Below the pieces are notes generated by a model that was not told the origin of the DNA, searched no databases, and was given only the letters and a program-made list of their open reading frames with translations. Made by a program: the position numbers and the translations under genes. Below, piece by piece: positions 1 to 64,000 of a stretch of DNA of 64,000 bases (position 1 is its first letter; each line of letters opens with the position of its first letter). The DNA is from Nymphaea colorata (taxonomy: Eukaryota; Streptophyta; Magnoliopsida; Nymphaeales; Nymphaeaceae), in assembly GCF_008831285.2 (NCBI RefSeq), contig NC_045145.1, positions 21,078,802 through 21,142,801 on the forward strand. Reading direction: 5' to 3'.

Positions 1-1704
1 AACATTAATATTTCGAAACATGTAGCACCTGAACCTGCTAAAAAAGCAGGCACTCAAACTGAGAAGCACATTAGGCCCACTGATACTGAGTATGAGATAG
101 ATTCTTCAGAAATGGATAAGGTTGACTGCATGCATGGGGATCAAGAAAAGAAGAGAAGAAAGAAAGGTGCTGTAACAGGTAGAATAAACATGGTGTTGGC
201 TTGCAAGAGAAAGGCTGGGACTGTGCGCTGTAAGAAGTTCGGGTATCTGACTCTAATGCATATTGGCAGTGCAAGGAAAAAGAAAAATGAGAAACTGAAG
301 AACCAGTACACTTCCAGGAAACGTGTGGGAAGAACAGGAAACAATGTCAAGTACTCCAACAAGTGGCACATGCCAGAAATGACGACCAATCCTCCTTTTC
401 ATCGCAAGAAAAGAATAGAACGTGCAACTAGAGAAGTGCAGGATGTTGCAGCTAAACATCAAGATATCTACATTTGTTCTCAATCAAGTCAAACAAAGTC
501 CATTTACCATGAGAGTAAAGGAAATTGTGACGGCCAAGTAGATTGTACAGTTTCCCGCGAAGATGGAAATAATAGTTTAGGCCCAGGAAAATGTTATAGT
601 AGTAGTAATGTGCATAAAAAATACCTTGAACATGGATCTGATCAATTCACCAATTTGCAATCCAGCTGTAATATTGGCCTCCAAGAGAATGGAATAGCTA
701 AGGTTCAAGGCGTGCATCATCAAACCAATATTAATGAAGATCAAAGTCAGAATTTTAGACATCATAATTCAAAGAAAATATTTCGTCATGCATATATCCC
801 ACAAAATTTGCATTCAAGAGGTGAACTTCAAAGAGAAAGCTTATCTTCAGAAACTCCAGAAACTCCTTCAAGTAGCATGTCAGAAATGGTTTCAGTGTCG
901 GGCATCATCAGGAGGTACTTTAACTCTGATGAAGTGAGTTTAACTGACAATCAAGCTGAAAGCAGTAAATGTGCAAGGGGATGCCCTGAGAGCCATACCT
1001 TCAGATGTGCGCATCTATGGAATCAAGTTCATGGTTGTTGGGAACCAGAGACTCCTGGTATCCAAGAGGATCAGTCTAATAGGGGAGGAATAGCTCCTTT
1101 ACACACCGAAGCATCTTCTCATGTCAATGAATTTAATCAATCTGGTCAAATAAGAGAAACTTTTCTTGAACAATCAGAGAGGAATGTTGCAGAACATGCT
1201 AAGATAAGAGGTAAACATCACAAAGGTCTTAGTTGCAGTATGTTGCAAGAGGCACCATTGGCATCAAATATGGATGATTGTAAAAGTTCGCAAGTGAAGA
1301 ACAGTTCTAAAAAGAAGAAAAGAAAAAAGAAGAAAAGGGAAGAAAAGAAAGAGGAGAATGTTCATCACCAAAAGATACAAGTGGAGAGCCAAACGGGTGA
1401 TGAAAACAGAGTTGATCAACCTTCAAATTGTGCGGACACTTCACTGGATGCTAAAGTGAATGATTTTATGTCTGAACCTGCCGTTGGTGCAGATTCTAGG
1501 GCTGACCCCCCGCGTTTTCCTTCGTCCAGCAGCGGCCACAGTTCTCCAAAGTTAAAGCCTCGAAGAATGGAAGTTGGAAAGCGCATTCTTGAAGCAGTAA
1601 GCAGCCTAAGCACTTCATGTAGAAAAAAATCCTCTAATCTTGAGCTGAGATCCAAGATATCAGGATCAAATTCAATTAGGAAACTCGAGTTTGAGATCCT
1701 TTAG
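1..1704 (+). CDS. Uncharacterised lysine/serine-rich protein, 3' part only
   Basis: The frame is open from the first base of the window to a TAG at 1702-1704, giving 567 codons. No intron is visible, so the true start lies to the left and the ATG at 112 is probably internal. I do not recognise the family. The protein is hydrophilic, rich in Ser, Asn, Gln and Lys, with no membrane segment. It has basic clusters that look like nuclear localisation signals, notably a run of about 15 mostly Lys/Arg residues near bases 1309-1347. A short segment at about bases 844-957 (SSETPETPSSS, then VSGIIRRYF) and a Cys/His/Trp-containing segment at about 985-1050 look more conserved than the rest. The extreme C-terminus (about 1555-1700) is basic and Ser-rich. 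A nuclear or chromatin role is only a guess from composition. Confidence 0.6.
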   Translation, partial: NINISKHVAPEPAKKAGTQTEKHIRPTDTEYEIDSSEMDKVDCMHGDQEKKRRKKGAVTGRINMVLACKRKAGTVRCKKFGYLTLMHIGSARKKKNEKLKNQYTSRKRVGRTGNNVKYSNKWHMPEMTTNPPFHRKKRIERATREVQDVAAKHQDIYICSQSSQTKSIYHESKGNCDGQVDCTVSREDGNNSLGPGKCYSSSNVHKKYLEHGSDQFTNLQSSCNIGLQENGIAKVQGVHHQTNINEDQSQNFRHHNSKKIFRHAYIPQNLHSRGELQRESLSSETPETPSSSMSEMVSVSGIIRRYFNSDEVSLTDNQAESSKCARGCPESHTFRCAHLWNQVHGCWEPETPGIQEDQSNRGGIAPLHTEASSHVNEFNQSGQIRETFLEQSERNVAEHAKIRGKHHKGLSCSMLQEAPLASNMDDCKSSQVKNSSKKKKRKKKKREEKKEENVHHQKIQVESQTGDENRVDQPSNCADTSLDAKVNDFMSEPAVGADSRADPPRFPSSSSGHSSPKLKPRRMEVGKRILEAVSSLSTSCRKKSSNLELRSKISGSNSIRKLEFEIL

Positions 1705-1737
1705 TATGGTTGTAAAACTGTTTAAATGCAAGTCAAA

Positions 1738-1738
<1 letters not shown>

Positions 1739-1781
<43 letters not shown>

Positions 1782-1798
1782 TCACTCTCTCTCTCTCT
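1739..1798. repeat. (CT)n(CA)n(CT)n microsatellite
   Basis: Compound dinucleotide tract about 35 bp after the stop of the first gene, so probably in its 3'UTR. The order is CT repeats, then CA repeats, then CT repeats again. Likely length-polymorphic. Confidence 0.9.
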
Positions 1799-2869
1799 TT
1801 TACTGGATTTTTTTTAAAGCTTCTTTTAAAACCTTTTGGATGCTAAAAGCCATGCAGTAGAAAAGGTTGCTTTATCTTGGTAACTGTGTATTTTTTGATC
1901 TGTTCGGTGTAACTTTTTGGGTTCATTGTTCTATAAAATGAATACAGAAATGGCATAAGCTTAGATTGTTCTGTAAGAAATGTATGGTGACTCACATCAT
2001 TGTTTATGTTGGCCGATCCACAGAACGGGGATGCAAAGGGTTTGTATGTGGATTCAGAGTTGTGGTTCTTTAGCTGTACCAAACTCGAGCAAATCTGTTT
2101 ATCGATGTCTTCACATTTGTCAGAACCCGAATTGTTTGCATCTATGTTCTGCAGACTGGTTCATTAACTGAATGCGGTGCTTATCTAAGCAAAGGTGCAG
2201 AGAATTATTTCTCATGCCATCTCTTGATTTCTCACACCCAAGGTCCATTTCATCACTGGAAGCAAGCCCCTTTCCCACCTTGCCTTGCCACAAGATATCA
2301 GCAGACTTTCCGGGAGAATCCTTAACTAAGGAATAAATCGTTCAAGGACATCAGAAATCCATCCCAGTGATCTGATTTCATAGCCACGGATTTCCGCCCC
2401 CATCGAATATTCAAAATCCATGTGAGATCCGGCGGTTGCTAAAACTATGTGTTTCGCCTTGAAATCCAGCATCTGATTTGAGATCCGAAGTTATCAAACA
2501 CAGCCCAATTTTCTGGATTAAGTAAATACAGACCAATCCAATTACTGATTGGACTTAGTTGGGATTCCCTTTCGCATGAAGTAATCAAAGCCTGAAGGTT
2601 ATCAGTTCTAATGAAAATCCTCATCTTATTATATGTTAACCATTTGGCAATACTAGCATACGAGTAGTAAAGGGTATACCCTATCTTAATCTGATTCACT
2701 TGTGTATTTATCATCAACACACCCGGTGGCATTTGTCCCCTCTAATTTTCTGTGGAAAAAGAAAAACTTTGCCATGCAATATGGAATTAGAATAACCTAA
2801 ACACATTAATATCAGAGTAAGTTGAAAGAAAAAAAAAAAGTATCTTATCTATCCAATTACTATATCAAA
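1799..2869. other. Non-coding spacer (3'UTR and intergenic)
   Basis: No open frame with coding character. The left part is probably 3'UTR of the first gene. The stretch around 2300-2540 has short inverted similarities (AAACTATGTG... and ...AAACACAGCCC) of the kind seen in old MITEs, but no clear termini or target duplication. Confidence 0.5.
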
Positions 2870-5600
2870 TTAATGTATATATGTATATGATGCACACCCA
2901 ATGGGAACACAGACATAAGCAAAGGGGCTATCATAGAGTAGGGGTATTATGCGTACGTATAGCCGACGATACCGAGGGATAAGCACACAACGGGCCAGCA
3001 GATCAGGGACGAAGATCAAAGATGGACAATTCAAGCTGAAGAAGACTGCGTCAGTTGAAAGGAGCAGAGTCGGATTGGGTGCAACCCAGTATGCGTTAGG
3101 ATCAAGTTTAGCTAGCAAGAGCTCAGGCTAACCTGAGCGCGTCGCGGCTGGGTTCAAGCCCAAACCGAGTCATTATAAGTGTTTCCTATTTTGTTGAGTC
3201 ATTACAGGTTTTGTATTTGTCGCAGTCCGAGACAGCGGGTGGCACCCGAGACAATCCAGTAGTATATAAGATGGAGACTGCACCAAAGTTTGTATCTTTT
3301 TTGAAATTGAATCAATGAAAAGACTCCTTTTCTCTCCCGCGTGGAGTGTTTGAGTTGCTTAGGTGTGGCGCCAAAAGCTTGGCCAGCGAAAGGAACCTTG
3401 CTGGAAAAGAAGAACGACTACAGGACCAGAGGAGAGGACCCGGGAACTCTACCGAAAATGTAGGCGACGGGTCTTGAGTAGATGTGTGATTCCGACCAAG
3501 GTGTAGATGTCTTCCATCACCAGGACATTTAGAGGCCAGGGTGGAGGATTGTGAGCTTGGTGGAGGAGCGTGGACGCCGATCACCAAGAGCCTCTCAGAT
3601 CTGCTGCACGACAGCTGAAGGAACATCTTCAGTCGGTGAGAATCCTATCTCTGTGGAGATTCTACCATGAAATCTTCCTGTTACCCGATCAGAAGTGGAG
3701 AGGATGCTGACATTCTGATCGATTTGAGTTTAACTCATCTAACGAGAGGAATAGATCGGTTCGATTTGACTGAGATTGAAGGATCTGAAGAAGAAATGAA
3801 GTGCTGACGAGATCGGGCGAGCACAATCCCTGTTTCAAGTGGATTGCCTAACGAATGACTTAGATCGACTTTAATTCTTGTTGAGATCAGTTCTTCTGTC
3901 GCATTCTATATCTAATTGCTGCGGATTACTTGCGACGAGCAACAAAGTGAAATCTGTTGAGGAATTGGATGATTGAAGATGAAGAACAGAGGATGTATTA
4001 TGTATAGGCACAATGACATAAAGTTTTGTTAATCTGTTAATTCCCAACGACCCGAGCAAGATCTGAATTCGAGAATAGCTCAGTTGTCTTCATAACTAAT
4101 GGAAGATTCTGATGAAGTTTGAGGAGAATCCGATTTGTTTTGGATAGTTTGCCGGAGCTGATCGGAATCACGACGGCGGATCGCAGAATTAGGCGGCGCA
4201 GTTCTAAGCAACATCAAAATCTAGGCTGATTTCAATCCTCAACGACTCACCATTTGGAAGCTGCTTTGAAGCTGAATTTTTGGGCATTCATTCATCATAA
4301 TCTTATCTATCACTGGTTCAAATGTCAGCTCAATCCGAGCTGCGGTTGAATTTTGGCGAATTTTTGAAGATGGCTGACTCCAAACATTGCCTGAGCCATG
4401 CGACAGGCTATTTCAGGTAGAATCAGTCGCATCTTTGGGCTCAACGAGTCAGCAACTAGAAACAAATTTGGAGCTGGTTCTTGGGACGTCTAACCCTCAA
4501 GTACTTAGCTTCATTCAAACCAATTTTCACGATTTTAGAAGCTTTGGAAGTGAAAATATGAATTTTTGAAGGAGATCGACTTGTGAACTAAGCTTGAGCA
4601 TCTGAGACAAGTTGTTTCAGGCAGAAATAGGCACGAGTTAGCTGTTGGAAGTGACTTTGGAGCTGGGTTTTGGAGCATCTATTCTTCCATATTTCAGCTT
4701 TCTCGAGACCAAATTTCATGAATTTAGGAGATCTGGACAAGGAGAAATTAATTTTTGAAAGAGCACGGTCCCAGAAGCTGGCTTTACACCTTTGAGAGGG
4801 ATTCTCGCCAGTTTCCCCAATTTCTATCTTAAATTTGGGTGAAACCAGAGATCCGATGCATTCTTCATGACCTTGAATTGTGAATAACTGTAAGATATAC
4901 ATCTGCTTTATTTGCTGGTTCATTTGCAGCATCAGATCCATTGCTGTAAGCCACTGCTGCAACCTATTCCTGAGCTGGACCTGCATTTCTGAAGAGCACA
5001 CTGTCGGTGCTGAACATTTGGCACATGTTTTCCCTAATTCATCACTTAACATGGGTTCAATCGATCCTTGCTACTGTCACAAAACCGAACAAGCGAGGAG
5101 AGACTGATCAGTAGGAAGATGTGAGCTGCTGGGGAGTTGATCATTGAAGGGACGAGCGCTGGTGTCTATCTAGCATCTACTACCCCAGTTCACTCAAAAC
5201 ATGGGTTTCTACTGTATTCTGGTGAAGTGCAGAACTTACTAGTTTTCTGTACTTCTGATTTGATGCGATTGTAATCTGTTGTATTCCCTTGCGAGCTGAG
5301 GTGCTTCAGAGAGGAGGACTCAATTGGAGATCACCATCTTGCTGTGCACAAGATCTGAGCCTGTGGAGAAGTGTTGAATACCGAGGATTGTAATGGCCTT
5401 CTTCCTCAGTGAGTGCTGGACTAGCTCTAGCAAGGTACATTCGAACCCCCCTATAGTTGCGTGGGAGGGTGCATTCTATTTCCAGCCAACCTTCGGGTTT
5501 GCAGTTGTAAGGAATCTTCTAAAGCTCGTTTAGCCGAGGACACATTCCCAAACTGCTGGACTTACTTAGGGCAAATGGTGTGGATTGCTCGTTTTAGGGA
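2870..5600 (+). mobile_element. Decayed LTR-retroelement-like sequence (non-autonomous)
   Basis: A TATA box (AGTATATAAG, near 3260) is followed by a leader-like stretch with CAATGAAAAGACTCC and a CT-rich tail, an arrangement like the U3/R/U5 of a plant LTR. After about 3400 come roughly 2 kb without any long ORF. Within them, diverged units recur at about 4250-4390, 4393-4580 and 4600-4770, each with a phrase like GAGCTGGTTTTGGGxxCxTCT followed by TTCATGAATTTAG...GAATTTTTGAA. No gag or pol frame, no second matching LTR and no tRNA primer-binding site were found. It could be a TRIM/LARD-type remnant or a broken solo LTR. Boundaries are approximate. Confidence 0.35.
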
Positions 5601-6410
5601 TTGCATGAATGGTTTAACTTGGATGAATGATTGTTGAGTGAGGGAGAGTTCAAAATTGTATCGAGAATGCTTGTAAAGCCTCACATCTCCACTATTGATT
5701 GTAGTACGTTAAAAAATTGGGAGGGACATTCCACTTGTATATCAGTCTTAAGGGATATATTCAGTCGGGGTTGTGTTCGACTTGGGATCAAATTTTGTAT
5801 TCCCTATTCATTTAACCTCCCTCGGCGTGTTAGTCCCCAATAGATCTTAGGAAGCCACTGCATCTTGGTGAGATTTGAGTAGCTACAAGGGCAAGTCACA
5901 TCCGTATATAATGGTAACGGTTATACATGGAAGTTCACATCTTTTGTTTCTGTCTCAGTTCTAACATGAGGAAAGTGTATTAAAGTGTGGAATTTAGCTG
6001 CAAGTGTCCATAGTCATCTGCTTCCTTCTTACCGTGGTCTCAACTGCTCAGCTTTAAACAGTATCTGTTTTACGACAATAAATGAAGAATGAGCCCCCTC
6101 TCCATTTTAAGAAGTTGGGTCTTACTACTATTGAAGCAAATGGGAAGATGGAAATTCTAAGTTCAACGTAACGTTGAAAACTGACGCGATTTTTTTAGAA
6201 TATCGTGATATTATCGGGCAGTGAATGCGATAAAATCAGTATCTTCCCCATCTGCTTCGCATTGCATGTCCAAGTTCGTTATTCGTTAGAATATCAAGAG
6301 GAAACCCCAAAAAGGCTAAAAAAGACTGAACAGTCATTTGAATTTTACAACATTTATCTTTAGTTTCAATTGTCCTCAGTTATATATCGCAAAGTTTTTC
6401 GCTGCGTTGT
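5601..6410. other. Non-coding spacer upstream of NOP2
   Basis: Nothing with coding character. It holds the distal promoter region of the NOP2 gene on its right side; no transposon signature was seen. Confidence 0.5.
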
Positions 6411-6470
6411 TAGGGTTTAAAATTGCGCCTTTATTTTGTCGATCCTTTATTTTGGGGCTGTATATAAGCG
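6411..6470 (+). promoter_or_regulatory. NOP2 core promoter: telo-box plus TATA box
   Basis: TAGGGTTT at 6411-6418 matches the telo-box (AAACCCTA reversed), which is common in plant promoters of ribosomal-protein and ribosome-biogenesis genes. A TATA box (TATATAAG) follows at 6461-6468, about 75 bp before the NOP2 ATG, so transcription probably starts near 6490-6500 and the 5'UTR is short. The motifs are seen directly; the functional link is inference. Confidence 0.6.
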
Positions 6471-6540
6471 TATCTGGCGCTCTTCCCTTCGCGCTCGAAA
6501 ACTCGGCTACTCTCCGAGGCACCCTTCCTTGTCTGGGGCG

Positions 6541-9500
6541 ATGCCGACCAAGAAGAGAGGAGGACGCGGCGGCTCATCGAAAGCCCTGCAGAGCAAGAAA
6601 CGGAGGAAGGAGGAAGAGCCGTCGTCGGACGAGGATCCTCAGAGGGTGGAAGGGGACGCGGAGGAGGAAGAAGAGGAGGTACTCGATGATTCTGTAGATG
6701 AAGCTAGAGGTAGAGGCGGAGAAGAAGAAGATGATGATGATGATGACGATGACGATGAAGACGAAGAAGGAGAGTCTCTTTCAGAAGTTTCTTCGGACGA
6801 GAATCCGTTCAAGGATGACTTCGACGGGGGAAGCGGCGAAGGTAAGTAAAAGTGTGTCGAACGAAAAGTTTAACGTTTTATATGGTTTCTAGCTCTGTAC
6901 GCGCTTGATTGGATGATTTTCAAGTCGCTCGAGACTTTTTGTTGATTCTCTTTCTATTCGGTTGAAGCATTTCCATAAATTTTTCTATTCTTGCCTTGGA
7001 GAGCATTGTGCTTTCCTCGACTTCTTTCTCTCAGTGGGCGCGGGGTTTTAATTTATTATGCCATGTTTTATTTTCATTTGTTCGTTTAGGTTCAGATTCA
7101 GATGAATCTGATATCGAAGAGCAAGCGCGAGCTATTGTGGAAGAGAAAGCGAGGGAGGACGAGGACGCAGAGGCAGAGTTGCAACTCAACATCAAAGAAG
7201 AAGCTGATGATTTCATACTTCCAACCGCAGAGGTGTGCTTCTCGATGGGAGTCAATATTTGGCGTATTTTACTTTTGAGCTGCTTGTGAACATTGTTGGG
7301 CATATATAGTTGGCGTTACGGCGTGCGTAAACTGTGCTAATGTTTGTGCTATTGCTTGCGTTTGACACTCCGATCTTTAAAGTGTAAATCTTTTTCAAGC
7401 TTATTATTTCTTGTTACAAAGTTCAAAACTTTGTTTAGCAGCTTATAGAATAGCATAAGGAAAAGTGTTTTTTCTGTGTACCTAATCGTCCACCGGATAC
7501 CTTGTTTCGTTGTTTATAAGGAACTCTATTCCTTCTTCGCGTGGTAGCTTTATTTGGTTAGCTTGCTGTACTTGTTGTTGAATGATCAGACTTGATGGAA
7601 TTTTCCTTTATTTTCTAGTTATTAACGTGCTCTGAGATTGAGAACTAATCTGGAGGTACCTGGTGCTTGCCGGGCATTCCCGTCCATGTGAAACTTCGCT
7701 AATCACCTGGAGTTTAATTTTATTCGCAAGCTCTTGGTTATAGAAGCACTTCAGAATTGACTGAACGAGTCTTGGCACTAGGGGTTCCTCCCTTCAGGAA
7801 TGTGCTGTTTTAAGGCAAAACTCAAGAAAGGATCGATGATCTTCTAACATAATATCTGGAACTATGCTGGCTTGTTCTTTAAAATGAAAGCTCACATTTG
7901 TTTAATGAAAAATTGTGCCTCTGAAAACTTGTTATACTGTTATTGTTCAAAATAAAGTTTGATTTTATTTGACAAAAAAAAACCTAAGTGATTTTGGTTC
8001 TCGGTTTGATGGTGATTGGTAATTTGGTAGTAATCCTGATGTTTAAGCATGTTGATACTTCATCACATACTCAATTATTGTGGTTGCTTAGGAGCTTGAA
8101 GAAGAGCAGCACCGCCCTCCAGATCTTCCGAATCTTCAAGGGAGGATCAAAGAAAGTAAGTGTCACCTTCTTTGTGTTCAACATCAAAGCATCTATTATT
8201 GCTATAATTATTATTACACTTTAACTATTTATATTTATGTTTTTTTGTTATAGTTGTACGAGTGCTATCAAATTTCAAAGCTTTAAGACAAGAAGGATCT
8301 GCACGAAAGGATTATGTTGAGCAACTCAAGAGAGATTTGGCCTCATATTATGGATATAACGAGTACTTGATTGGTATTTTTGTTGAGGTAATATCCTATA
8401 TCCATCTCAAGCATGATCACTTGAGCAATAAAAAGAAGTGCCAGATATTTCAGTGGGTGGTGCCCATTCAGGCCGTAAGTTACCAACCACTGTGAAACTT
8501 ATCTTTTTTTTTGAACAAAATTCCAAACAGATGTTTCCAGTTGTAGAGCTTGTGGAGCTCATTGAAGCATTTGAGAAGCCTCGACCCATATGCTTGCGCA
8601 CAAACACTTTGAAGGTGAAATATCATCTCTTTATGTTGCGTTTCTCGAATCAGATTTCAATGTCCAGTGCTATTGGTGTATGTTCTTGGGTCTAGGGCTC
8701 ACAAAATAAGTGGATTGAGCTCAGCCTGCTTTTTTTCTTTTCCAAGCAGCTTGTTTTGTGTCAAAAGGAGTTTGAACTGGCTTTGTTGGGCTTGTGTGAG
8801 TGTTTTGATGCAGGAACCAGAAAAAACTAGAGTCCCTGTCTTGGTTGAATGATAAAAAATGAAAATTTTCTTTTGTGAAAAAGTTGGTAACACAACTTGA
8901 ATCTGTCCCAGTATATATATGTGTGTCAGAAGTAGACTGTTTAATACTTTAACGTGCTCATAAAAGTGATTGTCCATAGGAAACAACTAGCTGTTGGTGA
9001 ATTAGAACCCCTGTGGCACTGTCACTGCAAGTACTGCTGAGGTTTATTTGATGATAGAAGAATAGAAAAGAAATCATAAACTAACTACTGATGGGAATGA
9101 TGAGAAATGCTGAGTTAATGCCTCAATGGAACTCCTAAACTATGACTAGTAAAATTTCCTCGAAACTTTATCAAAGGCTGAAGTGTATTGTATGTCAGTC
9201 TATATTCTATACAATGGAGAGCATGGGCATTCCTCTGCTGTAAAATGCATGTCTCAGAAGCGGGGCATCTACACCCTTATGCTTTAAGTGCTCACGTCTT
9301 ATTTTGTCTTGAGATGCACATCTCATGCAATTGGTCCCACTTTTACAACAACCATAAATCAGCTGTCTCATTTTGTTTTTTACTTTGCATCATATTTTCT
9401 TCTCATGTTTAGCAAGACCAGTTCTAGCAAAGGTGGAGTCTGTGTGTTTTTTTTTCAGATTCATATCATGCAACACTGAAATTATATTTATTTCTCCATT

Positions 9501-11396
9501 ATGGATGGTAAAGGGATCTGTTGTTGCAGGCCATCCTGATGATTGGAAAGACTCATTGTACATTTTATTTACTGTGCAGACTCGCAGAAGGGATCTTGCT
9601 GGCGTATTAATAAATCGAGGGGTAAACCTTGATCCATTAAGCAAGTGGTCAAAGGTGAGATATCCATAAAGCTCTTTTGTGTGTGTGTGTGTGAGGTATT
9701 TCTTAACGTTCATCAACATGCATCATCTCCTATAGGTTGGGTTGGTTGTATATGAATCTCAAGTGCCTGTTGGAGCTACACCTGAATACATGGCGGGACA
9801 CTACATGGTATGACATGGTTCTCTCTCTCCCTCTCCTACTTCTGTCTAAAAAGGAAAAAGGCTGAACTTTCTTTGATGTATTTTCTGAAAGTTCTGATTT
9901 TTTTTTCACAGCTGCAAAGTGCTAATTCTTTCTTGCCTGTGATGGCACTTGCCCCTCAAGAGAAGGAGAGAATTGTGGACATGGCGTAAGTAGCTTATCG
10001 TCCGTTAACATTCATCAGGAGATTACACTTGTTTAATCAATGAATTGTATCTGGTTGTGCTCAACCAGCTTCTCTTGAGAGTCTTGGATATTTCTGAAGT
10101 TTGATTTGAGGGGGCTGGGCACGTTTAATTCATGGTGCTTTGTTGATGTGACTGAGCTTAACTTGTTGAGCTTGACTTCCTCTTAGAATGTTCTTTTCAC
10201 TTTTTCTTGTTTGCACTGATACAAGTTGGTTTATTTGTCTCCATAACAAGGAACATTTGAAATAAATTGTCAGATGTGATAAGGCAGATGTCATTGCTGA
10301 AAGTTTGCCTTTTTCTTATCCCAGTCTTTGTAAATTGCAACTGATGCACAATGTGGAAAGATATCCTGGTGCATGGGCTTAAGCCATTAGGTTGTCAGCT
10401 TAGATTGATAATGGACCATTCTTCTGCTTATCTATTTGCTGTTTTTTGTGATTGCTCTGGTTTGATTTCCATTGATCTTCTCTACATTTTGCTGCAGTGC
10501 TGCACCTGGTGGTAAAACAACATACGTTGCAGCTCTAATGAAGAACACTGGTATGTCTTCAATTTTATTTCTTTTTAAATATGCCCTGCCAGTGGCTGTT
10601 TGATTCTTATGATATTCTTCCAAATCCTTCTGTTATGACATTGATTGCCTAATGTTTTATGGATTTTTTGGACTGAGATTTAAATTATCACGTCTTAGAT
10701 GCTTTATGATCATTGTTCATTGAGGTGGTGGGTCTTAGAAGGATACATTTTCACGGACATGGGTTTGGTGATAAAATCTATTACAAAGGGTTCATTTTTT
10801 TTCCACTGGATGAATGCACATGATTTTGTCGTACATCTTGTGGTCTCCTAGAAGAAGCACATTAGGTCTTGTTCTAGTTAATGTATTATGACTTGAATAA
10901 ATGAAAAAAAAAAAGAAAATCATATTTAGTATAGGGATGTTCAATCCTAGGGATCAGTATTTTGTGTGGATCTGAGTTTCATTTTGTTAAGTGCATGCTG
11001 TTCTACTGTTTTTCACTTTTTCGTTGTTGTTACTTTTTTCGTTAAAATATTTTATCTTATTTTGCTTCTTTATGTTATTAAGTTGTTATAATGTTATTTG
11101 TTAATTTATTTTAGTATCTCTGTTCTGTCCGAGCCATGCTTTTTCTGTTGAGGAATTCTGTTGTTAGTTATGTATTAGTTATTAGTTATATCTTAGTTAT
11201 ACATTAGTTATTAGCTTTTTCGTTTGTGCTTGTATGAGTTTTATGTGGCAGCCGTGCAGTTAAGAAAGCCAGGTGAGATGTTGGCTTTTGAGTTATATAC
11301 TAAATTCCTACATGTGCACCCAAGATATATTAGTCTCCTACGTGTGATGCTAATATATAACATATATATTAGTTATTACTTAATGCTGTTTTTGAG

Positions 11397-11443
<47 letters not shown>

Positions 11444-14400
11444 CTGCACTGAATTTTTTTGGGATTTGCCGCATCCTGCACCCGCACCCTGCACTTAGGT
11501 GACATAGACTGCACCAGCCAATTCCCTTGTCTTTATTCTGTAACTTCTATTTTTCCTATCACTTTAGAATATTTCTCTTGCTTTATTCATCTTTGGTCCT
11601 TATGCATCACTATTCATTTGTGTGCAGAGTCTGCAGACTCATGTTGTATTTAACATAGTGTATGTTACAATATGTTATGTTACTTAGTGTAACTAGAAAG
11701 GAAAAAAACTATGATACATCCCTGACACTAGTTTCAATGATGTAACCATACTGTACTGTGTTTTACTTATGATGCATCCCTAGTACGTAATACATATGTT
11801 ATGTATGGTATGGGGTGAGTTATTGACACCTTCAAAACCGTTTTTGGATTTAAAGTTGCATAAATTTCTTAAGGTTGAATATTATGTTTGATGTGCAATG
11901 GGAGACCAGGTGACTTTTCCATCTTAATTTAAGGGTGAATTCTACGGTTGTGTAAATAAGAGTTTCATATGGTAGCACATCTTCCTCAACCCCTTCCCTC
12001 TGCCTATATAGCAAAGCAGCTTTGCTTCGTTCTGATAATTTATCTACTTTTCCACTTTATGCAATAACTCCGGCATGTGTGTGATTATTGTTTTTATTTT
12101 CTTTGCATTTTTCAGGAATAATATATGCAAATGAGATTAAAGTCCCAAGGCTTAAGTCACTTTCAGCAAATTTGCATCGCATGGGAGTGACAAATACGAT
12201 CGTTTGTAACTACGATGGGAAGGAGGTTGGTACTGAATTCTTTATGTCTGCTATATTTCTGAACACTTTGTTTAGATTCTTGTGCCTGGTTATGTTGTTA
12301 ACGAGTTCTGAGAACATTGTCTATTTTTTTTTCTTCTTTGATTAGCATAAATCATAGAAAATCAATTGTTGAACATGGTTTATGGCCAACTTGCTGAATC
12401 AGATTTTTTTAAATTTCCAGAAAAGACAGACAAAAGTTTGATTTGAAGTCCTAAGTTAGTACCAAATTGCTTATTCAAAATTGTTCTTAATTAGAGCCAG
12501 CAGCCTGTAGTGTTCTCTGCGGACAATGTACTGCTGAACAATGTAACCATTGATCCACAAAAGCTTCTGACTATCTGAGTATCTTCATAAGAAGAAAGCA
12601 ACTTTCTTTAGCAGCAGGAAACTATGTTTTATTTTTAGAGTCCGTCCACGAAAGGTGTGAAGCTACCTTTGAGGTACATTTGATATTTATTAAGAAAAGG
12701 TAACAAAAACAAAGTGCAATCTTTCAAGGTCAATCTATTCTCTCCCCTAAATATTTCCCTTTTCACTAATAAATCGATTAATCAACTCATGTTTCTGCAA
12801 CCAATTGAGTCATCCAACCCAATTGGGGGGTCAAGCGCCTACTAAAGGGATCATCTGGATTTTCACTTGAATTTCTCCATGGTTTATCCATCATCTCTGA
12901 AATGCGATTGTTATCACCAACATTGTTTTAATTAGAGTGGTCGATAAGGCTAGATGATTTTTAGAGTTCAAAAATTTTCTGCAATTATAAGGAATATTTT
13001 ATTTAATTTCTTAAATCCTTCATGATTTACTTCTCTTCCTCTATTATGCAATGTGAAATTTTGTTTCTTGCTCCTGCTTTGCTTATAGTTTTTTGGTTTC
13101 TTCAGTAACCTTAGCTGCACTTCTTATAAGCACTGATCGCTGCTATATATTTTTTTTCTCTTCAAGCAAAACAAAATTAGACTTAAATTTTTGCAACATA
13201 GGGGTCTCCTAGTGTGCGACATTTTTCTTTAATCTTTACCTGTCTGATGTAGCATAGCAATTTTCAGCATAATGATGATGTGCGGAATTTGGATATCTTC
13301 TCATCCTATCCCTACCTGTATGCCTTTACCACGTCTGTAACTATTTGATTTATTCTGGGCATTACCTTTAATGTGATTCCACCTAGTTGTTTGTTCCCAC
13401 ACTAGTTATTTTTGGGAAAGCCTGTCATTAACCATAGAATGTATGTCCTCTCCTTTTGTATGTTCCTTAGCTTTTTTGAACGTTGAATTCAAAGTCAGTC
13501 CCTGCTGATATTTTCTGCGAGCTAGTTAATTTGGCTATCAACATTTAAGTATTGCTCAAATCTTCTGGCACTAATGGACTACATAAATCATCATTCTTTG
13601 AGTGACAAATGAAAATTTAGAATCACAGCAACGTACATCTGGCTCTTGCATATTTCAGTCATTCATTTTACACGTATGTGCTTGTTCTGTTCTTTGCTGG
13701 CATTGCTCTCTAGTAGTTTGGAATTGGGTTGTGTTGGGCATTATTTGTTATTCAACGAGCCTCATGCCTGTTTGCTGCATTTTGTCCCAACTGCAGCTTC
13801 CGAAGATTTTGGGACCAAATTCTGTGGACAGAGTGTTGCTAGATGCCCCTTGTAGTGGCACTGGGGTGAGTCACCTTCGTTAACTGTGTTGCGTTTTTCT
13901 TTTTTAATAGATTTGTTCTGGTTCCTGTAAAGTGCCAGTGAAAAATACTTGCTTTGTGCAGGTTATATCCAAAGATGAATCAGTCAAAGCTTCTAAGAGT
14001 GCAGAAGAGATACAGAATTGTGCTTATCTACAGAAGGTATGCATGTCTCTGTTACTCTTTGTGACATGTTCTCTATAGCCTGAGGCTGTATACAAAAAAT
14101 ATGCATCTGAAATTTCTTGTTGCGTACTGAATAAATGTTTGCTTTAACATTTATCTGTTTAGATATCTAATGTAGAGTAGTTTCAACTTTGATGTTGACA
14201 ACTTGACATACAGGACATACTGCTGGAGATTGGACAGAAGTGTATGGCTAGTTGGTGTCATATAACACAGTTTTACACTATTTCTGTTCGCTATATGCGA
14301 GTCATCTTTTTCTTGTTAGGAAGCTATCAAAGCTTTAGTTTGCTTTAAGATATGAACATAAGCACCTTTGCTGGTTGTTTTGGTTTTTTTTGTCTGATTC

Positions 14401-16240
14401 TGGACTTGATTTATGAATCCCTGTGAGAGATATTAATTGAAGATGGGGTCAGAATCTGAGATTAGGTAGACTGCTGAAAATTTACTAATTTAAGACGATC
14501 GATGACCCGGAATCTGCCTGGATTGCTGATAGCTACCGTCTGTTGCAGTATATAAATATTCTTGTCCATCAGTAGCTCCATCATTTTAAAGCAATTTGAT
14601 TTTACTTGTCAATTGTCTCTTAATTATGTCAATTCTGTTTTCTGTTACAGTTTATTTTTCACCACAAAAAAATCCAAGTAATAAATAAAATTATTTGTTT
14701 CAGCAATTGATTCTTGCAGCAATAGACATGGTGGATGCTAATTCAAAAACTGGGGGATATATTGTCTACTCTACTTGCTCCATAATGATTCCAGAGGTTC
14801 ATTTCCTTCAATAAGCTTTCTGTTAAGTAGTTTCAGGTCATTTTAATTAGCTAAATCTTTTCTTGGATAATATTTCCTTATTATTTTGCAGAATGAAGCC
14901 GTAATTGATTACGCATTGAAGAAGAGGGATGTTCGCCTTGTGCCATGTGGACTGGACTTTGGTCGTCCTGGGTGAGTTAAATTACCTTGAAGAACAATGT
15001 GTTGGACATGGGAATCTCATGACGTGGCTGATGCCCCTAGTATGACTTTCATAGTTATGGACTTACGGCAGTGCTTACTTGACGTTGATTGTTGATTTAT
15101 GTTGAACCAACTTTCAAGATAGTTTGGATCATGAGACGTTGAACCATTTGGTCAATTTTAGGACATATCTAAAATTTTAGGACATATCTAAAAAACAATC
15201 ACTGGGAAGCCATTTACTGATATCTCTTTTTGTTTCAACTAAAATTTGCTTAGGGTGTTGGTTTAGTCTGGATTTTATACCATTACGTTATTTTTTTATC
15301 ACTTTTCAAATGTTACATTTTTATTGTTGTAATATAAGCAGCTCATGTGCTGTTGTTCTATTTCTTCTGACTAGGTTTATACGGTTTAGAGAGCACAGAT
15401 TTCACCCTTCTTTGGAGAAAACAAGACGCTTTTATCCACATGTTCACAATATGGATGGTTTTTTTGTTGCTAAGGTATTGCCCTTTTCATCACTTCATCT
15501 GCTGTCGTATAGGAGGGAGTTTTCAATTTGTTGAATTTCTCTGTGATGGCTTTATTTATCTTGTAAAATATATTTAATGATAATTTCTATGGTAGTGTTG
15601 CCTTGTGCTTGAACAAAAGCACAAAGGAGTCCTAACGATGATTAAACTTGCAGTTGAAGAAAATGAGCAACTCAAAACCAGTTGAGGCTTCAGATGGTCC
15701 ATTGGGAGAAGTTGAACAAGGACCTGTGACTATGAGTGTTGAAGAGGGTGTTCCCAATGGAAAGTCCGAACACTCACAGAAACAGATGCATGATAATAAG
15801 GAGAAAAATGGTTTCACAAGAAGTGATCATAAGAAGAATGCTAAAGGAAAAATTCCTGTCAGGTCCAAGCCTATGAAAAAGAAATTCTCACCCAAGGACA
15901 AGCATCAGCCAGGTAGATCTCCTTTCTCTCCATTTTGATGGGAATACATGCTGTCCTGACAGATTAATGTTTCTGGAAATGATGTGGGGCCATTAATATG
16001 CTCCTCTGGTAGTCATTCTGTGCCCGGAAAATGCTCCATTTTGGTGTCTTTGTGGGCTGTAGAGGACTCGGTGTTTTCGACCATTTTCTGGCAGCAACTA
16101 ATAGCTTTTGCTCTTTACATGAAAATGTTTATGTAGGGAAGAGAAAAGGAAAGGATCGCCAAAAAAAGTTTCTGAAGCCTGATTCGGCAAAAGTGAAGCG
16201 GCAGAAAGGAAAAGCTAATGCCCCAAAAAAACCAGTTTGA
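6541..16240 (+). CDS. NOP2: NOP2/NSUN-type 25S rRNA cytosine-C5 methyltransferase
   Basis: Nucleolar enzyme that methylates a cytosine of large-subunit rRNA using SAM and supports 60S assembly. Seventeen exons join in frame to 629 aa: 6541-6841, 7090-7232, 8092-8155, 8254-8387, 8531-8614, 9580-9654, 9736-9807, 9912-9985, 10498-10550, 12116-12225, 13797-13865, 13962-14036, 14704-14796, 14892-14971, 15375-15474, 15654-15912, 16137-16240. The N-terminus is basic, then strongly acidic with an Asp run near residue 62-72. The catalytic core has the SAM motif APGGKT (318-323), DAPCSGTG with Cys389, and YSTCSI with Cys443, the expected nucleophile. A Lys-rich tail resembles a nucleolar signal. All phases and GT-AG junctions agree. 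Arabidopsis NOP2A/OLI2 is the likely counterpart; NOP2A and NOP2B cannot be told apart here. The start is chosen because it is the first ATG after the TATA box in the right frame. Confidence 0.95.
10551..12115 (+). other. Large NOP2 intron 9 with AT-rich repeats
   Basis: A 1.57-kb intron splitting the codon after the SAM-motif exon. It holds a low-complexity stretch of TTAGTTAT-type repeats near 11160-11215 and a long AT microsatellite at 11399-11441. No coding frame of note. Confidence 0.7.
11399..11441. repeat. (AT)n microsatellite
   Basis: About 21 AT dinucleotides inside NOP2 intron 9. Confidence 0.95.
12226..13796 (+). other. Large NOP2 intron 10
   Basis: A 1.57-kb AT-rich intron between the exon ending NYDGKE and the exon carrying DAPCSGTG. 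I see no second gene or clear transposon in it. Confidence 0.7.
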
Positions 16241-18270
16241 TTTATTCTTCTAATCTGTATTGGATAAATTTTCTGATGTGATTGTAGTAGGTCAGCAAGA
16301 GCTGCCTGCATATAATCATGCATCCACAGTTTTGACTATGCAGATAGGAATGTAATCCTATTGCTTTATGTATATACAAGAATGTTGAATCTTTTATTTG
16401 TCGTGGAATGTGATTGAGGGCGTCTCCTACTTTTACCGTGGTAATAATTCTTTCATTGTTATATATAAGAAACAAATTTTAGCAGCTTTCTGGAAGCCTT
16501 GTGATTGAGTTTTTTAAAATGTTGAAAGAAGCATGATATTTTCAGGGAAGACATTTTGAAATGTCGTGTTTTTATAGTATTGATTGGATAATGCTCCTTT
16601 TCTTTAAAATCCAATCTGTTTTCATATTTACTGCATGTTGTTTATATTTTTATAGTTTGTACATCAACACTACCTGAAACTTGAAAACGTCTCAAGATTT
16701 TTCCTGAGGGGGATAACTTTGGTTAAAATCAAGGTGCATAATAAAATCATAGAAAAACGAAGTGGAAAATTGATTGTGAGGATTTTGAGGAAGGCTTTAC
16801 TTCTCCATGTTAAATGGTTACTAAGGGGGTCTACACCTGTAAAACTCACTTGCTCTGACCTTTTCTTAGAAGTGTTCCATGTGAAGGCACGAAGACTTTG
16901 TCTAGCTTTAAATGTCAAATGTATGGGAAAGGAATGTGGTCCGTTTCGTTTTCCTACATAAATTGTCGGGACTTCTATGGAGTGAACAGTTTTATGGCTT
17001 GATTTGTTTTGACCAAGCGACTACTGAACCCTTTCGCGGTATAATCCTGTTACTTTTACCCTTGGTTTAAAGCATTGTTAGTTGTTACTGATCTTGGTTT
17101 TGAAGGTAAGTTTGTTCTACAAAAAGTTTTACATTTGTGCTGCCCTCCAAAGAAAAATGGCTCGAGAAAGTCGCCTCACTGTCATGTATTCGTTGGTTTT
17201 AAACCCAAGACCGGCTCATCTTTCAGAAACCAATTTCAGCCTTATGGGAAGAAATGCTGAAGAGGCGCTCGGTCAAGTAGACGATCAAATGGGCGGTGCC
17301 CTTCAATGCTAGCTGTAGTTTTCAACATAATAACCGAGAAAGAACAGTCTCTTGTGGACCGGGGCCCAGTCAATTAAGTCACTGGAACAGGTTGGTGCAT
17401 GCAATAAATGGTCTTATTGGGCTTTACTAAGAGCCTATACGTCACACATTCTGGATCAAGTAAAACTCTGGGCCACCGCTGCATGCATTTCATTAGGAAT
17501 TAATGACCTTTTAACACCACCTTCTAAGAGATGGTTAGTCCGCCTCATAAGTATTTTTTCTCACCCAATTAAGCCACGGGGAACATGTCCAAATGTTCAT
17601 ATATGTGTAACCTGAAATATTAACATTACCAAACAGCTGTTTAAATGTAGTCCGTTGGATACAGATTTTTCATGTTAGAGGCATTGGATTGGAGTTAATA
17701 TTAACATTGGATCGAATTTTTACCAGCGTAAACATCAACTTATGCCAGAGCTTTACGCTCACGTGGATCCGGCGCCATCATTTTCCAGTTTTAAATGTCT
17801 GTCATGGGGTCTAGATTCCCACATTCAAGGCTTCAAGCCAAGAAGCCGATCATTGTCAAATATTAACTCCATTTTTCTCCCTCAAGGAATGCTCTAGGGT
17901 CCGGGTGACCGTACGATCAGGATCCGGTTTCGAACTAATGACGTTGAGGTCATGGGGAGGAGGGCAGATACCTCTCTCTCCATGCATGACAAAGAACTGA
18001 AAAAAGGTTATAAATGCCAAATTGAAAGAAAGGCAGGAAAGTAGGACACACCCAGATTTGGCACTTCCCTTTTAAGGCATGACGGTGAAGGTGGGGAAGA
18101 AGAAGCCACCATTTTTGGATAAACCACCAACTTTAAAGGGCGTAGCACGGCTTTAAAGTTGGGCAACATATAAGGCATGTACTTTCCCCGGCAATACACC
18201 ACTAAAACCGGTTGTAGCCGGTTGTTTCAGTTTATGATAAACTAATCTTATTTCCCTCTCGAAAGTATAG
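16241..18270. other. Non-coding spacer downstream of NOP2
   Basis: The left part is the 3'UTR and terminator region of NOP2. Short frames here lack coding character and family similarity. The right end (about 17900-18270) leads into the TATA box at 18280 and may be its promoter. Confidence 0.5.
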
Positions 18271-18277
18271 GGAACAG

Positions 18278-18289
18278 CTTATATATAGA
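18278..18289 (+). promoter_or_regulatory. TATA box, candidate pri-miR156/157 promoter
   Basis: CTTATATATAGA followed by GGCAGGAG and a CT-rich leader (18352-18376) looks like a plant core promoter with a pyrimidine-rich 5'UTR. It sits about 970 bp upstream of the miR156/157-type hairpin on the same strand, with no protein frame between them. A primary transcript starting near 18310 is inferred. Confidence 0.5.
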
Positions 18290-18351
18290 AGGCAGGAGTT
18301 CCACTTTGCTTCACAACTTCATCGGAGTATGTCGAGCTTAACATTTCCATC

Positions 18352-18376
18352 ACTCTCTCTCTCTCTCTCTCTCTCT
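18352..18376. repeat. (CT)n microsatellite
   Basis: About twelve CT units just downstream of the TATA box at 18280, then a short CA-rich tract. Confidence 0.95.
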
Positions 18377-19250
18377 TGCTGTCTCTCCACAGACACACAC
18401 ACACATACACACAAATATGTATATATGTATGTACAGTATTCTCTTTATTTGTGTTTTCTCTGTTGCTACTGCGATCGTTCTGGATATTTCATATACATTT
18501 GTGTCTGAGGTTGTCATGTTCAATTTCGTTTGCTGGATCTCTTTAACTTTCGTTTGCTCCGTCTTCATGTCATTTGTTTTTATGTCTGGTCGTCAAGAAT
18601 TTCCACGCCGTTACTTGTTTAACAGATTATGAACTAATTGGCTTCTCTATTGGTGTATCTATAAGAACCACTTTCTCAATGTGGGTATGCGTCCCCAAAC
18701 ATGCACACGAACAGACTGATTTTCATTTTGAAAAGTGAATTTGATGCCATTACAAACAATGTTTCCGTTTCTTCTTGTTTTTCTGTTCATCTAGTTCTTA
18801 TATATATTGCAAACAATTTTCCCATTTCATGAAAAAATTATTGTTTTCTGTTTTTCATGGTAATCGTATTGTTGCTGTCTCTTTTCAATGTGAGGTTGAA
18901 TACAGACACTCATATAATATATCCAGTGAAATTTTTTTATAAGATGTAAACCAGATCCTCTCTCTTTACTTTTAGTGGTCAGCGTCCTTGTTTGCAAATT
19001 GTTTACATGCCTATGGAGGCTTACAGATGACCGAGGCGATCCAGATTCCTGTGCAGCAAGAGTCCATGTGGAGAGGAGACAAAGGATGAGAGGTTTGCGT
19101 TAAACCTTCGAATATAATACTTGGAATAGTCCAAGAAAATTTTAAATGGCTTTCACTTTGCTTCTTGCTTCTGCCGACATCTCAGTGACTCTCTTTTGCC
19201 TTTTTTTCTTTGTTGGTGGATGGAGAAAGCAAGCATGGAAGGACAGAATA

Positions 19251-19368
19251 GAGTGAAGGTTGGTGTACTGTTGACAGAAGATAGAGAGCACAACCCAGCA
19301 CAGGCAAAATGGATTTTGCTTTTGAGGGGAGTGTGCTCTTTACTCTTCTGTCACCATGCCTCTCACTC
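19251..19368 (+). ncRNA. MIR157: MIR156/157-type microRNA precursor
   Basis: The mature-like sequence at 19271-19291 begins TTGACAGAAGA and ends AGAGAGCAC; it matches the miR157 form of the miR156/157 family at all 21 positions as I remember it. The opposite arm at 19333-19354 (GTGCTCTTTACT, then CTTCTGTCAC) pairs with it almost completely, with one bulged C, one G-U pair and a mismatch at position 1. The loop (19292-19332) has its own small stem (CAAAAT against ATTTTG). The lower stem continues on both sides (GAGTGAAGG at 19251 against CTCTCACTC near 19360). This is the expected plant precursor architecture with the miRNA on the 5' arm. The family represses SPL transcription factors and sets the juvenile-to-adult transition. 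miR156h is nearly identical, so the exact member name is uncertain. Confidence 0.9.
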
Positions 19369-22300
19369 CATACCTCTCTCTCTCTGTGTGTGTCTGTCTC
19401 TCTATCTAACCATCTATCTACCTGTATGTGTGTGTGTGGAGCGTGCGTTGTTGTATCTTCCAGAGACAAACCAGCTTTTCGGCTTTCGTTCAAAACAGGT
19501 AATGATCTCAGCTGTTGTTCACGCCATGTGTTGTTGCGCGCAAGCTAACCAGCATAGTCATGTTCAAACATGCCTGCTTATATGTGTAACCGATGGTGCA
19601 AGTGCAGATACTCACGGATATGTTTAAGCAAGCACATACACAGATATTCACTTTCAGGCATCTATGTGTACAGTGTCCATGCACAAACAAATCAGTCTCA
19701 CAAGTCTAGTTTCTGTTTTAACACCTCCATAAAACTCTGTAACCAATAGTTTTTCTTATCTTCAACAAGGGAGAAGAGGAGATGACCGGCCCTCTGAAGG
19801 GTAGGATGCAAAAACCCTGTCCTAACCATCATGGAGTTGAGTTCATTGAGCCAGGAAGGGAAGGTACTCTAATGGCCTTCTTTCTTCCCCTTGTTGGTCC
19901 CTCTGAGAAACGATCAGGCTCATAACCCTTTGCGCCTTTCACCAATCCCCTGAAGGCTTGGATGCCGCCTGAGTAGAACCCATATCGGAGCTGTCGAGGT
20001 ATAGACCTGCCGCATCAAGGCCTTAAACATAGATAGCCCGTATTTTTTCTATCTGCTACCAGTTCTTAATATGCCTTTCTACAACCAGCATCCCGGTGCA
20101 GAGATTGGAAATGAGCTAAATACCTTGTGTGGATTTTGCAATTATTGATTGTACTGCATTAGATCAAAATCAAACCTCGATTTGTCTAGCTGATATAGAC
20201 AGTTAAAAAGGCAAATGCATGGTTTTATGTATGCCTGCACATACAGTCAATTTCAAATAGAAGACGCATGTACATGTAGAGGCATGCATACAGAAACACA
20301 GACAAAGAGAGAGAGAGGGAGGGAGAGAGAGAGAGAGAGGTTGATTTTTTAAATGACGAGGAATCCTTCAAGGACTGAGTAATTAATGGGGCCTGCTCCC
20401 CAAAAGGTAAACGCCGGGTGAGCTCCGGCTACCGTGCATTACGAGGACAATATCATAAGGAAACTGATTGAAGATGAAAAAAGAGAAAGTACTGTGAGTT
20501 GCTAGAGGTTTCAAGTACTGTTCCATTCAAAACCATAGAAAATTTTTGTTCTTTTGCTGTTTCTCAGAAAAATGTATATTCTACTGAAAAGATTGGATTA
20601 GAAAAATGCCAAGTGGTAGCAAATTTTAAGGTTCTTTCTCAGACCTTGGCATGTTGTGCTTTATGTTGATTTGACTGATCAGAGATTACATTTTGTTACT
20701 TGCACGCCTGCACACATTCATCTGCTCCACTTTCTCATGTGCATTCATTTTCTTTTCCTCACCACTGTTATAGGCAAACGTGATCCTGGATCCCAATATT
20801 TTTCCTTATTTCACATTCATTAAAAAACCCATGACTCGGCCTACAAGGTGCATTTTCACTTAACCAGCATGTTAATCTTCATTTAATTTATGTCTTCTTA
20901 AACTGTCTGCCAGGTCCGTTAGGTTGGTAGTTCTGTAGCATTTTGTTGAATTGCATTCTGAAGTTCTAAAATAAGTTTAACACTTATTCTGTGGAGTAGA
21001 TTTTGCCAATCTGTTTTGCGTTAGCAGCATTTTCTCCCATAAATTGGAAGTCTAAGAGAGGCACGTAGGGGGACCTTGCAATTCTTTTTTCAAAATCTGG
21101 AGATGCACATTTGAGGCCCCTGCAATTCTCAGTTCGAAATTTGGGAGCTGGGTTAAGCGTATTTGAAAAACGGCAGCAGTGGGAGGCGGAAGACTTTTTG
21201 ATATTCATTTTGATCCCCAACAATGGTGAGCAGATTGCAATTGTGGGAGCTCCTAAAAAATGGAGGAACAATATAAGGATCTTCAGTGGTTTGGGAAAGG
21301 TGGTGCGGCTGCATTTAACCTGGTTGATCAAAGAGACAGGCTCCATTTGTTCCATTTGTAACCCATCTTGGGAAACGGTATCTCTGTTTTTCTATAGAGA
21401 CGCTATGCATACTGCCTTGGCTTGGAATCACCTCCCTAACCAGGGGGAATAATGCCCTTTTCTGTTTGATGATCTGGGCGTTTTGGTTTGTCTATAATCT
21501 TCTGTTCCTCTTATTCTACTTTTTGGACAATGAAAAGGTCTGAGGACCCTATTTCCCCACCGCTTGCATTGGAAGATATGTCATGCTTGCAATTCTCAGT
21601 TCAATATTTGGGCAAAAAGCAATAGTTTTAGGAATGCTTATTTGGTAGCTTGATAGCAGATACATTCTACATGAGTGTCCCATGAAGATAATCTTCCATA
21701 CCCATTAAGTCAGATTCAAGAAATACTAAAACTAATGTTTCTATGAATCTAGTGTAATCTTTAAGGTAGGTTCATGAGACACTCGCAAAATGTCCTTGCT
21801 GTCAAATGACCCCTAAAAAAATGCATTAAGTTTTCCTTTTTGTAGATGTTACTTGGTTATGTATACAAAACAGCAGCCGCTTATGGGAATGTTTACTTGG
21901 TTCAATGTTAAGATAAAGGCAATTATCACGAGGAATTCGACTTCCCCAAACTAGAATGAACCCTCCTCTTGTAAATGTCGACTGTCCAGATGCCTCCCAT
22001 TCTTCATAGAACTGTGAACACATTCTGATTCGTGTTTCAGCATCATCCACACAAAACTACTGGAGATCAAGATCGGGTCACCTTGCTTGACTTGGTGACC
22101 GTGCCATACCGTAAGGACCACACTTTTGTTTGGTTACTCTACCCTCGTGAGTATGCTGACAAGCCAATTAGAGATGCGTACCCGCAGAGTCTCTGATTTG
22201 GTTTGCACATGCTACACCTCGAGATCAGATCAAAATTTTTGCATAAACATATGAACAATCTTGTCCGTAAATGTTGTCATTTCTGAGACATTTCATTAGT

Positions 22301-23283
22301 ATATTTCAACAATGCTGCTTTGGTTACTCGAGTTATACACCCAAATTTTAAATGTATTATCCCTTTCATTTGGATGGGTAGATCAACCATACTAACCTTC
22401 CTTAGAACTCTTTGATGCTCGTGCTGGACGTCAGTTTGCTTATACAATTGGTGCGCCAAGAGGATTCGTACCTCAACTGCCTGTCTATTAGCAAGAGACA
22501 TCCCTCCATCAATTTGATTCCGACATCTAACAGTTGACTAAACGGATCTTGCTTCTCGCGCATCTATATTTGCTTGGTGGTTTCGTCTTACTTTCAGTGC
22601 TTAGGTGGTTTTTGTCTTACTTCACGCAACAAACCAAATATCTATACGTTGCTGGAAGCATCAAAGCTTCCTCTTTCCACATTTGTCAAAATTTGTCTAG
22701 CATAAATGCACCATGACATCGAACCCCAAGGGGCGAAGAGTAGCTGGTTGAGCTGACAGATCGTTTGTCAGTTTGATTATCGTGAGCATTACTCTTCCTG
22801 ACTGCAACGGTAGATGTGTTGCACTCTAGTTGACATGTGTTCTGCTTCCCTCCCAGGTCTTAAAGCACCCTTGAACCTCGGAAGGTAGGAAAAAAAGAGA
22901 CGATTCGTTGCCAATTAGACCATGATATCTCATACCATATGGAGGGGTTTGTCAAGACATTCTGCACAGGCTGGTCTGAGTGTTATGAAATTAAAAAACA
23001 AAAAGAAGGCATCATGTAAGCCTTCAGCCGCCCCTCAAAAGACTCGGGACCGGTCAGCAATGGAGAAGCAATGAGGTCACAGACTTCGGTTGGTTGGGGA
23101 GCTTTCAGAATAGAGCACTCCTTGGAAATTATAATCCAAGTAGTCCTCGTTTTTGAGAAGAGATTTTCAGTCTTTTTTCTTAGACCATAACTTTCCTTGT
23201 TGAAAATATGAGAAAGAATCTCTGGATAACTGGGATGACTAACTTTAGCTTACCCAGATAAGACCCAAATATCCCTGAAACAA
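19369..23283. other. Non-coding intergenic DNA
   Basis: The left part is probably the rest of the pri-miRNA. There is a GA-rich microsatellite at 20307-20340. A phrase TGCAATTCTCAGTTC...ATTTGGG occurs at about 21120 and again at about 21590, a diverged duplication. The longest frame (21111-21452) has no recognisable family and no codon pattern like the neighbouring genes. No gene is supported. Confidence 0.5.
20307..20340. repeat. (GA)n microsatellite
   Basis: GA-rich dinucleotide tract with a few GG interruptions. Confidence 0.9.
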
Positions 23284-23715
23284 GTTGATATTTAAATCGG
23301 TTTCATACTTAAAGCTCTATAAGAAATTATTTTAAGGCTTTAGTTTGAAAAAGTGAGTTTTTCCTTTGGTTTTCTAATACAATACAACGAGTATTTGCGT
23401 TCTCGAAAACTGAGAACTACTCTGAAGTTGATATTCAAATCGGTTTCATACTTAAAGCTCGTATAAGAAATTGTCTTAGACTTTAGTTTGAAAAAGTGAG
23501 TTTTTCCTTTGGTTTTCTAATACGATACAATGAGTATTTGTGTTCTCGAGAACTGAAAACTACTCTTGAAATTGATATTCAAATCGGTTTCATACTTGAA
23601 GCTCATAAAAGAAATTGTTTTAGACTTTAATTTGAAAAAGCGAGTTTTTCCTTCGGTTTTCTAATACAATACAATGAGTATTTGCGTTCTCGAAAACTGA
23701 AAACTACTCTTGAAA
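23284..23715. repeat. Three tandem copies of a 143-144 bp unit
   Basis: Copies start at 23284, 23427 and 23571. Each begins TTGATATT(T/C)AAATCGG, contains GTTTGAAAAAGTGAGTTTTT and ends near GAACTACTCT. They differ by a few percent. No coding frame runs through all three units. It could be part of a minisatellite or a fragment of a larger transposon. Confidence 0.9.
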
Positions 23716-24788
23716 TAAGAAACCTGACCACATTCGTCTGACCAATCACACACATGCTATCGCCATGGCAGTATTAAAATATGAAGTAAAGGCCTTTTAA
23801 CCTGAAAGTCTTCACCTGGGTAAGCGGGATGCTGAGAAAAAGCCACAATAAAATTTGAACTCGTGACCAGTCAATCTGCTCTCCATGACTCACAAAACGT
23901 CAAAACCTGAGCGATTCACCTGAGGCCGCTAGGAGACACTTGTGGCGAAAAGTAAGCAGACTACCAAGAGCTTCCCTCGATTAAGTTTGCAGGCTAAAAA
24001 AACCATTTTACTTTGTAAGAAGTCTAAAAAACACATTAACTTCCTTTTAATACCAAAAACATATGTTCTGATCAAATTTCAACAATACACCAACCTGATC
24101 CTGTAACACTGATTGAACATTACGTCAACCGATCTTTTAGTACGTACGGAAATTGAAAAACCCGGATTAGGTATGATGGAAAATGGTGCACAAGATAAAA
24201 GCGTCGAGTGATTGTAGTAATTCTTCCCCCCCTTTCCAAGGCAATGGCAACTTTAAGTCAAGTCAAGCACATTTTTTACCAGCAAGCCGCCAATGACGTT
24301 TTTGCAAAGGAGAAAAAACTTAGGTTCTATACTTAAAATTTCTCTAAGTAAACAAGCAAAAATAATGTGGGTAGTATCACCTACCACGGGCCAACTCTGT
24401 CGCTACCGGCACACCCACTACATAGCTGTTGTAGCAGTAGCGTATGTTCACATGGCGGTCCACGAGAAGCCAAGCTATTTTTCTTTGCTACCTAGCACTA
24501 GGGTTTAGAGTTGTTTCAATAGAAACCAAAGTTGTCATATGATGTATGCATATTTGCTAAGCTCAATATCCTACCGTTGCCCAGTTGATGCGGTAGGCTC
24601 AAAATGCTTACTTGGCTCTTGAAGACTTGAACCCACCTCCCAGTTGCAAGACCCGACTCAATCTTGGCCTAGCAGAGACCCCTTATCCCCCATCCAGGCG
24701 CGCACACACACACATATGAGAGAGAGAGAGAGAGAGAGAGAGAAAGCACACATATGAGAGAGAAAGTTACAACGCACACGACCATTGC
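23716..24788. other. Non-coding spacer, 3' side of the CAR gene
   Basis: No gene seen. It contains the GA microsatellite near 24717-24745 and, next to the CAR stop codon, the probable 3'UTR of that minus-strand gene. Confidence 0.5.
24717..24745. repeat. (GA)n microsatellite
   Basis: About thirteen GA units, preceded by a short CA tract; located in the probable 3'UTR of the CAR gene. Confidence 0.9.
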
Positions 24789-26960
24789 TTAAACCCTCAT
24801 GTGAGGTGAGGGGGGCTGAGTGGGGCTACTGACATCAACCCACTTTAGCTTCAGCTCCAACTCCCCTGACTTAACGTCACACAGCCTCAGCCACACTTCC
24901 TGCACAATCTCCCCCTTGACGCATCTCACAAAGCTGTCCCTAACCAAGCAGTTGTCCCTCCCTGGGATCACTTTGCGCATCTTGGTCTCTTCAGCTCCGG
25001 CCGAGTTCTTAAGTGCCCGGCGCAGCCTGGAAGCAGATACGATCGGATGCAGGCTCAGGCGTGTGTGCCCCATCTTATCGTCTGGTTTGAACCGATCCTT
25101 GTTCAATACCTCCTGTGGATCAAGCGGTGAATATCCTTATGAGCGACCATGAAACCTGACAAGCTCAATGATCTCATATCTCAGCTTATTTTCTTGGACC
25201 TCAGCTTATTTTCTTGGACCGGCCACACTGCAGCTGTCTACATCAGTTCTGTAGGGATGCAGCGGGGTCCAGATCACACAACTTCAGCCGAGTCCCTCAC
25301 TCCTACATAAGACAGTCCACATGTTTTTCTAACCCTTGACTAGAATTCTTGACCAAAACCACTCTGAAGAAGACAGGGAACTAACTCTTCTGTAGCTGGA
25401 GAATGACGCAAAGCAATCAAAATTGAAAAAGGGATGCCCGTATGATGACGGGTAGTGACGACATTTACACAATTTTTTCACCAATCAGTCCAAGTTGAAA
25501 GAGAAATAGGTAGCCCCGATAGGCACAGCTCAAAGGCACGAAGTTGAAGCATGTTTCCCAGTTTGAACCCATGGGGGTTATGCTCTTATACCAGGTAATG
25601 CAGGTGGATCCTATATGCAAGTTAAAGCATATAGAGATCTCACCACCTAGTACCGATGCAGTCTAGACTCTTGCCCAAACGATGGTAGGACCTTTTTTCT
25701 CACCCAGAGAGGGAAATCGGTAGCATTATGAGCAGACAACGAACACATCGTTACTTGTATCTAGCACTGGCAATGAAAAAAGGACGACTCAAAAAATCAG
25801 TTTCGGAAATATTCATGAGATGATAACCCTGAAAAATGCCAAAATAAGGATTGCTTGTTGTCAATGTTCATTCCCATAAACACGATTTTACTTTTCAATA
25901 CGACTGTTGGGCTCTAACAGTGCTTAACATCATAAAAACCTTGTCATTCTATTGTAAATGGTGCAATTGCCATTTGAATTGGTTTAACTAAGATTCCGCC
26001 TGAACTAATGTGTAATGGTGAAAGGAGGTCGCTGTTTAATAGCTTCCCACCAAAAGCCGGTGCCATATCATGATATCAGGAATTCACTAACATGACGCTT
26101 CAAATGGAACTTAATCACAATCTGAAATGAGGAAAGCTTACCAACTTTAGGATTCCAGCTGGGTTGGTAACCGCGAATGTGAACTCTTCATTCCAAACAG
26201 GATTAAGACAACTATTTATAACCTTTGTTCTGGCAGTCTGAGCATCAATGTTAGAAATCACAAGTTAGCAACAGGGGTACAACTGAGAGGAATAAACTAT
26301 ATCAGAACCCGGTTTTGAAATCCTTTAGATCCATAATTTTGAAGTAATAGCGCCATATAGTTGGATATTCTGTGAGACTACAAAACTCCCGAAAGTGGAA
26401 ATAGTTGCTTACCAATATCTAATAATCTGTCAGATTATTTTAGCCATAAGATCGTGATTATTCATTGCTTTTGCTTAAATTATAACATGTAGCAGGCCCC
26501 TTCCTTTTTACTGCTATTAAGCTGGAAAGTGAAATTTTCTTATTTATTGATAGTGGGACCAAAAGAGTTTGAAATCGCATGATCAACTGACACTACTTCC
26601 ACACACCATGAATATAAGGCAACGTTGCCAATCAATTGTTTATAAAGAAATAGCCTATTCCGATGCGCTTGACGAAAAACCATAGAAAACTATCCGCCAC
26701 AAATAGCCTGATCATACCCAGTCGAAAATATGACTTGCAACAGGGTTTACCTTACATAAAGTATCAACAAAGTCTTTTACAACCGTACGCATATGCCAGA
26801 AATGTTTGTTTCTGTAATAAAAAAAAAGTAGATAGGGAAAAAAGATTGCCTGGTTTTCAAGCTTGAGAATGACATAAGGATCGCTGCTTGTAAAATCTCT
26901 GATTATCAGCCTTTTCCCTTGAAAAACTGTGACCTTTAGAAACCCAATAGTCTCTCCCAT
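24789..26960 (-). CDS. CAR11: C2-domain ABA-related protein, CAR11-like
   Basis: Small single-C2 protein of the plant CAR family, which binds phospholipid membranes with calcium and recruits PYR/PYL abscisic-acid receptors. Three exons on the minus strand join in frame to 176 aa: 26960-26850, 26237-26142 and 25112-24789. The protein starts MGETIGFLKV. Loop 1 carries D22 and D27 (RDFTSSDPYV), the core has NPVWNEE, and loop 3 reads LNKDRFKPDDKMGH. The CAR signature region follows and the protein ends after the ELELKLKWVD strand. The wording matches my recollection of Arabidopsis CAR11 better than CAR1-CAR10. Oddities: the first loop-3 Asp is Asn73, and intron 1 starts with GC, not GT. It lies tandem with PDS5 on the same strand. 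Confidence 0.9.
25113..26141 (-). other. CAR intron 2
   Basis: A 1029-bp GT-AG intron. It includes a short perfect tandem duplication (TCAGCTTATTTTCTTGGACC twice, about 25180-25220). No coding frame of note. Confidence 0.75.
26238..26849 (-). other. CAR intron 1 with GC donor
   Basis: On the minus strand the exon ends CAG and the intron begins GCAATC at 26849-26844; it ends with CAG at 26240-26238. No GT site nearby keeps the frame and the conserved ENQ-TARTKV junction. Confidence 0.7.
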
Positions 26961-27003
26961 AGAGCTCCTTTCAGACAGCTTCTTCCAGCTTCTGTTTGTA
27001 AAC

Positions 27004-28903
27004 CTGTTACATGGCGAAGGGCCTCAGTCCCAACATGACACAGCCACACTTCAATAAAAGAAGTGGAACCACATATGCACGCTCAGCTGGGGCGTAAAGT
27101 CGTGCAACATACAAAAGTGACTGGGCGTGTTTTACAAGTCACCTTACATGTATCTTAAAAGAAACTGTCTGGTAACGAATCCCTAAAAAGTTCATTCTGA
27201 ATACTGCCGGTAGTACATACGACTGGACATTAGATAACATGGTTTCTTCCAATAACTGCACCAATCCCATTAATTTAAACTATAATATCCATAGGTTGAT
27301 CTAATACATCTTTTTTGCCTTTCCTACCTTCTTTTTATTATGATAATCATGCAGTAGAAGATACTCTAGGACCAAACCCAGGACCCTCATGTGCTGGTTC
27401 CAACGATCACAGACTTAGGTGCAAAACCAGTAACTAGTGGAGTGAACGATGAGTGCACGAGGAAGAAAAGCTCAAACTTTCAAAAACTTGAGTATCAATT
27501 GTCAATAATTGAGATCTCACTTTTGGCTCTACGGGAAAGGTATAATGCACGCAAATCCATTAAAATAACTAGAAGAAAAAAGTGTCCAAAAGAAAACACA
27601 TGGTCGTCTCTCTGGATCGCTTTATAGTTCTGGTGCACAACATTTAACATATTGAGGTCTGGCCATTGAAAAAGCAAATCCATTCGGGTATATTTTCTGC
27701 AATTGCCAAATCAAGAACACTTACGACAAACAAGTTGAAATTTCAAAAGAACGAAACTCAAAAAAAAAAAAACAATATGTCATCATGCTCCAACAAAAAC
27801 AGAGAGAAAAATAAATGAAGTGGTGTCACAGATGAAGACAGGAGAAATTTAATGATCACAGGAGCTCGAAGATCAAGCACATAATGATCGTCATTCGTGG
27901 CTAACACAACAATCAGAGGGAGAGTAGATGAGTGAGTAGGCGGCCGATTTAAAGGGAGGAAACCTCTACATAACGAAATCTACACCAGTTCTATCCATAC
28001 GTTTACCCAATTTTGAGTCCAAGCTCCAAAGAGATGGAGTTTTTCTGTCCATAAACTGCGGAATTTTGGGTCCAAAAGATGGATAGGTTTCTAGGGGGAA
28101 CTCCGAGCAATAAACACGTCCAAGACAGAGAAAACATTATCTTTTTCCTCAAACAAGAAAAAATCAACACACAATTCTCATTAGTCTCTCCACTCAAATA
28201 AAGGAAAACAAAAAACGCAAATGAAACGAGAAAAAATAATGGGATACCTTTCAACCAACTGCTAAATCAATCAGACTAACAAACGATCGTTAGTTCAGCA
28301 GAGAAACGAAGGGAAACTCTAGGCTAAAATTCCAAAACAAAAAGTAGCTCTCAGCTTAAATATACACTTTCAAGAGGGAAAAGATACCAAAAGTTCCACG
28401 GAGAAAATGAATATTAAGCGGCTCATATTCAACTCATAAAGACAAACTAATCCAACGTGAGCCATGTGGATTACCTACAACAGGGTAAGCAGAATAACTC
28501 CTGAACTAAAGGAAAAAGAAACAAGAAGTGGAAAGGAAACGTAACTCTTCCATTGAAAATTTATTTCTAAACTAGAAAACAGCGAACCGCACTGCAGAAA
28601 ACACAATTGTGGCGTAAGATTTCCGTTTTACTGACGGGCAACAACGAAATTCCGACGGTGAAACGGAAAACCAGCGCGAGACTCTCAACATTCTGTCAAC
28701 GGGAAATATTAGGACAAGAATTCGCCACTTTTAACTGAAAAACTCATCAAAGTTCACCCGGGAATGAATATTGCAAGCATAGCCCGCCTTCCTTCGCTGT
28801 GAAAGCGACGAAAAAGCAGTTGCAACGGACAACTAAAATTATAAAACCAGTGATCATCCCTGTTCCCGAAGAAGAGACATACGGAGCAACAGCAGGGCTT
28901 TAC
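27004..28903 (-). other. Probable 5'UTR intron of the CAR gene
   Basis: On the minus strand a good donor, CTACCAG|GTAAAG, lies at 28903, and a possible acceptor, GTAACAG|GTTTAC, at 27004, about 40 nt before the ATG. The 1.9 kb between them has no coding character. The acceptor has a weak pyrimidine tract, and a site 12 nt further on (AAACAG|AAGC) would also work. Confidence 0.4.
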
Positions 28904-28995
28904 CTGGTAGGCTGCCAGCGGTTTCTGCCGCCGTATTTCTGCCGCGGAAGTCAGTTCTCTCGCCCAAGCCACGCCGGACATCGGCGATCAACCCC
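28904..28995 (-). other. Probable first (5'UTR) exon of the CAR gene, with a uORF
   Basis: A minus-strand TATA box at 29030-29023 predicts a start near 28995. An ATG at 28981 opens a small frame beginning MSGVAWARELTS and running into the donor at 28904. If spliced to 27003 it ends at a TGA shortly before the CAR ATG, giving an upstream ORF of about 36 codons. Inference only. Confidence 0.35.
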
Positions 28996-29022
28996 GTCCG
29001 TTCAAAAGCTCGGTGAGCTCCA

Positions 29023-29030
29023 CCTTATAG
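29023..29030 (-). promoter_or_regulatory. TATA box of the CAR gene (minus strand)
   Basis: CTATAAGG on the minus strand, about 30 bp before a plausible start and 120 bp before the GTAAAG donor. Confidence 0.45.
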
Positions 29031-29813
29031 AGGGGAGTTTACTGGCTAACCCCGGTGTCCCTGGAGCTCGCGCGCATAATCGACCGAAACGTGTCGGTGG
29101 AAAACGAGAAGAAACCGAGGACGACGTGCGTGGGAACAGCTCCGTCTCCGACACGTATGAAAGCTCCATTTACCAGAGAGGCCACAACATATACCAAAAT
29201 TACATACTAGTCCCAAATGACGTCGGTACGACGCCCTGGTCGTTGGTGGATCGGACGGAAATCCGAGTCTCATTGCTGGTGGATCTGGGCCCCGACCAGT
29301 GTCATATACCTCTCGATTTCTCGATCTGGATTCAGTTGGACCAACGTGTATCCGAAGATATATTTTCTTGTATTATTCACTTGGGTTTGTTTTGTTTGTA
29401 GATCTGGATACAGAACGAATACAAAATCGGTCTAGGCCATGTCGATCTGGATCTAGCCTCGGACTTTAAGCAATAGATCCAAACATCAAAAAGATACAAT
29501 GGAGCAGCAATTTATACTGTACCAGGGGGTTCCATTCCAATCCTCACTGCGGGCAAGTCCGAGTCAAGAAATGAAACCCTCTTGGACCTATTTCTGGCCA
29601 TGGACTCGGTGATTTCCGAGTCAGTAATCCGAGACGTACAGAGAATATCACTTTTGTGAAAAATGTCATGATAATTACTGCTTGACCAGTCAAGCAAATG
29701 ACGTCGTCACGTAGGTCCATCATAAAGACGAGGACAGTGCCAAACGGGATTTGATACCCCCGCTTTTGCCTGTGGGTCAGATAAAGATTGGCCCCTTTGA
29801 CACGCACCGACCA
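29031..29813. other. Upstream promoter region, no gene seen
   Basis: Probably promoter and upstream sequence of the minus-strand CAR gene. Overlapping frames on both strands lack family similarity. Confidence 0.4.
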
Positions 29814-30013
29814 GTGACCCAAGAATATCCTGGATTTCAAATTTCCAGATATTGCAGCCAATAACTCATATCTCGAACTTTTAAAATTTGATCATTTTCT
29901 TTTTTTTTTTATTCAGTGACCAAAGAATATCCTGGACTTCAAATTTCCAGATATTGCAGCCAATAACTCATATCTCGAACTTTAAAATTTGATCATTTTC
30001 TTTTTTTTTTTTA
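29814..30013. repeat. Tandem duplication, 102-bp unit
   Basis: Two near-identical units starting at 29814 and 29916. Each runs from GTGACC(C/A)AAGAATATCCTGG through CTCATATCTCGAAC to a poly-T tract. High identity indicates a recent event. Confidence 0.95.
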
Positions 30014-30639
30014 ATTTGATACAAAAAGATGTAGTCAACCGACTCAACCCATGTATGGGTCTGATCGGATCTGAGTTAGATGGTGAAGAGCCTCCCCATT
30101 TTAATTTTGAGGAAAAATGTTACCGTCCAAATGTTTAGTTTGTATTGAAGATTGTGAGGAATGGTTTATAAATGAGGTTATTATCATAAATGGTTGTTTC
30201 GATTTTTAGTTTTTTTGAGGTTGGAGCTAAAACTGTTAGAAGGTGAGTTGAGATGCGCCAATAGGAACCCGAGCTCAGGAGTGGGTTGGGATTTTTTCAA
30301 TAGAAATGTTTCACAAGCATGAAATATGATGACACCACAAGACTAAAAAAGAGATGATAATGGCTGGTGTAGACTACCTTTTCTTTTAGAGGACATCCTA
30401 CTTTTGCTTTTTCTCTTGGGGAGAATATTTAAGCGTGGAAGGGATGGTAGGTGTGAGGAGAGAACGGGGTTGTGTGTGGTAGAAGAGAATGCAAAGAGGG
30501 CCAAAGGCGATGAGATGGATTTGAGAACCATTCACACAACCAATTGTTTACATGAAGAACCGAATCTTGTTGACTGCCATGATGCTTCTCAGTCAATCTT
30601 TGACCAACTGTCAAACTGTAGCAAAAAGAAAGGGGTAGG

Positions 30640-30647
<8 letters not shown>

Positions 30648-30722
<75 letters not shown>
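30648..30722. repeat. (CT)n(TA)n compound microsatellite
   Basis: About thirteen CT units followed directly by about 24 TA units. Confidence 0.95.
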
Positions 30723-30725
<3 letters not shown>

Positions 30726-31011
30726 GGATGAGGGCCGTGTGGACATGTTGACATAAGGCAACGGATGTTCAGATTCTATGGAAGAATGAACGTGCTGGGC
30801 CAGGCGAGGAATGGAGCCCAGTTGGGTTCTTTTGGCGGGTCACTCCTGGAGAAGGGACGCATCAAATGCATTCCCATTTGTGATGAGGGACTGAGTATCA
30901 GGGATGCAACTTTGGCGTGACATTATTCATTGAGTAGTGTTCACGATTCGTCATAGTCATGGCAAGATAAATGACAAACATGATCTTATTTTTTTCTTTT
31001 AACCTATTTCT

Positions 31012-31012
<1 letters not shown>

Positions 31013-31036
<24 letters not shown>
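31013..31036. repeat. (AT)n microsatellite
   Basis: About twelve AT units following a T-rich stretch. Confidence 0.9.
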
Positions 31037-31043
<7 letters not shown>

Positions 31044-31345
31044 CATTAGATGCATTTTGTGAGCTCCACCTCACAGACCCCCGGTAGAATCCGTGGAAAG
31101 AAGAAAAAAATGTGATGAATGTTGATCCAAAGCTAAGACTTGCAGGTTTCTACTACCCATTGCATGAAGACTTGAATAATCTGTCATGACCTTTTGACTT
31201 GTTAAGTAACATTCTCTGTTCATATGAGTTGTTCAATTAATATTATTGCAGATCCCTGTACTCAATTCGATCAGGTCAGCTTGCCATCGAACCCCTCAAG
31301 CTTCAAAGCAGCCAGTTTGACTAAGCAGTGGCGAAATGAATATAT

Positions 31346-32540
31346 CGAGTCTCCAACCCTTTTTCTCCTGTTAAAATCAATTTAAGTTTTAGAAAAAAAT
31401 TAGCAACTCAAAGCTATCATGCTTTTGTGTCGACTCTCCAAACTTTTTTAGCTTGTTAAAATCAATTTGGGTTTTAAAAAAAAATTAGCAACTAAAAGCT
31501 ATCATGCTTTTGTATAGGAAGAGTCTCTCTCTTTGTTTTTCATTTTAGTTCAGTTCTCCTAAATTATAAAATTTCATATGGTAGGGGCAAGCGGGGCAGT
31601 TGGAGACATTTTCAAATGCAAAATCAGATTTAGACGTGAGCAAGAGTAGTATTTCACTCTATAGCTGAGGCAGAAAATAAAAAAAACTCACCTTTCCCTT
31701 CTAAGATATCAGGTCTGTTTTCGATGTCTTGGGTGATATCCCCACTATGCTTTAACTTGCGTATCACCCCCCCTTTCTCCCAACCCCACCTCTTTTAAAG
31801 CACAAAAAGTTGATAGCTCTATAATTCAAAATCATGTTGATAGAAACTGACCACCTATCAACCCCCAGCCTGTCCATTGTAAAAGCCAACCCCTGGATAT
31901 GATGCATCCGGCCTGGAATTTTGAAGTCAGGTGTAACAAAACAACTTTGATTGAACGTGAATCTCATAAAAGGTAGGCCAAGATCAGATGTCAACACAAA
32001 CATTTGTTTGTTAATTGTTAACCCATAATTCACAAGGCATGAACAACATAAAAGCATGCTCATAAAAAGCATCCATTGCACCAACCCTTTCAAACATGTT
32101 GGACTTAATTTTGAAATCAAGTGTAAGGAACAAATCAAGTTCAAAGTAGATCTCATTCAAGATAAGTCAAGGTCTGATGTCTACAAACTTTTGTTTGTCG
32201 ATTGTTAAACCTTAATTAAACCATAATTTGCAAAGGACAAACAGCAGAAAAGCGCAATGCTACATAGATAGCAAAGGACAGGTTGCATAGATAGTAAAGG
32301 ACAGGTTCATGAGTCAGTCACAGCGCAAGGTAAAAATAATTCCAATTTAGATTCTAGGTGAGGGAGTTTCTCACCGCTTTGAAAAAGGCCAAAGCCCCTA
32401 CCATTGCCTTTTTGGGTACAAGGCCTACTTTTGATGCCTTGAGTGTAGACCCCCCACTATGCTTCGACGTCTTTTGCAGCACAAAGAATTGATGTCACGG
32501 ATATATTGATGTCACTGATATTTAAAACGAAACCCGACCA
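31346..32540. repeat. Cluster of diverged direct duplications
   Basis: About 31346-31428 is repeated at about 31429-31515 (shared TTAAAATCAATTT and AGCTATCATGCTTTTGT). About 31905-32060 is repeated, more diverged, at about 32100-32250 (shared TTTTGAA(G/A)TCA(G/A)GTGTAA and TTTGTTTGT). A phrase CCCCACTATGCTT occurs at about 31740 and 32450. This suggests an old, repeatedly duplicated repeat or several related insertions. No protein is supported. Confidence 0.6.
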
Positions 32541-33590
32541 CTTACCGGCCCCTACCAATCCGTTGGTATCAGCCAAATGCAAGTCTGAATTATCTTAAAA
32601 CAAGCCTTCAAAAATTAGTTTGGTGTCAGACTGTCTTTGCATCGGATTGCCAAGGAAATTTCCTCCAGGAAAAGAGAAAAAAACTTCTTCAAAACATTCT
32701 ATTAGAAACTCGTGCTAAAAATTCTTTTCTCCCACAGAATGAGAGAACTGGGCCGCAAATTCCTACCACGAGAACAGTCAGGCGACAGGTTCTCCTCAAC
32801 CGCAACTCAAGTTACAGATCCAGATTGATGCCCATGAAAATTGACCCGAGATAACCCGGATCTGCAACCTGATCCGCGAGGCCAAACCCTTTGGAAGAGA
32901 TTCACATTTACAGACATTCAGTCATCACAAGCCCCTACCCAGATCCACATCCGACCATTTCTGGCAACCAGGAGGAAGATGGCCTGCAAAGCAGCAATCG
33001 AGAGAAGCTGCTGCCCATGCATGAATAGCAGTACCCGAGATGGGCATAGACAGAACAAAATGAAATAGAGTGCAGTCTAAAATCCTTGAAGGGACAAATA
33101 AAATAATGTAGCACTGCAAAGAGAGAAGACCAAAGATGCAACTTCTCTATTATCAAATTCTTATGAAAACAATTTTAAAAGTTTATTAGTGGTGTTAGAT
33201 GAAGAGGTTAGATGCCTAAGCAAATACTATGATTGCATGATACACAAGACTAAATGCCTCGAAGTACTACCACGCTACAACTTTAATTTACATTTGAATT
33301 GTACATGAGAGCACATGAATGTGAATGAGTGCTCCTAAAATAAATAAAACCAATTTCTATGACCGTCGATGGCACCAAACTTCGTTTGCAGAATCATGGC
33401 GCCGTAACTCAAACTGCTTTAGCTCATGCTTTTAAGTAACTCTGCATTTTAGAAGCAGGTCGCGTTAGTTTTCTGTGAACAGTTTATATAGTACAGAAAA
33501 AGACTGGAGCTAGTTAAAAGCTTTGTTACCAGAAGCTGATGACCACAAGCGTCAGAAATATGAGAGATCGAACCATTGGCTTTATCTTCC
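32541..33590. other. Spacer and PDS5 3'UTR
   Basis: No gene of its own. The right part is the 3'UTR of the minus-strand PDS5 gene. The frame at 32841-33068 has no recognisable family. Confidence 0.5.
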
Positions 33591-36500
33591 TCACAGAGGC
33601 TCCCCTGATTCTTTCTTTGGTTCACGACAATCCTTCTGCTTTTCTTTCGAACCTTCAATAATTTGGGAGCTAGATGGCTGCAGCTTGTCCTCATCAATAG
33701 TGTTGTCTTCATTTGTAACTTTCAGATCATCATCACCGTTCTCTCTTTCTGGCAAAGCTTCAGAAGCAGCGGTTTTCGTCTCTTCTTCGTGATCTGAGAG
33801 AAGTAGATACTAACTTCAATATGTGACAAAATTGCCCCAAAAATAAATTGCAATAAAAACAAGTAAAGAGAGGCAGATAAAAACAAGTGAGAGAGAGCCG
33901 ACAAAATGGAAAATGCAACAGTAAAAATTGTGACAAGTCACAACTACAAATTGCAATATAAACAAGTAAAGAGAGGCAGATAAAAACAAGTGAGAGAGAG
34001 AGAGTCCTGATGATATCCTTGACCGATATCAACAGGCAGTTAACATTAAGTAATAAAACTTCAAGGAAGACAAGAAATAGCACCTTCATCAATCGGTCGT
34101 GAACCATCTTGATCGTGAAGATCGGAATGTTGGGATGCATCTTCACTCTCGGCTTCTTGAGAAGGAGAACTAGTTTTTGATGATTTAAGTGAAGCTTTCA
34201 CACTTGAATTGGAGCTATTTTCCTTTCTGACTCCCAAAAACAGTGACATTTTGGTAAGGGATGCGACAAATAACAACTTTAAAACGTAAAGTGAAGGAAC
34301 GACCTACTTTTTGACTTTTCTCTTTCTCTTTCCAGAGGCAGCACGGCCTCTCTTAACTATTCTGCTTCTGGATGACCTGTGGATGAGGCGACCACATAAG
34401 TGGACAGAGATTCACAGTGGAACAGTTCTCTATTACGAGTAAAGTCATAACTTACTTTTGCTGAGAGGTGGACGGAGTTGATGACTCTGGCTGCTGGAAA
34501 AGGAAGTTACTGATCAGGCAGTGACGATGAGAAGACCTTGAAAAGGATCTCCCTAAGAAGAATCAAAATACAAGTTCCAGATAAAAGAGAAAAGAACCTT
34601 TAACATGTCGCCACCACTGTCGTTATCTTCATTACCATCATCATCACCACCCCCCTCCTCCTCCTCCTGCTCCTCATCATCATCATCATCATTGATCCTC
34701 TCCCACTTCTCTTTTTCTAACTTGAGTGTTTCGACATCTCCATCATCATATACAATCTGTGAACAAAAAATGGCAATACACAAAATTACCAAGGATCAAA
34801 CAACCTTTTTTATTTCAGACAGTAAATAAATGAAGAAACTCAAATCCATATTACCACATGTTTCTTCTTGCTAACATCGAAAGATTGCACAACGCCTTTA
34901 TAGAACCTGAACATGTATAAACAAACAAATCCAGTTAGAACAATAAAGGCTTAAAAGAGTTAGAAAGGTGAAAGTCTCAAACCATCTCCATTGCGCATAT
35001 TAAGCAATCTATATGGAAGGAACTTGGTAATGGCACAGAAATTTTCACCAAGTCCAATTGTCTGTCTCATACCTCAATGTATTTAGCTGCTATGAGTATC
35101 TTACCTAGTTCAGTCATATGTTTTAACTATTTTATTTCCAAATGTGATAGCATTTTTTGATGCGGGTCTATGCAGAAAGAGCAAACAGCATCACCATTTT
35201 ATTATCCCAGAAACTTCATCGACCACTTTATTTTGTTCCCACTGGCTAAGAGATCCCAAACTACTGTATATGAAGTGTAAACCTATGCATACACTGGTGA
35301 AACTTTTTGAACTCAAACACCACAATTGAAGTAAAAAAAAGTCAGGAAGTGGCTACATGTCAATTAACTAAGAATTTTTACAATCAGACTAGTTGAAGGA
35401 AAAATGAAACATCATGTGAATGTCATCAGATAGTTAAAAACAAAAAGTCACTAGCACAATGTTCATAACATGTTTTACAGATATAGAAGCTAAACTTAAC
35501 AGGAAAGCCAAAGCTTATGTTCATGCAGTGGTGCTGGTTTCAAACAGGACGTCTAAAATATTTCGAACTCTAAAATAGTTGGGAGAAAACGTAAAATCAT
35601 AAATGAGACTTGCCGTTTGTCCATTGGCCACCAAACTTTCACTCTGCATCCAATCAACTCCAAATCGCTTTTATCAGCCTTTCCAAAAGAACACTGAAGA
35701 AAAGCAAACAACGGAATCTGTTAACAGTGTGATTGTACATGCAAGAAAACAAATCAACAAGAATAAAAATAATTAATAATAATTTAAACCAAAGCCATGA
35801 AACAAAAAATGATCTTGAAGAAAATAATAAAGAAAACAAAGAAAAAATAATCAGGACCAGCAACACCTGCACATATGAGCAGGAAAAGTAAAACAGCAAG
35901 ATGACATGGTGAATGAAAATATAAAAAGCAATAAAGCACAACAAGAAATAGATGTTGCTCGACTGAAAGAAAAAAAAAGGGAAACAAGCAATATATCCAT
36001 CATCAGAAAGTTAAACAAAATTTCAATCATTAAATCATAAACAATTCTTTGTTTCAAATGGGTTAAGCCATGCCACCAAGTTGCCACCCATAACAACGAC
36101 AAAACAGGAAATCTAGGATGATTAAGACAGCAAATCCTTATATTAAACAGCTCAAACAAAATCTACCTATACTTTGGGTTTGAAAACATGGTCCATCCAG
36201 TTGTTCATGAAGACTCTAGCTCTAGCCCATAGTACGAACAAGATGGCTAGGGCCAGCATATAACCGGTTAACCTGTCAAGGCCCGAATATAACAGCAAAG
36301 AGGTTTCTATTGCCCATCGACCATCCTAGACCAGAGACACTTGGTTAAACCCACATTACATTCCTACAAGCCAGAACAAGGAGAAATCTGAGAAAAGACA
36401 GAATTTTGAGGAAAGAGAGGAGGTGATCCATCCTATGTTGTCTCAAACAAGCTCGGGCATGTATGCTCAGCTGATGAGCAAGACATCAACTGACATGTAG

Positions 36501-39500
36501 TCAAATCATTAGTGCAACACCAATTACTTGTGCTTTGCATCACATCATCCATAACAACTCAATAAAGTCTAATACCTTAAAGAATAGACAGTGCACATTA
36601 AATTTAGCAATTGTAAAAGTAATAAGTAATAAGAGATAGGAAATAACATAAAATTATTACTTTTATATTTAATTTTGCAGATCAAGGATTAAAATTGACT
36701 TAAATGGAGGGTTATCGGAGCAATTTTCAGAAATATATTGATAATATGTCCAAAAGAGCAACATAATAGTCAAATTATTGTAACCATGAAATGCATGGGA
36801 AAGAAATTGACCTTCTCCAGCAAGGCAGCACTTTTTCTTTTAGACTTTTTAGTAGATCTTACATACCCTCTTGTACTAGAAAACTTCTCATCAGGCAAGG
36901 AGGAACCCTGCAGAGGAAGGCCTAGAGTTAATTTGAGTTACAACTTACAGCTGAAAACGACATGAAAAGCTCTGAACAGTGGAACACTTGCACATGCACA
37001 GCTTTTTCTGTTAGAAGACTGACCACTTTTTTGTTGTGCTTGGCCTCTCCATCATTATGTATGTCATCCTCCAGAGTCCAAGTTGTACTTTTTCTTTTAC
37101 CTCTTGATGGTAACCTTTTACCTGTTCGCACTGCTGTTTCTGTCAAATCGGTTTCATTGCTTTGTCTGACACCAACTCTGTCAATAGATAATTCACCTTC
37201 TAAATGATTTGAGGAATGGTCCACATGAACTGATTCTGATGTTAAATCCGTTCCACCATTCAAATTGTCCTCTAATTCTTTTTATGCTTCTTGTTGGACT
37301 TTACGGAGTCATCTCCGGTCAGTTTATCCAGGTCACGATCTTTTCTTTTATAATTAGAATCACGTACATTTGCTTCCTTGTTTATTTTTATGTCATTCCT
37401 TTGAGACACAGACACATCACCATTATTTTCGCCGTTAATCGTTTCTTCTCTATCCAAAGAAGTTGCAAGCTCCCCTACTTCCAAGCTCTTGCCACCAGTG
37501 AGATTTTCTGATTCAATTTCCTTCACCATACTCAATATGTCTAGGTCATCTTCTTGTTTCTTTGTACTACCCAATGAAGTGGGTGTTACTGTAGCTTTTT
37601 TCTTGGATTTGTTTGATTTGAGCATTTTCATCATTTTCTTAAGAGGCAATTCCGTTTCATCTTTGTCTCTAGGCTTAGATTTCTTCTTGTCTTTGAGAGC
37701 AGCAGGCTCAACCTGAAAGTTAGTTATAAGATGCTGCTAAGCAGCTGCAGCAGATATAGTGGAGTGCTTCCAAACAAAACAAACATGGCAAGGGATATAA
37801 GAACATACCTGAGCCCCAGTCTGCAGGCTCAAGGATTGGAAATGAACAAATAGATCATCACGAGACAACCATGAAAGTGGGCAGTCACCATTGGCCTAAA
37901 TGTAGGAGACAGAAATGAGTGAACAGGAGATGAACAAAATATTTTCCGCTACAAAATGGATGTATACAATAAGAATGCAAAATAGTGATCTTAAAGCATT
38001 TACAGGTATCCAAATCCATAAGTATCTAACACATCAACTTGAGTACAATGCCATTTCCAGCACATTCCAAATACCATTAGCTGTTGAATTGCTGATTTTG
38101 AAATTAGTAGCAATCAGTCTGAGCTATTTCCAACTCATTTATCACATGAAACAGATTTGTCAATAAGATCCGACTAGGAGGATTGAGGAACCTGTGCAGT
38201 AAAGCTTACCATACGGTCATTACTCTTCTCAACTGGGCCATAAAGTACTGAAGGTAGAGGAATGGAATTGGTAAGATCTGTATCAAACTGCTTACTGCAT
38301 AAATGCTTCATAATACCAAGCCCAATATCACATATCACGTGGGAATTCTACAAAACATATAGAATCCTAAAAAAGTTAGCAAGATATCATTAAAAGAAAA
38401 TCACAATCTGAAGCACAGAAGCAGAGAAGAAACAATTGTCTGATATTTAGTAGGCCATCCATTTCTCCTTCTCTTAGGCAAATCATAAGCATAAATCTCA
38501 GAATCAGCTGATTACCTTTGATTTAGTTAAATCTACTAGATCTGCAGAAGATTTGATACTTTGGAAAACTGAGATGATGGCACAAGCTCTGTCATGTACA
38601 TCCGTGCATATAGCCTCTTGTTTCTCCTTCTCGTTTTGATGTAAGAGCACTGAAAGAAAGGTGTGCAACTTCCTGGCAAGTATGAGCTATTCAGCAAACA
38701 AAGAAGAGCAGGACTTTTAGCTTTTATTAGCTCTCTTTTCCATCCCACGTAAATGTCTATATCCATTTATCACCCAACATTATCATTGAAGATAACTACA
38801 ATTTTTTGACACTTGAACTATTTGTAACATAAATGTGACAGCTACCATGGCACATGGTACAAATCTGGTGTGCGATTGTGTATTTGCAAATCCACAATGT
38901 AAAGCAACACAAATGGACAAGGATTCTGAACCATCAAGACTAGTAATACTGAAGTTAAGACCAAGTTTAAGCAGAAACAACATAATCACACAAGGAAAGT
39001 GAAAATAAAGGACAAATAATAAAGCATCCATAGTACAAATAATAAAGCATCCATAGTACAAATAATAAAGCATCCATAGTAAGATCATGATAACAGTTGT
39101 GCCAAAAGTGTCCGCTTTCTGATGTATGAAATTGTGTTAAGCGATTTGAGATAGAAGCAAAGTGAACATAACAGTCACTGGTGGCTACCAGCATAACTTG
39201 GGGATAATTGTTAGACCAATCACGGTAATTGAGATCTTATAATGCTAGTTAATTATTTTGCACCACCAGAAACTTTCCAATGGTGACAAAAAAAAAGGCA
39301 GTAATTGTTATATCATAGCTCACAACTGATTCTCCATAAAAATTGCCATCCTGAAGAATGCATTCACGATTGCTGACCTATCATTTTTAATTTGTGATAA
39401 GATTTAGTATCCACTGCAAAAGAATTGATCCAAGAAAGCATATTGTACGGCTATCATGTGGTACATCTTCATAATGGTGCACAAGCTACTTGGCTGCAAG

Positions 39501-42500
39501 GCACATACTTCAGCGCAGCAGTTTTCTTGACAATGTTAACCCAAATCCATTTTTTGCAAACCTAATTAACTAAGGCTCATGAATTCAGATTCATTCAAGT
39601 CAGACCTTGGTGTTTGGGTGCTATTAGCATCTGCTTGTCTTTGTATGGACACAACATCAATATCATGTGGCAAGATTAACTCAAGAGTTAAGAACTCAAG
39701 ACACACTTGTATAACCACTAGGTCCCCAAAACCAATTGCATGGACCAGATTAACAATCATTATTTCAAGTTAGTCTAAGGTGCAAAAATATAAAATAAAT
39801 GGTAGTTTAAAATTCTTTATGTTTTAGTTAGTTTGCTATTACTGCAGACTGCAGAGGTATTCTATTTTCTTACATGTTCAAAATGAAGTACTTAACTTCA
39901 TATATTACGAGGAATTACCTTTGTGTCCTCGAATCTAGATTCAGCATCATATGCAAACCATGAATACCGAAGGTTCATTGGTTTAACCGGTGACTGGCAA
40001 TTTATAGGACACTATTCAGTCTTAGCATACAGGTCAACAGTCAAAATCATGAATATGCCAGAAAAAGTACACATTTGCACATGTTATTTTGGGAAGTTTC
40101 AAAATTTGAGATTCGTTTATTTATTAAAATTTTGATCACAAAAAATGAGTCCCACAATATCAAGGAAATAGGCATGTTTGTGCTGATACACTTCAATATT
40201 GAGGAATTGTCATGTTTATGCTGGAAGTTTTATGAACCCATGGACTCCACAGTAAAATATTCGTTGTCCATGTTGTCATGGCTGTACATAAAATACGTGT
40301 TTAACCATATTTATTTTACTTGCCAGACACTAAATATTTGAATATTCATACTTAATCCCACACTATAAGTCCAGTTTGAACACAAAGATCATGCAAGATA
40401 GCTACAAGAGTAAAATTATAAAAACACCTAATGCATTCAAGGAGAGTTGATAAAGTCAGTTGTACCGATAAATTGGCACAAACGCTGTAGCACTTGGACG
40501 TTCGTCAAGATTAGGGTATGCATCATCATGTGCAAGGGAATGGACAAAATATGCAAGTATATGCTCGGGATAGTCTGAAGGCACGTTCTGGCCAGATGGT
40601 ACATAAAGCTGTCTTGATCTTGCTTCACGGTAGAGCATCTCGACAATTTCAACAAGACACTGCCTGTACTGTAGAACAAAGACAAACAAGGTATTAGCCT
40701 AGACTCCTAGAAACATACATAAAAAGCAATAGACACCAAACTTCCAGGATTATTGACCTCTTTGTACTCATGTTCAGTCATTCCATCCATGCCCAGTGGA
40801 AGTGCAATTACATACTTTGCATCCACAAGCCGATCTTTTGCATACTGGTAAACTTTACTTAGGAAAAGCTTCCTTACTTGTGGATAAATATCCTGCCAAG
40901 TGCCAAGTATTAAAAAGTTAAGGCCACTAACAATATAAACAAACTTCCAACCAAATTCTGATGTAACTATGGATTTGTCTACTCAAAATGACAAATATCA
41001 GAGGCAGCAGCAGCAGAAGATTGCATTCACTTTGTTTAACAATAGAATATTAATTCAAAAACTAGCAGAAATTTTCAAACAGAAAAACCCACCTGTGAGA
41101 TTCTTACAGTTAAATGAAAGACATCAATTGGTATTTTATGGTCCCAAACTTTTGATAATCGTAGAATTGCAGTTGCTGATGCAAGCCTTAGATGGGCCTT
41201 ATCCACAGCACTGAAAGGTTTAAAAGGATAAAAAATCAAGCAACTCGTAAATATTCAAACTTGCACAAATATAGGTAATATGCATAAAAAGCCCATACAA
41301 CATGCTTCATTTTAACCAGATTCAGAAAATTGCATCAGTAGCTGGTCTACCTTGATTCTACACCCTGTGACACCTCCCCAAATGTCAGAACGCCTTTAAG
41401 CATTTCCAAAAGGTTTTCAATCCCACTTCGTACATGAGCATCCTTAACAGGCAAATAGCTCTTTACCAGGGTCTTGATAGCAAATATCTGCAAATATCCA
41501 CAAAGATTCACTATCTTAACTGGAAGCATCATGGTTACACATTTGAACGTAACACTCTATGGAACTTGTGTAGAAACTGAAAACAGTTAGAACCCAAGAT
41601 GACGATTTCCCATAGACTGACCTTTAGCAAGCATTTTTCACTTTTGTCATCCCAGTCTGTTTGAGAAGTGCTCTCAACAATCTGACAGAAGGTACACGAC
41701 ACTGATTAGACTGGAAAGAAGCAAGAAAAGCAGAAGGGGGGAGAATGTGAGTGGTAAAGGATGGAAAAGAAGGTATCGCTCAGTGTCAAGATGCAAAGAA
41801 GTTCACTTATACATACACTTCCATCCATAATTTTGTCTGATATAAACCCAACAATTTCCTCCTCCCTGGTTTCAAATATTGGCATGGCAATTTGTGCAAT
41901 ACAACCCAAAGATTGCAGGATGGCAGGAAGATGAGTTTTTTTCTCGAGCATATCCACCAGATGCTGAACTTCCAGGAAGAAACACCACCCCATGTAAGAA
42001 CCTAGGTCATTATAATGTAACAGATGCTTGCATCTAAAACTTACATGCAATTTCTGAACATGGTGAACATTTATCCTCGATAAAGACAAAAAAGCCAACA
42101 AACCTTATAAAGCAATGAAAGTGACTTAAGGCCATCGTCGATTGTTATTGCAGCAAGAGCTTGCACTGAGTATTTGGCTTGCTTCCTTGTACCTTCTAAG
42201 CATAGTCTCTCTAATAAAATGTCTACTGATCTGAAATAAAATAAGAACGTGAACATCAAGCTAAGATTTATGTGAAATGACCCAGACCTTTGAAGTGTAA
42301 ATAGTCATACCCAGCCAACATTGGGAGTTGATCTCTAATAGATCCACCAGCCTTTGCAAGAATATGCACAATTCCTTCCTTGATTGTCTCATTATCATCT
42401 TTGAGGAGAAGGACTAGTTGTTCTTCTGCCCCTCTAAAAATTGATGGAAAGAAACTTGCAAGGATCTGAAAAGTAAACAAGAGATGAAAATATACAACAG

Positions 42501-45500
42501 TAAATGCTACAAGGATACATGATGTGTCTTAAGAACTGACATGTACAAAATGTGTGCAGAAAGAGGTGCATTTTCTGACACTGATTCGGCTGGAATTATG
42601 TAATAGGAATCTGTGTACAGTTTCTAAGGATAACCAGAGCCGAATGAAGCCAAAACTGTCCATGAAAATAAAGCTTCCAGAGTGAGTTGACATTGAGGTA
42701 ACTCACTAAAGATACCCCAAATATGGGGACAGATCCTCATAGAAACTCCAATATATATGTATATCCCCTTGCAAAATCTAAGAACCTTTTTCTCAAGCTA
42801 TCCAATCACCAAAGGCTTAATTTAGAAAGAACCATTTGCTACAAGTAAATTCGAGCACAATAAATATTGTCATTCCTGACAGATTTATGAAGAAGAAGCT
42901 CATAAATGATTTCTTTCACATGCTCCTTGTTGATGAGAATGAAAGAACATTTGCTTGATAATATGCTTAGGAACTATACTCCATGTATATCCTGCTGTGG
43001 AAAGTAAAAAAAAATCAGGTCATCCAATTACCAAAGGTTTAGTTCAGATAGATCCATTTACCACAAGCAAATTCAAGCATGATAAGACAAGGCTGCCATT
43101 CCCAGCAGACTTATGGAGAAGAAGCTCGTCAAGAATTTCTTTCACATGCTCCTTGTTGAAAAGAATGTAAGAACATTTGATTGACAATGTAGCTAGGAAA
43201 TCATACAGTGGATGCTTGTCACCAATGGCCTTGAGCAAGTCATCCTGCAAGAAAAATGAGGAGCATTGTATCAGAAAGTCAGCTACAGCTCACATCTATC
43301 AGATCCATCTGCACATGCAGTTGAAAAAGAAGATTAATTTAGGTAAAGCAATAGAAAAGAAGCTTTACCCTCGCCATCAATGATTGTGCAGTACCAATGT
43401 TATAGTCAAGAAGACTAGTCAAAGTTTTCCAAACATTGTCATCTTTTAACTGATTAAGCATTTGAAAACTCTCCTCCGCTCTGGAAGGATCTTTAAACAA
43501 TCGAGACATTGCCCGAACACACCCTAAAGTTCTCTTTAGGATATCAGGGGCATCATTATCCTGCATAAAGCCACGATCTTAAGTGGTTGTGGTACATTGC
43601 AGTACAAATATTTTAACATCAGACAAAAAAAGGACCTAACAGAACCTGGTACTTCTTTCTCAGCATAAGATAACTCTGCAGTTCCTCCTGCAACCTGCAA
43701 TTGAAAAAGGAAGTACCTGAGAATCTGGCCAATTGCTATAAGCACAAGAAAAGGAAACCACGAGAAACTCTAAAATAGGTCTGCTAGAAGGATCAACTTA
43801 AATTATTTAAGGCTAACCTCTTTCTCTGCAGAAGAACTTGCTCAAAAGCCTTTGTTTCAATTTTTTCAAATTCGGAGAAGGCTGCAATCCAATGTTTCAT
43901 GTAATCCTTCACTGTGATCTCAGTAGGTATCAATGAATCTGATAGAAAAATGTCGAGTGTTTCATATCTGAAAAAAGAAAATGCAGTCAAATGCACTTGC
44001 TGATTAAACTACACAACAATATCAGTAGGGGATTCAAAATTAAAATCACAATGCAAATCAGTCACATGCACCTCAAGTCATTATCATAAAAGCATCTCAA
44101 GATCTTTCTAGGTAACCATTTATATTCATCATAATCAAATGAAGGATCTGAGCATTTCAAACATCGAAGCCTATATAGTTCCACCAGCCTCTCCTGGGTA
44201 TACCTTTTGACCGTGATCTGACAGTTGTCAAAAGAAGGAGTCACTCACATTGTAAGAAGAGGAAAGAAAAAGCTTAGGAAAAGAAAATTCCTTGGCCAGA
44301 AAGAAAATGAAAGGAATAGACAAAAAGCAAGTGAAGGAACAATACAGATTTGTCTTGAAGACGCTCAGAAACAAGTTTGACAGTCCCAACTGGGATAAGA
44401 TTTGAAGTATGTTTAATCACATCACAAATTGCTGCAACAGCTTGTTCTCGAACATGTTCATCATGATCTGACAAACGATCAGCAAGGGCAGCTGGGAAAT
44501 ATAAATCAGCTCAAGGGTCAACAAAGATGTCCAATACAATAATTTTCACAGTAAGATAGATAAAGGAGTAGACTCAAAATTTCTTCCTTACAGATAATTT
44601 CAGCAGCATCAGGTCTACAAAAGTTACACAATAGACAAGCTTTCACATGTTCAACAGCAGAAATTCGAACTTTTGCTGCACTGTCTGTGAGTTTTTTCAA
44701 AAATTCCAAAAAAAGGGGTCGAAACACTTCAGTTATATTACTCTCGGGTAATGAAAATATGCGACCAAGCAGGTTTACTGACTTCAGCCTAACATCTAGC
44801 TGATCCACCTGCAAAAATTAGAGTTAGATTATCAGGCTGCAGAATTTTAACATGAATACCATGCAGAGTAACAATTTTGTTATGTTTTCTAAAACCATTG
44901 CCCCCTCTACTGCACATAATTAATATTATAAATTTAGAAGCTAACAAAAATAAGGTCAAAATGATGATTATCTGCATTGAAACCCCATAAAAGTTCAAAA
45001 AAAAATGCAAATAATAATAGAAAAAGTCCCAAAATTTTTTATCTTAATATAAAAAATGAGCTAGAACTATAATTACTAAGGAACTACCTCTGTCAGTGAT
45101 GTATCTCAGAAAATACTTGCAATGCAAAAACACACCCCTTCCCTCAAACAAGGAAAAATATCATGTCTTACAGGTACCTGGCATTCTAGTATTCTATATC
45201 CATAACTGTTAAGAATCAAACTTTACAGAACATTAAATCCTTCTTCACCAAAATGAAGTGTCAAAAGACCAAAAAATCATTTGTGCAGGCATTAACAAAA
45301 TAACAAGTAGACAAATGCAGGAAATTGTTAATACACAGAAGAATGGAAGTGAGAAGGAACTACCGATAGTTCTTCAATCATGTATGCAACAACTCCATGT
45401 AAGATCTGAGGTGCGCCACAGTAAATCTCATAAATAGCTTCATGGTGATCAAAATGGCCATTCTGTGAACTTGCAGTCCTTGATAATGCTGATATAAGCA

Positions 45501-48500
45501 ACTTATTTATGCAAGGCTCAAGCTTTACAGCACATTGCTTAATAACATTCATAGCTAGTCTTCGTCCAGCTGAAGATATATCCTGGTATCCAAAGAATTC
45601 CACAGAATCAACCATCAATAATTCTGCCAGAAACATAAATTATAAACCACAATGATACAATCTGTTCAGCGATGTTACTTGACCTACCTTTTTTTGTTGA
45701 CCAAGTGCAGCTAACAAAGCAAGTACAGGTTCCTCTTGGACATCCTCACTCTCATCAATTAAGAGGACCATAATTGACTGCATTGACATAAGGACAGCTT
45801 CTGGATGATCATTACTGCAATCACAAAGATACTTCCATGAATACAGGATAATGAAGGAAACATTATTTTCACCACGTGACAAGTTCAGCCATATAAACAG
45901 ATCACGCATCAGATGTAACTACCAAATGCATCACTTGCGTAAAGCAAATATTCCACATAAAGGCAGGGAAAAACATCCCATCACACAGATCAAACACAAA
46001 GTAACAATGAAAAAGCTGTTAACAATGATGGCAATAGCTTAGAGTCTTAGACATTGGAGTTCGAAGTATTTCCCCCTTTTAGGCAGGAGAGGAGGATTGT
46101 CAGGAGCATTGAAGAATAAAATTATGAAACATATCAGGAGAAACTGATCCCCAAAATGTCATTCTACCGAAACTCCATCCCAACCATGTTTAACTATGAA
46201 TGAAAAAGATCCACAGGATTCTAAAAGATCCACAGGATTCTAATCCAATATACTACACCATTTACTTCCAAGAAAAATAAGTTTCACACGTTAATGAAAA
46301 CTTTTTCAAATTAATACTTTGTCCAAAAAACAGATAATTCTGATTTTGTGTTTCAATAATTTGAACTTTAAAGCTTAGTCCAAGAACATGGGAATATCGG
46401 AATATTCTTGAGCCGGAGTTGCTTTATTAACTGAAAATTTAGAAACTTTTTAAATAGTAATAAACTTAACTGAAAGATTATCTAAACCATAGAAAAACTG
46501 TGTTAATAGGACGACAAAAAACATGCCAAGCAATGTGCAGCTCACTTGGCTAGGGAGTTGGCATAAAAATAGGAGGAGGTTAAGAGTGCAGTAGAGAGGT
46601 GCATCTCTCAACCAGCTTTTAGCTGGATGCAGTTTACCAACTAAAAACAATGATGAAACCACTATTTTGAAATAGGAAACCTTTTATCATGCTTTCAGCA
46701 TCAAATCGACAATTGCAAGTACCATTGCTAAAGCTGCAATGTTTCAAAATTTCAGTTATATTTGTGACTGCAACTTAAATTGTATAACAAGGAAAATCAG
46801 GATTTTCAAAAATTTGCATGTTTTCCTGAGTTTGGAAGATTCTCCAATCCCAATCCAGTATGCAAGTAGAATAATGAGTATTTCAACCATTGTCACAAAT
46901 ACTGGCATTTTTTCCCCAAAAGAAAAACAAGAAAAAGGAAACCAAAAAAATGAAATTTGTGATATTTTGCAAATGTAATATCAAAATAAACATATCACAT
47001 TTTTATGCTTTTCTAAAAAAAGTTAATACATTTTAAATTTTTGATGCTTCTTTTGAGAATTATCAGTAACACACCTAAAGTTTGACAATTGAAGAAAAAA
47101 ACAAGTTAGTATAAGTTATCTATCACAGCCCACAAGATGGAAAACCAGGCAAGAATAAGTAAGCTTTGATCCTTTTTCATCACCAATCTAAACCGTTTCA
47201 ATTTTCAACAACGCAACATAACCTCCAATGCAAAATGCTCCCCATAATTAAAGCTAATGCAGGAAAAGCTGTTGGGTTTGTGAAAGCAGCAGCAGTAAGC
47301 TGCATAGTTCAACTTTCTCTTGATAATCATTCTCCCTGAGAAATCAATAATATAAAAATGAAAAGTGTACTGCAATAGCAATAACAGACATTTAAGGTTT
47401 TCATTTGCTACAAAAACAATTATTACTGAAAAAAAGTAACAACAGGTGAACTTTATGATAGAGAGGACCTCAAAGGCAGAAAGTGCAGTATATTAATATT
47501 GCTTCTATTTAATCATAATATGCTAGAAACAACCAAATGCGAAAGAATTTAACTTTATTAGCTCAAAATATTCAATGGAATAAAAGCAATTGACACAGTA
47601 GCTAGTTAAAACAAATTAGATACAGGTCATTCTACTGGATTCACAATTTCATACAGCTCCCTAATCTTGAAAGCTCTTCAAAAGCAAGCTGCAGCAGATG
47701 GTTAGGCCATTAATCTTAAAGATGCAGAGTCTTGGACTTCCTATTTCCGGTGGAAGCTCTTTCTTTTTTTGTATATATGTGAACTGGTTTTATAAGCCGT
47801 ATTACTAAACTCAAGTATCAGCATTGAAGTTAGTCAACTTAGTCTTCCTCAAAAGATTAGCTCGTCCTGAACTCAAACACACAAGGTAAACATGTAATGC
47901 TCTTGTCTATTAAAATGCACAAGGGCAGTGTTATCCGTATCGCACGATATGGGCCCATATTGTGCGACACGTATTGTATAGGTTTGAAAAACCTATACGA
48001 TACGCCCACGATACATGATACGCTTGTGTATCGTAGGCGTATCGACTGTATCGTGCGATACGGGGGTCATACCGTATCATACGATACAGGGATAAAATGA
48101 TTTTTGTAGTTTTTTACAAAAGAACCCCTCTCCCCCTCTTTCTAAGCATGTCTAAAAGTTGTGAGAGGGAAAAGTTTTACTAGTTTTGCTACAAAAATCG
48201 CCCATTTATGTGATAAATCGTCAATTTAGAGGAGAACTCGTTTGTCGATAAGAAGGTTTACTCATGGTCCATGGGGATGATAGGACCTTAACTGATGATA
48301 ATTATAATATATTATTTGTTGTAAACTTGTAATGTAATCTAAAAAACTTTAAAGTTTAAACTTTAAAGTTGTGATGGATGTTTATTATGTTGCTATGAAT
48401 TTATTATTTGTCATTTCTAAATGTGTTGTTAACATATTATGGCTTATGAATGACGTGGTGAGTTTTTTTTTTATATAGAACACATTTTTTTCAATTTTTT

Positions 48501-51500
48501 TTGTTTTACCTGATTTTACCGATTTTTTCTCTATTTTTTCTAATATTTTAAAATTTTTTATGAATTAAAAAAATTAATTTATGATACGTTACGCTACGTT
48601 TACGATACAATGTATAGGATAGGTTGGCCCGACCGATACATGTTACGATATGCTTTTTACAGCACTGCACAAGGCTCTCATCAGTTATACTACTGAAGAA
48701 CAGGATGTCAACAATTATGCTAGTGAAAAAGTGTTGCTGATTATATATTTTATGAAATACGACAGCATGATCGATTCATGATACTTCTAAGAAGAAAGTG
48801 GGAGATTTATCTGCAGGTGAAAAGATTGACCATATATGATCCCACATGAATACATAGAAATGCAAGATAATGGATATGAAATTTTCATGAGCAATAGAAC
48901 CTAAAGATGTGTAGGTCAGACATGCAGACTGCTACCCAATGCAGTGCAACCATACTCGTCAGGAGGTAATAAGGGCCCTTTTAAGAAGGTTAATTTGCTA
49001 CGTTAAATGATAACATGAACCATCTACAGATCAGAAAGCACTCTCTAGTAACAACCAAAATGCATGTATGGCACCTTAATCAAAGTTCAGACCAAGCAAT
49101 GAGCTGATGATTGAGTTTGACTTCACGAGAAAGGCTCTGAAAATACCTGGCAACTGAGAGAAATGTAGTGAATATTTCTCTAACTAAATCATTGCATTCA
49201 AGATCCAGCAGGACAACACATGACCTATATTTTCCTAGAGTCTCCAGAATAGCAATACTTCTTCCAAAGGATGGACTATTTATCTCACTTAAACTGGTAA
49301 GTGTCCCCACAATTAGAGAAAATGCTTCCTGTCAAAAGATAGTTAACTTTATTCAGTCAAATTAAACACCATGACATAACAATTTAGCCTTTGTCAAGAG
49401 TATAAGCTGTGTCAGAAACGTAAAAGACAAGAATTCTGGACCTGGTATAGGCAAGCTCAAAAGCAAAGGCATGGAAAACCAGCTATATTCAGAAGATTTA
49501 GCTGGCAATAAAGCATGGACAAGGAAGAGACAGAATGATACCTTTAGTACATCATCAGTATAAGGAGGCTCTGGTGCCATAATCCTCATTGTTTCACAAA
49601 TGCAAGCTGCCACCAAAAGCTGGACATCCCTATCTTGGTGCTTCAGATATTCTTCCTTAGCAACTGTATTTGCACATGATTGTACGGACCCCAACAACGA
49701 TTTGGAGGGTGACTGATCAATCTCAGAAAGACAAATTTCTGCTTGCTGTATGTACAGGTGGAACACCACACATCAGACTGAAGCATGACAAAGTAATATC
49801 AGATAGCCAGGATAAACTATCTCATCTCAATGACAGCAGACTCAAACAGTTTAAAGTAACAGCATTCATAATGGAGGTTTGGTATACGTTATGGAAAAGA
49901 AAGAACCTTCATGACCAACAGACTATTCAAGTGTGTGTCAATCTGTAAGGGTACCTTATTCCCTGATCCCTTTAACATGCTGTTGATAAATGATAACATA
50001 TGGAGATGATTTGGTTGCAGTGGAGATCTAGTGGAGTGATCGCAGGTGAACTTCTGCTCCTAAGGCCTAGTGAGTACTCAACTTCATGTATTCATTGAGA
50101 AAGATATGATTTTTCAAGGATAGGTATGCACCATCCAATAGCTCCTGCGTGATTCACAGGGTTTAACAAAGTGTACTGGCAACTTAAAATAATCTGATTA
50201 TCTCCCATCTTGCTGCTTTCCTCAATGTATCAAATGTCACATTCAGGATGAAACTTGGTAAGATGCTAAACCCCACATGGTTTCAAGCAAAAAGGAAAAA
50301 CCACAGAACCTTAAATTTATCTATCGATGATCGAGACTAAAGTTTAATTGGCTATGCTCAAGAAATGAAGAGGCAGCAAAAACGGCCTGAATTAAGCGAC
50401 GGAACCATCATGAAAGGTCTGCCTCCAAATTACTTAGAAACCTACAAGTGCCAAATCACAAGACGAACGCAAGGAAAAGCATATAAAGTCAAAAGACTTA
50501 ATCCCCCAGCATGCTCATTGAAACGACAAGGGGAAATCCAGAGAACAGGGTCCATAAAGACTTCCAACTACGATCTTTGACCTACCAAATTAAGTTTTAC
50601 GATCCACAGGAAACAAAGTTTAGAACGTCATGGTTAGCAAGCGAAGAAGCAACCTGATGAGTTCCAATAAACAACGGAAAACTTTAGTGTTTACCCTAGA
50701 GGTAGCTTGGATTACCAAATGACAAATTGAAAAGGAAAATATGAAATGTTAGCGCAACAAGAAAAGAGCTACAGTGTCGAGAAGGGGAAAAAGAGAAATC
50801 GGTGAAAATTCAACACTAGTTGGCACGACTTCCTTCTTTCCACCAAAAAAGTAAAAACTCTTCTTTTGTTACATAATGTGTCATCTATTAAAAATGAACG
50901 ATGAAATTTACTCTTTTTACCAAGTTGACAGAAAAGTAAGCTAAGAAATAAATAAGAAGGGCGATTCCGCAAAAAATTGCACGACGAAGCGATCAAGGTC
51001 ACGAAAACACATTGTTGAGAAAAAAAAAATCAAACGGAGAACTGAAATTGGACGAAAGATAGAAAACGGAAGGGAGGGACTTCTCTAGCACTGGAGAGGA
51101 ACTTCCGGAGTAATCGTCCGAATACTCCAAAAGAGTTCCTCCTCCCGCAAGGGAAAGGAAAGTGAACAAGCGAAGCTGCAAAAAGCATTTCACTTCAGAC
51201 CAACATTGCCAAAAGTAGACAATTACAGAGTGTAGCCCGATATAGCCAGCAATGACCATCAAGACACGTTAAAAAACAGAAATTCAACCACGTCATCCAG
51301 AAAGTAGGCGAAATTTGACAGATGTGAGACAGGAACACCATCTTGTCCTTCACGGACGCAAAGAAGCCGGCAATTTGAGAATGATAACGCGAAATTAGCT
51401 GCAAAATCCCCCCAAAGGATGGTGAAGGAGGGGAAACCCCTTACCTTTAGAAGCTTCAAAAGAGAAGCCTTCGACTGCGGAGGCTTCTCGAGCTTAGACC

Positions 51501-51537
51501 CTACTTCTTTCAGCTTCTGGCGGAGGTTCTGCGCCAT
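33591..51537 (-). CDS. PDS5A: Sister chromatid cohesion protein PDS5 homologue (Tudor-containing plant type)
   Basis: Nuclear HEAT-repeat cofactor of cohesin that regulates cohesion and DNA repair. 32 minus-strand exons: 51537-51445, 49745-49542, 49328-49147, 45814-45688, 45582-45364, 44808-44592, 44491-44346, 44217-44072, 43967-43818, 43694-43646, 43560-43369, 43244-43062, 42465-42311, 42230-42104, 41963-41817, 41681-41622, 41487-41351, 41210-41093, 40892-40758, 40668-40466, 38672-38516, 38347-38210, 37895-37809, 37712-37024, 36907-36812, 35693-35614, 34906-34855, 34756-34598, 34493-34456, 34376-34308, 34226-34084, 33793-33591. Residues 1-1124 are the HEAT-rich body (KHQDRDV, GRRLAMNVI, KDDNETIKEG, WDHKIP all seen). 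A charged Lys/Ser region follows, then a Tudor-like module (VKVWWPMDKRF to VYDDGDVETL) and an acidic and basic tail. Exon 24 contains a stop at 37274-37272; one extra base there restores 1633 aa. One intron begins GC. Every other phase fits. Confidence 0.93.
33842..34003. repeat. Duplicated segment in the last PDS5 intron
   Basis: A stretch including AACAAGTAAAGAGAGGCAGA, followed by TAAAAACAAGTGAGAGAG, occurs twice, about 104 bp apart (about 33842-33897 and 33946-34003). Confidence 0.85.
37272..37284 (-). other. Apparent 1-bp frameshift in PDS5 exon 24
   Basis: In frame the minus strand reads ...AAG AAG CAT AAA AAG AAT TAG, stopping at 37274-37272. With one more A in the five-A run (37283-37279) it would read CAT AAA AAA GAA TTA GAG GAC, and the frame then continues 83 more codons to a good donor at 37024. 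The restored phase is exactly what the following exons need. Confidence 0.85.
38673..40465 (-). other. PDS5 intron 20 (1.8 kb) with short tandem repeat
   Basis: GT-AG intron splitting the Arg codon between ...FVPIY and KLHTF. It contains three perfect 23-bp tandem units at 39014-39082. Confidence 0.8.
39014..39082. repeat. Three tandem 23-bp units
   Basis: AAATAATAAAGCATCCATAG followed by TAC, three times in a row, inside PDS5 intron 20. Confidence 0.95.
42755..42980 (-). pseudogene. Decayed duplicate of PDS5 exon 12 in the adjoining intron
   Basis: About 226 bp immediately downstream (in the sense of transcription) of exon 12 repeats the last three quarters of that exon plus its donor and start of intron. 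On the minus strand it can be read from a decayed SFILINKEHVKEI to LLLHKS, followed by substitutions and a TAG. The donor TTGTG|GTAAAT has become TTGTAGCAAAT, and the exon's acceptor end is missing, so it is not usable as an exon. Confidence 0.85.
45815..49146 (-). other. Largest PDS5 intron (3.3 kb, intron 3)
   Basis: GT-AG intron splitting the codon between ...FLSVA and SNDHPEA. It hosts the hAT-like element at 47926-48667. The rest is AT-rich without coding character. Confidence 0.85.
47926..48667. mobile_element. Non-autonomous hAT-like DNA transposon
   Basis: The element begins CAGTGTTATCCGTATCG and ends CGATATGCTTTTTACAGCACTG, so both ends read CAGTG(T/C)T inward with further imperfect inverted similarity (CGTATCGCACGATA against GCATATCGTAAC). 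It is flanked by an 8-bp direct repeat, CACAAGGG at 47918-47925 and CACAAGGC at 48668-48675. Terminal CAGTG with an 8-bp duplication is the hAT signature. Both ends are rich in CGATAC/GTATCG motifs in both orientations. No transposase frame is present (742 bp), so it would have moved in trans. Confidence 0.75.
49746..51444 (-). other. PDS5 intron 1 (1.7 kb)
   Basis: First intron, from ...LLKLLK|GTAAGG to ATACAG|CAAGCAGAA. No coding character; first introns of this size in plant genes often hold regulatory sequence, but nothing specific was recognised. Confidence 0.8.
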
Positions 51538-51720
51538 CTCAACCCTCGTCCCACTCCTTCTCCTCCTCCTCTTCTTCTTCTTCTTCCGTCGCAGGTAGAT
51601 AATGATGCGACTCAGAGATTACGCTCCGATTCCTTCCGCCATCACAGAGTCGCGAGCGAGCGGAACCGAGAGCGAGAGAAAGAGAGAGAGAGAGGGCAGT
51701 GTGGAATCGAAACGGAGAAT
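51538..51720 (-). promoter_or_regulatory. PDS5 5'UTR and promoter-proximal region
   Basis: Directly upstream of the ATG the mRNA strand is purine-rich (GAAGAAGAAG and GGAGGAGGAG at about 51558-51590). A GA tract (minus strand CT) lies at about 51678-51695. No clear TATA box was seen, which is usual for housekeeping genes. Confidence 0.45.
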
Positions 51721-54460
51721 GTGATCGGATTAAATGAAGCGTGTCCGAAGGGCTTTGAGTTCCGGATCAACAGCACTGCACGGATTGCCTAAAAAGGACA
51801 CGGGATTAGTAAAAATCACGAATTCAGAATTCGAAGCCAAGGCGCCCTCGTTGACGAAAATGCCCTCAAGAGAACATACCTTATGCGTTCACCTCATCGA
51901 GCTCAACTTATATAAGTAGAGAGCTATAAGCTTGCACCATGTTGATAGAAGTTTATATTTTAAATAATTTAAACTTACTTACTGGAGTTCTACGGTTTAG
52001 CTGAAATAATTTGTAGACATTAACTTGCCTCCCTTCATTTTTTGAGTTAGCGGCGAGAACTCTTTGTGGGTATTTGATTGGTTTGAGATGAAGATATGAG
52101 GTGATATGAGATTTCGAGTTCTTAAAACATGAGATCCGAGACTCTAGGTTTTTAACAAGAACTTGAAGTTTTTTGCTTGAAATATAAAGGATGAGTATAT
52201 TTTATCATAATGTTGAGAGGACTGAAACCATCCACCCTTCTACCATCTTTCCACAATACATGCATACTTACTAGTATCTCGAGTTAGTTGTCTCCACGAT
52301 ACTTCAACTTCAGTGTCTCTTATTTGAAAAATAAAAAGTTGATATCTTGATTTTTGAAAACTCTAAACAGTGATTAACCGCTTATCAACCCTTGCCTAGT
52401 CCATTGTGCCAACTCCCTCGAAAATTACATAAATTGTCTGAGTTTGCTATCCTTGCTTACGAAAAAATCGTAAATCTCGTGGCAAGTTTTTCTTGTTTTG
52501 ACTTGAAAGAAAATGAAATTGACTTGCAATGAAAGTTTTTGGTCACATCCATTGAATTGAGGCATAGAGATCACACTTTCCAATCTAAAGTTTGGAGCTA
52601 TTAAAGATGCCCCATAAGTCTTTCCTGACTTTAGTTCAACAACTTGTTTATAAAGTTCACGGATCCCCAAACTTAATTTGGTAGAATCGTAGAACTATTC
52701 TCAACATTGACATGTCCATACAGGACTGGAGGAAGCAAAGTGGGCTTGCGTTTGTCGTGGGCGTTTTCGTAAATCCCCGAGAAATAGAGGGACATGGATG
52801 TCAAACGGGCGAGAAAAGGCATGAGGACGATTTGGTAATTTCACCTCCTCCTCGTTGTCCGAACATCTTGTCACCTAACAGGGCTTCATCATGGGAGCGC
52901 CTAGGGGATCGGGGTCTCCTCCCATAAGAGGATCCTTAATGCGAGCGACGAACCCACCCAGTCGCGAGGAAACATGCAATCTCCACCGCCCGCCTCGAGA
53001 TCGACGGCCCCAAACCGACCTCACTTCTACCCCAGCGCAGGGAGAATTTGGTACCGTGACGTTCCCGTTCAAATTTGAGTTGAAGAACGTCGTCATAAAA
53101 TCGGCTCCCTACGGGCATTATAAAAAAAAAGAAACTCTCAACTATTTAAAAAAATAAATTATTTTTAAACAAATTAAAACGAGGCAAGTCCCTGAGCGTT
53201 AACACCCGCATGTTTTTAAATAAATATTAAGGTCAGCTTATATTTTGGGCATAAATAAATAAAACTTTTTTACTTAATTAAAATACGAAATAGATAAATA
53301 AATAGCAAGGCTTGTGTGGTATGGCTTCGTGTTCACCTATTATGCTTCTGCAAACGGGGTCCGTTTAAAATCAGTTAAATGCATTGAAAATCGAAATTAA
53401 TTTGAAGTACGTTAAATAAAAAAAGTAAGAAGAAAAGTTTGACTAGTGCCAACGGTGCAGGGGCGAAGCTGATATGTTTTTTTCATAAGTAATTCCTGAG
53501 GGGGGCTTAAACTTCTTGGAAAATGTAAAGTAGTGACACCTTATAAACTCAAGCTTGAACCTAACTCAACAATACAATGTCGAGCTCAAACTTGACTTGT
53601 CTAACTCATTTTTCTGTTAAACATGTCTGCTTATTTTTTACTCGTTTAACTCATTTAACATCATTTAGTTGCTACTCAATTATTTACTTTTTCTTTACAA
53701 TTCAACATCCATATAGTCGGGTGAGTTGAGTTTAAACAAATCCAATTCTTACAACCCAAACTCTACTCATTTAAAATTTCTAGTATACATTTGAACTTGA
53801 GCTCGACTCGTAGCTTTGGTCGAGCTTGGACGAGCATGTTTGAATCAAACTCGAGTTGGCTCGACTTATTGTGTAGCCCTACCCTACCTCCAAAGCCTTG
53901 AGTGGGAAGTGGGTTGCCATTAGCCCAACAGTGCACCCTCACCTTTTGCGGCTCAAGGGAGCAACGCCTTTAGGAATCGAAATATTGATACACCATCTAT
54001 GTGACCCTTGTCTTTGATCAGTTATGCTGCGACCCTCGAGGTAAACCCTTCCGACCCTCTCTCCCGCTCTTAGGTTCAAACTTTTTACACTCAATAGAAG
54101 CATGCACATCCAAACTTTCTTCAAGGGGTTAAAATGATTAATGTGATCTTATCAACAATATGCTCATAACTGAACTCTTACATAAAATCCAAACATTTGC
54201 AAAATATTGATACCATTTATAATTTGGTTTAAAGTATTCTAGGTGAATTTTTTCTATGGATGAGAGATTGTGATCTGCAAGGATAGAATTGCCTCTTTCT
54301 AAATTTCCACAGGGGAGCCGTATGCATGTTGTATGAGAGCTTTTAACGAAACAATAAAATTCGCATAATTATATATTGTCAAATTCTTCATCATCTTCAA
54401 GTCTCAAGTTCTTAAAGCAAGCAATGGATTTAAGCTTCTTTTTAAGGGAATTCACTTTTT
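51721..54460. other. Intergenic DNA between PDS5 and TRM10
   Basis: This is the gap between two divergently transcribed genes. No gene is supported. A stretch at about 53560-53880 has repeated CTCGACTCG/CTCGAGCTT-type words seen in dispersed plant repeats. The frame at 52891-53157 has no recognisable domain. Confidence 0.45.
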
Positions 54461-54471
54461 ACAAAGCACGT

Positions 54472-54573
54472 CACTTGTTGGGCAAGGGATCTCGTGGAAT
54501 GCAATGATCAATGGCTATGCTCAAGTTTGGTGATCTTCATGGAGCAATGAAATTATTTAAGAAAATGAAACAT
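54472..54573 (+). pseudogene. Fragment of a pentatricopeptide-repeat (PPR) gene
   Basis: The + strand reads ISWNAMINGYAQ and then, after a frame change near 54525, GDLHGAMKLFKKM, which together form one near-consensus PPR motif. Nothing PPR-like was found on either side and stops follow. This is a short broken remnant of a PPR gene, probably a retro-insertion or segmental fragment. Confidence 0.55.
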
Positions 54574-55074
54574 ATTAGTATGAATATTTAACAACTTTGC
54601 CAACGTTTCAATTTTTTTTTATATGGTCAACAAACACTAGATAGAAATCTAATAGATTATAATCCAAATTAAACAAACACACCCTGCTTTTGGAATAGGG
54701 ATGCAAATCACCATTCTAATGGTTCAAGAATACTGACATTGAAATAAAGAAGAGGGAGACTATCAAATCCCATTTCATGTAGAACATTAAATTTAGTATT
54801 ATGATTTATGTATCCGATTTAAATCTTACCCGGCTCGAATTTAGTATCATAATTTTTACATCCCTATTTACCAGTCCCACCCTCACCTTGGCTAAAATGA
54901 AGTCGGTTTGATTCACAATTTAGATCCCTAAGATGGATCAGCAATCTGATCCAAATAGTGAATTTCATTTCACTCTAAAATGGATAATGATTCAAACTTC
55001 CCGGATCCGTTCTTCCCCATCCTTTCAACGCCTTGCTCGGTAGTCTCGCTCCCTCCCGATACCAGTAGCACACA

Positions 55075-57376
55075 ATGGGCGAGGTCGTGGAGAGTGAGAT
55101 CCCGAACGGCGACGCCGCCAACGGAGATGGTGCTCCGCCGGAGGAGCCGTCAGCGGAGGCGGGTGAACTGCCCCTCTCGAAGAGCGCGAGGAAGAGGCTG
55201 CTGAAGCAGCAGAGACGGGAGGAGAAGAAGGCGGAGAAGAAGAAGGCGGCGAAGGAGGAGAAGCGGAGGAAGGCGGAGGAGAGGCGGAGGGAGTGGCAGG
55301 AGAAGATTTCGTCAGTGGCGACGGAGGAGGAGAGGGCTGCGATTGAGGAGTCAAGGCTGGCGGCTCGAAGGGAGAGGATGGAGGCGAGGGCTGGGGAGAG
55401 GGAGCGGAAGAGGCAGAAGCTGACAAAGGGAATGGAGGAAGGGCAGAGGATTGTCGTCGACCTCGACTTCCCGGGACTCATGGCGCCTGCGGAGATCAAC
55501 AGCCTTATGCAACAGGTGATTCATGGTTTGGAATCTCGTTACTGCGAGAATTTCTGGTATTGAAATCTCGCACTCGCAGGAACTTGTTTATTCCCAAAAC
55601 TTGTAATCATTTTTGGGTGCACGATTTACCCAGCATTATTAGTCAGGATAAATTGACGATATTTTCAAGTGCAGGCCGATATTTCGTGGGTTCTCCTCCC
55701 ATTTCCACGCGTTATGTGCTTTCCTTTGGCACGCCCTAGGGTTTGGAAATGGGTTGGGTATGGGAATTATCCATATACAAATTTAAAATCATCCATACTG
55801 GGTTGAAGCTTGTTGTGCTTTGATGTCATAAGTACGCAAATAATGCGATCAAAGGCTGGGATAGAACCAAAAAAGTAAGAGTTTAAACATGTAGCTTACA
55901 CAGAACATGCTTCTTTTAATATCACCACCCATGTTTATATATCTATAGTGTTCTGATTGGTAAGATACATGCATTCACATTTCTTATTGATGGTTTTCAC
56001 TTTCCTTTTTTCTTCGCTCTGGAAGAAAAACCTCATTGCATCTCTTGAAATTCAGACGGAACTGTGCTCGCTTCTTTCAAGCGGTGGATTTGATGCTTCC
56101 TGGGGTTTATTTTAGAAAATAATAACATGTCAAACAGAAAGACAATTTCCAGTTGTAATTGCTTGTCCGACTATCCAAGTTAAAATTTACAATGACTCGG
56201 GAGAGTCACCATCACCTTGAAAGGTGATCTTTGCAATTGGTGGATCTGCATTTTGCGCATTCCATTTTATCTAAGCTTACAAAAGTCTGCTGGTATTTCA
56301 AATCTATATTATCCTACTATCTACCACTTTAACATTAGTGCTGATGAAGGATTATTCTCTTCTTTTTTAAACTGATGGAAGTTGCAGATTATGTATTGTT
56401 ATGCAGTTAATGGGAGATGTGACTCACCATGTCATCTTTGCCTGACGGGATGCACTGGCGAAATCGCAACTCAGTTGCAAAGGCTCCCTGGGTATGATAA
56501 GTGGTTGATCCGAAAGGAGAGCAAGCCATATCCGGAGGTATTCCATGATCAGAAAGATAGTTTGGTGTACCTTACAGCAGATTCAGACAATGTGCTTGAA
56601 GAACTTGACCCAAGCAAAATCTATATTATTGGGGGATTAGTTGATCGAAATCGATGGAAAGGAATAACCATGAAGAAAGCAAAGGAAGATGGGATCAAAA
56701 CAGCAAAACTTCCCATCTCAGACTACCTTAAAATGTCAACATCCATGGTAAGCAGCCTGTCACTGTAACCAATGCGGATTGGCTTCTTTTTCTGAGTCTT
56801 TGTTGGTGTGGTTGAAGTTGGTGCCAGGTATGCCTGTCAGGCATCAAGGCTTTTTTATCATACTAACCGGTGCAGATTGCACTTAGTAGATTGGGTGGTC
56901 ACGTTACTCAAGTATGTTAAATTTTGGGTGCATCATTGACCAGATTTAGGTGTATTTGGGTCTACTAACATTCAAATGTCATCACGTATTTGGGTCTACT
57001 GACACTCAAATGTCCCCACCTTTTTCTTCACTACGAACAGTCGGATGTTTGGTCTCACGTAGATCGGGTTTCTCCAACGAGCAATTGATGATCTAGATCT
57101 CTCGCTTTCATTGATCAGATAGGTTAATATTTAATGTTCTACGCTGACATTGGTTTGGCTGCTGAATTCATGAATATCGTGTCACAGGTCTTGACTGTGA
57201 ATCAAGTGGTTGAAATACTTCTGCGCTTCTTGGAAACCAAAGACTGGAAGAATTCCTTTTTTCAGGTCATACCTCAAAGGAAAAGGTGTGAGGCTGAAGG
57301 TGATGAAGAAGAAGATGAATATGATGGTGAAATGAAGAAAATATGTATTGAGAAATCTCCTGAGGAATTAGAGTAA
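55075..57376 (+). CDS. TRM10: tRNA (guanine-9-N1)-methyltransferase, TRM10 family
   Basis: SPOUT-fold enzyme that uses SAM to methylate N1 of guanine 9 in tRNA. Three exons, 55075-55515, 56388-56747 and 57188-57376, join in phase 0 to 329 aa with GT-AG introns. Residues about 35-120 form a long Lys/Arg/Glu-rich helix with a NLS-like character. The TRM10 domain begins at QRIVVDLDF, continues through the [14 protein letters not shown] segment, and has the diagnostic [12 protein letters not shown] (228-239), LPISDYL (255-261) and [16 protein letters not shown] (268-283). The acidic tail follows IPQRKR. Exon 1 is GC-rich, unlike its surroundings. It is divergent from PDS5 and convergent with the tubulin gene. 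The start is the first ATG and gives the usual family length. Confidence 0.95.
55516..56387 (+). other. TRM10 intron 1
   Basis: An 872-bp GT-AG intron with no coding content. A CCCTAGGGTTT telo-box-like word lies at 55734-55744, of unknown meaning inside an intron. Confidence 0.8.
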
Positions 57377-57947
57377 TTTTTTTCCATTTTATACTTTTCT
57401 GTCGTTCACTGACTTCTTTTTCAAGGCTGATATCAAGGAAAAAAAAAATCCATATCAGTTAGATATTGCGTAGCGTAGCTGTTCCTAGTCAATTTTCAAT
57501 ATCATATTCTCTTCCTCTACGTGCCAAGTCTGTCTGTCTATCTGTCTCTCTCTCCACTTACACCATGAAGAACCGATCCGTGTCTTTTTTGTCTAAAATA
57601 TCCGGAATGATCTTTTAAGTATATTGTTAGTCCTTGCTGTACAGTATCCACACTCCTTTTGAGAATGAGCTTCAATACACCAGACTCAGTCCATGGTGGC
57701 AGACTTTTAGAGTTTAATATACAACATGTCTCATTTCTGCTTGTTCTTCTTGCTGGTTGGAACTGTCAACAACCAATAAGCATCATCAAGCAATGGCAGA
57801 GTTTATGGGTTTTCTTCCATGCTTTTTGAAATAGTCTTCCCAATGTCATGCAGCCGTACGTCCTCTTTAGTCATTGGTGTGACTAAAGTACTCCAGGATT
57901 CACTTGATTACTGGTTCTGTGGTGTCCCATATTCATGCCATATATTT

Positions 57948-58033
57948 CAGATATTTCTCCAGTTTTTCCTGTCTAATTCAGAAAGGAAGACAGATATTCC
58001 TCCAGTCTTTCCTGTCCAATTCAGAAAGGAAGA
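57948..58033. repeat. Tandem duplication, 43-bp unit
   Basis: CAGATATT(T/C)CTCCAGT, then TTTCCTGTC(T/C)AATTCAGAAA, then GGAAGA, present twice in a row with few differences. Confidence 0.9.
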
Positions 58034-59697
58034 CTTTCTCAACTAAATGTCCAGGTACCTAGAGCAAATCAATTTCTATATGATCGATGAGGGAATGATT
58101 TTGCAGGAAGGACTTTTACCTCCTCTCCTGGGTGCCATTGGTAATAAACTTATAATATGGGAACTAATCGTCCAGTGTCCAGGAAACTGTTTGCCTGAAG
58201 AAAAAACTCCCTTCCTGGTTAACATCTAGAGAATTATGGCTGCCAACCTAAAGTGCATTTCTGTTTTTCTTTGTGAGTGTTTGTCACCTGAAGCAACCGT
58301 CCGTTTGGTGACACTTTATGCGCAACCTGCCTGTCTACCTGCCTTCAATAATGGCTCGTCAGAAGAATATTAGTCGATTTTTTGTTATTGTTTTCCGACA
58401 GCTTCAGATCTGGAACAGCTGCTTTCTTTGAATAACTTCAGCAACATTTTCCTTCATTTGCCAAATCAGGTGACATTGTTCAATCCTCCCTCGAAGGGCA
58501 GGGAAACAATCTCCTCTGAATCGGGCAGTACCAGAAGACATTACTCATCCTTTTAACTGGTAATGTGAAGGTAAAAACTCAAACCTCAAATTACCTTCTG
58601 ACCAGTCCATGATGGTAACTGCTTTATTTGCTTATTGCGTTGAAGCAGAGGTTTTGACAAATGAGATTGATTTTTTTCGAATTGTAAAATGAGATCAAAT
58701 TTTACAGTTTTAACCCTCCTTGGATATCTGTTTTCTGTCTCATTATCCAGCCAGCAATTATTCCTTTCTGATTCCAGGGAGATCGGCAAATGTCAGCTTG
58801 TTCACTTCAACCATTTGAACTTACATGCATGTTTATCAGAGGGCAAAACTAGAGGTGTAACTGTTTGAAATGTGTCCCATTGAGAGAATTTTCAGAATGC
58901 AAAATCACATAGTTTCCTGTTTAACATGTCTTTCCACGGAAGTCAATGTGAATTCTCTTTTAGTCAAGGATCTGTATAAATCGCAGCTTGCCATCATAAA
59001 CAGAGAAATAAAAAGAAAAGATTCTTCTTTGCAAAGAAAATTCTAAGCACAATTTGTCGCCGCAGGATTTGGTTCTACTGAGGATTGGAAACCCCTCAAG
59101 GATTTACAACACTACCCTAGGCCTTTGATTGTGATTCTGGTCTAGAGGGGCCCCAGATGGCGCTTATCACTGAAATTGGACTCGAGTGGTCGAGGTCTTC
59201 TTGGCCCTCAAAGTGAGGTGTAGGTCCTCTGTTAGTTGATGCTTCAATTAATTGGACAAACAAAGAATGGACTATGGCCTCTCAAATTAGATGTTTGGAT
59301 CTTGGTCTGCATGTATCTGTTTGTGTTGCCTACATGTAGACATGAGTCCAGATTTGGTAGTAGTAGAGTTTAGACTTCTGTACAGGAGTCCTTTATTTTT
59401 ATGAAAATTCAAAGAACCGACAATGCAGATAATAATGTCCCGAAATAGAAAAATAAACATACAAGCGAAAAAAGGCTCTTATTGAAGGGGCGAATTTCAG
59501 CAAGACGGCGATGATGGTGGTGATCTCTGAGAAAGAAGATAACGTCATTGACCGTTGGGTGTTCTTAATTAGTACAGTGGCGTTGCTCGTCTAATTTTTT
59601 ACGTCCATTTACAGGAGAAATAATACATTAAAGGGCATACGACAATAGGTGCGACAGAAAGCAGCATTCACTAAGCACATGTACAAAACATATTATA

Positions 59698-59910
59698 ATG
59701 CCTTGGGGCTTTATCCCAGTGCCAGTGCAATTGGCATGGTAAGCTATGGCTACTACACAATCAGCTGTGCTCGTAGGTGCAGGGAAAGGCAGCTTCTAGG
59801 TGCCCAATAGCTTGCATCTACGAAACGTTTTATTAATGCCTTGGGGCTTTACCCCGTCAAATTAGCATGTTGAACTATATAGGGCTACTAAACAGTCAGC
59901 TGTGCTTCAA
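59698..59910. repeat. Diverged direct duplication (about 137-bp offset)
   Basis: TAATGCCTTGGGGCTTTA(T/C)CCC, AGCATG/GGCATG, GGCTACTA and CAGTCAGCTGTGCT(T/C) recur in the same order at about 59698-59775 and 59836-59910. Confidence 0.7.
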
Positions 59911-60368
59911 TTTTAATGGGTACTATATTCTAGAGCAAGCCATGTCTTAACTGGGAGCCATTAAATTAAGGGTTGTGTATTACTAGTTGATGAGAGTTGT
60001 AGATAAAAATTTCGCTTATGAAATACGCAAGGGTTTAACAACCATTTGTAGCAAAACGAGAAATCTCAGACACGATTAGTTCCAGCCACACTACACGCTG
60101 CTTCTCCATGGAGAGGATTAAATATGGATAGGATCCAACCACATCGTCCCACCGTGGATTTTATAACTGGACCCTAGTTATAGAGCATGATCAGAGATTC
60201 CACTCCAAATTATAAATAAGAACCAGTTCACATAACGAAAACCCTAGTTAGTCCCACCATAACCGAAAAACATGAAAATGGCGTGTCAAACCACCTAAAA
60301 AGGAAAATCAAAACAGCACAAACGATACGAGGAGACAGCAACCAGACTAACAAAGGGAGACGACACGC

Positions 60369-64000
<3,632 letters not shown>

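Follow-up and report, generated by a model that had tools for sequence, protein, structure and literature searches.

The question raised by this locus is whether a short hairpin in plant DNA is a working microRNA gene, and whether it is best described by the letters of its mature strand or by the backbone that carries them. SPL transcripts are complementary to miR156 and to miR157 alike; the two microRNAs target these transcripts, repress flowering and time phase change (PMC12404414, 2025). The main forms of the two differ by three nucleotides, and each MIR156/157 locus is worth annotating because miR156/157 sets the timing of plant phase change (PMC12404414).

The hairpin lies in the window, which is the whole 64,000-base stretch of DNA that was analysed. 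With a probability of roughly 0.93, it is an intergenic plant MIR156/157 gene that would be transcribed and cut by DCL1 to give a miR157 that represses SPL genes. An earlier sequence-only reading had proposed a gene of the miR156/157 type, and this identity is supported by an exact mature sequence, a hairpin on the + strand, a best Rfam match that lies below the cutoff, and a surrounding gap free of recognised proteins among its ORFs of 80 aa and longer. The locus is most likely a working, ordinary member of a well-known microRNA family, it opens no new biology, and its hairpin is mildly unusual.

The mature sequence carries most of the identification. The family mature sequence is present on the 5′ arm of the hairpin as TTGACAGAAGATAGAGAGCAC, which agrees with published miR157a at 21/21 letters, exactly as the earlier reading had recognised. 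It is the sole site with at most three mismatches on either strand of the window, which therefore holds no second copy or cluster of miR157 at that limit, and 100 shuffles returned no such site. There is also no further miR156/157-like hairpin among the 25 of 28 inverted pairs listed for 17000-21500 or among the 12 lowest folds listed. As expected for a plant sequence, the exact mature sequence has 0 matches in the viral contigs and genome contigs searched, and 19221-19400 has no match in plasmids. The same 21 letters occur in 61 papers, and they are published for peanut ahy-MIR157a, which is typed to ath-miR157a and has 95,381 reads (PMC2826338), for mir157 of Sapria (PMC11773456), and for banana, where they appear under the two names miR156d and miR157b-5p (PMC4391839).

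The mature sequence sits in a strong hairpin. The segment 19240-19380 folds at -60.7 kcal/mol, as compared with a shuffle mean of -37.65 (sd 3.62, z -6.37), and 0 of 200 shuffles fold as low. Among 8,516 segments of 141 nt taken from both strands at a step of 15, this place ranks second for low fold energy. First is 47941-48081, at -72.1 kcal/mol for 141 nt, where near-perfect inverted repeats are clustered and which is possibly a repeat element.

Within the hairpin, mature positions 3-21 pair with 19352-19333, interrupted by one bulged base (C19343) and including one G-U pair (19284-19340), for a total of 19 of 21 mature bases paired. Positions 1-2 are unpaired in the minimum free energy (MFE) structure, and a T2-A19353 pair appears in an alternative that is 0.1 kcal/mol worse. 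The lower stem is formed by 19251-19264 and 19353-19368; the lower stem and loop, both of which had been said to fold, are recovered in the computed structure. The earlier proposal would have failed had the two arms not faced each other in the fold, but they do, and the mature pairing does not change when four wider segments are folded, the widest being 18312-19900. The foldback thus sets the mature strand opposite its star with few mismatches and no large loop inside the duplex, and the 8-nt one-sided loop sits at the duplex edge, where it takes in mature positions 1-2 in the MFE structure. An inverted-pair scan of 17000-21500 does not include the hairpin's arms among the 25 of 28 pairs listed, probably because the bulge splits them.

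The opposite arm had been placed at 19333-19354 with one bulge and one wobble. The pairing stands and the ends do not: when derived from the pairing and assumed 2-nt 3′ overhangs, the star should begin at about 19335 and end at 19355 or 19356. The predicted star is identical to banana miR157b* at 18/22 positions, while the 3′ arm is identical to that of Sapria mir156 at 17/19, and this arm is therefore not decisive between miR156 and miR157. Aligned without gaps, the arm of Sapria mir157 agrees at 8/22, a figure that tells little because an indel shifts the alignment.

Table 1. Coordinates of the hairpin and of the features assigned to its gene, in window positions
Feature	Position	Strand	Basis
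MIR156/157 hairpin (lower stem, duplex, upper stem, loop)	19251..19368	+	Fold of 19240-19380; RF00073 at 19271-19354
Mature miR157, 5′ arm	19271..19291	+	Exact match to published sequence
Predicted miR157 star	19335..19356 (19335-19355 or 19335-19356)	+	Pairing and assumed overhangs
8-nt unpaired stretch, 5′ side only, at base-side cut site	19265..19272	+	MFE structure; edges move in near-equal alternatives
Upper stem and 4-nt loop (19310-19313)	19292..19334	+	Like Sapria mir156, unlike the two miR157-type precursors compared
Candidate TATA box of pri-miRNA promoter	18280..18286	+	TATA word and pyrimidine run
CT-rich leader of presumed pri-miRNA	18353..18377	+	25-nt pyrimidine run
Candidate 5′ splice site (CAG|GTAATG), downstream of hairpin	19499..19504	+	Best-scoring donor in 18.2-20.4 kb

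The surroundings of the hairpin had been described as a protein-free gap. This gap measures about 8.8 kb, and the Pfam scan agrees: between 16,000 and 24,790 there are 16 ORFs of 80 aa or longer, none of which reaches a curated cutoff, although shorter exons could escape such a scan. The top sub-threshold matches in the gap are 8TM_micro (E 0.0022, ORF 18342-18629) and PLDc_2 (E 0.0059, 22280-22537). The latter is an 86-aa ORF on the - strand with a weak PLD-like domain match, and it is possibly a gene or transposon remnant. A protein-coding hairpin region was considered and rejected, as the 143-aa ORF at 19196-19627, scanned over its full stop-to-stop span of 19130-19624, has no match to any Pfam family at E ≤1. 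A tandem array of three 144-bp units with 92% matches occupies 23285-23716.

The upstream gene, on the + strand, encodes an RsmB/F-type rRNA methyltransferase domain (ORF 13602-13880, 27.5 bits against a cutoff of 27), and its last exon would end near 15,935. The downstream gene, on the - strand, is a C2-domain gene whose ORF 24792-25136 matches 4rj9_A (C2 domain-containing protein-like, E 4.8e-17) and AT3G17980. ORF 26715-27023 of the same gene matches AT3G17980 at E 4.4e-5, with Pfam C2 below its cutoff (E 0.017). Farther along the - strand, 41709-42104 is a PDS5-like (sister chromatid cohesion) ORF (E 2.4e-6, 26.1 bits against a cutoff of 27) and adjoining ORFs look like parts of the same gene, while 60372-61758 is an alpha-tubulin gene with an intron at about 61400-61510, as judged by eye from its ORFs.

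A TATA box and a CT-rich leader had been reported on the same strand about 970 bp upstream of the hairpin, and the TATA word at 18280 indeed lies 971 bp from 19251. TATA[AT]A[AT] words are common in the window, with 89 on the + strand and 87 on the - strand. By a test chosen post hoc, the word at 18280 stands alone among these on both strands: no other is followed, 20-120 bp downstream, by the start of a pyrimidine run of 18 nt or longer. With this TATA box, transcription by RNA polymerase II would begin near 18310, and the first exon of the resulting pri-miRNA would contain the hairpin. The transcript may also contain an intron from 19499, 3′ of the hairpin, as suggested by a donor scored with approximate splice weights.

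DCL1 would then cut the hairpin on the loop side first and again about 21 nt lower, which would release TTGACAGAAGATAGAGAGCAC from the 5′ arm together with a star of 21-22 nt. In AGO1, the miR157 would repress the mRNAs of SPL transcription factors and thereby delay both flowering and the adult phase; the roles of DCL1 and AGO1 are described in PMC6445950. Loop-to-base is the better guess for the processing order of the modelled hairpin, because loop-first cutting would need no tidy base. The 8-nt loop occupies only the 5′ strand, right at the base-side cut, and has two edge pairings within 0.1 kcal/mol of each other, an arrangement that suits an order measured from the loop. The upper stem is 18 nt long on its 5′ side. 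Loop-to-base processing is scored for Arabidopsis miR157d, and the pri-miRNAs named as following this order include pri-miR156b and e (PMC9023350).

The precursor backbone was compared with three MIR156/157 precursors whose sequences appear in PMC11773456, namely Sapria mir156, Sapria mir157, and a Rafflesia precursor that the paper names mir156 but that looks miR157-like in sequence. The compared segment above the duplex, AACCCAGCA...GGGGAGT, was picked after its likeness had been seen. Against Sapria mir156, 2 of 2,000 shuffles reach its score, and a manual count gives 27 identical columns of 42 in the alignment, mostly at both ends. Shuffles reach the score in 657 of 2,000 cases against Sapria mir157 and in 1,826 of 2,000 against the Rafflesia precursor, so that neither resembles the locus. 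A similar upper stem may also be shared by further subgroups of MIR156, the MIR156h type for example. Whole-hairpin alignment scores are 88 for Sapria mir156, 44 for Sapria mir157, and 46 for Rafflesia. In a search for published precursors that share this upper stem, the Sapria paper is by title the sole plant microRNA match, a result that covers the main texts of the papers searched and does not imply absence from print.

As printed, the Sapria mir156 mature differs from the locus by G rather than T at position 11 and by CUC rather than CAC at the 3′ end. The locus accordingly has T-A at pair 11 where Sapria mir156 has G-C, and a compensatory change at this pair was considered as a sign of selection on pairing. 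That idea was dropped, as the swap energies give it no support: the mature strand of the locus pairs with its own star at -28.9 and with the Sapria star at -27.3, while a G-bearing mature pairs with the locus star at -31.0. The strongest of these three pairings is the one with the G-bearing mature, and pair 11 is therefore not counted as evidence for selection on pairing.

No Rfam family reaches its gathering cutoff anywhere in the window, and a lax search was needed because the search at cutoff came up empty. Among the 23 matches at E ≤10 in 18001-20400, the best is RF00073 (MIR156) on the + strand, with an E of 0.00095 for 2,400 bases or about 0.03 when scaled to the window. This model spans exactly mature to star at the locus, but its consensus loop differs from the loop found here. 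Its score is 30.9 bits against a cutoff of 62, and that cutoff is an annotation threshold rather than a defining biological property of the family. Since MIR156 falls far under its Rfam cutoff, the identity of the locus rests mainly on an exact mature sequence rightly placed in a strong hairpin. The second match, mir-3149 (29 bits), falls on a TA/CA-rich repeat at 18395-18434; it is below cutoff, as is MIR844 (23.7 bits) in 18001-20400. Rfam at its default cutoff leaves the locus blank, and a protein-only annotation would miss it too.

Several points count against a MIR156/157 gene on the + strand: an Rfam score of half the cutoff, an empty whole-window search at cutoff, an antisense MIR156 match of 26.6 bits, a one-sided loop of 8 nt at the site of the 5′ cut that is not textbook, and weak co-variation at pair 11 against Sapria mir156. 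The low score and the loop at the base-side cut would also fit a silent or decaying paralogue, one that descends from a working MIR156/157 gene and is no longer expressed or accurately cut. The promoter signals, which are weak words, and a duplex that is not the best possible in the swap test point the same way. Such a paralogue is nonetheless improbable, as the mature strand is unchanged from the published sequence and has 19 of its 21 bases paired. A different related family, MIR535 (22.6 bits) or MIR529 (18.7 bits), or an antisense MIR156 gene at 19271-19354 on the - strand is very improbable, since MIR156 scores highest on the + strand and the exact miR157 sequence occurs on that strand only. 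These competing matches, all below cutoff, probably stem from shared letters and the mirror fold. MIR840 (22.9 bits) also matches at the hairpin below its cutoff.

The preferred reading thus remains a MIR156/157 gene, and within it the relation between mature strand and backbone can be considered separately. The mature letters are those of miR157, and the backbone is possibly of the MIR156 type, judging by one good comparator among the three printed precursors compared. A miR157 mature on a MIR156-type precursor backbone is a tentative and somewhat doubtful proposal. If it is true, either the miR157 sequence has more than one origin or this locus is an ancient form standing between the two groups of precursors, and miR156/miR157 labels given from mature letters do not follow gene descent. 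The disagreement between backbone and mature strand is a minor reason for care when plant microRNA genes are named from mature letters alone.

Among known systems, the locus has all 21 mature letters in common with the miR157a type, including Arabidopsis miR157a, peanut ahy-MIR157a, and Sapria mir157, and it carries the mature strand on the 5′ arm as Sapria mir157 does. The proposed gene model would be similar to Arabidopsis pri-miR156a, in which an intron lies 3′ of the stem-loop (PMC9023350). In its upper stem, the locus shares AACCCRGCA ... GGGAGTGTGCTCTTT with the mir156 precursor of Sapria himalayana (PMC11773456 Table 2); the middle of that stem is poorly alike in the two, and the likeness lies mostly on either side of it.
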